Origin: Isoetes taiwanensis
Taxonomy: Eukaryota; Streptophyta; Lycopodiopsida; Isoetales; Isoetaceae
Assembly (NCBI GenBank): GCA_021234155.1
Contig: JAJEKV010000797.1
Coordinates: 1-64,000 of the forward strand
Direction of reading: 5' to 3'
Length of the DNA stretch: 64,000 nt
Positions 1 to 64,000 of this stretch are shown one piece after another. The translations under genes were made by a program, and so were the position numbers. Below the pieces are notes generated by a model. It searched no databases. It had not been told where the DNA came from and worked only from the letters and a program-made list of their open reading frames with translations. Numbering within the stretch: the stretch's first letter is position 1; each line of letters starts with the position of its first letter.

Positions 1-675
1 CCCCTTATAACCACATAAACTATATAATCTTAAGTATACTATTATGCAGGGCATTGATAGCACTCCATGAGGGCATGTATCATAAGCTTTAATGTCTTGT
101 TGATAAAGTATATGTTCATAATAACTGCATAGATAGCTTTGTCTTGTGTAGATATCTTAGTATCGAGACAAAGTAAGATAATAATTACATAAAATCTTAG
201 TTAAACATTCGCAAGGATGTAATTCTTCCAAAGGCAATTAAGTAACTTTCATAGGGTCTTGACAAATATAATAAGAATTTGTCTATCTTTCCATAAGTAT
301 AGCAACTATAAAGTATATACATATGCGGTTGATACATCAACAACCAAGTAGCGAGCGAGAGTCACACGCTCAACACTTGGATCCGATGATATAAACCCTA
401 GCCATATGATAAATAATTAAAATACTTTTCAAAATAAGTATTGCCTTGATAATTGTATGATGACATATCTTAAAGGTCGTAAAGTTATCATATAACAGTT
501 AGTTAAATATAATACTATTGGAAGCAATATATCCAATGCTACTATAATGTAAATATAAAAATATTACCGTAAGGTAATTAATATAATTGCATGCATTAAG
601 GGAAGTCCAGCAGGGATCATGCAGGGGTCCAAGACTGTAATGCTTATTTAAGACGTTAACGGATGTTAGCCGACA
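1..675. other. AT-rich interval, no gene recognised
   Basis: I see no convincing coding region. The only structure noted is the palindrome TTACCGTAAGGTAA at 564-577. Close variants recur at 1783-1796 and 3686-3699, inside the 3' regions of the two LTR elements, so at least part of this stretch may belong to the older Ty3 element whose integrase end follows. Confidence 0.4.
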
Positions 676-1222
676 TGCAACAGTTGGTGAAGGAAGTACG
701 AAGATATCTTCTAGCAGCAAGAGGCCGGCAGAAGTGCATAGATGAAGCTCTGCATCGGCGATTACAGCATCGGCGATTAGGCTGAAGCTCTGCATCGACA
801 ATTACAAGAAGCTTGCTCCAAGGTGGGCTGGACCATTCAGGATAATCAAAAGAGTAGGTAACCAATCCTATAAGTTGGACCTGCCAGCACAATTAAAGAT
901 CAATAGTGTTTTCCAAGTAAGTCTCCTAAAGAAACACACTCCTAATCCAGAGGAAGTATTGGAGACACCAAAGTTACTGGAAATGATAGACGATCACCTT
1001 GAGATTGTTCCAGAGGTTGTTCTTGTCAGATCCTATAAGAAGACAAGAAGATCTCAATTCTCCAATACCTAGTGAAAGGGACACTTACCAGTGGAAGACG
1101 CTACGTGGGCACTACAAATAGATCTTGAGAAGCAGTACCCACAACTCATGGATCAATGCAAGGGTCGACTCGTCACCAAAGTAGTCAACACCGAACCGAT
1201 AGGTGAGTGGAAGGTAGATTAA
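676..1222 (+). pseudogene. Ty3-type integrase C-terminus with chromodomain-like tail, broken
   Basis: The reading frame after 800 encodes KLAPRWAGPFRIIKRVG followed by YKLDLPAQLKINSVFQVSLL, the signature of the integrase C-terminal region of plant Ty3/gypsy elements. It continues to QYLVK and, after a one-base frame change near 1080, LPVEDATW, which resembles the C-terminal part of a chromodomain; the frame ends at a TAA at 1220-1222. The segment between MQQLVKEVRRYLLAARGRQK (from 676) and KLAPRW is shortened and contains a stop. Integration and chromatin targeting are inferred family roles. Catalytic integrase and RT sequences lie outside the window or are lost, so this copy is non-functional. 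Confidence 0.85.
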
Positions 1223-1894
1223 AAAGTCTACTTCTGTCCCACGGAAGTAGACGATCTTGAGAGATAAGAGGTCATTCAGGTATGCATTGATAGGAAAGCA
1301 CCTCTAGTCAATGCCTACGGGAAGGACGCCACCCTTCACGCCAAAGGCAACTAAAGGTGTAGGCATGAGTGATCATCCTAGGCATGATAGGGCGCTGTCT
1401 CCACGGCCAAGATGGAAGAAACATAATCTTCCTACGCCGGGAGATTAGCCTTGCATCCATATAAATTGTAATTAACGGGTGGTTCCCTAACAACCAACTT
1501 TATAATAAATAAATGTGTATTAACGTAGTGTTGGACCGGCAGGCCAATAGAATGATCTAAGGGACAGGAGGGTCGCACTGCGAAGACTTGCAACATATAT
1601 TTGTTTGTCGTAATGTGTTGCAAGGAGACCAAATGGATTTTAATTTATAGAATTTTGAAACTATGCTTATAATAATGGTGTAAACTATAAAATTTTGTGA
1701 ATAATAGATGATAAAGTAAGAGGGTGAAAGACTCCCTTACTATAGTACGATTAACAAGGATATGTTATAATAAATTAAAATATTACCTTGAGGTAATTAT
1801 ATTGTAAACTTGCATATATATCGAATGTGATTGTAGGATATGGAGGTTTCCAAGGTGGAGAGACGCGTGATGCTGAGGACATCATCAAGTCAAG

Positions 1895-1899
1895 GTGGG
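1895..1899. repeat. Target site duplication GTGGG, left copy
   Basis: GTGGG directly precedes the left LTR at 1900 and directly follows the right LTR at 11189-11193. A perfect 5-bp duplication is the expected footprint of Ty3/Copia-type integrase and fixes both element boundaries. Confidence 0.92.
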
Positions 1900-3562
1900 T
1901 GTGACGTCCCCTACTCGCATACGGTGCACTCACCGTATACAAACAGGAGTTCATCCCCCATACCAGCTCCATGCCGATACAGGGCCCTCCACATAACACT
2001 GCAACCGTGACTGGTTCCAGTGGGAAGAGTGAAGGGGTCATTTTACCCCGTCTCCCTCAGGGCCTACCTAGCTGCGGAAGCGTAAACATACATGTCAGTA
2101 TATAACATAAGCACATAACCACCTCGAAGGGTGGCCCCATCACATCTGCATAAACAAGGTGAGCACAATACATATGGGGAGTTCTACCCAAGGCTCAGAC
2201 TCAAGGGGATGACTGACGGCTTGGGTCTCCAGAGTTCATTGCAGACAGAATTCATGGCAATGGATTTGGCTGGCATATGAACATGGCATAGGGTTGTCCA
2301 CTCCATCCGCCCCTCCTGTGCACACTTTGCAGAGTAGGCTGAAAAGTGTCGGGACGACCGTAGCCAGCCCGGATGCATAGCCGTAAGGGCTATTCACGGG
2401 TCTCATCCTCCCATTCGATGGGGGGGAAGGGATCACTCCCTCCGGAGATCTACATGTTGACTCAAGGTGACTAGAGGGCCTTGCCGTGATTCGACTGAAC
2501 CCACTGGAAAGTGTACACCACTTCACGGGTGTCGAGTCCATGCCTCACCCGCACTCAGTGGTGAGCCATTAGACCTAGTCACAATGATCCCTGGTAGGCC
2601 TTACACACCAGAGGGATCGTTCAAGAGTCAGGACATGAACCTCCTTCTTAGCCAGTCTGGCCCCTTCACCCACAACCCGGTGTGGTTCTTGTACACAGGC
2701 TGAATCTACAGTGTGCTAGAGAGGCTACTCTAGGAGCATCAACTACAAAGCTTTAGGTCTCTACCCCCCTTCCCAATACAAGGAGTTCATAGAGAAACAT
2801 CATCCATATACTTCCCAGAGAACTAAAGAACTAGATCTAATCTACATCATAGAGTTAGGTTCTTTAGTTAGAATCTGCTATCTAGAGATCTAGAGGGCTG
2901 CTATGGGCAATTTAAGAGGCTAAACCTACTGATTCTATGACTGAAATAGGGTTTAGACTATCTAATTGGCCAAATACCTGATCCTTGAGTGGTTCCTCCT
3001 GACCTGAGCTCGACCATCCTGCTGAAACGCTCGAATTAAGGGAAACTAATGGTGCAATTCTTTCAGGCAGAGTCTGGAAGGCGGTTTTGGCTGTTGAGGC
3101 AGCCAAAACAGAGTTCTAAAACCCTAGAAACGAAAATTGGGCAAGTTAGGGATTCTCTCCCTTAATAGACCAGGGGTTGGCTAGGGTTTCCAATTATCCC
3201 CTTTAGGCATGTGGGATAATTGGGAATGGGCCCACTTGCCTTTAATGGCTAGGTGGCAAAATGTGCCCACATGGAAATGTGTGCCCACATTAATGTGTAC
3301 ATTGGAGAATGTGCACATTAATTGCACCTATGGGTGTGGCCCACTTGGCATGAAGTGGCCATATGGGAAAATGTGCACCTAAGTGAATGTGCACATTGTT
3401 TAATGTGCACATTAATAAATGCACACTCCTTGCACGTTGCCCCTAGGGCTACTAGCCCTAGCTACACGCGTTGCGCGTTACGTCGGTCGGGGTGGCGTGT
3501 ACGGCGTGACGAGGCAAAGATAAAGATACGCCCCGGGACCGTATATCGCCCCGAACGTCACA
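1900..3562 (-). repeat. 3' LTR of the nested element
   Basis: Starts TGTGACGTCCCC and ends GAACGTCACA; pairs with 9551-11188. From about 2710 to 3430 the two LTRs are nearly identical apart from short microduplications of TGTGCCCACATT. The first ~800 bp and the last ~120 bp differ by many one- to three-base indels. Confidence 0.92.
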
Positions 3563-3575
3563 TTCTCCCCACCTT
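3563..3575 (-). promoter_or_regulatory. Polypurine tract of the nested element
   Basis: On the - strand this reads AAGGTGGGGAGAA, directly next to the LTR edge. The same 13 bases form the polypurine tract of the older element (1892-1899 plus 11194-11198). It primes plus-strand DNA synthesis and sets the transcript direction as - strand. Confidence 0.85.
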
Positions 3576-3914
3576 GAAATGATGCTGTCCGCAGCATCGT
3601 GGGTCTCCCCACCTTGGGATCATCCTAACCTGCAATCAACCTGATGCATACTATAACTACTATAATACTTACACATTTATTAAGATTACCTTAAGGTAAT
3701 ATTTTTAGGACATTATCACGCCATTATATTATGAAATAACTTATCAATTCATAACATCATTAAAACAGGTTACTCAATAATTCACTTAACATGACAATTA
3801 AGTTTATCAAAATTAAAATTAACGTCCGAGGTACTCTTCATTCCTTGCAACACATTGCAACAAAATTTGTGTTGCAAGTCTTCATAGCTCGACCTCCTTG
3901 CCCTCCGGAGCGCT

Positions 3915-5117
3915 CTATTGGCCCTGAATGTAGTCGCGGGCTTCCTCGCCGTCGTCGTCAGACAGAGTGTCCCAATCTCCCAACTCCGCTAGCGCTGCAC
4001 TCATGACGTAGGGGCAGTTCGCTGTCCTATGGCCTGGCTGGAAGCACCTGAAGCAAAACTGCTTTTCTATGCACTCCTGTCTCTTTTCCTTGGGCATCGC
4101 CTGCAAAAAGGATCGCACTGCTTTGGAGTAGTTTGACCCCTCCTGCTTGTCCTTAAAGGACACCTGCTTCTTCTCCTTTGTTTCCCACAGTTTGCCACCA
4201 TATGGGGCTCTAGCTGGACCGGATGGCTTGCTCTGGGGCTATAGCTTTCTGTCGCCTTGCCTTTGTCCGGAAATGCTTGCTTTGCCTCTGCCCGCTATTC
4301 CGAGGGTCCCGTCCCCTTGCAAGCTTATAGCCTTGGACTCTGCTTCGATCTGTCTTAGGGTTTATTGCCCTCACAAACTGCGGATCTCCTCATTCAGCCC
4401 CTCAATATAGCTTTCTCTTGCATGCTTCTCACCCAATTTTGGCACATCTGACCTCAGCCTCATGAATTCCCTCGTATATACTTCTGGACAGATTTGTTGC
4501 CTTCTCGCAACCTGTAGAAGCCGTGCATCATACTAGACTTATGTTCCCTCGGGGCCGTAATGGCGCTTTTTGAAGGCTTTAGCAAACTTTACGAACTTAC
4601 AAGCATCCCTGCTTAAGCCATGTGCCTTTGCATAACCCTTCCACCAAATCCGTGCGGCTCCTTTCAAGTTGGTTGTTGCCACTCTTCCTTTGTCTTTATC
4701 CTTCATGCCATAAGCATTGCCGTACTCACTCATTTCGTCCAGCCATGCTTCTGCTTCTAAACCTGACCTGTTCTCCCCCGAGAACTGTTCCAGTTTCCGG
4801 GCCTTCCATACATTGCCCAACGCGGAATCTACCTTCTTCTGGTAGTCAGAGGCCCTGGTGTCCCTTTGTCGTCCGTCTGGGGTGTTCCTCTGCCTTGCGT
4901 CTGTCGGGTCCTGGGCCTGATCTTCTTCTTCCTGAGTCTGAGTCGACTCGAGCTTGAGCTTGAGGAGTCCGATTTGGGGGGATCTTCTTCTCTTGCTCCT
5001 CTTCTTGTCCCTTCCTGTTTTTCGAGCTGATGCTTGTGGTAATTGAGCATTGCCCACTGAACCCGGCTCCCGCCAGCGTGCAATGTGAGCCTTTATCCGC
5101 TCAAGGTCCGTCCTCAT
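3915..5117 (-). pseudogene. gag: Gag polyprotein, frameshifted
   Basis: The N-terminal part (192 codons from 5117) is charged and then enters a retrotransposon gag domain: WKARKLEQFSGEN, EAEAWLDEMSEY and AARIWWKGYAKAH. A frameshift or stop lies near 4539. The following segment still encodes gag-like sequence (ICPEVYTREFMRL) with further stops. The final 82-codon frame carries a CCHC zinc knuckle, CFRCFQPGHRTANC, and ends at 3915 with an acidic tail and DYIQGQ. Gag forms the virus-like particle and the knuckle binds element RNA. The stop coincides with the start of the 3' UTR shared with the older element, so pol appears to have been removed by an internal deletion. Confidence 0.85.
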
Positions 5118-5422
5118 CCGGGATATCTCCTCCTCTCGGGGTCATGGGTTCCATATCTTCAAATAGGTTCCTTAGGGGGTGGTGCAGGCGGGGTATGTTC
5201 TTCCCTAAGGTCTTGGCGTTGTCGTTCCCCTCGAGCCTAGGCCTCTAACTGCATACACAAGTAATTCATGGCTATATGGTTAGTTTTCCTTGTTCTCTTG
5301 CATTGTTTATGTTTGTTGGTATAGTTGTGGGCAAAATACATCAACAAAACATTTAAAGTGCAATGTAGATTATATTCATATATTATAATATTTTAGTACA
5401 AAAGTCTCCAGGGATCAAGAGT

Positions 5423-6937
5423 CTAACTAGTCTTGAAATCGCCGGTAAGACGGGTTGTCCTCAAGGAACTTCTTAACTTGGGCGTTCCTACCGAATGACC
5501 CAAGTTCCCGAAGACGCTGTCGACGAGCCGCCCAAGAAGGCTCTCGCGAAGTCTTCCACTCTGTGATCGGATGTGAGAGCACGCGGCCCCCGCTAATCTC
5601 GCTGGCGTCGATGAGGTATGGCGAAGTCGAAGAGGTCGAGTGCCATTGCCCTCTTGACTAGGACAGCATAGTGGACATTTGCCGCTATTCGAGCATGCAC
5701 AGCCGAGCACGAGAGTGCAATCGGCATGAACACTCCTTCCTCGCCCACGGGGCTGAATTTGCGGTGTACTACGCTATTCTCCCATCTAGCGGCGGTGGCG
5801 GGTAGTACTGGCGACTTTGTCATTGTGCGTCGCGGATGATTCCCCACTTGATTGGCCTCGGCTACGTGGCGTCCGGTGCATTTCGTCGACCTCTATCTCC
5901 GTCGGCTCGGTAATCTTCAATTGTGGAGTCGACTCTCGAGGTCAATTCTGCTCCTCTTGTTGGAGGTGGTGTTGAAGGACTCGGCATCGGGATGCTAGTG
6001 GTCTTGCCTCTGATCCCCACCCGTTCTGGATGGCGAGGAACTCTTCTTGGGATGGCGGTCCCCCGGTCTCCATGACACGCCTTATCTGTTGTATGCTTGG
6101 ATGTGGGAGGTCGCTTCCCACGTGTAGGTGTCGGCTTCTCTCGACTTGAAGGGAAGTCTGAGACTCCCGGACGATGAAGTCGTCCATGTCGGTCTGCCGC
6201 AGTTGATTGGTGCAAGTTCGTCAATCGAGCTCCCTCTCCCTGCATTCGGGGAGGTTCTGGATGTCGCTGGGGAGTAGATACTCTTCTCCGTTGATGATGA
6301 TGGGGGCTAGGCTTGTGATGCCTAGCCCGAGTGGGGGAGCAACTCTGATGTTCTGCCGGCTCTGCTCGAAGTTGATCAGCTCCTGCTCAGCTTGGCGCCG
6401 TTCTTCGTCTGAGTCGAGCTCCGTGTACTCCTCGTCGTCCGACTCCTCTTCTTCTTCTCTTGCTTCTTGTTCCTGTTGATACTGCAAAAGCATCTGCTCT
6501 TCTGCTTGGGCTGCTATGGGGTCCACCTCCATCGGAGGGATAGAGGTTGCCCCCAATGGGTTTTCGGCGCGATGGGTTAAGAACATAGCTAGGGCGGCGG
6601 TGTAAGAGAAATACTTGGTTCTGTTGGCTGTCAGGACCATGTAGTCTGGCAGCCTTTGTGCCTTGTTAGTTAGGTACTTGGCGATGTTGGGGACATCGCC
6701 CAAGGCTGCTTGAAGGGATGGCCGGGGAACGAAATATCCTATGCAAGGGGGAACCTGAACAAGGGAGGGTCCTACCCTAGCTTGAAACTCTGCTAGCACT
6801 TGCCTATATGCTGGGGTTGCATTTAGCGTGGCTTGGATATCAATTTCTTTCCCAAAGACTTGGAAGATGTCGTCGACATCCGCCTCGGCAGCATGGGCAC
6901 TGGCGCTGTACCATCGCCTGAAGTCAGCAGTGGCCAT
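5423..6937 (-). pseudogene. Unknown retroelement ORF with acidic tract, frameshifted
   Basis: The first 238 codons (6937-6221, MATADFRRWYSASAH start) are open. I do not recognise the family. Residues 1-135 look globular. Residues 144-190 form a charged helix-prone segment containing EEEEESDDEEY and LDSDEERRQAE, and the frame then becomes hydrophobic (PPLGLGITSLAPIIING). Coding character continues in shifted frames (6187-5942, 5847-5593, 5710-5423), so the original protein was probably about 450-500 residues, now broken by small indels. It sits between the H3-like ORF and gag on the same strand. The acidic tract would suit a histone-binding or chaperone-like partner, but that is only an inference from composition and position. 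Confidence 0.6.
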
Positions 6938-7239
6938 TGATCTAGCGAAGAAGGGAGTAACAGACGGATGCAGAAGCGCCTCAGGGAGCTGGAAGATCGT
7001 CTAAGCAGTGGAGAGCAGACTTGCAGGGTGCTAAATGAGAAATGGGGGACTTATTTATAGAAAAGGGGAAAACCCTAATTTTTGGATGACCTAGAATTTA
7101 CTGAGATTAGGTGATTCTGATCTGTTAAATGGTGCAATTGCGAGTTTAAAGACTACTTCTAGGGTTTGAGCATGCTAAGGACAACTAATGAACCTATTGT
7201 AACAACTTGGAGATCATTTGGTGAAGAAAATGGTGCGAG

Positions 7240-7306
7240 GTCTCACACGTTGCGCCCAGACCGATTTTGAGAATCTCATTTTCTGTCCTGGCGCGACGTG
7301 TGAGAC
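7240..7306. repeat. 67-bp hairpin, copy 1
   Basis: The left arm GTCTCACACGTTGCGCCCAG pairs with the right arm CTGGCGCGACGTGTGAGAC. The loop holds a second inverted pair, GAGAATCTC plus flanks. It lies between the H3-like ORF and the acidic ORF, 199 bp from copy 2. Confidence 0.9.
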
Positions 7307-7438
7307 ATGGGTCCTAATTGGGCTAGACTTACTCAATTTGGATGATCTAAGGCTGTAATTCCACTAAACTCGTCGAGTTAGGCAGAATTGACCCCTTATT
7401 TGGTCGATTTGGAGCTGTTTTGGGCACTTTTGGGCATG

Positions 7439-7505
7439 GTCTCACACGTTGCGCCCAGCCCGAAAATGAGAATCTCATTATCTGTCCTGGCGCGACGTGT
7501 GAGAC
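7439..7505. repeat. 67-bp hairpin, copy 2
   Basis: Same arms and the same nested loop (GAAAATGAG / CTCATTATC) as copy 1. It lies about 150 bp downstream (in transcript order) of the stop codon of the H3-like ORF. Confidence 0.9.
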
Positions 7506-7651
7506 ATCGTCTCAATTTGCTCAAAAGCTTCCAATTTAACCAAATTAAAGACTAGAATTCTCTAACTTAACTTAATTAAGCTAGATCAGACACATTAATT
7601 GCACAAAAATCCTTTATATTAACAAAATGTTCCTTATTTACAAAAAAGGTT

Positions 7652-8089
7652 TCAAGGGCGTTCTCCCTTGATGTGCCTGGCAAGATACATATCCTGCCTC
7701 ATGAGGGTGACCCTCTTCGCGTGCACTGTGCAAGCCGTTGAATCTTCAAAGTGCTGCACTATCTTTGCCTCTGCTGCCTCCTGTAGGCACAGCAACATTT
7801 CATCTGTCACGCGCATGTCTGTGTTGTACTCCTGCATGACTTCGCGAACCAATCGTTGGAATGGTGCCCGGGGAATCAGGAGTCCGTAACTCTTCTGGAA
7901 ATGCCGAATCTCCTTAAGGGCTCTGTCCTCCAACTTCTTCCTGTTGGTCCGTTTCTTCCCTGGTGCTCTTGGAGGCTTGGGCCTGGGTGGCGGCGGCTTC
8001 AAGGTCTGGCTTCTTGTCGGGTGTCCGCCTTCGATCGCTCTAACCATGTGCTCCTGATAATAAGCGTTATACGCCTCCCATTTCTCCAT
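7652..8089 (-). CDS. Histone H3-fold protein segment inside an LTR retrotransposon
   Basis: This 145-codon open segment ends in a complete, ungapped H3 histone-fold. Visible landmarks are [11 protein letters not shown] (alpha-N helix), [15 protein letters not shown] (alpha 1), LQEAAEA (alpha 2), [15 protein letters not shown] (loop 2) and [10 protein letters not shown] at the C-terminus. More than half the positions match canonical H3 when aligned by eye. Loop 1 (QEYNTDMRV) has the canonical H3 length, without the insertion usual in CENH3, yet [10 protein letters not shown] and VTLMRQD resemble plant CENH3. There is no canonical ARTKQTARKS tail; instead a proline/lysine-rich linker (residues 29-52) precedes the fold. 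The segment is the C-terminus of a longer, upstream-frameshifted ORF. Chromatin incorporation or particle packaging is conjecture; the fold assignment is strong. Confidence 0.88.
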
Positions 8090-8897
8090 GTAAGCGTTGT
8101 GCTCTCTGATCCTCTTCTGATAGACCTTGATCCGGGTCTATCACGCCGCCTCCCTTTGTGGTGGCGGGGCTTTAACCCTATCCCACGTCGGGAAAAAGGT
8201 GGGGGCTTGGGGGGCCTTGGACTGGTCTTGTTCCTCGCTGCCACTTGCGGGGGACTTCCCTTCTCCGCGGTAGGGGGTTTTGAAGACTTCGCCCCCTACG
8301 TGTTGGGGGCGTAATCCTCGTCCGAATGTCGTCGGTAGAGGCGGGGTCTCTTCGCACGATGGTTCGTTGATGGCGGGCCCTACCGCTTCGCTTCCGAGCC
8401 TTCACAACCTTTCTCTTGCACGCTTTAATGGCTTTGGCCTTCCTCTTCTTTGGCTCGTTGGCGTGTGGTTGGGTGGATGTCTTCCGGTTCTTCGTTCTTT
8501 GCTCCGGCTCTCGGCTTCATACTGGCGATGGCGCACAAGATCTGCTTCTTGGCGGGGGCTAAGAGTCGTGATCCATTTGCTCTTCTCTCCTTGTTCTTCA
8601 CCGTAAGTGGGTTTCGGGCTGAGCTGCTCTTCAACTATTGGCTGCCCGTCGGCTCCGTTGCTCCTGGTCCTCTCCTCCTCCTCGCGATCTCTTCTAGGAT
8701 TTGATGCATGATGTGCGGCGGTCGTCGTCTATGATCTCGGTGTAGGGGCTCAGGTCGATCACTGCATCTTATTTCGAAGAAGATTCGCCTTCGGAAAAAG
8801 CGTTCTTGGAGGACTCTCCGAAAGAAGGCGAGCATTGTATTTGGATGATTAAACCCGGTGAGGCTTCCTTCTGCGATTTTTTGTCGCGGGCCATCAT
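8090..8897 (-). pseudogene. Broken N-terminal part of the H3-fold ORF
   Basis: A tandem ATG start at 8897 opens MMARDKKSQKEASPG and runs about 40 codons to a stop near 8770. Coding-like sequence then continues in shifting frames: a segment with DAVIDLSPYTEII, a lysine/arginine-rich stretch (KRARERL, KARKRSGRARHQR in alternate frames), then KAPPPQREA just before the open 7652-8089 frame. With the indels ignored, the product would be about 400 residues: a long, basic, low-complexity tail fused to a C-terminal histone fold. The stops argue that this copy is dead or that the sequence carries small errors. Confidence 0.6.
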
Positions 8898-9075
8898 TTC
8901 TTTGGTTCGTCGATCGGGCTAAGCGCCGGGAAGAAAGCCTCGGCGAACACGAGCAAACTTCTAAGGGAAGCGAAAATGGGAGGGTCTAGGTCTATTTATA
9001 GGGGTCAATTTTAGGTCAACTTTTAAACTACCTTTTTGGGGTGCTTAAAACATCTAAAACACCTAATTAAGCAAG

Positions 9076-9142
9076 GTCTCACACGTTGCGCCCAGCCCGA
9101 AAATGAAAAAGTCATTTCCTGTCCTGGCGCGACGTGTGAGAC
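9076..9142. repeat. 67-bp hairpin, copy 3
   Basis: Same arms as copies 1 and 2 (GTCTCACACGTTGCGCCCAG with CTGGCGCGACGTGTGAGAC). It lies in the leader between primer site and H3-like ORF, 202 bp from copy 4. Confidence 0.9.
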
Positions 9143-9277
9143 ATGGTGGGACCCACTACTAAATTTTGTACTTTTTTAAACATGTAACATGCTAATTCTA
9201 CTAATTCTTAGCTCTAATTTAGAATTATCAAGCTATTTTACTGTAATTTACAACTTTTTGGTGTGCTTTTTTTGAAT

Positions 9278-9345
9278 GTCTCACACGTTAGCTTCCAACC
9301 CGAAAATGAAAATCTCATTTTCTGTCCTGGCGCGACGTGTGAGAC
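9278..9345. repeat. 68-bp hairpin, copy 4
   Basis: The right arm is intact (CTGGCGCGACGTGTGAGAC). The left arm has diverged after GTCTCACACGTT. The inner loop pair GAAAATGA / TCATTTTC is kept. It lies about 200 bp from the 5' LTR edge. Confidence 0.85.
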
Positions 9346-9534
9346 CACCCTACTTTTTTGGATGTTGGCTCACCAATTCTTAATCTTTTTTATGTTTTCA
9401 TTCATTTTAACTGTTACTAGCTTAGCATAAACTACAAAAATGAGAAAAAATTTCCCATTTTCGAGGTTTAAGGATCCTATCAAGTTAGTGCTCTTTGGGA
9501 ACATGGCGGTGCTTTGCTCTTGGTCTCCAAGAAC

Positions 9535-9550
9535 ATTGCTCGATACCCTT
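9535..9550 (-). promoter_or_regulatory. Primer binding site, degenerate initiator-Met tRNA type
   Basis: Read on the - strand just inside the 5' LTR, the sequence is AAGGGTATCGAGC. This resembles TGGTATCAGAGC, the usual plant LTR-element primer site, with a base missing. The same site occurs intact in the Copia element at 41740. Confidence 0.5.
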
Positions 9551-11188
9551 TGTGGCGTCCCCTACTCGCATCACGGTTGCACTCACAGGTATACAAACAG
9601 GAGTTCATCCCCATACCGGCTCCATGCCGTCGTCTGGGGGCCCTCCACATAACACTTTGCAACTAGTGGATCGGGTTCCGGTGGGAAGAGTGAAGGGTCA
9701 TTTTACCCGTCTCCCTCGGGGCCTACCTAGGCTGCGAGGCGTAAACATACATGTCGGTTATATAACATAAGCACATAACCACCTCGAGGGTGGCCCCATC
9801 ATCTGCATAAACAAGGTGAGCACAATACATATGGGGAGTTCTACCCAAGGCTCGGACTCAAGGGGATGGTGGCGGCTTGGGTCTCGAGTTCATTGCGGGA
9901 GCCGAATTCATGGCAATGGATTTGGCTGGCATATGAACATGGCATGGGTTGTCCACTCCATCCGCCCCCTCGTGCACACTTTGCGAGTAGGCTGAAAAGT
10001 GTCGGGACTGGCCGTAGCCGCACGGATGCATAGCGGAAGGGCTTATTCACGGGTTTCATCCTCCCGGTTCGATGGGGCAGGAAGGATCACTCCCTCAGGA
10101 GATCTACATCGACTCAAGGTGACTAGAGGGCCTTTGCCTGTATTCGGCCCGAACCCTTTGGAAAGTGTACACCACTTCACGGGTGCAATGAGTCCATGCC
10201 TCACCCGCTTTCGAGTGGTGAGCCATTAGACCTAGTCACAATGATCCCGGTAGGCCTTACACACCGGAGAGGGATCGTTCAAGAGTCGGGGACATGAACC
10301 TCCTTCTTAGCCGGTCTGGCCCCTTCACCCACAACCGGTGTGGTTCTTGTACCTGAGCCGAATCTACAAGTGTGCTAGAGAGGCTACTCTAGGAGCATCA
10401 ACTACAAAGCTTTAGGTCTCTACCCCCCTTCCCAATACAAGGAGTTCATAGAGATACATCATCCATATACTTCCCAGAGAACTAAAGAATTAGATCTAAT
10501 CTACATCATAGAGTTAGGTTCTTTAGTTAGAATCTGCTATCTAGAGATCTAGAGGGCTGCTATGGGCAATTTAAGAGGCTAAACCTACTGATTCTATGAC
10601 TGAAATAGGGTTTAGACTATCTAATTGGCCAAATACCTGATCCTTGAGTGGCTCCTCCTGACCTGAGCTCGACCATCCTGCTGAAACGCTCGAATTAAGG
10701 GAAACTAATGGTGCAATTCTTTCAGGCAGAGTCTGGAAGGCAGTTTTGGCTGTTGATGCAGCCAAAACAGAGTTCTAAAACCCTAGAAACGAAAATTGGG
10801 CAAGTTAGGGTTTCTCTCCCTTAATAGACAAGGGGTTGGCTAGGGTTTCCAATTATCCCCTTTAGGCATGTGGGATAATTGGGAATGGGCCCACTTGCCT
10901 TTAATGGCTAGGTGGTAAAATGTGCCCACATTAATGTGTACATTGGAGAATGTGCACATTAATTGCACCTATGGGTGTGGCCCACTTGGCATGAAGTGGC
11001 CATATGGGAAAATGTGCACCTAAGTGAATGTGCACATTGTTTAATGTGATGCACACTCCTTGCACGTTGCCCCCTAGGGCTACTAGCCTAGCTACACGTT
11101 GGCGTACACGTCAGTCGGGGTGGCGTGTACGCGTGACGAGGCAGTACAGTATACGTCCTGGGACCGTATACTGTCCTGGAACGTCACA
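9551..11188 (-). repeat. 5' LTR of the nested element
   Basis: Begins TGTGGCGTCCCC and ends GGAACGTCACA on the + strand; pairs with 1900-3562. In transcript orientation its U3 edge carries a palindrome-like pair AGTATACGG / GACGTATACT, matched in position by ATAATATACG / ACGTATATTAT in the older element's LTR at 11199. Confidence 0.92.
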
Positions 11189-11193
11189 GTGGG
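11189..11193. repeat. Target site duplication GTGGG, right copy
   Basis: Partner of 1895-1899. It is followed by GAGAA, which completes the polypurine tract interrupted at 1899. Confidence 0.92.
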
Positions 11194-11198
11194 GAGAA

Positions 11199-12783
11199 TG
11201 TGACGTTCCAACATAATATACGATCCGAATACGTATATTATACTACCACATCACACGTACATGTCATGATGACATGTACTTGAGAACCGTAAAGGGTTGC
11301 ACCTAGGAGGCAACCTCGTATGTTGTGCATGTTTATTAAACATATACAATTATAAACCCCATGCCAAATGGCAAAACGCCATTTGGCCAATGTTAACCTA
11401 ACCCTAAAAGTCTCTATATAAGGGCTTTCCCATTAAACCCTAAACCCTTTTCTTCTTTCACATTTAGGGTTTTCCTTGAGCTCCTTCCCTTCTCTCGCAT
11501 TTAGGGTTCTCTTGAGCCATTCCGGCCAAGCTAAGACCCTAATTCGCATTGTCAGGCTCTGAAAAGCCGCCTTTGCACAACAGATCTTCGAGTAGCAGCA
11601 GTCTTCAGCAGGATCAGAGGCATGGACGCATTCCGAGGATCTGGAGCGGGTCAACTACCAAGTAAATAGTCATTCTGTTGTGCAAAGCCGCCTTGTGGCT
11701 AGGCAATAAGCTGGTTTAGCATGTTAGTTCAGCCTTAGAGGCCTTACAGATCCCGAGATCATAAGCCCTAACAAAGGAACCTAACTCTGGATGTTTAGAT
11801 AGATAGATTAGATGATATTCTTCATTTCAGTTCTGTGATGATGTTGGTATTTCATTATGTGACCTCCATGTATTGGGCATTGGGAAGGGGGGTAGAGGCC
11901 TAAAGCCTGTGTAGCAGATGATCCTAGATAGCCTACTAGTTCCCAATTACATGCGGTCCGTGCACAGGAGCCCGCCTGGTTGTGGGTGGCGGGGCTAGAC
12001 CGGTTGACAAGGGGGAACTTGTCCCATCACGGACTGACCCCTCTGGTGTGTAAAGCCTACCGGGGGTCTAAGCGGGCTAAGCTTAATGGCTTGCCACTGA
12101 GTGTGGGCAAGGCATGAGCTCGACACCTCTTGGGTGATGCGTAACCTTCAATGAGGTTCAAGTCAGATACGGGCAGTGGCCCTCTAGCCGCTTGTGATGG
12201 GCATGGATGCCTCTGGAGGGGAGGTGACTCTCCTCCTGCCTCATCGGGACTGGGGAGATGCAACCCAGCAGTAGCCCCTTTGGCTATGCACCCGGCAGGC
12301 TACGGTCAGGTCCCAATACTTTTCAACCTACTTTGCAAAGTGTGCACGGGAGGGGCGGATGGAGTGGACTACCCTCAGCCATGTTCTTATGCCAGCCAAA
12401 TCCATTTGACATGAATTCTGTCTGCAATGACTTCTGGAGGCCCAAGTCGTCAGTCAAAACCCCTTGAGTCTGAGCCCTGGGTAGGATTCCCCTTTGTTGT
12501 TATTGTTCATATTGATGTTGTTGTATATGTGATGATTATGATGTGTTCACCCTTCGAGGTGATTGTATTGATGTATTGTTATTATGTGCTCATGTTTATT
12601 CACGCTTCCACAGCTAGGTCGACCCGAAGGGAGACAGGTGAATGACACATCCACTCTTCCCTTGCTGGCTCATTCCACTGGGAGTGGTGTCAGGTGGATG
12701 GCCCCTGCTAGTTTGGCTGACAGGGGGAATGCTCCGCCTTCTGATACGATGTGTGCATCGTAGAGGAAGTAGAGGACGTCACA
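11199..12783 (+). repeat. 3' LTR of the older Ty3 element
   Basis: Starts TGTGACGTTCC and ends GAGGACGTCACA, the same termini as the nested element's LTRs but in the opposite orientation. The middle (about 11880-12490) is recognisably the reverse complement of parts of 2160-2790, including GTGTGTAAAGCCTACCGGGG and CACTTTGCAAAGTGTGC-type segments. It directly follows the reconstituted polypurine tract, which identifies it as the 3' LTR. The 5' LTR is outside the window. Confidence 0.88.
11415..11422 (+). promoter_or_regulatory. TATA box of the LTR promoter
   Basis: TATATAAG lies about 215 bp into the LTR, followed by GGCTTTCCC and a CCCTAAACCC run. Position and sequence fit the RNA polymerase II promoter in U3. 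Confidence 0.6.
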
Positions 12784-12830
12784 GGTATTAATCAAAAAGC
12801 TTTGAAATCATATCCCTCTACGCATTTGCT

Positions 12831-13028
12831 TTAAAAATTTAAAGCTTTTTTCATATTTCCCTGTTGAGTACAACTTGAGGTCATTATACTCCAAGTGACA
12901 AAAAAAACTCTGATAGCCTCTGCCAGGCATCCTTGCTTGAAATAACTAGGGCAGACTATATCATGCTTAGGCATTTGCTTAAATAGTCCAGGAACCTCCT
13001 TGGGATGCCCTACTTGTACATTTATCAA
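12831..13028 (-). pseudogene. PPR protein fragment
   Basis: The 65-codon frame contains VPGLFKQMPKHDIV, then YFKQGCLAEAIRVF and GNMKKALNF. This resembles the A-B helices of plant PLS-class pentatricopeptide repeats (typically LFDQMPxRDVVSW, then GYxQNGxxxEALxLF). PPR proteins bind organelle RNA. No start, no upstream repeats and no C-terminal domain are present, so this is a remnant beside the older retroelement's LTR. Confidence 0.5.
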
Positions 13029-14899
13029 TCATCATATTCCTTCTATACAACACATCATGGATTTACCATGCTTATTACAACATACATCAATCAAATACAG
13101 GGTTCAAAATCATTACAATAGTCTCTGCATTGTTGTAGAGGCTGTGAAAATCTGTTTTGGTTCTACCGGAATGGCCCAATAGGGCTTGTTTCTGCAGAGA
13201 TATCTATTTTTACCTATAGACTAAACTGTGCAGAAACCCTTTGCATAACTCAAACCCTTCAGATAAAACCCGATCTTAAGACCAAATCCGAACTGGTTGA
13301 TGAAAGAATGGGATATCACGCCCAATTGGTTGACTCGTACCTTCAACATATTGTCGTTCTTTGCCGAAGAAATATAAGGTATGTCCAGTTCCATCGCTTC
13401 CTGCATTCAAATAAAGCTCTTGAGTGAAAAATGAAAGGCTAAGGAAGCTCTTAAGTGCTATGGAAGGGAGAAAATGAAAGAATAATATACAACAGTTCAG
13501 AAAGCGAAGGCTGCCAAGATCGAATGCCATGATCTCCCAAGCTTGCAAACTCCCCGACCTGTTGCTCCTGCCGAAGGAAATCCTAATGCAAGGGAAAAGG
13601 TATTATCTAAACCGTCCGATTTAGTTAAGCGATTTAAACCGTTGGATTTAGAGTGCCATTCAAGACAGAGTACCGGATAATTTTATTGTATAGGAGGATA
13701 GGATAGGTGTCCTCCATTATACAAAATAGAAATCAGGTCATGTTTTAAGGCTGGCTTGCATTTTGGCGACGACACGTGGCTACCTCTATAATGTGGAATG
13801 GAAGTTGGGTGCCCCCTTCTGCATGACCGGTCTTGTAAGTCAGGGTAATTTTTTTTTTTTTGGATTCTCTAGACTCTAGGTTACCACCACAGAGTTCTTC
13901 AAGCAAACTGATGTGAAACAGAGGATGCCAGTTTGAGCAAGCAGAGATCCGGTCTGAGTAGATCCGAGCATGCACAGGAAGCCGAGCAAATCCAAGCAGT
14001 GATCCGAGCGAACACAAGAAGCCGACTAAACAAAGCAAGTAGAGATCTGGGCAAATGTAGATCTGGCAGTGCTTCAAAGAGTAGGTCTCGAAATGCAGTT
14101 CAACTTCTTCAAATGCAGGGAGTTCGGTAGGAAGTTGTTCTTCAAACACCATTCGAGTTAGTTGAAGCAAACACAATTCTTCAAATCACAGTTTGAGCAA
14201 GATTTCACAGCTCGAAACCAACAGAAATCTATAGAGGAGCTATAAAAATCTATATAAAGACCAAAACCGACCAAATCCGTTCCCCTATTTCTATTTTGTA
14301 AGGGAAGGGGAGCAGTTCTGCAAAATCGGCAGCCCCGCTCCCGATTGCCGCCGATGGCGGGACCCTTGCAGATTTTGCGAAAGGGGGGTCCATGCTTCCT
14401 TTCCCCTATACAATTGTTCTATTGTATCAAAAGAAAGAATGGCTAAGAAAACTTGAAATATGGTTAATTCCACAAGTTATCTTTTTTAGGCTTCTCAAAG
14501 GAAAAGTACAAGACCTGTAACGCATCACAAGTGGCGCCCATGCGTTACAAAACTGATCCGAAATTGCTTGCTGTTTCTTGATTCCTGCCATAGTGATCTT
14601 GTTTACGAGGTGCGACATAGTTGGGACGATCTGTAGGCGCTCATCGAAATGAGTTGAGAACAGGGTAAAAGCCGGCACGCTATGCATAATATTGCGGGCT
14701 TAAGGTAGTAGCTTCGCCATGGATCGAGCTTTGTGCAAGGTTGTCCTCTTGCTTGCCCCTGCAATAGGGCCTTGCCTTGGCTTAGATCAGTTTGAACTGG
14801 CCTGATACCTACTGGTTGGTCAATCTCTGAAGCAGGAATATTTGCAAAATTTTGGATTGGCTGACAAAAGCTATAACAGAATGTAAGAAAATAGTTCTT
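13029..14899. other. No gene recognised
   Basis: Short frames are present on the - strand around 13221-13548 and 13745-14176, but none shows a family motif. AT-rich, TE-like non-coding sequence is the best description. Confidence 0.4.
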
Positions 14900-15475
14900 G
14901 TGGTAAAAGTAATAGACAGAGGTATAAGTTTGTGAGCTATGTTAAGAAAAATATGGAAATGTTGCTCCTGAGAGGAGGTTTTGAGGACTGCTGCTATTGG
15001 GCTAATGCTGGGATTGCAATGGCAGGAACAACAACAGAGCAACTTGTATGTTCCATAACAATAGTTTGGCCCTGATTTTTACATTTCTTTGGAGCATTTT
15101 GTCTTTCTTCGCTTGCTTGTCTTTTTCTCGTGAAATAGCATAATGGGCACATGTATTCAAATTGGCCTAGGCAAGCCTGTTTTCACAATTCCAGGAAATG
15201 GACTACAATTCACTTTTAAATTTGCAGAAGCGCAACCCCGGTGGCTTGAAAAATAGGTTTGATACCTTCCAAGTTCAAGTTGTTGATTGTGACAATTGTG
15301 GTATCTAATGCAGGTTCTTTTATGCAGTGATGTTGTTTCTGTTGCCACTAAAATGAAGGAGATTTTATTGGATGACACCAGGCTGATTGAAATTGCTAAA
15401 AATGGGCTTTTACGGATGGGAAAATGAAAATCTGGAGCATCTCAAAGAATTGTAGAATTACTTGTTACAACCTTC
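14900..15475 (+). pseudogene. LpxB-like (lipid-A-disaccharide synthase-related) gene, 3' remnant
   Basis: Split frames encode NAGIAMAGTTTEQLV, then IGLGKPVFTIPGNGLQFTFK with FAEAQPRWL, then DTRLIEIAKNGLLRMG and SGASQRIVEL. Together these match the C-terminal part of LpxB-type glycosyltransferases, where GTxTEQxVGLGKP and QFTxxFAEAQ are conserved. A plant homologue acts in organelles. The pieces are separated by intron-like sequence (an AG acceptor near 15335) and broken by stops (TGA in LRMGK*KSGASQ), so the gene is dead. The MULE begins 15 bp downstream. Confidence 0.6.
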
Positions 15476-15481
15476 TTATCT

Positions 15482-15490
15482 TCTTATCTT
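15482..15490. repeat. MULE target site duplication TCTTATCTT, left copy
   Basis: Nine bases directly before the terminal inverted repeat, matched exactly at 25393-25401. A 9-bp duplication is the hallmark of Mutator-superfamily insertion. The target is a TCTTA-rich tract, so exact phase has slight ambiguity. Confidence 0.9.
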
Positions 15491-16430
15491 GGCTCAGGAT
15501 ACTTTTACCCTTGATTCGGTGATCCCGGAGATAAATTTACCGGCCTCCGGGATCTCCGGTCTCTCTCGGCGACGGTCCGGGGGACCCCCGATTAAGGTCT
15601 GGCAGGCGCCACGTCGGCCCAGACCATCCCGCTGTCCAAACCCACGTGCAATCGCGGCCATCGGCGCCTCGAGAGATCCCGCCTCGGGGATCATCCACGC
15701 GATCCCCCTCCCGGGATCCCCCGGCGGCCCATTTGCTTGGCCCGGGCGATATCGCCGAGGTGATCCCCTCCTCAGGGATCCCAGGCACCCGGGGACGCGG
15801 ATCCCCTCCTCTGGGATCACCCGGTAGGTGGACCCCCACCTGGGATTCGGGCACCCGTTAGCGGATCCCCTCCTCCGGGATCACCGTGGCCGTGTAACGG
15901 CGGACCATATCCGCCGAGGTGATCCCCTCCCCTCGGGATCACAGGGGCCGTGGCGCGATCCCCTCCTCGGACGCTATTCCCCGAGGTGATCCCCTCCTCA
16001 GGGATCCCGGGCACCCAGGACGGATCCCCTCCTCCGGGATCACCCGGTGGCGATAGCCCGGGGATCCGCTATCGCCGTGGTGATCCCCTCCTCCGGGATG
16101 CCCCCCTCCCCCTCCCGTGGTATCGATACTTGGCCGGGCGCTTATCCGCCGAGGTGATCCCTCCTCCGGGGATCCCCGATATGGTGGCGTGGATCCCGTG
16201 ACTTGGATCCTGTGCTCGGGCCGTGGCTGCATTTGGCCGGGCGCTTATCCGCCGTGGTGATCCCCTCCTCACAGGGATCCCCGGCACCCGGACCAGGGAT
16301 CCCCTCCTCGGGATCACCCCACCGGCTGACTCTGGCGGGCCGCTTAATCGCCCTATGTGATCCCCTCCTCCGGGATCCCCGGGCACCCGGATGGGGATCC
16401 CCTCCTCCGGGATCACCCCCAGGCTATTCC
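15491..16430 (+). repeat. MULE left terminal inverted repeat
   Basis: The outer 150 bp is unique sequence; the rest is an array of about 16 palindromes of the form GATCCC-CTCCTC-(C)GGGATC spaced 25-60 bp apart, with variable linkers such as GGCACCCGGACGCG and TATCGCCGAGG. It probably serves both as the transposase binding region and the transposase gene promoter region. Confidence 0.9.
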
Positions 16431-16626
16431 GGAGGCCAGAATATGAGAATGTTTGGACGGTGGAGATAGCGGCGTGGACTAATCAGGTGGTCGAAGTTTG
16501 AATTTTGCCGGCCCATGCGGACAAACCAATACAATGAAAACACGTGGGCGTTCGAGACCACCCTCCCGGGATCACCATCCGAGTGTGGTTCATCCCTGTT
16601 GCGTGTTGATGTCGAAGTAGCGAGGC

Positions 16627-19438
16627 ATGGAGGAGGAGCGCAATGCGGCTGTGGCTGCGGCAGCTATGGACGAGTTAGAGGAGAAGAGAGAAGAGGTAAG
16701 TTCTAGGGCTTTAAACAAGCGTTGTCATTTTGTGTTTAATGTTTTTATTTCCAGCTTAGGGCTGAAATACAGCCCGAAACACCTCCAAATGGCCTGTTTG
16801 ATCATGGCAACTTACATTGGTATCCTGAAGAGCATTTTGTACCGATATTCAAGGGGTGGCGGATGCTTGTTTGGACTTGCTACATCCATACAGACCGGGT
16901 CCAAGATTTCGTTCTTGGGGAGCAGAGGAATTGTGAAGCACCTGCCAATTTCTATCTAAGAAGTTCAGTGCCTGAGAGAATGTTAAAAAGACCCTACAAG
17001 GATTCCTATATGACATTGAAGAGGTATTGGTTTGATTCATGTGTTTTTGTTTTAAATCATGAGTCGAAGATTATGTGTTTGCTCAGTTATGTGTTTGATT
17101 ATAATTCTTGCTTTTTTAAGTCATTTGAGGTGCTTGTCATTAAGATTACACCTAGTAGCTCAAAACTAACTTGTAATGTTCATATGGACCTGACATATTG
17201 GTCTCATGTGGTTGAGGAAAGACCCGCCCACCGGGCACGCAGAAAAGGGTTGAGAGGGAGAGGGCATAATAGGGGGCTGCCGGTGCCATTTCACAATCAG
17301 GGCAACTCTATTTCCTTCCGTAATTTTCACATATCACTTATTATGGGTTTGATCACAAGAATATCCAAGGTTTGCCCTGCCATGGTAGGTTTGTTGACCC
17401 ATCCTCTGGAGTTAAGTTCAAGCTAGCACCCTGGATCTCACAAGGATTGAGGGAATGGGTAAGACGTAAGCTTGTCCAATGGCACACGCCCACGAAAGTG
17501 TCATGAACATGCATGAAGAAAGGTGGAGGTTGAGACTTGAAGTGAATGGACAGGAAAGCATGTGTAGGGATGATGTGTTGAAAATTCGGGACGTGTACAA
17601 TATTGAAAAGGGAGTTGTTAACATGGAAGCTACATGAAGATCTTCCCACTAGCATTGACATGTGGGTTCAACAACATCAAGATTCTGTGTTCATGTATGA
17701 GCAAGGAGACTTGTTTCAATTAGGAGTTATGACTCCAATCCAAAGGGAGTCCATGTTGAAATTTGGCAAGAACAAAGCCATTTGCATGGACTCTACTTTC
17801 AAAACAAACGACAAGAGGTGCGGTTCTTCCTCAACTTTTATTGTGTGTTGATTTGATTATTGTGTATGGTTTAATGCAGGTTCTATCTTTTCACACTTCT
17901 TGCCTTTGATGAGTATTCCAATGGTTTACCATTGGCTTACGTTATTACCAATTCTCAAAAGAGTGGAGCTATAACAAAGTGGATGCAAGCACTAAAGGAG
18001 TCCTTATGCCGAGATGATCCTGATTGGCAACCTTCTTGCATCATTACAGATGATGCCCATGCTGAGATAAAGGCCGTGAAAAAAGTAACTTGTCAAACTC
18101 TAATCCTTGGAAGCAAATCATAACTGTACTAACATTGTTTAATTTCATAGGTTTTTCCTAGTGTGCCCGTGCAAATTTGCATATGGCACGTGAGGAGGGC
18201 TTGGATCAAGTGGTTGCAGAAGAACATCAAGAACAAGGTGGCACGTAACGATCTGTTCAAGGAACTTGGTTACATTATGTGGTGACGAAGGTCCTCTAGG
18301 GGACAATGTGTACGGTGAAGAGTATAGGGAGGCAGTAAGGAGGGAGGCAACTAGGAGATTGGAAGACTTATTGAGGAAGTATCCTCAGTACCCCAAGTTG
18401 GCGGCTTACATGAGTAAGGAGTGGACCAAAAACATTTGCCAATGGGTATTGGCTACAAGGATGTACCCTCACTCCAACCAAGAGACTAATGGCATTGTGC
18501 CTTGAAAAGGCGCCTGGGCATTTCAAAACGAGCACTCCGAGGACGGAGGATTGACTGGCTCCTCTACATTCTAACCAACAACGTGGAGACACACATGGCA
18601 TACATCAGGTATAACTTCTAATCATCATTTGTAGCCTATTTTGATTTTGCAAGAATATAATTCTCCTGTCATCTAGGTCCATGAAGGAAGCAGGGTTTGT
18701 GGTGAACACCTCCCAGGAAGAGATAATACAGTGTGCCATATTGGGTGCAAGGAAGATTGCTGATGAACAGGTCACATTCACTAACTTCGAGGAAGGTGAG
18801 GCAGAAGTGCAAAGTGAATGCACTCTAGGCCAAGGACCATACTTTATGAACGGGGCACACAAGAACTGGGCATCTTTGGATCTGCCCCCGGGAGCCAAGG
18901 GCAACTTATGTAAGCACCAAGTTAAGGTCATGCAAATGTTGGGCAACTTCTGGGGATCAAGATCTTTTACGAGGTGCTTGGATCTCAATATGGGTCAATT
19001 TGTGGGGGCATGGACTACTTGAGGCCATGTGAGGATCATGGGGCCCCTCATGGGGAGGAAACCACATACGAAGATGTGGTTGAGATTGTAAGCTTGGACA
19101 AGTCTCCCTCTCAAAAGGAGGCAAGGATTAACCTAGATAAGACAAGGAGATCTTTACAAGAAGTCATTGCTAGAGTGATGTCAAGGGCAGAAAAAGATCC
19201 AGGCATGCTAATTGCAACTGATTCACTCATGAGACAACTCGACACGCGGCTTGAAAGAATGGATGATGTTGGCCACACAGACTCTAACAGAACCATAACA
19301 TGTATCCCCACTAATGCCGTGGAAGAGGAGTGTGGTAATAGTTTGGTAAGGCTGAAGCCTCTGATAGAAATTGGGAAGAGGAAAGACAAGGAAACCAAGA
19401 AGAGTTGGAAGCAAGTTGAGATGGAGGGCCTGTTGTGA
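16627..19438 (+). pseudogene. MULE transposase gene with introns, small frameshifts
   Basis: The first ATG follows the left repeat (MEEERNAAVAAAAMDELEEK). A 59-bp intron (GTAAG...TTCCAG, 16696-16754) joins to LRAEIQPETPPNGLFDHGN. The catalytic domain follows: ICMDSTFKTND (first Asp, about 17790), an intron ending near 17879, LLAFDEYSNGLPLAYVITNS, then CIITDDAHAEI (second Asp, about 18045) and CIWHVRRAWIKW. A SWIM-like zinc site is suggested by GNLCKHQVKVMQ (about 18905), followed by a charged 150-residue tail ending at 19438. Domain order fits MULE transposases related to ZSWIM-type proteins. Frameshifts near 17510, 17635 and 18505 break the frame, so activity is doubtful unless they are sequence errors. 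Confidence 0.85.
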
Positions 19439-20162
19439 GAATGGCATCGTGAGTTTGTTGTTGTTTAATGCTCATTGACACCTCATGAGCTTCATTGTCT
19501 TGTTAATTGTTCAGGTCAAGTTTAGAGTTTTGTAAAATGAGGTATAAATAAATCAATATTCACCTATGTACTTATAAATATTGTCAATGTTATCAATGTT
19601 TATTGTTAGGAGTTAAATGTTAGGATAATTTAGAACCTTGAGTTAAATGTTTAATGTTTAGAGTTTAGACCATAGGATAAAAAGAGTAATAAAAACGTAC
19701 GTGGGATCCCCTCCTCCGGGATCCCGCGTCCGCCTGTAATGTGATCCCGTCCTCCGGGATCACACACTAACGAAAACGGGATCCCCTCCTCCGGGATCCC
19801 GCGTGCGCCATCCTGGTGATCCCGTTCTCCGGGATCCCGCGTCCGCCTGCCTGGTGATCCCGTCCTCCGGGATCACATACTGGTTATAACGGGATCCCCT
19901 CCTCCGGGATCACACACTGGTTATAACAGGATCCCCTCCTCCGGGATCCCGCGTCGCTGGGCTCGGGTGATCCCGTCCTCCGGGATCACAGGATTGAATA
20001 TGTTAATATATTGTTTATCATATCCCTTAACCATTGAAATATGTCTTGGAATAACCATTGAAATATGTCTTGGAATAGTGGAAACATTGAAGTATTACTT
20101 TTAATAAGCTTTGAAACATTGAACTTAATACAATGGCTTAAAACTGACATTCCAATTCGGAA
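19439..20162. other. Intergenic spacer after the MULE transposase
   Basis: AT-rich DNA with GTTTAGAGTTTAGACCATAGG and the palindrome array 19703-19990. It lies between the convergent 3' ends of the transposase and the small gene. Most of it (about 19640-20090) is duplicated in direct orientation at about 20930-21460. Confidence 0.6.
19703..19990 (+). repeat. Internal GATCCC palindrome array 1
   Basis: Nine units of the GATCCCCTCCTCCGGGATC type, the same unit as in the terminal repeats, with different linkers (CGCGTCCGCCTG, ACACTAAC). It lies in the spacer after the transposase. Confidence 0.9.
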
Positions 20163-20744
20163 TCACTCTGAATCTACCTCCTGCACTGTTGCCATGGCTT
20201 CTGCCCGGACGTCCTCCTCAGTTACATCTGGCACACCACAGGGTAGTCTCCACATCATGTGATCGAAGATATCGCATAGGGTTGGCTCAGACCCCTCTAG
20301 GACATCCCTGATCAGAACCTTCTTTTGCAGCCTCCGTGCAAAGATACATTTCCTGGCAGGGCTTTTAGGGTGTTGCCTTCCCGCACAACGTCAGAGTAGC
20401 TAGCAAATGCTTCAAAGCCTTGCCCTGGATAATACACTTCTTCAATTCCTAAAGCAATGCCCTATGGGTTGGCCTACTACCGGGAGCATAGTCAAGAGGC
20501 CTAGGGGTCTCCCTGAATTCCCCATTCTCCACGGTCTCTGCATGAAGCATGAGGGGATCATGAAAAGATTAATATGAAAGTAGAACATGAATATGAAGCT
20601 TACTTGAACGCGTTTTGATGTCGTGGGTTGGGCGAGCTCTAGGCCCACATCCTCCTGAATTTCATTCAAGTGGACGAGAATATCCTCAAGACTATGGGCA
20701 TTGATGGCACTGCTCTCAGCAACCTGTTGTCGGGTCCTCACCAT
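20163..20744 (-). CDS. Small spliced MULE-borne gene, unknown function
   Basis: Exon 1 (20744-20604) encodes 47 residues beginning MVRTRQQVAESSAINAHSLE and continuing with an acidic helix (EDILVHLNEIQEDVGLE). A 66-bp intron with GTAAGC donor and ATGCAG acceptor lies at 20538-20603. Exon 2 continues with GEFRETPRPLDYAPGSRPTH and, after one or two frame changes, EPTLCDIF, MMWRLPCGVPDVTEEDV and EAMATVQEVDSE before a stop at 20163. The product would be about 180 residues, probably cytosolic or nuclear with no signal or membrane segment. I do not recognise it. It lies inside a MULE between two copies of the same palindrome-rich block, so it may be an element gene or captured cargo. Confidence 0.5.
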
Positions 20745-21008
20745 TTGGCTTGAACAGTAAGCAATTGAACTGAGAGATCAAGCATCGAACTCAACCGAGA
20801 CCGCCATCTGAACTCAACTTTCTACCAAGAACAAGTAAGGCAAGAGTATATATAGACTCATGAGCCAACCGTTGTACTATCCGTTGTACAATGGTTAAGC
20901 CATGATTTCAATTTCTAAAGGTAAGACCATAGATAAAAGGTTTTGAGTTTAGCCGAGTTAAGACCATTGAGCCTTGGACCATAGTACCAAAAGTAATAAA
21001 ATACGTGC

Positions 21009-21330
21009 GGGGATCCCCTCTCCGGGATCTGCAAGCCCCGCTGCTAGGTGATCCTGCCCTCCGGGATCACATATTATTAAAACGGGATCCCTCCTCCAGG
21101 GATCCGCGTCGCTTGTAATTTGATCCCGCCCTCGGGATCACACACTAACTAAAACGGGATCCCTCCTCAGGGATCCCGCGTGTCGCTTACTTGGTGATCC
21201 CCTCCTCTGGGATCCCGCGTCCACCTGCTTGGTGATCCCGTCCTCCGGGATCACACACCCCTTACAAATAGATCCCATCCTCCGGGATCCCCCGTCCGGC
21301 TGCCTGGTGATCCCGCCCTCCGGGATCACA
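21009..21330 (+). repeat. Internal GATCCC palindrome array 2
   Basis: Direct repeat of array 1 with the same flanks: AAAGTAATAAAATACGT before it and GGGATCACAG(C/G)ATT plus AATATGTTAAT-like sequence after it. The two arrays bracket the small gene. Confidence 0.9.
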
Positions 21331-21684
21331 GCATTCAACATGTTAATGTATTAGTTATCATAGGCCGACCATTGAAATTATGAATATATTAACCATTGAA
21401 ATTATGAATATATTATTAACCATTGGAATATGTCTAGGAACAATGGCAATAATAAACTTTGATGTTGAAACTATGGTGGAAGCTTTGAAGCATTATTCTT
21501 TGGTGCATTGAGCCATTGCCAAAAGCCAAAATTACATTCAAGTGTTCCAGTTTTGACATTGAAGTCTTGAAGAAGATATTCACATTCAAGAGAATTACAT
21601 TCAAGTGTTCCAGATATTCACATTCAAGAAAATATTCACATTCAAAGTTTTTTGAGATATTCACATTCACAAATTTTTAGATCT

Positions 21685-24086
21685 TTACCGTAATGTCAAG
21701 GACCATGTACCAAAGAAGCTGGTCCGATCCGCTATCACCCGTGTCACCCCCGGGGTAAGTAAAAGGTGGACTTCCCTCGCAGCCAAGCAATCGTGTAGTT
21801 TCGGAGCATTATCTTGAAGCCCCGACCTCATGCAATCTATGTCTTCTTTTTTGAACCAATCACGGTTAATCAGAATCTGCATTAAAACATGAATTTAGCC
21901 ATGAACTGAAAATTTGCAAAAAAAAAAAAAAAAAAAAACAACAAACATAAACTCAAAGACTCACATTATCCTCCTTGCCACTGACGTCTTTAACAAATTT
22001 CTTCACATAATTTATGACACATACACACACAGTCCAATTATTGTGTTTGTTGGGGAGTTTCTAATGGAAATGTGGTGCATTATGCAATGCACTTTCCTCA
22101 TGCCTCCACCTCTTAAACACGCCTGTGGAGGAATCGCAAGTATGAATAGGAAATTAGCTTCAATCATAATGCAAAAGATTAAATATTTCGAGATAGAGAG
22201 GAATACTTACGGTGTCACAAATTCGGGGTAGATGCATGCAAGGGAGCATATGAATCAAGGTGGAGAATGCAAGGGCAGGGCTTTCCAAGCCGAGCACACG
22301 CCAGGCCATCAGTCACTAAGATGAAAAGGCTCCAATGGCCACTAAGAAATAGCAAATTGAAAGGCAATTAAAATAGATTTAAAACTAAAATAATCAAGTG
22401 ATCAGAGTTTACCCAAAGATTGACAGAATATAATAGAATTGTGCCGTGCGGATCTTCCACCGTGCCCTACCAAACGGGTTGTCGGGATGAGCTTGGCAAA
22501 TGCTCATAAAGCCCCGCCAACCCGGCCTTGCTTCCACTCAAGAACAGCCCGAATGCCAGGATGCAAGAAGACATGATGACACCTTTTAGGATAGGAATTG
22601 AGTGTAATAATTACCTGCATAAACCAATTGAGCAATTGAGTGCAATGAAAAACTGAAATTGAAGAAACTTAAGAACTTAAAACTTACAGGAGATAAGAAC
22701 CAATGCAATCCGAAGTCCACATCGCCTCCGCATCCCCGAGGCGGAAGGGATTGTCATAAATTTTAGGGCCTCGGCTTCTTGGATGTAAAACTCGACATTT
22801 TTCGACTTGTGCCGACCTTGATGAAGGGGCTCTCAACCACCACTGTGGAAATTTAATGTGAAGGGGCACCGCCATCGATCGACATCAACACCTCTTTGGT
22901 AGTCCAAAACAGAATCTAGAAAATGTGGATCGACAGAGTACAAATGATACAGCATAATCTTGCTGGGCTTGGGAATATTATCTTCGAGCTCAGTTTCCAG
23001 CAGGATCCGGTTAGGGGCCATGAATTGATGGATTTAGGAGGAGGTTTTGGGGGTTTTGGGTCCGCACGATGATGCCTCCAGAATTTTTGGGCCCGGCTTT
23101 GGCAACATGGTTTAGGCAAAGGGGCAAGTTTAGGCAAAGGGGCAGGTTTAGGCAAAGGGGACGAATACTTACCGCCGCTGCAGCCACCTCCTCGCCACAT
23201 CATCAACGCCCAATTGGCTTTGCTCCCGCTCTTTGGTTAGTGGAGGCCAAAGCTCATCATCAGAGATTAAATTTTTGGTGCTCTGCCTGATCCGTGCCTT
23301 TATCTCCTCGACCGCAATTGTTGGCTTTCCAATTCACTTGCTTTCTTCCTCCTGGACCTGTAAATTAATGAAGGCTTCTCTTTGGCTCTTATCGAAGACC
23401 CATTTCAATTTGCTCATCGGCCACCACTCAAAGATTTCTCCTTGCCCTCTCTGCAATTTTTGGGTGAATTGTGGGCATATTTATAGTCGGATCCATGCTT
23501 CGCCACGTAAATCTTTGCATAACTCCTCTTCTTCGATTGGCATTCGTTTTGGGCGGGCTGCATTGGGCAAATGAATTCGATTTGGGATCCTCCCCCTCGG
23601 CGCATCAGGAACCCGCCACCTATCAAGCAAGGCATGCACTCGAAACCTGTGATTTTCGAGCTCAACCTTCCTGGAGTAACTTTTGGTGCAGTCATCAACT
23701 AAGCACTTCCATCTCTTTGCCAGCTGATCGTAACTGTAATCAGGGGCCTCTTGGTTCTCGTAACTGTAATCAGGCTCGTCTATGACCTGACCCTCCTTTA
23801 CTGGCCCCCCTTCCTCATTCAAATCGCCCAGCAGTTGAGCGTCCACAGAAACTCGTTCTTTCGCCTCCTCCTCTGTATTCTTCCCCACCGCCGATTTTTC
23901 CTCCCCTTCATCCAATTTTTGTTGCCCCGACGGCTTCGGGGAGTCCACCTCGGCATCCGATTCCGCTTCAGTGCGCAGGATCTCCGGAATCTGGAATGCA
24001 TATGAAGCAGCGCCTTCAAGACAAAGATTCTCGCCAAAACTGGTGTTGAGGCTGACTTCCAGGGTTAAGGATTCGTCCATCTGCAA
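21685..24086 (-). CDS. Multi-exon MULE-borne gene encoding a C2H2-finger protein
   Basis: The first exon begins MQMDESLTLEVSLNTSFGEN at 24086, just inside the right inverted repeat. It carries an acidic region (EAESDAEVDSPKPSG, EGEEKSAVGKNTEEE) and, near residue 125, a C2H2-type finger WKCLVDDC...HRFRVH. After frame changes near 23620 come segments with MAPNRILLETELEDNIPKPS, HFLDSVLDYQRGVDVDRW, FMTIPSASGMRRRCG (donor CCTGTAAGT at 22689), AHPDNPFGRARWKIRTAQFY and, after a TGCAG acceptor, ILINRDWFKKEDIDC ending at 21685. At least five exons are plausible; exact joins are uncertain. The function is unknown. By position it is the convergent second gene of the MULE, and the finger suggests DNA binding. 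Confidence 0.55.
23108..23162. repeat. 18-bp triplication
   Basis: Three tandem copies of TTTAGGCAAAGGGGCAGG-like sequence inside the large MULE gene region; an in-frame expansion of about six codons per unit. Confidence 0.8.
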
Positions 24087-24529
24087 GCCACAGTAAGATT
24101 TAGTAAAGAATAGTAGGAAATAGTAAAAAACTTGATAAAACAGAGTACCCGGGTCGATTTTACCTCCGTAACTTCGTTAATACAGGAGGTAAACGAGTTC
24201 CGCAGCGCTAATGGTGCCGTCGCCCGACAAAACCATCAGGCACTGAGGGAACCGAGAGCCCACCGCGAGAGTTCTCGCGCCGCACTTGGACTCTTTGAAA
24301 TCGACGGAGGCTCTACCGCCCCTCCCAGATCCCTAAGTCCCACGTATGACGGGATTGGCCACGCACGCATCATTAATGGGTGCCGCCGGGATCCGGGAGG
24401 ACGTGATAAATCAATGGATCTAATGGTCGACAAAGCAAACCAGCTCGGAGTGCATCTAACGGCGGAGAATAACTCCCGCCTCCACGTCGGCGACATCCAC
24501 GTCGGCGCTCTCCACCTCGGCCACGGACG

Positions 24530-25392
24530 GATGATCCCGGAGGACGGGATCCACTCACCCGGACGGGTGATCCCGGAGGGGGGGATCACCACGGGATAGT
24601 CACGTCGCCAGAATGGGCCTCATGGCCATGGCCCGAGCACGGGATCCAAGTCACGGGAGCCCCGTCACCATATCGGGGATCCGGAGGGGCGGGATCACCA
24701 CGGCTGATAGCGCCCGCCGTTATCGCCACCGGGGGATGATCGGAGGAGGGGGATCACCACGGGCGGATAAGCGTTGTTATCCGCCCATGGGGGGGGGGGT
24801 GATCCCGAGGGAGGGATCCGCGTCCGGTGCCCTGGGATCCCTGGGAGGGAGGGGATCACCTCCTACGGATAAGGCCCACCGTTATCAGCCACGGGCGGGT
24901 GATCCCCTGAGGAGGGATCACCCCTACGGATAGGGTCCGGCCGTTATCACCCGCACGGGTGATCCCGGAGGAGGGGATCCGCGTCCGGGGTGCCCGGGGA
25001 TCCCGAACGTGGGGATCAACTCGGCGGATTGCGTCCGCCGTTATCAACCACGGCCGGGTGATCCCGGAGGAGGGGATCCGCGTCCGGGGTGCCGGGGATC
25101 CCGGAGGAGGGGATCACCTCGGCGGATATCGTCCGCCGTTAACAGCCAGCGGCCGTGGGGATCCCGGAGGAGGGGATCGAGTGGATGATCCCGGAGGCGG
25201 GGATCTCTGAGGCGCGGACGGTCGCGATTGCACGGGGGTTTGGACGGCGGGGATGGTCTGGGCCGACGTGGCGTCTGCCGTACCTCAGAACGGGGTCCCC
25301 CGAACGGACCCCGTCGAGAGAGACCCGGGATCCCGGAGGCCGGTAAATTTATCTCCGGGATCACCGAATCAAGGGTAAAAGTATCCTGAGCC
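24530..25392 (-). repeat. MULE right terminal inverted repeat
   Basis: Inverted copy of the left repeat, including the outer unique segment with CCACGTCGGCCCAGACCAT and the palindrome array. About 12 GATCCCGGAGGAGGGGATC units are visible. It faces the start of the C2H2-finger gene at 24086. Confidence 0.9.
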
Positions 25393-25401
25393 TCTTATCT
25401 T
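25393..25401. repeat. MULE target site duplication TCTTATCTT, right copy
   Basis: Exact match to 15482-15490. Confidence 0.9.
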
Positions 25402-25626
25402 ATCTTATCCTTCTATATTCCTTCTATATGATTACTAGAAAAAAAACCGGTTCCAAAAATGGCGATTTTGGAATTATATATATCTACTTTCCGGGCAGAA
25501 ATACAACGCAATATTGGTTTTTAGAATTATCTACGTTTTCCCACCTACTGTTTTTCCGTCAACACACGGCGCCCAAATCGCCTCCCCCACTATCTCCCCC
25601 CGATTGGGGTTATTAAATAAATTAGT

Positions 25627-25717
25627 GGAAACCCTTCCGGGCTTCAATATGGAAACCCTTCCGGATTTCCATGAAACCCGGAAGGGTTTCCATATCTTGA
25701 AGCCCGGAAGGGTTTCC
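25627..25717. repeat. Hairpin of AAACCCTTCCGG units
   Basis: Two GGAAACCCTTCCGG units on the left pair with two CCGGAAGGGTTTCC units on the right, giving arms of about 43 bp around a very short loop. The same unit recurs at 28015-28445. Confidence 0.85.
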
Positions 25718-26362
25718 GTAAGAAAATATAAATAGATTATTTTTTTGGGGAAGAAATATCCACCGCTAATTAATTCTTAATTAATGCGTTGGTGTTTTTC
25801 CTTTTGGCGGTGCGCCTGAGTAACGCCGCTATTACTGGAGGATATGGCGGGGGGGTTATCCTCCGCCTTCTATCATTGTTTATTATGTGCAATCGCAGGA
25901 GTAGATCATAGAAGCAGTGCCGGTCGAGACAGTTTTTGAAGCTGCGGATCCATCGCCACAAGCATCAGGTCTTTTACAGGTGAATCCATGGGCAGGTAGA
26001 GCTACACCTAATCCTATTTGCTTTGTCTTGGATTTTACAGAAGCTGCAAGAGTTACATTTTCATAGAGCAGAGCAGTTGGGACTCCATCAATGGGTCTAT
26101 GAAATACATCTCCCTGAGATATTGATGACAACGGTAGTTGTGGATAGGGAACGGATTCCTGAAGATGATTTCTGAGGCAGTGGCAGACGGCGGTGGCATT
26201 TTTTTGGTTTTTTCAAATAAGAAACAAGCTCCTAATATTTGTAACCCCTTCAATTTTTCCAGTTTGGGTTCTTTTTTGCTTCGTCGCTGCTAACTTTATT
26301 TTACTCCAGGTACAAGTGTGATCGTGATTAATAAACTTATGTAAGGTAGTTGTATGTCGCAG
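25718..26362. other. No gene recognised
   Basis: A short - strand frame (26131-25883, QIGLGVALPAHGFTCK) looks coding-like but has no recognisable family. The rest is AT-rich. Confidence 0.35.
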
Positions 26363-26434
26363 GTGATTAAATTAGAAGAAATGGCTACGGGTAAAGCTGT
26401 GGATACACTCCTTAATTATGAAACTGTGGTTCAG
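26363..26434 (+). pseudogene. Single exon resembling an ABC half-transporter (ATM-like)
   Basis: A 72-bp open segment between a CGCAG acceptor and a CAGGTATTT donor encodes 24 residues ending GKAVDTLLNYETVVQ. This resembles the transmembrane-domain segment ASxxAxDSLLNYETVKYF of mitochondrial ABCB/ATM-type transporters. No adjoining exon is visible, so it is an isolated remnant; the match is too short to be certain. Confidence 0.4.
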
Positions 26435-26849
26435 GTATTTTCAAATCGTCACTGCAAAAATTACCATGCTGTAGAATAAGAGGATATGTAGATCATAGTC
26501 CTGAGAGACAGTTCTTCATTCTGTTAGTTTTAGGAATGATGTATTAACCCCATTTTTAATAAGTTGATTGTCAACCTTATTGTAAGCTGTAGGCTCTGTA
26601 TTTCATAATACATATGAAAATGAAATGCTCCTCAGTCTCAATTTCATTCATAAGACATCTGTTCAAGTATGGCCTCGGGGTCGAGTTTGCACGACCTCAA
26701 TTTCAAGCCGATGCCAAATGAATATTCAAGTTGAAACACAAAGCAGACTAAAATTTACATTAAAATGATCGATGAGGAATCAATGCTTTATTCATAATCT
26801 TTTTTGGCAAGAAATATATTTTGAAACCTCTTTATTTCTATCCATTCCA

Positions 26850-27232
26850 TGGCCACCGGGGCTGGTCTAGCTGCAAGGTCTTGAGTAAGATCATCATGTT
26901 AGTGATGATGACAAAATGTATTGAGATATTGGGATAGATGATGCTTTGATTGCTTGATTTCTTTGCTTTATCTTGGAGGAACTGTTTCAATACCTTTTGT
27001 AAAGCTTTAGTTCTCTTCAAAGTGTCTCTTCTTGCCACAATGAAAACAGACATAAGAATCATTGGAAGGATTAGAGGAACCGAAGAAACTTCTTTGAGCG
27101 GGTCTGTGAAAGTGGAATTCGCTTTTGAATAATGAGCTCCTTCAATATAATCAGGCTTTTTGATATTTGATTCTGCTTCCATGGGGCTGCTGGAGTTGAT
27201 CAAAGGATATTTTGATTGTTTTCTAGATTTCA
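26850..27232 (-). pseudogene. Retroelement gag fragment with zinc knuckle
   Basis: The 131-codon frame has MEAESNIKKPDYIEGAHYS; a shifted frame reads YVCFHCGKKRHFEEN, the CX2CX3-4H start of a zinc knuckle like that in Copia gag. Frames are interrupted and there is no adjacent pol, so it is a relic. Confidence 0.45.
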
Positions 27233-27239
27233 TAGTGAT

Positions 27240-28010
27240 TGAATAAAGTCAGAATCTGGAGACAAACCTCTTAAAGCATGCAGAGTCAGAGTTGCATCCA
27301 CAAAGCAAATCACTTGGTTGCTTTTTTTTATTTATTTTGCACAGATTCTTTTGATCCCGGAAGGTTTTCCAGAAGATCCCAAGGGTTTTTATCGAAGTTT
27401 GGATATGGCCGGTTGTCTTGCTTTCTTCCAGTTCATTTGTTGAGAACGAACAATAGTCATTTGTAGCTACCTTCAGATATTTCAGTTGTTAATATCGTAT
27501 ATAACGATGTGTTTATTTTGGTAATGCATGGGTTCAACTCCCATGATTGCATGTTGCATATTGCATTATGTGGTTGCAGGAGCTGAAACCTGCATAATAC
27601 TTCATGCGATAGTATCAAATACATTGTAAGTTCATCTCTGAATTCTATTCCATGTTCCCCTTGGCATTTCCAGACGATATCCCTAGCCTAGCTTGTTCCA
27701 AGGTTGGGAAATGTAGTATACACTATCCTGGTCAAACATTGTACATGCATGGCAGTTTAATACACGAGATTCTAAAACTTTCAATTCAATTCAATTTTAA
27801 GCTTTGATAACAAAATAATTTGACCAAAAGAACCATGATCTAAAACCAGGACTTCCCATAATTTGTACCTTGCAAGAAGTTCTATGTTGGGTGTCAAGTG
27901 CCAGAATTTTTGAGATAATGTTATATTGGGTGTTAAGTGCCAGAATTTTTGAGATTAAAGCTGGTCTCAATTCTTAGTTAATCTTACCCCATGGAGTTTC
28001 TAACTGCATG
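27240..28010. other. No gene recognised
   Basis: AT-rich sequence with a short local duplication of GTTAAGTGCCAGAATTTTTG (about 27893-27955). No coding motif seen. Confidence 0.4.
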
Positions 28011-28014
28011 TGGA

Positions 28015-28445
28015 AACCTAACCTATTTTCCTCCTCGTGTGGAAACCTAACCTGTTTTCCTCCTCCTGTGGAAACCCTTCCTATTTTCCTCCTCCTGTGG
28101 AAACCCTTCCCAATTTCCATCATGCAAGGAAATCGGGAAGGGTTTCCACTCAAAATTTGAATTTTGAGTGACGTGCGCTCGATGGACGTGCGCCTTAATG
28201 TCGGGCGTCCATGTGGAAAGGCGTGAGCCATAAAGGCTCACGTGTGTAAATATTTTGAAAAAAAATAATTTTGTGAAACCCTTCCGGATTTTCCAATGTG
28301 GAAACCCTTCCGGCTTTCCATGGAAACCCTTCTGGGTTTTTAAATTCTGGAAAACCGGAAGGGTTTGGGTTTTATTGAAAACCGGAAGGGTTTCCGTGGA
28401 AAGCCGGAAGGGTTCCATTAAAACCCGGAAGGGTTTCCGTGGAGG
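28015..28445. repeat. Cluster of AAACCCTTCC / GGAAGGGTTT palindromic units
   Basis: About 13 units, direct first (GTGGAAACC..CCTCCTCC at 28012-28115), then inverted (CGGGAAGGGTTTCC at 28135, then 28275-28440). The second half forms an inverted repeat around about 28345. Same motif as 25627-25717. Confidence 0.85.
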
Positions 28446-30830
28446 CCAACCCAAATCGGGCGTACTTAAAACCATCGGCGGCCCATGGTTCTAGAGCTGC
28501 CTCTTGAGCATCTAAATTGTGGTGAGATTTATTAGCAGAGGCTCCGGCGTTCCTTCCTTTGTGCATCTATGGAAGCATCTCGGTTTGGTCCTAAGATTTT
28601 GTGGGGTAAGGGCAGCTATGACAATTCTATTACTTTGGTGTTTGAAAATGCTTACAGTCGCCATTACTTCATCATCGCCTTAAACTTTTGAACCGACGAA
28701 CCACGACTTTATTCTGAGTTTAAGCTGTCCGTAAAATCGATAGTTGTTAATTCGTGTGCAAAGAGGTATTTTTTTCTTTTATTTCGTTGATTTGATGCCC
28801 CTCTTAAGAAGTAGTGCTTGCTAATTGGATTTGGACATTTCGTATCTTGAAGCTCTCCAGCAAGGAGCAAAGTAATTTGACTCTTCCGTTAAGCACGTCC
28901 GGGTATTCCTCGATTCCCTGTATGCGAACCAGGTAATTCTTTTCTCGCTTTAGAGTTTAGTTTTCTGGTACACGCATTTTCGCACAGTGAAGAGCATTTG
29001 CAGCTATCATACATGTTGATTTAAGTGTGTATGCCAGCATTTTCATAGCCTTAGGTTGAATATAGAGATACAGTGGAGAAATTGAGAGGCTAAAGCCAAA
29101 ATCTCTAGATATACTCTCGGTTTGCAGGCTTTTGCGCAGCAATATAGCAGTAGGTTTCCTGAAGAAGGCTGGCTTCTTTTGCATTTCTTTCATGTGTCTG
29201 TAATGCTCATCTAACATGTTATAAGCGGGCCATCAATCTCGTGTTTTGGGATCATCCTTATAGCAGAATTCGTCCTCGCCCATCAACCTGTAAGAAAAGT
29301 AACCAAAGCCTCTGTCACAAATGGGAAAAGAGGTCAGGAATAGCCAGAGACAGGAATTCGTCCTTATAATAGAATGATGCTGAAAAAACTATAGTTACCA
29401 TGGTTAGAATCATGTGGGTTTCAGTTGCAAAGAGCTTCTAGTGTTTAAATTTGAGCCAGAACCTACCTACTTTGGATACAAATTTTTAAACTCTCTGTGC
29501 TGGTTGGTCTTTAATGTTGAATTCTGTAAATTGAGCGGTAATCCTAAGAAACTATCCCTAAGACACAGATTAGATCAGATTAAGCTAGAAACACAGGGCA
29601 ATCAAGCACGATTTGAAGTGCTTAATTATGTGGAGAGCTTCGAAATCAGGCAAATCGGATGCGCACTAAAGGGAAAAGGCTTGGTGCATAATGTCTGTTT
29701 TGCTGTTTCGCATGATGTCTGCCCATTGTGGGAGCTTAATACCGCAAATCTGAGATATCTGTTTCTTACCCAAACCGTCCCTAGTCGGCGAAATCCAAAT
29801 CACCTGCTAAACAAATCTTCAAATCTATGAATCCTAAACCGCGTATCCACAAAACAAGCCAACATTTCATGCCTCCAACTCCATCACTTTCCCATGCTTG
29901 CAGACCAAAAACATGAAACAGTAATTCAAGAACAACCGAAAAGTAAATCCCACCATTTCCTTCGATTAAAAAACCTAATAAGGTCGAGGATCACCTGCGG
30001 GATCAAAACCCTTGCCGGAATCCACCATTTTTTAGCAAAAATGCGAGTGGTAGAGTAAAAAATGCGCAAAACAAAGGTAGAATAGGTAAAGCAGCGCCAT
30101 GTCAGGGATTGCCGTAGCTGAGCTGCCTCTGCTGTGAAGCAAAGCAGGGGAGATGGCCTTCTTGGCAAAGGGCAAGAGCGGCGCCGTTTCTGTTAGCGGC
30201 GCCTTCAGATAAGCTTTCTTTTTTATGGGAGCTCGACTAGGCGGCGCCGCCAGATTGGATGGGCCAAAAAAATTCATATGAAATAAGTCTCGAGAAGGCT
30301 AAAATGATCCATTGGGCCCAAAAATTTGAACCTCAAAATAGCCCCCAACATTTTACCTTCTCGGAATGGCGACCATTTTCTAGTGGATATGCCCAGATCA
30401 CGGGAAACTTTTAAATGCGTAAACCCCTGCTTCTTGGAAATTCCTGGATTTTCCAGTGTAAGTTCTTTTTGGGTATTTTTTAGGCAAGGGTTTCCTGGCG
30501 GCGCCGCTTACAGCGCCGCCACTACAGACGTTGCTTCTTAGACTTGTTTTATTGAATTGTCACAAAAACATTAATTTTCACAGAACTTAAAAAACTTGAA
30601 CATTAATTTTCTGTAACATCCAATATATCATTCTCCACAAGTGTAAGGACGACCGCTACTTAAAACACTAATCGAAACCCCTCTACTAACATAAAGAAAA
30701 GAAGAAGATTTCAATAAACCTTGGTTCCACCATTTCTACAAGTCGCAACAACAAAAAAAATTGTTAAAGATCATCATTTAACAAAAGAAAATAAAGAAAA
30801 ATTACTCCTAAAAAAATTTACCTTCAAATT
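28446..30830. other. No gene recognised
   Basis: The longest + frame (29414-29830, 138 codons) has no recognisable domain and ordinary AT-rich composition. GGCGCC-rich patches occur at 30178-30250 and 30498-30525. Confidence 0.35.
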
Positions 30831-31090
30831 TGCTCCAAGAACTCGGATCCGAAAGTGCTACTAACTCGGAATCTTAAACTCTTGAAGATAAAAGCAATTC
30901 TTGAACCAAGATTAAGGTTTCTTAAAGTGAACTCGAAATCGAAGAACTCTGCTCCAAGAACTCGGATCGAAAGTGCTAGGGACGATCGCTCTAAGACGAT
31001 TTGCTCCAAGAACTCGCTCCAAGGCGACTACTCCAAGAACTCTCAAAAACTCGCTCCAAAACTCTCAAAAACTCGCTCCAAGAACTGCGC
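30831..31090. repeat. Imperfect CTCCAAGAACTCGGATC repeats
   Basis: CTCCAAGAACTCGGATC(C)GAAAGTGCT occurs at about 30834 and 30953, followed by shorter CTCCAAGAACTC units to 31085. Low-complexity local expansion. Confidence 0.7.
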
Positions 31091-31549
31091 CTTCACCTTG
31101 AAGAATGTTTGCTGCCAAGAACCTAGCCGTAGAAGCTTGAAGAAATAAAGAGCAAAGAAAAAAAAAATCCGTTAAAATCTAACTAAAATGCATCAAAAAT
31201 CGTTCTAAAGGTGAAGGAGGATCACTCCTCACCCTCGAGAACAAAGTGGCGCCAGGCGCCCTCGCCATTACACCAAGATCGCCGGACCCGGACCTTCACC
31301 GGACGGACCTCGCCATTCGAGAGAAGAGAGAGAAAAAAAAAAAGGATAAACGAATTTCCGTGAAGCGGGGATTACGGTGGGAGCCGCCCCCTTTTCGGGT
31401 TTCGGTTGAAACCGCAGCGGGCCGCTTAAAATTATTGGGTAAGTATGTCGTCAACAAAACCCTAACCCTATTTTTTACCTTTAGGGTTCTGATATATCCG
31501 GCAGGGCAGGAGGCGGGAGCTAATCCGGTGAGGTAGATCCTACTGGGTT

Positions 31550-31930
31550 TGAGCAGGACGACATGGCTATAAGATTTGGCGACCAGGCGAAAAGCCATAG
31601 AGTAGGGGGAGCCAAAAACAAGGCGGCCGGATTGAGCAAAGGGTCGCCGAAATTTGCAAAGGGGCAACCTGGGGTAGCCGATTTTGCACAGGAGCAAGTA
31701 TATTAGCTGAGGCAGCCGGATTCTAAGCCAAGCCAAGGTCGGATTCGAGCCAAGGCGGCGGATTTTGATGTGGGGCTGCCGGGCCATGAAATCGAGGAAA
31801 CCAAGATTTCGAAAGCGTAAAAGCGGTGGCATGAGCAAAGGCGGCTGGGTTTTGAGCGAGGCAGCCGGATTTGGAGCATGGGCACCCGGATTTGCATGGG
31901 CAGCGGATTTTGGATGGAAATAGCAAGATA
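31550..31930. repeat. Degenerate GCAAAGGCGGCCGGATTT-like repeats
   Basis: Roughly 12 imperfect copies of a ~25-bp GC-rich unit containing (G)GC(A/G)GCCGGATTTTG. Apparent open frames on the - strand here follow from the repeat composition. Confidence 0.6.
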
Positions 31931-33112
31931 TGGTTGAGGTATGGTCGGATTTGAAGCAGAGGATCCCCGATTAGAGGTAACTGAGCGAAAAGGCGGGAGA
32001 GAACAGGCCACCATAGCTCAAGATCTGCCTGCAAAACTAGAGGTGGGCATGCTAGAGGTGGGCAAGTCTTAATTTATCTTATTCCTACAAGATGGATCAT
32101 ACAGTGGCCTTGGCCTTGGATGCAAGCTGGCTTGGACAATACATCCCGATACAATTTCGAATAATGCTTAGTATTGAACTTGGTGGTAGAAGTATTCAAT
32201 TTCTACGATTTAATGGAATGAAATGTCTTATGCAAGAAATGTAGATGGGTTTGCTTTTTGCGGTTTACATTGCAAAATACTGGTTTATATTGCGTAGAAT
32301 CTGGCATTATGCATTTGCTATGAATATAATGTGTTGGGCGGACCCCTACTCTTAGCTTCAACATCTCTATCAACAACTGGTATGATTTAGGTCAAGCATC
32401 CTAGCATCATATAGAACTATATGATGCAGGTGTCGTGGCATAACTCCATCATTATCTATGGTGATGTAAATTTGTAGAATGCTTAGAACTTCCTCCCAAT
32501 ATGTCCAAGAATTAGTTCAAATATCTCTTTGCATGGAAGGGGAATAATCCAAACCAACAGGAGCTACAAGAACTATGCGGTGGCAAACAAATGATTGCAC
32601 TCAATCACGTATATTCTCCCAAATCCCTATAGGGTTTCTGATTACATGTGCATATAGGGTAACATCTTTTAAAAACTCAAACCAGTTATGTTTTGGTGAT
32701 GCTTGGAGACAAAAGCTCCCATAGATTATTGGGATGAGCCGGATTTTGCTTAATTTGTACCCATTTTGAGGAAGGATATCATATTCAGAAAATTCTCTGC
32801 TGTTTGTTCCTTTATGCTTATATAACTGTATTCCCATATCCTTTTCCAACAGCTACAACTTTATACTTAAATAAGTGTGTTGCCATGTTCATTACAACTA
32901 CAAGCCATGTCCTTTTCCAACTACAACTTTAAACTTAATTAAATGTATTGCCATATCCTTTTTTAACAATCACAATGATTGTAGAGGATGTAACTACGTG
33001 TGACATGGGTAAAACGGCAGAACATTAAGTTACGACCACATGAACAAGGTCACACTAAATAATTTATTACGTACAATAAATGCAATGCCTTCAAAGACAT
33101 CCATATGTAGCC
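31931..33112. other. No gene recognised
   Basis: AT-rich. A degenerate repeat of CATATCCTTTTCCAACTACAAC occurs around 32830-32970. Confidence 0.4.
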
Positions 33113-33238
33113 AGAAGACATCCATATTCAAATACAAGTAGCAAGAATAGAACACAATAGAAGGAAAAGTGACTATAGAAGACATCCATATTCAGATACA
33201 AGTAGCAAGAATAGAACACAATAGAAGGAAAAGTGGCC
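33113..33238. repeat. Tandem duplication, about 63 bp x 2
   Basis: AGAAGACATCCATATTCA...AGGAAAAGTG is present twice with only a few differences. Confidence 0.85.
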
Positions 33239-33377
33239 ATACGAGATTAGATACACAACATCAACAACTCATAAACATAGTCACTTGCAATCTGCAGCTT
33301 CCACAAATGTTCCAATGAATGAGAAGTTACCATATGCAAATGCACAAGTTCCCAACATTTATAAGTTCTCAAATTAT

Positions 33378-33405
33378 GCCCAGCAATGCTGGGCACCGTT
33401 ACTAG
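33378..33405 (+). mobile_element. Helitron-like 3' end, copy 1
   Basis: Hairpin GCCCAGCAATGCTGGGC followed after seven bases by CTAG, then a T in flanking DNA. Hairpin plus CTRR plus T is the classic Helitron 3' terminus. The 5' end was not located. Confidence 0.7.
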
Positions 33406-36400
33406 TATAGTATAATGTTTTAGTGTATTGTTTGGATCCAGCCCTAGATCGGTTGACCCGGGTTTTGAGTTAAAATATTGTGTACCGAGATGCCTATGAT
33501 TTTTTTCGTCTTCTCGCTCTAGCCTAGGGCTTCCTCATTATGGGGATCGTGGCAAGGTCTGCAACAGCCATGGCGGCAAAGTTTGGCGTTTAGGGGTTAG
33601 GGTATTTCGTTTGTCTAATACAGCTATCCAGTTTCGGCGCTGGATTGGCAGAAAAAGATGAAGCAGAGCTTCTTGGTGAGTCTTGGTCATCATTCAACTG
33701 AAAGGTTTTCATTTCTCTGTTTTGCTTCTTTGTAGGTATGTTTCGTGCCTTTTGTTAGGGAAAAGAGCAATGCTTCTTGATGACTAGAAGAAATGGAGAG
33801 GAGCCCTAAGTCCGACGGATTGTGGATTTAATGGCTTAATCGGACGGTGTCGATCTTTTGCGCAGCCTTGGATCTAGGAATCGCCTTAAACTTAGAGCTT
33901 AGGGTCTATCCAAAACGGCCCTCCTTGGTCTGACTTTGACAAAAGCCATTTTTAGCATCCGATCTCGGGAGTCTGTTTTGGCAGATGCATCTTCCATTTC
34001 GGCCTTGGCTTTACGCAACTGTATGAAGACTTCAATGAGCGGTATGCCCCTTCATGTAAGATCGAACAGGAATAGGGCTTTCAAATATTGGCTGCAAGAT
34101 TTAGTTTAGCATGTTTTAATATTAATTTGGGTTCTTACATTGTGTAAAACATTGCTTAGAACCCAAATTTGTTGCTCCACAAGGGGCTTGGAGCAGAATG
34201 TTCATTTCGACCACGAAGAAAGAGACCATCCCGGTTATTGTTGCATGGAGTGAATGAAAGAATGTAAGATTTGAGTGATTATTCTCATATTTGCTTATAA
34301 ATTTTGAGTTTCCAATAATCGGTGACACGTAAAACATGGTTGATTTCAAGTTATTTTTAATTCAAGGCGATATAATTCTACAAAAAGGCGAACTTGGGGA
34401 TGACATTGTTTCTCCAAGATTTTAATGTTTGCCTGACATTTAGTTATGCAAAATTTCGGCCTGGACAAGGAAGTGCATTAAAGTTAATTCGCGGATGTCT
34501 TTGCTCTTGGAGGAGGAGTTATGACATCCCACCCCAAATGGCCTTACCATGTGTGCGAGAACAAACTATTGTATACTTCATAGCAAGGTATATAGATGGT
34601 GAAACCTTTAATGTACAAACAAAATAAAAGGATATTGCTTGAGACTCCAAATCTTTGAGAAAAGAGGAATATTATGCCTCTTAAGCAGGTTGTTTTTCAA
34701 TTTCAAATTTGCAAGGTTTCTTGATTGAAGTAATTTTAATGTTACACCGTAGGTAGATCCCCCGAAGCTTACTAATGGCAAAAACATTATGATTGCAAAG
34801 AAATGGCAACTCCTTACGAGCAATCATCATGTACCTTGATAGGCTGACATACAAGAGGTATAAATATTTTCTTGGTTGTTAGCTAAAGGCTCGAGTTTCT
34901 CGCTACGCAGATTCAACTTTGTTGCTTTTTCTCGCTACGCAGATTCAATTTACTTCTTTCATTGAGTAACAGGACTGAGAAGGATTAGCGAAAAGGCGGC
35001 CCTGCTCCTTTCTTTGGTGTCTACGAATTTTCCTCCTGGACGTTCTAGAGAGCTGGGATCACTGAATTCATAGCTACTTTTCTCTTCCTCTACATAACCA
35101 TCCTTGCTGTTATGGGTTTGAAAAAGCAACCTTGCTTCTTACTGCCAATCGCAATGCATGCAGCACCATAGACATTCAGAGTATTGCATGGGCTTTCGGT
35201 AGCTATGCACATGAAAACACACTGGCAGAGCATTGCGGGGCAAAATATTCAAGCAACATCACGACCTATTCCCCATGATGTGGTGGTACCGGTTGAATAA
35301 AGCCGACACTTCGATTTCTGCTTTTTTGGGCCAAGGTCATCTATAGAGTCATAGTGCCCAATGTAATGGAAGCCAGCAATAAGAACACACATGCCTGTTA
35401 TAGTAATACTTTTCGCCACCTTCCCTTTACAAAGAAGCAAGGCGCCATCCCATGGAATTAGCTGTTAAGATCGTTTTCAAAATCAGGAGTGGACAAAGTT
35501 TTTCTGTCTATGTTGTGTCCCTATGTGGCCGGGGAGGTGTTCGGATAGACAATCGGGTTCGGGAGATTCTTTATTTCCGAGGGTAAAAGACAAAAATGAC
35601 GATGTATTCAATAATCACCGACCCTTTATAAGACATAGGTTTGTTTGATAAGTGCCATTCCAAAGACTATTTGAACTTATATTGTCTTGGGAATCATATT
35701 GTCTTGGGAATCGAGAGGCTAAGTATCCAAGTGAACCAAATCCAATAATCTCGCTGAAAAGTAAAAATGCATAACACATAATTTATTTGGCACATAGGCT
35801 TTGAAAATAGACTCTGGAGCTTCGATGTGGAGGCTGTCATAATTCTAGGAATACTAGAATAAATAGACTTTGGATCTTCGATGTGGGGCTGTCACGATTC
35901 CAGGAATACCTGACAAGTTAACGTGATACTTTAAACTATTCATCTGAGTGATAATTTAATGTGAACTATTCGTCTGATACAACATACCAATCTCCATGAA
36001 TCCTTTTTTTTCTTTGATCATTTCTATTTCTACTAAGAAACCCCTTGATTTTAATATCAGCTTTGTGTATGGCGTCTTAAAATGCCATATTTATTGGTCT
36101 TTTTATCATTTCCTATGCATTTTACATTATGTATTATGCATCTTTATGGGTTTATGTTGCAAGTTTTATTTCGACCATTGATTTGGCTGAATATACCGAG
36201 GGTTTATGACGGATCAATGGCCATTGAATTTTTGATCAAAAACCTCCTTACACTTCCAATGGTGCAAAATAGACCAATGGTGCCAGATGATAAATAATGC
36301 AATACTTTAACAAATGGAGGAAATGTAAAACCTTTAAAAACCACAGAGGAACACAAAAAACTAGCCCAAAAAAGGAATATGACTTCTAACTGCAATTAAA

Positions 36401-36767
36401 CTCCTCAAACATGGAAAAATATACAGTTTGGCATAAGATACGTCCTAGAAATCATAGTCCCAAGCGTGTGAGAATTGCCCTCCCACAATACAAAATGAAA
36501 TATTGCAAGCTTATCAATGCCCTTTTTTTCATTTGATGATTTCCTATCAAGAAACCATTTTATTTTGGTATCAACTTTGTGTATGACTTTGTTTATTTCA
36601 ATATCGAACGTAGTCATGGGCATATTCGAGCCTGTGCCATATTCAAATCACAATTAAAACAAACCAAAAAAAGAAGAAAAATGCACAACATATTATGACT
36701 GCAAGAAACTGGATTTCATTTGTGAAGTATGAATTCTGGGTAAAGTACAATATTATACTCTAGTCTA
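33406..36767. other. No gene recognised between two Helitron-like ends
   Basis: Probably Helitron interior and older DNA. Short open frames (for example 34394-34627) lack recognisable motifs. A GATCTTCGATGTGG(A)GGCTGTCA duplicate lies at about 35819 and 35874. Confidence 0.35.
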
Positions 36768-36796
36768 TGCCCAACAACGCTGGGCATTGTTACTAG
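36768..36796 (+). mobile_element. Helitron-like 3' end, copy 2
   Basis: TGCCCAACAACGCTGGGCA hairpin, seven-base spacer, CTAG, then T. Same family as copy 1. Confidence 0.7.
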
Positions 36797-37471
36797 TCTA
36801 TTCGAGTGAATTGTACCAGAGTGTACCAACCTTTTATCAAAGCCTCTCCATCTCACCAGTTGTCAAGAATTCTTGAAAGATTTGAAGGAAACATTAACAC
36901 AAGAAGAAGAATGCAGCCATTATTTGTTCATGGGCCATTTGTTTTATTTGGAGGATTGGAGTAAAAACAGTGATGTACTCGTTTATTGTATATTCGCATG
37001 CTGGGTCTGTGTCTGCATCCCAAATCCGTCAGAACTCAATTACGTTACTATGACATGAGAATAGACACGAAGGTAAAATCATGACTATGCCTAAAAGAAA
37101 GGTTAAATCATTCACCACTCATGATTACAAAGTCATGTTCTCGCAATGCTCAAAAAAAGTCGTTCTCTACCCGAGTAACTAATTTTTCCAACATCGCGTG
37201 GAGGTTGGGGCATGTCTACTGTGTTTTCTCCTCAAAAGCAATTCGAGCAATACAACATCATAGCTATATACATCACATTTGACCATTTGACCAAAAGATT
37301 GCTCAAGACCTTGCCCGCGGACCTCCGCCAAGATTTGATTTAAGGGTGGAGATTGTTTGCGATCGATAATCGCGACGACACCGGATGTTTAAGGAGCTTG
37401 GAAAGCCACAAGGATTTTGCTGATCTTACCTCCTGGTTCACTTGCTCTTGACGGCTTGATTTGATTAGGTG

Positions 37472-38180
37472 ATGGAAATGCTTGCAAATATGAGGGAAAT
37501 TTGGGTATGGGGCTGTGGTAGTGACACTGTGTTACTACGCGATTTGGAAGCGAGGAAGAGGAGGGGCAGGGGCACCACCAAGGCCGTAATCGCTTCCAAT
37601 AATCGGGCATCTCCATCTGCTCTACTTCTCTAGTGTACCGCAGAGGGTTTTAGGGCGTCTGTCACTTCAATTTGGTCCGCTCTTCTCCCTTCGCCTTGGT
37701 TCTGTGAAGCATGTTGTGGTGTCGTCCCCCGCCATGGCCAAGGCGTTTCTCAAAACCCACGATGCCTCCTTTTTTTCTTTCGTCCCAAGTTTGAGGCCGG
37801 CCGCATCCTTAGCTACAATTGGTCCGGAGAGCTCGGCGTGTCCGAGCTATGGCCCCGTTCCAAACACATCCGCAAAATCTTTGTTGACCACCTTTTCTCC
37901 CCTAAACGATCCGCCAAACCCAAAGATATCAGATCTGAAGAAACTCGCTGCACTCTCCGGTCTATCCTTGAAGATAGCCTTGCACACAACCCCGTAAATC
38001 TCACCTCTAAATTATCTAACCTCACCACAAACATCATCACCAGGATCGCATTCGGTAAGAAATTCTTTGGAAAGGGTTGTGCATTAGGTGCAGATAAATT
38101 CGAGGAGATGATTCGTGAGGGGTTTCTCTTGTCACGAGTGTTTAATTTGGGAGACTATTTGCCCTTTTGTCACGATTTGA
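37472..38180 (+). pseudogene. Cytochrome P450 exon-1 pseudogene
   Basis: Paralogue of exon 1 of the gene at 51583-53226: shared coding text includes MREIWVW, SSPAMAK(A/R)FLKTHDAS, SKHIRKIFVDHLFSPKR and LSNLTTNIITRIAFGKKFF. It is broken by frameshifts near 37510, 37580, 37780 and 38170, and lacks the proline hinge reading frame and all of exon 2 (no I-helix, no heme Cys). It lies downstream of a Helitron-like end and is followed by an inverted copy of its last ~175 bp. No P450 activity is possible; any role would be through RNA. Confidence 0.9.
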
Positions 38181-38405
38181 TCTGCAGGGTTATCGGTGCA
38201 TTTATTGGCTGTGCATTTATTGGCTCCCCATAAATCATGACAAAAAGGGCAAATAGTCTCCCAAATTAAACACTCATGACAAGAGAAACCCCTCACTTAA
38301 TCATCTCCGAATTTATATGTGCGCCTAATGCACAACCCTTTCCAAAGAATTTCTACCTAATCATTCTCGTGATGATGTTTGTGGTGAGGTTAGATAATTT
38401 AGAGG
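38004..38405. repeat. Long inverted repeat made from P450 coding sequence
   Basis: Arm 1 is 38004-38180 and arm 2, in reverse complement, is 38231-38405, separated by about 50 bp. The arms differ at few positions. A copy of GCATTTATTGGCTCCCCA sits in the loop (about 38213-38230) and another just past arm 2 (38410-38427). A transcript through it would fold into a ~175-bp double-stranded stem. Confidence 0.9.
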
Positions 38406-38429
38406 CGATTGCATTTATTGGCTCCCCAT

Positions 38430-39835
38430 TTAGACTTGGATTCTAGGGGGTATTGACTCATGGAATAGGGTATTAGACTTCGTGGTTTTCGCATGCACAC
38501 TTATTCCACAAGTCTAATACCCCTAAGTTAAAAAATATTCCACAAGTCGAATACCCCCAAATTAAAAAAAAATATTAAACGGTGGCCTCAAACTTGCACA
38601 AAGGAAACCGAAAATGAATGAACTAACCATCTGCCACGCGGTGATTCATATAATAATAAACTATAATAATTATGGATGTATGTATTCGCTCGCCGTTTCT
38701 CGAATCCAACGCTTTTTGGGAGCCAATATTTCTCTCATGAGGGTTATAGGCTAAGAATGGAGGATTTAAGGTAACTGGCCCACCTATGGTGAACTTAACG
38801 GTAAAAAATCATCCAAAATATAGAAGGATGGTCCAACTTCTATTTTTTAATACAAATATGTCTTTTGTAGAAGCCGCCTGTGATAGTCAATCGTTCTTTT
38901 CCGGAAAATATTACTTGCAAAGAACGTATATTTTCCTTCAACTTGTAGGGGTGCATTCACCTTAATGGTGAGATCTAACCTCCATTGGTGCATTTATATT
39001 ATGTGCACTCGGGCCATCGATGGTGATAGTACCTTGCCCTCGTTTGGTTCATGTTCTTCATTGGTGCAATCACACATCCACGTATGGTGATGGAAGTTCC
39101 CCTGTTTGGTTCACTAATAACACCTTATTGGTGCGGTGATCTAGCCTTCATGGATATGTCTATAACTCTAAATGGATCAAGGAAAAACAGAAATTGATGC
39201 ACACAATTACCTAAGTTATCTTCATGAACTTTTTTGCTGCAATAAAAATAGCTATAAGAGAATTCAGATGCAAAAAGACAATGAAAAAATGAAGAGGATT
39301 TGGACCTCAATTGGCCTTATTATGCAGGCCAATTACCATTTAATTATCCTGCAAAACAAATAGCATTGTAGGTTCAAATATGATTGTAATCTTTGAAAGA
39401 AGTTATTGCTAATAAATCATACCTTGTAGAGGAGCCCCATCTTAGATAAGAAAGACCATAGATGAGACCCCTCTAAATCCAAGTGGTATTTTCAAATCAA
39501 ACAGACCATCAACCATGTTCAAACCTGAATAAATCAGAAATATCAAATTTTAGACACATACATTTGATTGATCATAATAATAAGAAAATTTTCATTTATA
39601 TTATAATGATCAAAGTCCCAAACTCTTAAGATGAGCATCCGCTTCAATCTCGATACAAATCATCTAAGCATTTTGTCCTCTTATCAGGCATTTCAGAATC
39701 ACTTTCTTCACTGTCATTTTCAGCCCTTGTTCTTTCCTTCTTCAAATTCTCATCCAAGGTGCAAGGCAAAGCATGCTCCTCTTCATCAAAAGAATTCTGG
39801 CAATCCTTGAATATACTATGCTGAACCTCATTTTT
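38430..39835. other. No intact gene; degenerate repeats and a possible exon
   Basis: Around 38945-39140 is a degenerate repeat with (A/T)TTGGTGCA and ATGGTGA. On the - strand 39830-39645 an acidic frame (NEVQHSIFKDCQNSFDEEEH, SEESDSEMPDKRTK) looks like a true exon but is unrecognised. Confidence 0.35.
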
Positions 39836-40003
39836 GGGTTGCCCCTAGGGGGCAAGCCCTTGTTTATGTGGGTTTATGGCATATTCCAAGCATATGCTAG
39901 TATATGCCAGGAATATGCCAATGACTGCTCAAAACAGGCTATCGGGTGTAAATTGGGGGTGGTCGCTATTGTCGGGCAGCGACTTTGAAACCGGCTAACC
40001 GGT
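39836..40003 (+). repeat. Dispersed ~170-bp repeat, copy 1
   Basis: Begins with the hairpin GGGTTGCCCCTAGGGGGCAA and GCCCTTGTT, contains GAATATGCCAATGACTGCT and ends near CCGGCTAACCGGT. The second copy is 53853-54022. Both precede gene fragments. Confidence 0.85.
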
Positions 40004-40434
40004 TTAACAGACACAGGGTTCAGATATCGCGGCTTCTATGGAGTCTTCCACGGCAATGGACGACACTGTTCTATATGCTCTGTGCCCTCATTTTGTAGTA
40101 AGTAACAACTTTTCAGAAATTGACGTCCTTTTCGACTCTCGGACCTTCGGACGGGTATGCCTTGAAGATCGAAAGTATGGCATCTTCTTGAAGAGCGTGG
40201 AACTTAACTAGTAAAATATGTAAAGCGGCGGTGGTTACGTTGACATTTGGGTAGGTCTCTTATGGAGTAAATACCTTGTAAGGATTGATTATCTTATATT
40301 CAATACTCCTTTTTTGCGTTCCTGCTTCTTGATGGAAAGGCCTTTATTTCCATGTCAGAGATTTTACATGTCTGTTCGAGTCCTTATATGATGAGATGCA
40401 ATGTCTGACAAGAAGCATGTTCTTTCCATGTAGA

Positions 40435-40965
40435 TAAACAATGCTGGCTCCAATGCTTATACATACAAGTCACTTGTGGATACAATAGATGATGCTATAT
40501 TGTAAGACCAATTGCATGTAGCGAGTCATTTGAAAGCAATTTCTCGGCTTGCATTAATATCGTGTAGGGAAAAAACACATACTGAGAAATTGTGGGAACA
40601 AATATGATTGGTGTCATGCTATCTTGTCGGGGAGGTATGTCTGAAGGATGGGATTTGATTGCATGGGAAAGCAGATTGTAAGATATTATCATATGGTGTT
40701 ATTGATCAAGCAATTAGACTTATGAAAGGACAACCTAGAGGAGGTCATATATTTAACATGGATGAAGCAAAGTCTTGACGGGCGCCAACTCCAAGCCATA
40801 CATTTGTTTTCAGTTTTTAACTTTAAAGATAAATGTTACAGTGGCTAGACATCAAACTACAATATTTGCCGATTTCAAGCCTTACTTGTTTTCCACATCG
40901 GGTTTTGCAAAGCATATGGTGCAACAAAGCGTAGCCTTCAACTGGTTTACTAAGACTCTGCAGGT
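40435..40965 (+). pseudogene. Chlorophyll b reductase (NOL/NYC1-like) exon fragments
   Basis: INNAGSNAYTYKSLVD (40436-40495) and IRLMKGQPRGGHIFNMD (about 40708-40760) match the short-chain dehydrogenase chlorophyll b reductase, whose conserved text is INNAGSNAYSYKPL and QxRGGHIFNxDGAGSDG. AYGATKRS is encoded at about 40910 in a shifted frame, next to TKTLQ before a splice donor. The enzyme reduces chlorophyll b in plastids. The catalytic Tyr-x-x-x-Lys region is present (YGATK) but frames are shifted and the N- and C-terminal parts are missing, so this is a captured or decayed fragment. Confidence 0.7.
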
Positions 40966-41758
40966 AAATCAAGCTCTTCGCTTGCCTTTGGGCATGTGTG
41001 AGACTTCATAACATTCTTTTAGTGCATATGAAGGCAGAGTTAGGGATGCAAGGAGTAAAGAACGCCATTGTACACAACCTATCCAGATAAGCTTTCTTAA
41101 CCCTTTGCTACGAACCGCCGCCTTCATTGTTAAGCATCCAAAATCTAGTAGCACACATCAAATCAATCAACTGCCTTTCTGAAACATGGGATGTTGTATT
41201 TGACAACTTTACTGTAATAGTAAGTATCCTGGGCAATGTTCTGCTATGGATGCTTCGAAGTCACTTATACCCAAACTGAAGGAAATACAGCCTGTACATG
41301 GTACACGTGCCATGGCATGATTGTGCCAGACATACACGCTTTGAAAAGCGGCCCGTGTAAAACGACAAAAGGGGGAGATCGAACGTAAAACGCATGCGAG
41401 AGAGGAGTGGAATCGATTTTCGATTTGCAGGGAGGCTAGATCGTCGCTATGTGGCCGGTAAATACTGCAGGAGGTTGAGGTGAACGGGAGGTCCAGGGTC
41501 TGCAACAGAACAATGCAGGTCCGTTTTCTTGTTTGGCCGTGTGCTTGCAGGAGCGAGCCTGGTTTTGATCCAAGCGATTGCAGTCAGCAGTTGGATCAAT
41601 CTGTTTCCTAAGCAGAAGGTGTGACAATTAGAAGACAAGCTTGGGCTATCGGAGCAGCTGTAGAAGTGGCCTTGTTCAGAGGCTAGCTTGGGTTGTCGGA
41701 GAAGCCAAGGAAGGAGCCCTATCTCTGAATTGTTTACAGTGGTATCAGAGCCAGGTTC

Positions 41759-42391
41759 ATGGCCAGCAAGCTTGCCTTGACATACCTGAGTAACACCAAA
41801 GTATTTGAGGGAGATGAAGCTAGTTTTCAACTCTGGAAAGCCATGATCACACAGGCCCTCAAGGTGGATAAATTATGGGAGCTCGTATCCAAAGGAAAAA
41901 TGGCTGTGACACCATTCAAGATAAAGAAAGAGGCATCTGGATCAGAAGAAGGGAAGAGGGAAGAGACATCTGAAGATGAGAAGGAGGAAATTGCTAAGGC
42001 GATCATCATGGCAAAATTGGGAGGAGACATAGTGCTTGAAATTCAGCACAAGACTCCAGCCGAGATGTGGGAATACCTTCTTGAAAGGTATGAAGCCAAG
42101 ACTTCTTCGCAAATTGAAGTGTTGGAGATGCAAGTACGCAGCTTGCAGTTTGAGAAGGGTGGTGACGTGACGAGTTTAATAAGGTGTCTACGTTTGCTAT
42201 TCCACGATTTAGAGGGAGCCAGAGTGAAATATTCCGAGCAACAGAAGGTATTAATTTTAACAAGAGCCTTTCATGATTCTTACAAGGATTTAGTCGTTGG
42301 TTGGTTAGGCGACCAGCCACGCTTGATAAAAAGCCCGTGGAAGCAATTAGAACGGAATTGGAGCAAGAAAAGATTGCAGCAGCAAGTGTGA
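41759..42391 (+). pseudogene. gag: Copia gag
   Basis: Begins MASKLALTYLSNTKVFEGDE, then FQLWKAMITQALKVDKLWE, AEMWEYLLERYEAK and YSEQQKVLILTRAFHDSYKD, typical of the Copia gag (UBN2) domain. A frameshift near 42300 precedes a glutamate/arginine-rich region (42301-42597) where the zinc knuckle would be expected; only a single CGKE-like remnant is visible. No intact gag-pol frame exists. Confidence 0.85.
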
Positions 42392-42705
42392 GGGAGAAAT
42401 CTGTCCGTATGGAAGAACATCCCAATCGCTTTGTATGTGGGAAAGAGGTCGGGACCCAGGTAGAAGCCGAGGAAGAGGAAGAGCACAAATCCAAAGGTTA
42501 CGCTTGTGAGGATGTCCAAATCGAGAAAGGTGGAGTCGTGGTACAGGAGCATTTCCACGAGGGGAAGGGTCGAAAGCATCATCTATGGCAACTGTAAGTG
42601 AACTTGATGATAGCAGTGAGAAATTAGCAAAAGTGGGAGTGCTTAGTGAAGATAAGGTAAAGAAACTGAACTTTAAAGATGTAGTGTCAAATATTACTCT
42701 TAGAA

Positions 42706-44260
42706 ATGGCTTGGATAAAACTGACACTGACTTTAGATTCGGGAGCTGAAGTCTCCATAGTCAACTTACCTGGTTTGTTGAATAAGGTTGAGCTAAGTAA
42801 AGGTAATCCGAGGGTGCAAATGGGAAATGGCGCAACACAAAAGGTGCGTGGAAAGGGGGAGTTGCAGGTATCAAGAGAAGGCAAGGAAGTTTTAAGATTG
42901 CCAGATACTCTATTTGCTCCAAAAATGTTGTTTAACTTAGTCTCGGTTGCAAATCTTGTTGATAATGGATATGATTTACTTTTTCATAAGCATGGATGCA
43001 AATTTATTAAAGATGGTGTGAAAATATTTGATGCTGATAGAAGAGGAAATTTGTTTGAGTTTGACATCAAAGCAATCAATAAAATATCTTCCATAGATAA
43101 ACTGCATACTTGGCATTTGAGGTTGACGCACACAAATCATAATAATATTAGACTTGCAGAAAAGCACAATTTCTTGGATGACTTGATGTGTGAGCATGAA
43201 AATCATGATGATATTTGTGAGGCATGCATGTTAGGAAAGCAAAGTAGATTGCCTTTTAGAAATAAAGGCAAGAGAGCACACAAATTGCTTGAGTTAGTTC
43301 ATTCAGATGTTTGTGGTCCAATGCAAGTTCAAAGTCTAGGGTCGAAATTCTACTTTGCATCATTTATTGATGACTATAGCAGAAGGACTAAGTGTTACTT
43401 TTTGAGGTCCAAAGACCAAGTATTTGATGCCTTTAGGCTTTATGTTGCGGAAGTTGAAAGGGAGACATCATTAAAGGTTAAATGCTTGAGGTCTGATCTT
43501 GGAGGAGAATACATATCAGGTGAATTTTGCAAATTTTGCCAGGAGCATGGAATTAGAAGACAGTATACATGTCGGTATACGCCGCAGCAAAATGGTGTAG
43601 CAGGACGAAAGAATCGCACCATCATGAATGCAGCAAGGTCCATGCTTAAGCATCCGGGCCTATCTAACAGCTTATGGGCGTAAAGCAGGCTTGTCACATT
43701 CGAAAAAGGTTGCCCAAGTGTTGCAAGAAAGGAGGCGATGCAAACAGGTTTGACTGACAAAGACAATCCGCGAAGCTTTAAAGTGTATGGATGTTTAGCC
43801 TATATGTTGGTCCCCGAAGAACTCAGGAGGAAGTTGGATGATAGAAGCATATGTACTTTTCTGGTTGGCTACGATGAAGAAACGAATGGTTACAGGTTAT
43901 ATGATCCAAACACTCGCAGAATATATGTTAGCAGAGATGTGATATTTAACGAAAACATCATATACAAAGGTAGGAAACTGCTTAGCAAGCCAGAGATGAC
44001 AGAATGGGTACCCGTAGAATATTTGGAAAATGATTCAGGGGTAAGTAAAGAAGCAATGCACAATTTTAAGGAGACAATAGGTTTACCCATGGAAGATGAA
44101 ATTGACATTGAAGATGATGAAATTGAGGGCATAAGTGAGCAAGAAGGTACAGAACCAGATGTGGTGCATGAGGTCGCAGAAACTGATAGTGCGCTGCATA
44201 CTGGGTCAAAGGAGGTGCATGAAGTCTTAGAGCCAGAGGAGGTGCATGAAGTCTTAGAGA
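42706..44260 (+). pseudogene. pol: Copia protease and integrase, truncated before RT
   Basis: Protease motif LTLDSGAEVSIV (DSG in place of DTG) starts the frame. Next is the zinc-binding GAG-pre-integrase region (WHLRLTHTNHNN, then CEACMLGKQ). Integrase catalytic residues are in HSDVCGPM, FIDDYSRR and LGGEYISGEF (D, D, E), followed by YTPQQNGVAGRKNRTI. A stop at 43681-43683 interrupts the frame. The C-terminal integrase region continues from 43738 (YGCLAYMLVPEELR, FLVGYDEETNGYRLY) into an acidic tail with VHEVLE repeats. RT and RNase H are absent. Confidence 0.9.
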
Positions 44261-44307
44261 CTACAAGGCCATATAGTCTAACAACAGCTTTCTAGCTCGT
44301 CACTGCT

Positions 44308-44341
44308 TATGCCCAACCACAACGGTGGGCACCATTACTAG
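44308..44341 (+). mobile_element. Helitron-like 3' end, copy 3
   Basis: GCCCAACCACAACGGTGGGC hairpin, ACCATTA, CTAG. The preceding 35 bp (CTACAAGGCCATATAGTC and onward) are the same as at 51328. It directly abuts the (GAATA)n tail of the LINE. Confidence 0.75.
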
Positions 44342-44395
44342 AATAGAATAGAATAGAATAGAATAGAATAGAATAGAATAGAATAGAATAGAATA
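44342..44395. repeat. (AATAG)n microsatellite, LINE 3' tail
   Basis: About 11 pentamers. On the - strand this is (CTATT)n at the 3' end of the LINE, where non-poly(A) LINE families often carry a short tandem repeat. Confidence 0.85.
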
Positions 44396-44802
44396 GACAT
44401 TAACGTCCCTTGTGCCCTCAGGCCCCTGGACTTGTGTAGCATGGGCGAGCTCCCTGAAAGGGCGCTACTAGCACATCATGCTGTTATGATGTAGCCTTTT
44501 CTGAATGCTGACTTTTTTCTTCCTGCTTTACCTCCTGGTGCGGCGTGCGGTGATCGTCGTTATCGGTCGGTTTTCTGCCGGGAACAATTTGTGTGGGGTT
44601 TATGAGCCGCTTTTGTGCAGTTCATATTACAAACCCTCTTTCCCTGTGTACTTCTTCTCGTGGTATCATCATCATCATTCGGATCGCGCCCTCGCCAATT
44701 CTCTCAGTGATTCTGTTATTGTCATCAGAATATGTACTGGTTGCCTCCATCTTATAGTTCTGTACTTGTCTCTAATGTCCCCGTATATCGGGCAATCGTT
44801 AA

Positions 44803-46798
44803 TCATGTGGTTCTCATCACATTGTCGCAGATTCTGCATATCCGGTCCTCCTTATCTATTCCCCTCCACTTGTCATTTTCGATTCTCAGATCATGGCTCC
44901 CCATCCTGAATCTAGCCAGGATATCTCTTCTGGCTTTTCCCAATATGTTATCCCGGTACATCTGATGTCCTACCTGTTGATCTGGGTTAAAAACTGTCAT
45001 GAGCCAGATTGTCTTGGGTCCTGTGTGTTTTTGCAGCCATGCTCTTGTAGCTCTGTCTGCCCACTCCTCATTCCACTGCCCTTCGTTTATTAGGTCGCTC
45101 AGGTTTAATCCCATCTCTCTGGTCCATTTTGCCACATCCTTAAACCATCCGCTGCCTATGAGAATGTGTGACTTTGCTGACTCGGTGATTGCAATACTAG
45201 ACAATTTCCCCTGAAGGTCTTCTGCATTGTCCTTAATCAGGTACCTTATGGTCCTCTCCCATTCTCTCACCTCCAGTGATTTATGGCCTGTTTCGAGGAC
45301 CATGATTGTCAGTGGCGTATTTGTCCGTACTTTAAATTCCTGTTTGTGCCATTGCCTAAGGATTCCTTCCTATTTTTCCATTTTTTTTTGTCTCATTAGG
45401 CCCGGCCCCCAAGCTTCTGCCCCATATAATTGTGTAGTGGCTACTACTACACTGAATAAGTAGCATTTGATGTCCCAGTCAATTATTCTGCTTTTGTTGC
45501 AGAAATTCTTCATATTGAAATAACTTCCTATGGCTGATTGGAACCTGGTGTCTGCACACTTAGCCCACTTCCCTGTGCCATGCGCATCATACCCTAGATA
45601 CCTGTATTCCGTTGCTTCCTCTATTTCTGTTTCCTTATATCTGAAGGGTCTATGCCTGTTCTTATGGCCGAAAATGACTATCTTAGTCTTTGCTAGATTT
45701 ACTGTTAGCCCAATTTTTTCACAGAATTTTTCTAGAATTTTTAGTAGTCTGTGCATCCCCTTGTTTTTTGTGGCCATCGTACTCAGATCGTCAGATAGCA
45801 TAATCGGTACCTTCGTGTCTCCTAACGTGAGGGGCGTATTCTTCCCCTTGCTATTACGCTATGTAACCCCTGTAAAAGCATCTATGTATATCCCAAATAG
45901 AGTTGGGGATAGCGGGGCAGCCCTATTTAACGCTTTGGTATCACTATCTATTGGTAAAAGCATCCTTCTTGCTCTATCTTGGCATATACCCTATGGTATA
46001 GTCTTGCAATCGATCCTACCATGTTTCTTGGGGCTTGCATGTCTATCAACCTTTGTAATAGCTTCTCCCTTGGGGACTGTTTTAATGAGGTAGAATGCTT
46101 TCAGTGTAAGTCTGAAGTCTACAAAGCAATTAGATTATCTTTCTTCCTTGTGCTTTGTTTATGTTTCTATTAATATCCAGAAGGGTTACTAGATGGTTCC
46201 GTAGTTGAGTGTTCCGCCTGAAGCACGCTTGTCCTTGTGCTCTCATGTTTCCAGCTACGCCCATTTCTTTAATTTGTTGTCCAGTGCCTTTCTGAACCAT
46301 TTTGCGAAGATGGAACTCACCATTATTGTCCTATAGTTTCCTGGAACTTGCCTGCCTTCCGCCTTATGTAGAGGTATGACCCTATTGTATGTCCAAATGC
46401 GGAAGCCATGTATATGTATTATGCCATTGAAAATGTTCGCGGACTGTTTCCCTATTTCGTTTTGAGACATTTGATGTAATTCCTTCGTCGAGACCATATA
46501 GATCCGGGGCTTTGTGGTTACCCATCCTGTTTAAGGCTACCATTACCTCTTGCATGTTGAAATATGGTTTATCCGAATCCTGCAGTGTTGGTATTGATAC
46601 GGGGGATGCCCTTGTCTTATCTGATTTCTCCGGTATTTCTCCCATCCACGTTTCCAATCTCGTCTGCTCATTCCTTGTTTTCATATTCTCCCCTCCCTTC
46701 CTTTTGAATCCCCTCCAAAACCTTCGGGGCTGTTTCTTCAGCAATTTTGCCATACCCCATTGGTGCTGCAACAAGTTCTTATTCCATTTTAACTTCAA
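44803..46798 (-). pseudogene. LINE reverse transcriptase region
   Basis: Motifs in order are NRMGNHKAPDLYGL (RT 0), VIPLHKAEGRQVPGNYRTI (RT 1-2), a region equivalent to FxDFxxAF near 46100, AAPLSPTLFGIYIDAF (RT 4), LSDDLSTMA (catalytic DD, normally YADD) and LTVNLAKTKIVIFGHK (RT 6). QLYGAEAWGPG and the C-terminal CRICDN plus ENHMINDC cysteine/histidine motif follow, ending near 44700. The domain copies element RNA at a nicked target. At least four frame breaks are visible. Confidence 0.85.
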
Positions 46799-46961
46799 TA
46801 GTCTTATGTATTCTGCTTTTTCTGTCTGGTATGTCTCCTTCCCTATGTGCTCTTTGGTTATTCTTTTTTGTTCTCTGCACTCGTCATCATACCATACTGA
46901 TGCCTTGAAGGCCTTGTTCTTCCTGGTTCTGTTCTTTTTCCCGAATACCTCTGTTGCTATC

Positions 46962-48066
46962 TCACCATGATGTCATTGAGTATATTACCATTGTCATTCG
47001 CATTGTGTTTTCCCATTCCCACTTTTCCATTTCCTCCCTGATCGTTTGTATGAATGTATCTGTGTATTTTTCCTGAAATTGGATTCTCATCCTCGTTTTC
47101 TCTTCCTCCTTTTCCCCTGTGTTATTGACATGTGTCGTCCCACCCCATTTGAGTGTTAATTGGATCGGTCTATGACTTTTCCTCTTTCCAGTCGGCCAGT
47201 CCTGTAGCATTAACCCTACGACTATTTCCACTGCTTGACCATTCAGAATTACATAGTCTACTATGCTCTTGCCATGTGCATTTTGACTCATGAAGCTCCC
47301 TGATCCTCCCCATTTTTGCACTCCATTAGCTATGATTACCCCTGTTGCTGTGCAAATTTCAAGCAATAATTCGCCTTTAGCGTTGAGCTCTGCCTTATCC
47401 TCTGTATCTCTCTGCCATTCCTGTGTTCTTGCTGTGTATATTATCTGACCACCCGTTTCATATATGTTCGTGCTTTGTGCCTGTTCTTGTCTGGTTCTGG
47501 CAGTTAGATCCCCTACTAGGACCCTGTTCTTTCCATTTCATCATACTTTCCCCTAGGTCCAACAACTCTAGCTTGTCACTGTTTGGCGGACAATATGCTA
47601 TGATCAGAAATAGGTCTTGTTTGTTTTGCAATTGAATATTCAACACCATGTATCTTTTATTGATATCTGAATGTAAAATACGTACGCTGTTAGCTATACT
47701 GTTCTTTACATAACATGCTAGGCCTGCACTTCCCCTCCCTATCTTGAAATCCTTATCTTTCCAACACGTGAACAACTGATATCCCTCTTCCTCTGGCAGC
47801 CTCTTGACGTTATGCTCCCATGTCTCTACTAGACATATTATGTCGCAGCTGTGAGCACCCTCTAGTCTCTCTCCGTCATCCCACGGGTACCCGGTACAGT
47901 TCCAGTACCATATTGTCAGCGTCTCTTCCCTCGAGGTTGCTCCTTCGGGGTCTCCGTGCCTTCTGTCTTGTTGCTTGTTCTTCTTGGCCTTCCTCTGGTC
48001 TTCATTGTTGGGGTTGGGCCCATGAACCCCGCTTGCGTTGTTCGGTCTTCGTCGCCCCACTTCCAC
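46962..48066 (-). pseudogene. LINE endonuclease region
   Basis: The N-terminal part has LTIWYWNCTGYPWDD, CLVETWEHNVKRL, GRGSAGLACYVKN and LIIAYCPPN, matching the apurinic-endonuclease fold that nicks target DNA. The second half, in another frame, has SIVDYVILNGQ and KRKSHRPIQLTL, the end of that fold. A frameshift near 47470 separates the halves. Confidence 0.85.
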
Positions 48067-48994
48067 TTCTTTCTGCTCCTCTATGCTGATTCCCTTCCAG
48101 CGTTATCGCCCTTAGCGCTCCCCCCAAAACTCTGCTCTCCTGCCCCTGCTGTATAGTCATCAGGGGGTTTATGTTTTCCTTCTCCAATTCTGTTGCTTTT
48201 GCTTGTCCCTGTGTTCCCACATTTTGTTCCTGCGTCAGGGCGGCCTGTTCTCTTACCCTCTTGTGAAGGTAGACTTTGCCATTCCTGACCCCTGCGTGTA
48301 TCCCTGCTTGGTTCAACTCCCTGGCTTTGGCTAACTCCCTGTGCAGCCCTTGACGCTGCATGACTGTTAGAGCCTCCTGTACCTTGATCCCATTCCTCAA
48401 TCTGGATCCCATCCGCAATATTCTTTCTTTGGTTGCCAAGTCCCTCAATGTCAGGTTTATGTGCCTCGATCGCCCTCTCCATTGGCCTGACTGTAATGCC
48501 TTGACAATGATGCTCCTGTGTTCCTTGAATACTGTCTCTATCACCTCTGCAGTAACTCGATATATGTCCTCGTTAGGTTTCTCCACTACTCCAATTAGCC
48601 TAACATCATGTTTAATTTTACTCTGCTTCTCATATTCCATTATATGTGGTTTTATCCTATCAAATGACTCCCATGCATCTAACTCAACATTTGATTTTTC
48701 TAATTCAACCAACCTTTACAGAATTTTTGCTTTCTCCTCTTCAATCTCGTCCATTCTGCACTGCATTTCCTCGTTCGTCCTCTCCACCCCTCCTACCCTC
48801 ACGTCCATACTGGAGATGGCTAATTTGTTACGATTGCACGTTTCCGCCAGTGCGTTGAGTGCATCCATGCTCGGAATTTTCGATTCTAACTGCTTGTCCA
48901 TCTGTGCCAGGAAATCCCTAAGGTTCTGTTGGCTCACTAGCGCTTTTGCTGCATCTGCTCTCTTCTGTTGGCTGCTGTTGGTATTATCGGCCAT
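48002..48994 (-). pseudogene. LINE ORF1
   Basis: Starts MADNTNSSQQKRADAAKALV at 48994. A coiled-coil-prone segment with NEEMQCRMDEIEEEKAKIL is followed by a stop at 48717, then IKHDVRLIGVVEKPNEDIY and RHINLTLRDLATKERIL, resembling the RNA-binding domains of L1-like ORF1 proteins. A glutamine-rich tail ends at 48002 and overlaps the endonuclease frame. It probably forms an RNA-binding trimer. Confidence 0.7.
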
Positions 48995-50087
48995 AGTTTC
49001 TGTTTGCGAAAAACTCTGCGTTGGCTCTGGACAGGACTATCGTGCTAGACTCCCTCTGGTAAGGTAGCCGTAATACTTCCTTAAGGGGTATTTATTATAT
49101 CCTTGTAAACGGTCTTTTATTTGAAATCACCGTTTTAATTTTGAATTTTGAATTTCGAATTGCCCATAATTATTCCGCCCGTCTCTTTTATTATTCGATC
49201 CTCTCTTGTAAGATACTGTCATATTTCCTCTTCGTCGATTGGCCGGGGATGACCCTCTCTGAGCCAATTAGTTCGGTAGTTGCCTACCGCATTAGTTATG
49301 CATTTATGCGTTCAAACATTCCAGCATTTCTGCATTTCTGCATTTCTGTCATTTTGGTGATCTGGGAACCAGTTGGGGGCCGGGCCCACGCTATCCTGGC
49401 CTATGGCGGGGGTTATACCCCTCAGTCCATAATTTGCCCCATTCTCCTTTTTGACAATTGGGGTATTCTTCATACCCCGATAGATGTTATATTTTGCTCT
49501 CCAGGTATCAACGAGTTTTTATTGGTCCGGGTTACCAGCTGGTGGGTCTAGCCCTCGCTATCCTAGTGTACGACGGAGGCTTAGCCTCTCTGTCCCGTAG
49601 CTTGTCCCGTCCACCTTTTACTCTAAGGATCTTGTAACCTTTTGTGCTCTGAATTTCCAGTGGTCCAGTTTGCCAGTCCAAAGTGTGTTCCCTCGATATT
49701 TTATCATTTTGTTGTCTGCATATCGTCCATTCTCCTTTATCTTTTCTGTCCGTGTGTCTGTCTGACATGGCACCGCTTTATCATTCTCCCGAGTCTACCA
49801 CCTTCGCCATCCTTTTTGTGTTTAGATTTGGTTCCTGCCGTGTCGTAGTCCACCTTCCTTGGATTTGCCTGCTATCACCTTCCTTTGTTTGTTGAATGAA
49901 TCCTGTTGTTGTTTAGCATGCCACCCTCCCATGATTATGTCCATGGGGGGCACGGGTCAAAGTATACCCCTGAGTCTCTTCCTCGTATTATTGTATACCA
50001 CCCGAGGTGATTTTTGCAGAGTCATAGCAGAAAGGTATGAAGGTATCCGCAGTTCCATAACTAATTGCTTACATTCGGTCTAGAATA

Positions 50088-51420
50088 TAATACTTTAAAC
50101 AAGAAGCAATTCACACCAAAAGTAGGCGATTTAAGCTACATAGTAAAGCTGTTTTACAATTAACATCCGATATTCCAAATTTGTATTCAAAAAAGTTTCT
50201 TTCCACATATACATATTTTTGGCAGATTCAGCCATGCTTAAAACATAGGCCATTCCTCAAACACAGTTCGTTTCTTTTCTCCAAGGATTCACCCGCATCA
50301 ACTAAAAATTTATATTCAGCCAAGGGCTGATACAGATTAATTATCTTGACGGCTGACAAAGATCACCTATGAAGCAGAAGCTAAAAGAGGTTGATTCAAA
50401 AGAAAAACAAAACAGAACATAATATTTTGTCCTATTCCTATTCCTATTCCCTTCATTCCCCTCCACCTTTGGCCCTTCTTTCCGTCCCTCCCTCGTTGCT
50501 TTCGTCTCGGCTACTTATTTCCTTTGCTTTCTTCCTGTCGAAGGTTCTCCTAACTTTTTGACCTTTTCCAGATTTCTTGCCATGAAAGCCTGGCAAATAA
50601 AATCAACTGGATTTTTCTCACAGCAGTATATGCATACCTTGCCGAAATCGCCTATCATCATATTATATTGGTAGCTGGAAGACTTCTGTATTGCTGCAAG
50701 GATCCGAATCCATTGCTGCAAGAAGACTTCTGATTCGAATCGATTGCCCAAGGATGATGGCGAAAAATGCCACTTCAGCGCCATGTTGGAGGTGAATTCT
50801 TATAGATGCATATGATCTTTTCTGCATCTCCATAGTGACCAAATAATAAAGCACAAAGCGCCCAAATTCAAGTTGGACTTGATTAATTCTATTCAGTTTC
50901 AAATAAGAATTTCTTCAGAGGATCTAATTTGATGACATATAGTTGGTACATGTATTTATTTTACTATGAACCAAGAAAATGGCACAGATTGGTGGTGCAC
51001 ACCCATGGCCTGAAACACAGGTGTTGAATCCATAAACTCTGCTGAAAATTCTGCTTTCATTTCTAAGATGTCGTATTCTATAGAGACACGAAAAGGAGGC
51101 TCTGGAATAGGAGGAAAAATGGGCCATATGACTTCTGATGTTGCAAATGAGAGCAAGAATACTGCATTTAGTTTTTCTGGCACCGTAGATTGGGAAAAAT
51201 AATGAAATTATATGCTTGGATCATTCGTTTTAAAGAATGTTCCATATGCCGCCTAACCTAGAATGTCTCAAAAGGCACTTTATTAGGTTGGATTACAAAT
51301 TCTAGATTCATAACCAACAATCACTACACTACAAGGCCATATAGTCTAACAACAGCTTTCTAGCTCTGTCAACGCACAAACCAACTATATGGTCCACGAA
51401 TGATCTTGCCTAACAACGCA
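50088..51420. other. No gene recognised
   Basis: Two - strand frames (50784-50515 and 51183-50956) have coding-like text (FGKVCIYCCEKNPVDFICQA; PIPEPPFRVSIEYDILEMKA) but no family I can name. They could be exon remnants within the Helitron-like element ending at 51468. Confidence 0.35.
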
Positions 51421-51433
51421 ACATGTACCCAAC

Positions 51434-51468
51434 TTATGCCCAACCACAACGTTGGGCACCATTACTAG
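51434..51468 (+). mobile_element. Helitron-like 3' end, copy 4
   Basis: GCCCAACCACAACGTTGGGC hairpin (perfect 7-bp stem), ACCATTA, CTAG, then TT. It ends 115 bp downstream of the P450 stop codon. Confidence 0.78.
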
Positions 51469-51582
51469 TTTATAATAATGATATAAATAACACAACCAAG
51501 GGCATCTTGTGCTATTTTCTTGCTTCAAGCATGTTAATTATGGTACTACAACCAAGAGATAACTTGCAAAATGAAAGCAAAG

Positions 51583-53226
51583 TTAACTTAAGGCAAGATT
51601 CAAACGAGGTGTGGCAAAGGCAAGCAAAGGTTTTTCTCTTGGCATGGTGAAACCAAATGTCTCGGTGAAGTCGATTTTACCAATAACTTCCCAGTCGAAG
51701 GTGTGAAGTAGACGTGCTAGAATTATATGCACGATAGGAAGTGCCAGGGGCATGCCAGGACACATCCTTCTTCCAGAGCCAAATGGAATAAGCTCAAAGT
51801 GATTGCCCTTGGGATCTATGTTGTTGTTGATAAACCTGTCAGGATCAAATACATGGGGATCTTTCCAAACCTTAGGGTCTCTTCCAATTTGCCAAGCATT
51901 CACGAGCAAGTGTGTGCCCTTTGGGATATGGTAACCTCCTACATCACAATCCTGAGTCGACGTATGAGTAAACAGCAAAGGCGCTGCAGGATGGAGCCTA
52001 AAGGTTTCTTTCACAACTGCCTGTAAAAAGGGTAGGTTAGGAATGTCATCTTCGTCAACCAACCGCTCAGATCCGACCACGTCATCCACTTCCTGCTTGA
52101 TACGTTGGATGAGCGAAGGGGCTTGCAAGAGTTCTGCCATTGCCCATCCCACCGTGGTAGAGTTTGTGTCGGTCGCAGCAAACATTATGTCCTATGCCAT
52201 TCAACACTTTAGAAAATACTATGATTATGAATAATCTAATTTTACAATTCAATAAAATACCTCAATTATATTCAAACGTGTTCTAATAAATTAGGCCAGC
52301 TATATTCAAACCTGAGTATGTGATTTTACTGCTTCCAGATCTAGCTTTGATCCTTCTTCCTCGCTTTCCGCTTGCAGCAAAACCCTCACCAGATTATCCC
52401 ATCCATCCCTTCTGCCTTCTGCAAGATTTTTCACCTCTTCATCAACAATCCTTTGAAAAAAAGCATCCAAATTCTGGTGTAAATCCTCCATTCTTCGCCT
52501 GTAACCCTGCAGATCAAATCGTGACAAAAAGGGCAAATAGTCTCCCAAGTTAAACACTCCCGACAAGATAAACGCCTCACGAATCATCTCCTCGAACTTA
52601 TCGGCCCCTAATGCACTCCCCTTTCCAAAGAATTTCTTACCGAATGCGATTCTGGTGATGATGTTGGTGGTGAGGTTAGATAATTTAGAGGTGAGATTTA
52701 CGGGGCTGTGAGCAAGGCTATCGTGAAGGATAGACTGGAGAGTGCAAGAGGTTTCTTCAGATCTGATATGCTGGGTTTGGCGGATGCGTTTGGGGGAGAA
52801 AAGGTGGTCGACAAAGATTTTGCGGATGTGTTTGGAGCGGGGGCCATAGTCGGAGACGCCGAGCTCGGACCAGTTGTAGCTAAGGATGCGGCCGGCCTCA
52901 AACTTGGGACGGGCAGAAAAGGAGGCATCGTGGGTTTTGAGAAACTCCCTGGCCATGGCGGGGGACGAGGCCACAACATGATTCACAAAACCAAGGCGGA
53001 GCGAGAAGAGCGGACCAAATTGAGCTGACAGACGCCCTAAAACCCTGTGCGGTACACTCGAGAAGTAGAGCAGATGGAGATGCCCAATTATTGGAAGCGA
53101 TTTCGGCCCTGGCGGTGCCCCTCCCCCTCCTCTTCTTCGCTTCCAAATCGCGTAATAACACAGTGTCACTACCCCAACCCATACCCAAATTTCCCTCATA
53201 CTTGCAATTGCAAGCATTCTCATCAC
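51583..53226 (-). CDS. Cytochrome P450, A-type (CYP71 clan), intact two-exon gene
   Basis: Exon 1 is 53226-52312 (305 codons), exon 2 is 52191-51583 (202 codons plus stop); the 120-bp intron is phase 0 with GT/AG ends, the usual A-type position. The 507-residue length is normal. Residues 12-29 form the N-terminal ER anchor, then basic KRRR and the hinge PPGPKSLP (38-45). Exon 2 carries the I-helix AATDTNSTT (about 310-318), KETFR (ExxR, about 366-370), FDPDRF and the heme loop FGSGRRMCPG with ligand Cys about 449. It would be an ER monooxygenase of specialised metabolism; the substrate is not predictable. The text around the heme loop resembles CYP76/CYP71 families. I chose the first of several clustered ATGs. 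A broken exon-1 copy is at 37472. Confidence 0.93.
52192..52311 (-). other. P450 intron
   Basis: Donor CAG|GTTTGA, acceptor GGCATAG|GAC, phase 0. A short AT-rich intron. Confidence 0.9.
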
Positions 53227-53852
53227 TCATCACACTAGTAAGGGACTGTGCCTCGTGACGGCACACTTAACAGGAAAAGTGATCGATGGAGGGCCTTCAT
53301 TGCTCGGATCTGGGCAAGCAATGGCTACTTGCTCTCTCTAATGACCCCTTAGAGCCCTTGCTGTTGGCAGTCTGTCCAAAACTGGGGCCCTTTCTGTAAG
53401 CTCAGAAATGAACGAAAAGAATAACTGTTAGTTATTTGAAAGGAACGGAAATAACAAGTGTGAAGTTCGGAGCATTTTACGGAAATCCAAAAGTGGCCCT
53501 TAAGATAACTGTTTCATCCTCACAATTATTCTCTGTAAAGTCAAGCCAGATGGAAGAAAATAGTGCCTGTTCGTTCCATTTTTGAGGCATGTAATCTTTT
53601 GCCCAGCAGTTACATCAACTCTTGCTGTTACATTAACAAAAATAATGATAAGTCTAATAGTGTTACACAAACTGTGATGAATTCAAATGTATTTTAAGAA
53701 CACAAAAGTGCAGTGCATTATTATGCAACTCTGTCCTCGTGCCATGGTCTTGGAATATTTGATCAGCATCGATCAAAGAGGCGGCTTCTGGCGAGGGGTG
53801 CTCAGCTTAGTCATCAGAAACCAGTACTGTGACCTTCTTCCTTTACTTTTTT
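53227..53852. other. P450 upstream region
   Basis: This is the likely promoter side of the P450 gene. No clear TATA box or repeat was identified by eye, and no coding region. Confidence 0.4.
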
Positions 53853-54022
53853 GGGTTGCCCCTAAGGGGGCAAGCCCTTGTTGAGGTTGGTTTATGGCAT
53901 ATGCTAGGTATATGCCAATATATACCCAGAATATGCCAATGACTGCTAAAAACCCATCATAGGCTGTAAATGCTCGGTTGCCCCTGTTGCTGGAGAGGAA
54001 CTGTCGAAACCGGCTAACCGGT
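53853..54022 (+). repeat. Dispersed ~170-bp repeat, copy 2
   Basis: Matches 39836-40003: GGGTTGCCCCTAAGGGGGCA, GTTTATGGCATATGC, AATATGCCAATGACTGCT and CCGGCTAACCGGT in the same order. Confidence 0.85.
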
Positions 54023-54349
54023 GCTACTGCCATCGCCTCTAATGCATTCATCTGCAATACTGAATGCATTCACCTGCAATCTAATGCATTCATTTGCTCG
54101 TCACACAGAATAACTACGCTCAAGTCTGCAAGAACTTTCGATTCTGGCAGTAAGAGGGAGTGGGATTTTTCCAGAGTCGAGCATCAGTTCACTGAGACTA
54201 ATATGCCAAGCATGTTGGCTCCGGCAATGCTTTATCATACCTCCTATAGATGCAGTAGATCAAGTAAGTGTACTTTTCACCGGACCCTTTCCATGCTAAA
54301 AGAACTTAGAAAGGACAAAATCTAGGTTTTGTACTATACGTTGAGATCC

Positions 54350-56029
54350 CATGCATGGCGTCGGCTTGCTCTAGTGCTCAATGCTCGCCCCAGGTTTTGC
54401 TATACAGCTAATCCGAAGAGAAGAAAAGAAGCTGAAGCTCGGGTATGTTCTTTTCCTTTTCTGATGATTAAATAGAGTCATTATGTTGTTTAGTATGTTC
54501 TTTCTGGCAATCTGCCAAAGATGGTTCAAAGTTGTTTCCTTTTTCGCATTGAGCTGCTTTCAGATAGCATTATCTCTAATTATTACTTGCGAAGTTTTCC
54601 ATAATAGTCTCTAGTGGCACGTTTTGCTGATATGTTATTCTATTTAATAGTGTCTGTTATGTTTCCTGAGTTTTAATGTTACCTTTCTTCTTCTGTATTT
54701 TGTGGACAGAAAAAACTAAAGGTATCAGTGAAAGCAACACAAGCATCACTCAGATTTGTTGAAGGTACGATGGTTTCTAAAATTAGGTGTTCTCCTGCAT
54801 TTGTAACATGTTAAAGTTAGTAAAGTTTATGCCATGATCGTAATTCATTTATTACAGCTCGTAGGGTTCATGATCCTGAAGAAGACGCAGCAAGGAAAGA
54901 GAAAGAGGCAAAGGCCAGGGAAGAGGAAGCAAAAGCAAATAAGTTTGGCTTTGGGACTTATCCACAGAATTAAGTTGGCATTACTGAGTGATGCCAAAAT
55001 TTTCGAATCACATGGGGGATTAAAAACGATTGCACAGCAACTGAATGTTTTTCTTGACATTGGTATAATTGGTGACGAATCAGACTTGTCCAAGAGGCAA
55101 GAAGTCTATGGATCTAATACATATCCAGAGAAACCCCCCAAGGGGTTCTTCAGTTTCGTTTGGGATGCAATGCAGGACTCAACATTGCTTATTTTGGCAT
55201 TTTGGCATTGTGTGCAGTAGTCTCACTAGGCATAGGAATACCTACAGAAGGGCTAAGAGAAGGATGGTATGATGAGGCTGGTATACTTCTCAGTACAGTA
55301 CTCATCGTTGTTGTGACAGCTACAAGTGACTATCAACAGTCCCTGCAGTTCCGAGTTTTGGAGAAGGAGAAAAAGAAGATTTCAATTCAAGTTTTGAGAA
55401 ATGGAGAAAAAAGGAAGATATCCATATATGACCTTCTAGTTGGTGATATTGTGCAGTTGTCAATTGGAGACCAAGTTCCTGGAGATGGTCTCTACATATC
55501 TGGCCATTCATTAACTATTAATGAGTCAAGCATGCCAGGTGAGAGTGAAGCAAAACACGTAGATGAGGAGAACCCTTTTATTTTGTCTGGGTCAAAGGTT
55601 GAAGATGGAAGTGGTTCAATGTTGATTACTGCTGTAGGGATGAACACTGAATGGGGCCAGCTGATGGCTATACTTGGCGAAGGAGGTGAAGATGAAACAC
55701 ATCTGCAGGTGAAGCTGAATGGGGTTGCAACTAGGATTGACCAAATTGCTGTAGCTTTTGCTGTTGTCACTTTTATTGTTCTGATGATCAGGTTTATTGT
55801 TACAAAAGAAGACCTCCGCCGCTGGGGTGCTGAAGATGCCATTGACATTGTCAACTTCTTTGCCTTTGTAGTAACCATTGGCAAACAATTTTTGAGCAAA
55901 ATAGTGGAAAGATATATGCTAAGAGGACCTGTTGTGGCAAAGAAGGATGGTAGCATGGGCAAATATCTGTCAGAAGCAAGCAAGGAAATTATAGAGCAAA
56001 ATCACCCGAGCAACTGCATCATGACGTAG
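54350..56029 (+). pseudogene. ACA-type plasma-membrane/ER Ca2+-ATPase, N-terminal part only
   Basis: Exon 1 remnant encodes RRLALVLNARPRF with ANPKRRKEAEAR, like the N-terminal calmodulin-binding autoinhibitory region of plant type IIB Ca2+-ATPases. A small exon (54710-54764) gives KKLKVSVKATQASLRFVE. A large exon from 54858 gives EEDAARKEKEAK, then FESHGGLKTIAQQLN, EKPPKGFFSFVWDAMQDSTL, VGDIVQLSIGDQVPGDGLYI and GMNTEWGQLMAILGEGGEDE. It stops just after transmembrane segment 4 (FFAFVVTIG), before the PEGLPL and phosphorylated DKTGT motifs, and the last ~35 residues do not fit the family. Frameshifts near 54960 and 55200 also break it. Nonfunctional. Confidence 0.88.
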
Positions 56030-56249
56030 AGCTACAACTTAATCAGGTAACCAATCTTGCATCTCCAAAATCTTCTTATTTGCATGTTTGAAAGAATCAG
56101 ATACAAGGAAAATACGCTGTTAAGAGAATAATGTGCAGCACTTGGATATTGTTTACATATTTTCTGTAATGTTTTTAGCAAAAACTAAAAACTGGAATTT
56201 ACCTCTTACTTTTTGCAGCCATATGTTTTTGAAACTTCATAACTGGAAG

Positions 56250-57437
56250 CTATAATGTTAGAATGGCATAATCAATCAAAGCACTGCGGGCACTGTGGAA
56301 CAGCTACAAAATCTCTAGAGGCATGACAATGGCAGCAATGTACAAATGAGAAGTGCAAGCATAAGTGCTATCCTCGTACTGATCTTGTAAGCTTTGAAAG
56401 AAATAATGCCTATCAATCTTTAGCTTAAATGCTACAATCTCTGGAACAACCTACTTTCATCTGCAGTCAGTAATTATGCGTGTTATAGACAAAGAAAAAG
56501 ACTCTGCCTTGTTGGGTCGACAGTCACGGTTTGTTCCACGTCTCTGGAGCTATCTTGCTGGTTTTATAGAGGTGAGACTCTTAACTTCTTACATGTGAGT
56601 GCACTTAGATACTGTACTGTAATTTCTTACTTGTTAGTGCATGCCAGGAATACCAATGTCTTCCATTATGCTGATGTGTGGTTTGAATCGTAATTGTTTG
56701 CTATCAAACAATCATGACCTTGGTGTTCATTTCTATTAAGTTGTCTATTTTTTTGTACTCCATTTTAATTTGCACAGTGATGCACCTTTGAAGATGTGAA
56801 AAAGTAATGAATTCATAACCTAGCACATCCTTTCAGTCTGGTGAAAGTCTAGAGGAGGCTGTACGACGAGAGATGAGAGAAAAAGCTGGTATTGATGTTG
56901 GAGAAGTGGTATACCACAGTTTACAACCTTGGCCATGTACATTCTTTTCTTTCAGAAACATTAATATACTCTCTCCACCTGTTGTTTTTCCAGTTTCCAT
57001 AACATGTTAGTTTTTGCAGTAGGGACAAGCAGCATGTCATGCCAGCTGATGATTGGCTTTTTTGCATTTGCAAAATCGTTCTCCATCCATGTTGATAAAA
57101 AGGAGCTTGAAGGTAAGAGCAGCAACTCATGCTTCACAAGATTCATGTAGAGGGCAGAACATAAAATCAGTTTCAATTTCTTATATTTATAGATGCACAG
57201 TGGCATAGTCGAGAAGGCATATAGGAGGCACTAGCTCAGATGAACTACGAAAAGGTGCAAGAAGACTCTGTTTTAAAAATTAGGCAAAGATGTTTAGGCA
57301 AGGATGCAGAAGGAAGCTTGGCGAGGTCAGGAACGACTGAAGCCACAAAGCTTTTTGTGCCAGGTCCTTATGCAATTGTGCACCATCTCATTGCAACATG
57401 GGCTGCAAAGGGTTCTGCATTTCTAAGCAGAATTTGA
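56250..57437 (+). pseudogene. Peroxisomal-type NADH pyrophosphatase (Nudix, NUDT19-like), broken
   Basis: Five exon-like blocks remain in order with introns. They are the zinc ribbon (HCGHCG, then QCTNEKCKHKCYPRTDL), SVIMRVIDKEKDSALLGRQS with FVPRLWSYLAGFIE, the Nudix box SGESLEEAVRREMREKAGID, SSMSCQLMIGFFAFAKSFSI, and the C-terminal VPGPYAIVHHLIATWAAKG ending at 57437. The family hydrolyses NADH and related dinucleotides. The Nudix box has EK where EE is required for metal binding, and in-frame stops occur after KSLEA (TGA, about 56325) and after SREGI (TAG). Introns are retained, so it is not retroposed. It lies head-to-tail 220 bp after the truncated Ca2+-ATPase. Confidence 0.85.
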
Positions 57438-59775
57438 CTCAAAACTTTTATTTATGCGACTGTGATTTGTATAGTATGCAGGGATATGCCTGAATAGTAG
57501 TATTGCTAGAAGTTGTAATGTAAAGATAGTGAGATTTTTGCAGAACAAAGCTGTCTTGATTTGTTTTGATGCGTTGATGCCTGCAACATCTAAGGATGCA
57601 TTTTCATATGGAAACATGAATTATATATCCTTCCAACTTGATCTTCAAGGGAGATTGAGTAGTTGACTCCGTATTTCAACTTACTGACTCTAGAAACAAA
57701 TACATGTATACAAATGCAACGCCATTGCTAGTACCAAATTCCAGTTAAGCAATATATGAAATTTGAAAAGTGAAATCTGAAAATTTGACATACTCGCTAT
57801 CATGGATTATGAAGGAGTATGTCATCTTTCACTCATGTGTTTGGGCAAACCATTCACGTATACAGCCTATTCGTTTGATCGTCTTCTCGATCTCTATTAA
57901 ATGGCTAAGTCCGTTGCATTAACGTTTTTTTTCCATAGGAGCTTGATTGCATCCCATAAACACATGATATGGAACTATCTTCAATGGTTTATAATAAAAT
58001 GGCTACGCAAATCGTAGCATAGCAAGCTTGCCAACAAAATGTGTTTTCATACAAACATTGTTATTATTAAGACATTCATAGGGCGTACATTTAAATGATA
58101 GTGTAGTGCTATGATACAATGATTTCGAGATGGCCATTCAATCTTCGTCATATCACACATTAAAGGATTCAATTGAAAATTGGAAGTTGCAGCCATATAT
58201 TTGCTATGCAGCCATATGGAAAGTATTATTACATATGGAAACCATATGTTCTTATTTATTAAAGCATTACCTGTGGCTGGTGGCTCTAATATCATGATGA
58301 TGACTTCCAATATCTTTATCTCCCTCGTACTTGAGCCAAAACTTGCAAAACTTTTAATTTTTGAGCTGGACTAATGTGTTACGAGGAGGTAACATCTGTA
58401 TTTAACATTAGTTTTGTTGAGATCAACAAAGTTAAACAATCATGAAATTATTCTTAGCTCGGAGCACTACGCATCAAAGTCTATGTGCACATTCCCTTCA
58501 GGATACCGGAGGGCAACCCTTCGTGCGCAGCACCTTGTTATATTTATACTCTTTGAAATAATGGGATCTAGATGTATTGAAATATGAACTGCTTCACCCC
58601 ATGCATTGTATTATGGAATTTATTTGTTGTTTGTTAAGGGCAGATAAGAGTTCTCTAAATATAAGCTAATGGACCAAATACCAAAACCAATGAGGCCCAT
58701 TGTGATTATTTATGAGGGCCGTCATTTGTCCAATTGCTCATCCAACATCCTGCCTGATTAAAGCTCAGAAATACCCTATTTGTTATGATTGATGAGCAAC
58801 TTGGAAGTGCAAGCTTGTTAGTTGTCCCCCCTCGTGTTATCTGCAGTAAATTAGAAAACTGAGCCATGGCATTTAAGTTATCATTAGTCATTATTATTGT
58901 CTTTACTATTCATCTGACCCATTGCCTGATGGCCTTGCAGTGTCTAGGGAATACCGAAACATCTAAAGCTATGAGAATATGTCATTAGAGAAAATTGTGG
59001 ACAACAATAACTTAGATTCAATAAGAAATAATGACAAAACTGTGGACAACAGTAAATTAGATTCAATAAGAAAAAAAATCTATATATTCTTCTCCTTTCA
59101 GCTGTGTAGGCAAAAAAACAAGCCAAACACAGACCCTGCATGGGGAGAAGTTAGCAGACATGCTACATAAGCAGAAGTGGCACAAGCGCAATTTCAGTTG
59201 ATTATTTAAATAATACAAATATTGTTCGCTAATCCAACACAAATTTATAATCATGTCTGTTGTACCTACAGATTTTCTTCACTGAACATGTTAAAGGGAA
59301 CATCCCCCGTTATGAGGGAGATCACAAAGTTTGCTTTAGTGGTTGGTGTGTTTTTGAAATTGACACATTTGAACTTTTGCTGTTTCACTGATATATTAAG
59401 TTCAGCACAGTTCATGCAAGCATTACAATTACTTTTTGATGTATATTGATTTTTGTACCTATTTTGAATAAGAATCCAACGTAGAAATACTGAAATACAT
59501 TGTTTCTTATTTGTTGTCTGAGAAATGAAAGGGTCACATCTTCGTGCCAATACTTTTGTAAATTATTTCTCACATTCATAAACATTTCGGTCATGTTTTG
59601 GTTTTTTCCGAACAAGGTGTGTTGTCTGGATGGTTTTCAGATTGTTGTTAGACCATGATGGTCGAACTCCTTACAGTTATGGTGGGCATTTAGGGCCATG
59701 CCAGGCCGGACATAAATCTGTAAAAAAAATTGATGTATAATGATTGTTACATAGCAAGTAAGTAGTTGGCTATTA
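57438..59775. other. No gene recognised
   Basis: AT-rich intergenic sequence. ACAACA(A/G)TAA(C/A)TTAGATTC is locally duplicated at about 59002-59064. Confidence 0.4.
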
Positions 59776-59884
59776 AAGGTCCTATGTGGTCTATTGAAGG
59801 TCCCAAGTAGTCCATTGAAGGGTACTTAGTGGTCCATTGAAGGGCACTTAATGATCTATTGAAGGGCACATGTGGTCTATTAGG
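59776..59884. repeat. Five-copy ~25-bp tandem repeat
   Basis: Units of the form GGTC(T/C)ATTGAAGG(G)(C/T)AC(T/A)TA. A degenerate minisatellite. Confidence 0.8.
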
Positions 59885-60079
59885 GTTAAATTAGCCTTCT
59901 GACTTAAAACCTTCGTAGCGAACTCCAAATTTATCAAAAACTGTGATGTGTGGGATCAGTTGAAAGCTAAAGAGCCAACCTACAATATGGTATGTTAAAA
60001 GGAGTTTAAAAAAAAAAAAATTAGTCCATCATAATAACATTTGTTTCTTTAAGTGGGCGCTTTATGGGCACCCTCCCCC

Positions 60080-60375
60080 TATTACATATTACATTTCGAT
60101 CCCGCAAGTTATCGAACACAATTCGTGCCTCCAGCAAGGTTTCACATTTGACATACATATCAACCAATGTATTTGACAAAACAACATCAAATTGAAGCCC
60201 ACTTGAAATAATTTGTTCATGAACCTGCCTTCCCTTCTCAATAGCCCTAATGATGCTGTACACATTCAAGACACTAGAAAATGTAACTTTGTCAGGCTTA
60301 AATCCCTATTCCAGCATATTATAAAAGCAATTGAGTGCAAATATGCCTTCACCCTGATGGGCATAGCCAGAATCA
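60080..60375 (-). pseudogene. PPR protein fragment (PLS class)
   Basis: Frames encode FKPDKVTFSSVLN, then AIEKGRQVHEQIISSGLQFD with VVLSNTLVDMYVKCETLLEA and RIVFDNLRDRNVI. This is a textbook pair of PLS-type pentatricopeptide units. A stop (TAG) interrupts before FKPDK, and neither an N-terminus nor E/DYW motifs is found. A decayed organelle RNA-processing gene. Confidence 0.82.
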
Positions 60376-60477
60376 CATCATCATAGACATCAAAATAGAA
60401 ATCACACACTCTACAAGCATTCCATAAAGTCTTCATGTTCTTATGGCTTTGTTGCACTTGTAATCTTACGACAAATG

Positions 60478-61720
60478 AGTATGCTTGCCCTTTGGACATC
60501 ACGCCCACCTACAAGTACCTAGGGGTGGAGTTCCCCTCCTCGCATTTCTGGCTGGGGGCTGCGTCTATCCGCTTATGGTATTGTGGCTGGAAAGCGCTTT
60601 TATGCCATCTTGTTTCAGCCACGGTGAGCAGAGCTCTATGATTGGGGCCATCGGGTCACATCTGTTAGGGAGCATCGGTCGAGCCACGTCCTTCAGACGG
60701 GTCGAGGTTTGGGGCCCGATGGTCTCTTTGGCGACACTGGAATGACTTGGGCGGTGGCAGAAGGCATTTTTGGCCGCGGGCACTTGGGTGAAACCTTCAG
60801 TCCCCTATCGATTCGCCAAGTAGCCCCGGATTCTTGCCACTTCGGTAGGCAGCCCTTGCTAGACACATCGTCTATTTTCGAGAAAGTGGTTACTATGGGT
60901 GATGCTCGGCTCCGCTTTTGGCTTACACCGTGGCAATGGGTCATGCTTAGGGCCTGTTGGAGGGGTAAGAGAGATCGCTGGTTCGCCCGGATGGAGCGAT
61001 GCGGGGAGCATAGATGCGTGGGGGTGGACCACAATGGGCCGTCGTGGACAGCACGGGGAGTATCTAGGCGCTTGTTTCCTTGGCAAGCTCACGGGACCAC
61101 GGGTGCTCTAGAGCATGTCAAAATGGCCCATTACAAGGAGCACATCAACCAGAGTGTTAGCCGGGGCCACTGGCTCTACTGCGTTCCCGGTGCCCACTGA
61201 AAGCCTTGCGGACTCATTGCCTCCATTACGCCGCAGGTGCCCACCATCTTCGCGATCGAGGCGGGCGGTGGATTGGGGAGCCCCGCCGGGGCAGGATTTC
61301 TGTCGATCTTTGTCAAATGGGTGCCATTGAGGATGAGTCTCACACTTTCGAGTTGCCCGGCGTTGGTCGGTCCGGGCGGATCACGCTCCCTTAATGCGGG
61401 CCGGACTTGCCCTTATATTTCTTGATGAACACACCGTCGATGCGTGCCACCGGGTCATTACATTGGGAGGTCTTGGACCTCGCGAGGTCACCTTTGCCCC
61501 CCTTGGCCGCTCTTCGGTGATTAGGCCGGGTGCAGTACATGACTGTATATATTTGGGTGTTCTTGCATTTTATATGTTAGGACAGTTTGTCAGCAGGCTG
61601 ATTGCTGCCACGGTTTTTCCCTCGAAAACCCTTCGGGGCGGGGGTTTTTTAATCCGGGCAGTAATCCGCTTGCTGCGTTTTTGTATTGGGTCCCATAGAC
61701 CGATTGGTCTCCGTGGACGA
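60478..61720 (+). pseudogene. Second LINE, reverse transcriptase C-terminal remnant
   Basis: DITPTYKYLGVEFPSS, GWKALLCHLVSATVSRAL and RRVEVWGPM resemble the post-catalytic part of plant LINE reverse transcriptases (KYLG, then GxExWG). The next frame (60709-61200) has FSPLSIRQVAPDS and MGDARLRFWLTPWQWV and ends at a TGA; coding-like text continues in other frames to about 61700. The composition is more GC-rich than the surroundings. The assignment rests on short motifs. Confidence 0.5.
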
Positions 61721-61728
61721 TAAAAGTA

Positions 61729-61749
61729 CCTTCCTTCCTTCCTTCCTTT
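61729..61749. repeat. (CTTC)n microsatellite
   Basis: Five TTCC/CTTC units next to the end of the LINE remnant. Confidence 0.85.
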
Positions 61750-62060
61750 GCACTTTTCAATACCAAGAAAAGCACATTTCCCTTTCCCACAAATTTGGAC
61801 ACAAATTTGGGCTTTTTGGAACCCATATATTTATTATGTTCAACTACCCTACAGAGCTGGCAAAGTATCTTGGGGGTTGTTGCATAAAGTGCTAGTCCAC
61901 TTATCTGTTTGATCTTCCATTTTTTTCGGATCCATAGGATATCATGCTTTCCACTTCATTCCCTTAACCTTATTTTCTTCGGTGGCATCCCACATGTTAC
62001 CCCAATCTCTCATTGTCAACCTTTTGGGAGGCTCTTCAGTGCAATGTTTTTCTCTTGGAC

Positions 62061-63361
62061 CTACGTATCGAAGTCGATTTTCCAGTGGCAGATATCTCTT
62101 GAAGTTTGCATAGACATTTTTGTGCAATGTCGTTGACCGGCAGAGTTCAACTGTTCAAACCCACACAAGTGGCATGCCGCATATCCAGACACTTGGAGTC
62201 CAGAGAGTTCATACAAACCAGGCCAATCGCTCGTTGTCCACATTAAGATTGCTCTCAAGGTAAATCTTCGTTCAGCACGAAGTTCTCTTGAGACATCGTA
62301 AACTTCAATATCTTCACTCCACAATGTCAGAAGCTCATCAATAACTATTTTCAGATACGGATCTAGACTTTCCGGCTTCTTCAGTCCTGGAACTAATAGT
62401 ACTACCATTAAATGGCTAGTCTTCATGAGTAACCACGGTGGTAAATTATAGTTGATCAACACTACTGGCCAAGTTGACCACGTGGCCGATTGACGTCCAT
62501 AAGGATTAACAACATCCATTGCCAACCCTAATCTGAGATTTCGTGGCTCCCTTCCAAATTCCGGCCATGTTTCATCAATATGCTTCCATTGCTTGCAGTC
62601 ACTAACCATGCGAAGTACATTGTCACTCGACACATTAGCAGCACACCAACCCATGAGCGAAGCTAGAGATTCACATCGAAACAATAGCCTTATGCGAGGG
62701 ATCAATGGAAAGTAGCGAACCACCTTCATCGGGACGGTCTTACCCTTGGCATCCGCGCTTCTTGTAGATGTCATTCGGATAATAAACCATGCAATCATTT
62801 GGACAAGCGTGAATCTTATGGTAGCCTAAACCAGTAGCTGCCAATATAGTTTTTATTTCATCACGACTTTTGGGCATAGTGTTCCCTTGTGGGAGTATTT
62901 TCTCTTGCAATAAGCTGCATAAAATAGCCCTTTACGTATACATTCAACTACAAATTCAATAAGTCAAGTGATTGCAATTGTACTTACTCTAACAAAGCCG
63001 TAACACTGGCATTGCTCCATTTGAACTTGGTTTGAAGGTTTAATATCAATAAAGATGTTGCCAATCTAGATATGCTTGCACCTGGATATGATACTTTATG
63101 CGCCTCCTCCAATAAAACGTGATCTTCACGACCATCGCTAGGAGTATTTATATCGTCATCTAGGTCATTGTCGAAGATTGGGCCAAATGCATCTAACATG
63201 TCGGCTATGGGTTCCTCAACTTCCATGAGGTCGTCCACAGTGGCATTGTCGTCATCTTCATCGTCATATTCCTGTTCATCTTCATCATTGTACTTTTCAT
63301 TATGCGTTGTGCCCATGTTTGTACCATATTGCTCAATGTATTCTAATTCTGCTATCCGCAA
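62061..63361 (-). pseudogene. CACTA-type transposase (tnp2 family)
   Basis: The N-terminal frame (63361-62984) has an acidic tract and then LDAFGPIFDND, NTPSDGREDHVLLEEA and LQTKFKWSNASVTALLE. A probable intron (GTAAGTACA to ATGCAG) leads to SRDEIKTILAATGLGYHKIH with ACPNDCMVYY. After a small frame change the main frame (62798-62061) has RNLRLGLAMDVVNPYG, WSTWPVVLINYNLPPWLLMK, LVPGLKKPESLDPYL and MWTTSDWPGLYELSG, then CHLCGFEQ. This is the order found in tnp2 transposases of En/Spm elements. The C-terminal half is absent and terminal CACTA motifs were not found, so the element is incomplete here. Confidence 0.88.
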
Positions 63362-63561
63362 TGACTTTTGATGTCGTCAATTCAGTACGCTTGGATGTGG
63401 TCTCATATCCACTTGCCTACCCTGCACGCCAGATTAAACGAAATATATACGTGATTGATACATGCATTGAGAGCCCGTGTTTGTTAAATTTTAAGCATTT
63501 AATAATGAATAGAATAGAATAGAATAATGAACGAAATATAAAATCTTGTGTCATAATCAAA

Positions 63562-63616
63562 GCACATATTGAAGATAAATGTGTATATATAATACACATT
63601 TATCTTCAATATGTGC
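63562..63616. repeat. Perfect 25-bp-arm palindrome
   Basis: GCACATATTGAAGATAAATG on the left, mirrored by CATTTATCTTCAATATGTGC on the right, around a TATATA centre. Confidence 0.9.
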
Positions 63617-63674
63617 AATCTCTTTTTTTTTTTTTTTTTTTTTTTGATTGAAGGCCGAATATATGTGCAATCTC
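63609..63674 (-). mobile_element. Micro-retroposon: 15 nt plus poly(A), with 14-bp target duplication
   Basis: ATATGTGCAATCTC occurs at 63609-63622 and again at 63661-63674. Between them are about 23 T (poly(A) on the - strand) and 15 unique bases. This is the footprint of target-primed reverse transcription that stopped almost at once. Confidence 0.85.
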
Positions 63675-64000
63675 ATTCCAACAATTGGTAGTTTCAGGAT
63701 TCTCGATAGAGCTATTAATAAAAGCAGCAAGGTTTCCATGCAATTGAGGACGACCATCAATGTATGTGAAGCTTGTGTAGTCATTGAGCTTGGCTATTGT
63801 TCGTGCATTTGAATTTAGGCCATAGATGAGCATGCGCCACTAATGCTTACTCAATTTATGCCAAGTGTCTGAGTTATATTCAGGACCTACATATGTCATC
63901 AAAGGAACAGTCGTACCATCTTTGACTTTTGTATTCGTCATAATATATAATCCCAGGCCAGCACCGGGGACCCGACTATTTTTAATCATGTACTGCCTAC
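63617..64000 (-). pseudogene. SET-domain-like fragment, disrupted
   Basis: Reading from the window edge, the - strand gives YMIKNSRVPGAGLGLYIMTN, KVKDGTTVPLMTYVGPEYN and, after an in-frame TAG near 63840, GRPQLHGNLAAFINSSIENP with NCWNE. The GAGLGLY start and the AFINSS...NCxNE stretch (compare RFINHSCxPNC) fit a SET lysine-methyltransferase domain, although active-site residues such as the NHSC His are not conserved. The micro-retroposon sits right after NCWNEIAHI. The rest is outside the window or lost. Alternatively it could be a transposon-carried SET-like domain, as it is collinear with the CACTA transposase. Confidence 0.5.

What the first reader, a model, noticed from the sequence alone, without database searches (positions are those of the whole stretch)
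7652..8897. Histone H3 fold encoded inside an LTR retrotransposon
Seen: an open - strand frame lies between two intact LTRs with a perfect 5-bp target duplication. Its last ~90 residues align without gaps to the H3 histone fold ([44 protein letters not shown]). The canonical tail is replaced by a long basic, proline-rich region. It mixes an H3-length loop 1 with CENH3-like text ([17 protein letters not shown]). Known: plant LTR elements sometimes carry extra ORFs, and centromeric chromoviruses target CENH3 chromatin; I do not know of an H3-carrying one. Inference: the protein could mark element DNA, target integration to centromeres, or compact DNA or RNA in the particle.
Basis: partly seen in the sequence, partly recalled or inferred. 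Interest (0 to 1): 0.92.

Follow-up and report, generated by a model that had tools for sequence, protein, structure and literature searches.

The report
Jumping gene carrying its own histone
A common plant jumping gene of the retrovirus-like kind carries its own histone H3 gene, whose protein begins with the same nine residues as real histone H3 and has been kept intact by selection across copies, so a genomic parasite appears to make its own chromatin protein.

Summary
Confirmed, and larger than claimed. The window copy (LTRs 1900-3562, 9551-11188; 5-bp duplication) is a damaged member of a high-copy Ty3/gypsy-type family in a 1.66-Gb genome: a protein search scored 150 copies of the H3 frame (the cap; 11,118 candidates). 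Of 50 copies read, ORF2 lies downstream in 48 and LTR sequence upstream in 42. Sister copies carry gag, protease and reverse transcriptase. In 25 of 50 the gene starts MARTKQTARK, the canonical H3 tail with K4 and K9, in 15 DNA spellings; about 326 residues of other sequence and a complete H3 fold (57% identical to H3.3) follow. The fold is constrained: dN/dS-type ratio 0.02 in the 30 best matches, 0.19 in 20 lower-ranked ones, 0.11 where gag gives 0.13 and ORF2 0.14. In the window copy both cargo genes have TATA promoters under shared dyad boxes. A CENH3 origin is not supported: the tail is canonical, a second diverged H3 is less CENH3-like, trees do not decide. A further class of near-canonical H3s (135 matches at 85-90%) exists. 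Most likely the element makes its own H3 to act on host chromatin; the mechanism is inference. Copies were sampled by protein score; species and expression are unknown.

The parts
9551..11188 (-). 5' LTR
   Evidence: blastn of the window with itself, 91.2% to the other LTR
1900..3562 (-). 3' LTR
   Evidence: preceded on the - strand by the polypurine tract
1895..1899 (.). target-site duplication GTGGG, left copy
11189..11193 (.). target-site duplication GTGGG, right copy
9537..9548 (-). putative primer binding site, resembles the tRNA-Met complement with one base missing (consensus recalled)
   Evidence: sequence printed
3563..3575 (-). polypurine tract next to the 3' LTR
   Evidence: sequence printed
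7652..8137 (-). open frame of 161 codons: end of the insert plus the H3 histone fold
   Evidence: 150 genome copies
7655..7921 (-). H3 histone-fold part, 89 residues, equivalent to H3 residues 47-135 without gaps
8138..8897 (-). rest of the H3 gene from the ATG at 8897, broken by stops and frame changes in this copy; in sister copies this part encodes MARTKQTARK and a long insert
8993..9001 (-). TATA box CTATAAATA of the H3 gene
   Evidence: TATAAATA also 108-111 bp before the ATG in 15 of 16 sister copies examined
9076..9142 (-). dyad box 2 of the H3 promoter
9278..9345 (-). dyad box 1 of the H3 promoter
7240..7306 (-). dyad box 2 of the ORF2 promoter
7439..7505 (-). dyad box 1 of the ORF2 promoter
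7052..7060 (-). TATA box CTATAAATA of ORF2
6221..6937 (-). ORF2 as open in this copy (238 codons; open frames of up to about 530 codons in sister copies), no recognised domain, acidic stretch
3915..5141 (-). gag frame with CCHC knuckle near its end; five in-frame stops in this copy, pol not found here
   Evidence: sister copies have gag above cutoff
11199..12783 (+). LTR of the neighbouring + strand element into whose polypurine tract this element inserted; about 71% identical to ours over 11705-12783
602..1216 (+). 3' end of that neighbour's pol: integrase C-terminal SH3-like domain
   Evidence: PF24626 E=5.6e-18

Best explanation
A high-copy Ty3/gypsy-type LTR retrotransposon family of a (probably plant) genome carries two cargo genes between its primer site and gag. 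In the window copy each has its own TATA promoter under a shared pair of dyad boxes. The first encodes a histone H3 made of the canonical first nine tail residues ARTKQTARK, a proline in place of S10, an insert of about 326 residues and a complete, diverged H3 fold; the second (ORF2) is unknown with an acidic stretch. Shown: the anatomy in many copies, H3 homology, the canonical tail, purifying selection on the fold, ORF2 and gag, and sister copies with protease and reverse transcriptase. Inferred: the protein pairs with host H4, enters chromatin as a replacement H3 whose tail can be read and written at K4 and K9 but lacks the other canonical tail sites, and so weakens or redirects silencing of the element. 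The window copy itself has no detected pol and looks dead.
For: 150 scored copies at 85-100% identity, 15 of 150 with a stop in the matched part by my count of the table; 51 of 150 open frames of 400 aa or more (count). ORF2 downstream in 29 of 30 and 19 of 20 copies, LTR sequence upstream in 24 of 30 and 18 of 20 (my counts). MARTKQTARK exact in 25 of 50 copies, 15 DNA spellings, P at residue 10 in 25 of 25. Fold pooled pN/pS-type ratio 0.021 (30 copies, 0 of 435 pairs above 1), 0.189 (20 lower-ranked, 1 of 190), 0.104 (all 50, 10 of 1225); other-frame controls 1.96, 1.72 and 1.43. In the same copies: ORF2 0.144 (6 copies), gag 0.126 (5), H3 fold 0.11. Gag, protease and RT domains in sister copies. 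TATAAATA 108-111 bp before the ATG in 15 of 16 copies.
Against: Copies were found by protein similarity, which favours conserved proteins and lowers dN; the lower-ranked set gives a weaker ratio. A sample chosen by non-coding DNA could not be drawn. Half of the 50 copies lack the exact tail, and only 12 of 50 are open from MARTKQTARK to the stop. No expression or protein data. The AlphaFold model without an alignment was poor (pLDDT 57) and Foldseek on it found no histone. Integrase of the family itself was not seen.
Confidence: 0.6

Rival explanations
1. Histone mimic rather than histone: the ARTKQTARK end serves as free bait for host H3K4/H3K9 enzymes and readers, and the fold mainly anchors or dimerises the protein.
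For: The first nine residues are kept exactly in 25 of 50 copies and set off by a long insert.
Against: The fold is under constraint as strong as gag, and positions R69, R72, R83, C110, H113, K115, R116, T118, D123 and L126 are kept (their nucleosome roles are recalled).
Confidence: 0.2
2. The H3 protein guides integration: its tail, methylated at K9, or the protein in chromatin, is recognised by the integrase end of this family and draws new copies to such sites.
For: A relative's integrase end has chromodomain-like text; plant chromoviral chromodomains are assumed to direct targeting (passages of PMC6317226).
Against: Pfam recognised no chromodomain in that broken piece; the family's own integrase was not seen.
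Confidence: 0.12
3. CENH3-derived protein for centromere access.
For: CENH3 states at 9 of 25 diagnostic columns against recalled plant CENH3; 89/88 in the first tree.
Against: Canonical ARTKQTARK start; H3 states at 8 of the 25; H3-length loop 1; the second diverged H3 has RKAPF and PKD like H3; with it, support is 74/81 and H3 grouping is not rejected; copies are spread along contigs.
Confidence: 0.08
4. Useless captured cargo hitch-hiking in a busy element.
For: The window copy and many others are broken; capture of host sequence by LTR elements is common (passages of PMC13317346).
Against: Purifying selection across copies at high synonymous divergence (mean dS 0.45) and long frames in 51 of 150.
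Confidence: 0.04

Closest known systems
Plant Ty3/gypsy elements with extra ORFs (eORFs)
   Same: Extra sense-strand ORF upstream of gag; the survey PMC6317226 found eORFs of 250 codons or more in 3372 Ty3/gypsy elements, 21.4% of eORF proteins with a known domain type (passages).
   Different: Its main text has 'histone' once, for H3K9 binding by chromodomains (passages); its domain list (Additional file 4) was not seen. Here the ORF is a histone with its own promoter, paired with a second gene.
Bs1 and other gene-capturing LTR elements (passages of PMC13317346)
   Same: host-type gene inside an LTR element
   Different: that review's main text has 0 occurrences of 'histone'; here a complete gene kept under selection in many copies
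Singlet viral H3 (xenomavirus, DSLPV1, Sylvanvirus) and bracovirus H4 (passages of PMC9145170)
   Same: a parasite genome coding one histone, some with an extended N-terminal part
   Different: DNA viruses, 73-87% identical to H3 in the fold; here 57%, in a retroelement, with an insert between canonical tail and fold; that review's main text has 0 occurrences of 'retrotransposon'
Plant CENH3 (recalled Arabidopsis, rice, maize)
   Same: LIPxAPF as in the grasses, HFQK and VTLMR as in Arabidopsis
   Different: canonical tail, no loop-1 insertion, V at position 84
Gag-only plant LTR elements (TR-GAG; recalled, paper not held)
   Same: the window copy has gag and no detected pol
   Different: sister copies have protease and RT, so the window copy is better read as a deletion copy

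Membership tests
LTR retrotransposon | paired LTRs and target-site duplication | tested here: met
LTR retrotransposon | primer binding site and polypurine tract | tested here: inconclusive
   PPT clear; PBS only resembles the recalled tRNA-Met complement with a base missing
Ty3/gypsy | gag, protease, RT and RNase H in the family | tested here: met
   one sister frame with Retrotrans_gag 1.3e-16, Ty3_capsid 1.5e-14 and RVP_2 5.6e-09; another with RVT_1 2e-40 and RNase H 9.4e-33 (three such frames scanned)
Ty3/gypsy | integrase after RNase H | not tested
   not in the stretches fetched; a related + strand element in the window has an integrase C-terminus (PF24626)
Ty3/gypsy | own pol in the window copy | tested here: not met
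   26 of 27 stop-to-stop frames of 80 aa or more between the LTRs scanned, no pol domain
Chromovirus | chromodomain | tested here: inconclusive
   chromodomain-like text in the relative, not recognised by Pfam
Histone H3 | complete fold, Pfam Histone above cutoff | tested here: met
   100.3 bits against 26.4, 89 columns without gaps
Histone H3 | canonical N-terminal tail | tested here: met
   residues 1-9 only, exact in 25 of 50 copies; not in the window copy; the canonical residues after 9 are not kept
Histone H3 | assembly with H4 into nucleosomes | not testable with these tools
   needs protein work
CENH3 | longer loop 1 with aromatic residue | tested here: not met
   H3-length loop, V at position 84 (references recalled)
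CENH3 | clade with plant CENH3 | tested here: inconclusive
   89/88 without, 74/81 with the second diverged H3; H3 grouping AU p=0.12 and 0.31

The most novel reading that the evidence does not exclude
In this genome several lineages of elements encode their own H3s (57%, 62% and 88% identical to H3.3 in the fold), and the family described here uses a true H3 tail on its own histone, together with a co-regulated acidic-stretch partner, to write its own chromatin state or blunt H3K9-based silencing: transposon-made chromatin. For the 62% and 88% classes, residence in mobile elements is likely but not shown.
Probability: 0.35. Interest if true: 0.98.

Novelty: new variant of a known kind. Interest (0 to 1): 0.92.

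Why it matters
Histones carried by DNA viruses are known; a histone carried and kept under selection by a high-copy retrotransposon, with the K4/K9 tail intact, would give transposons a direct hand on nucleosome make-up and on the marks by which plants silence them. It turns a general question (how do elements resist silencing) into tests on one protein, and one search of one genome already supplies at least 150 natural copies.

Tried and rejected
Processed pseudogene of a host H3: rejected (own promoter, 57% identity, selection across copies). Nested DNA transposon: no bounding inverted repeats found. Dyad boxes as independent insertions: disfavoured, the same pairs recur in both promoters and in most sister copies. 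One-arm matches in 3 viral contigs judged chance. Viral-contig scans with H3 ORF, ORF2 and gag: no relatives. ORF2: no Pfam domain above cutoff in the window copy, none in a full-length sister frame, only weak PDB matches (E 0.052 and 0.14; 0.25), poor fold (pLDDT 46). Foldseek on the poor H3 model: 28 weak matches, none described as a histone. Rfam and tRNA scans of the window: nothing. My first reading, a non-autonomous element with a CENH3-like cargo and one known copy, was overturned; the score was raised for that reason. Gag-only status is now read as a deletion in this copy.

Not answered: the genome search at (H3 frame, then answered at 90; H3.3, then answered at 125; asked again at 128, not answered; ORF2; promoter DNA). 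Paper searches failed at 20, 21, 25, 36, 39, 49, 60, 65 and answered at 68, 73, 74, 81; paper reading failed at 37, 38; not held at 76, 82.

Full report
What is there. The window lies on contig C549 of a genome of 1,658,258,908 bases in 1110 contigs. It looks like plant DNA: a cytochrome P450 whose best PDB matches are named ferruginol synthase, sugiol synthase and isoflavone synthase (plant enzymes as I recall), and copia-, gypsy- and CACTA-type remains (type names partly recalled). The species is unknown. On the - strand an LTR element runs from 11188 to 1900: LTRs 9551-11188 and 1900-3562, 91.2% identical over 1697 alignment columns. Both flanks carry GTGGG; taking the element out restores TCAAGGTGGGGAGAATGTGACGTTC, the polypurine tract and LTR start of another element on the + strand, the same letters as the element's own junction.

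The window copy. Its H3 frame is open for 161 codons. Residues 73-161 align without a gap to H3 47-135; Pfam Histone 100.3 bits; 51 of 89 identical to H3.3. Kept: R69, R72, R83, C110, H113, K115, R116, T118, D123, L126; changed: R49K, R63P, K79N, K122Q, R129H. Upstream, the H3 frame has stops and the ATG frame breaks off. Gag has five in-frame stops. No pol domain was found in 26 of 27 frames of 80 aa or more between the LTRs. This copy looks dead. LTR differences cluster and follow GC and CpG density (Spearman 0.70 and 0.64, longest identical run 161 against at most 143 in 5000 simulations), so some breaks may be base-calling error; I cannot tell.

The family. After sixteen unanswered tries, the genome search returned 150 matches, the number it scores out of 11,118 candidates, at 85-100% identity. 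I read 50 copies: the 30 best, which include the window (L004-L033, about 3.5 kb each), and ranks 129-148 of the list (L034-L053, 9.4 kb each). ORF2 lies downstream of H3 in 29 of 30 and 19 of 20; LTR sequence lies upstream in 24 of 30 and 18 of 20; gag is matched in 17 of the 20 longer stretches (my counts). Dyad boxes recur in both promoters in most copies. Of three downstream polyprotein frames scanned, two show gag above the curated cutoff (the third shows it below), two show RVP_2 protease above cutoff, and one shows RVT_1 (2e-40) and RNase H. So sister copies belong to a gypsy family with pol; the integrase was not in the stretches fetched.

The tail. In 25 of 50 copies the gene starts MARTKQTARK, identical to canonical H3 residues 1-9 (after the M), in 15 different DNA spellings, and residue 10 is P in all 25, where H3 has S (H3 tail recalled, and partly shown). 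Several others keep near forms; the window copy reads MARDKKSQKEA at that place. Twelve of 50 frames are open from MARTKQTARK through ALKEIRHFQ to the stop (411-437 aa). In the seven of these among L034-L053 the insert averages 326 residues, acidic in its first quarter and basic in its last. TATAAATA stands 108-111 bp before the ATG in 15 of the 16 copies where the ATG was matched.

Selection. Nei-Gojobori counts. For the 30 best copies, mean dN 0.023 and dS 0.448 over 159 codons; pooled ratio 0.07 (tail part 0.135, fold 0.021); 0 of 435 pairs above 1; the same DNA in the other two forward frames gives 1.96 and 1.72. These copies were ranked by protein similarity, which biases dN down. The 20 lower-ranked copies give 0.189 for the fold, 1 of 190 pairs above 1, frame control 1.43; all 50 give 0.104, 10 of 1225 above 1 (one copy with a shifted codon was left in, which raises the figure). 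In copies with ungapped ORF2 (6) or gag (5), ORF2 gives 0.144, gag 0.126 and the H3 fold 0.112 and 0.113: H3 is constrained like a core gene of the element. Before other copies were known, a single-copy test showed changes concentrated at family-variable sites (15 of 52 invariant against 22 of 34 variable columns, Fisher p=0.0017 with PDB-derived references; 7 of 34 against 30 of 52, p=0.0008 with recalled plant CENH3 added; columns with a gap dropped). Lack of stops alone was weak: 12.8% of 3000 neutral runs had none.

Promoters. In the window, H3 (ATG 8897) and ORF2 (ATG 6937) have CTATAAATA 103 and 122 bp upstream and two dyad boxes each of 67-68 bp; the regions share 276 bp at 70%. The 11-bp arm occurs exactly eight times in the window, all in these boxes, plus two one-mismatch matches elsewhere; shuffles expect 0.40 at up to one mismatch and 0 of 100 reached ten. 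The first 24 and last 12 bases of the box are the same in all four.

Not CENH3. Against recalled plant CENH3, 9 of 25 diagnostic columns carry a CENH3 state, 8 an H3 state, 8 neither (my tally). A first tree put the element H3 beside plant CENH3 at 89/88, H3 grouping AU p=0.12; without the grasses unresolved, without Arabidopsis 80/87 with this row flagged as a long branch. One of the fetched stretches (L047) holds a second, diverged H3 (Pfam Histone 4.4e-26; 55 of 89 identical to H3.3 and 46 of 89 to ours) with the same KPPPPRPxPP stretch before the fold. With it in the tree the two element H3s pair at 79/82, the join with plant CENH3 drops to 74/81, and H3 grouping costs 2.8 log-likelihood units, AU p=0.31. 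Together with the canonical tail I now favour origin from ordinary H3, with CENH3-like states by convergence.

More H3s. The H3.3 fold as query gave 150 scored matches of 8811 candidates: 15 at 98-99% (host-like genes by identity) and 135 at 85-90% with open frames up to 546 aa. One of the latter, read over 1501 bases, is a 485-residue frame ending in an H3 fold 78 of 89 identical to H3.3 behind a long unrelated region. Whether that class sits in mobile elements was not seen.

Mechanism. Most likely a replacement H3 that pairs with host H4 and changes the chromatin of the element or host; K4 and K9 are offered, S10 is removed, and the rest of the canonical tail is replaced. The site that PMC9145170 calls the chaperone recognition site (passages) reads EMLL, against HAVL in the H3.3 used, so deposition may differ from H3.1/H3.3. 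A histone-mimic bait and an integration guide are rivals. All of this is inference from sequence.

Literature. 'retrotransposon-encoded histone': 0 papers; retrotransposon + 'histone domain' + captured + Ty3: 0; two wider searches listed 16 and 7 papers, of which I saw the listings and passages of PMC13317346 and PMC9145170; PMC6317226 was looked up by DOI (passages). None of the passages describes a histone in an LTR element. This covers one open library only.

Noticed in passing
G000, 135 places listed; L054 1-1501: A further high-copy class of near-canonical H3s (85-90% to H3.3) with open frames up to 546 aa; the one read is a fusion behind a long unknown region.
   Followed up: partly
L047 8616-9401 -: A second, diverged H3 frame (62% to H3.3) beside another copy of the element, sharing the proline-rich stretch before the fold.
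   Followed up: partly
window 15500-16420 and 19705-19948: Many copies of a GATCCC-TCCTC-GGGATC palindrome-like unit in loose arrays.
   Followed up: no
window 62061-62825 -: tnp2-type transposase, PF02992 E=8.7e-52.
   Followed up: no
window 42685-43683 +: copia-type integrase region.
   Followed up: no
window 37634-38233 + and 52306-53226 -: A partial second copy of a cytochrome P450 gene about 14 kb from a fuller one, on the other strand.
   Followed up: no
window 1900-3562 against 9551-11188: LTR differences concentrate in GC/CpG-rich parts: methylation-linked mutation or base-calling error.
   Followed up: partly
window 602-1216 +: The neighbouring gypsy element shows chromodomain-like text after its integrase end, broken by two stops; not recognised by Pfam.
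   Followed up: partly
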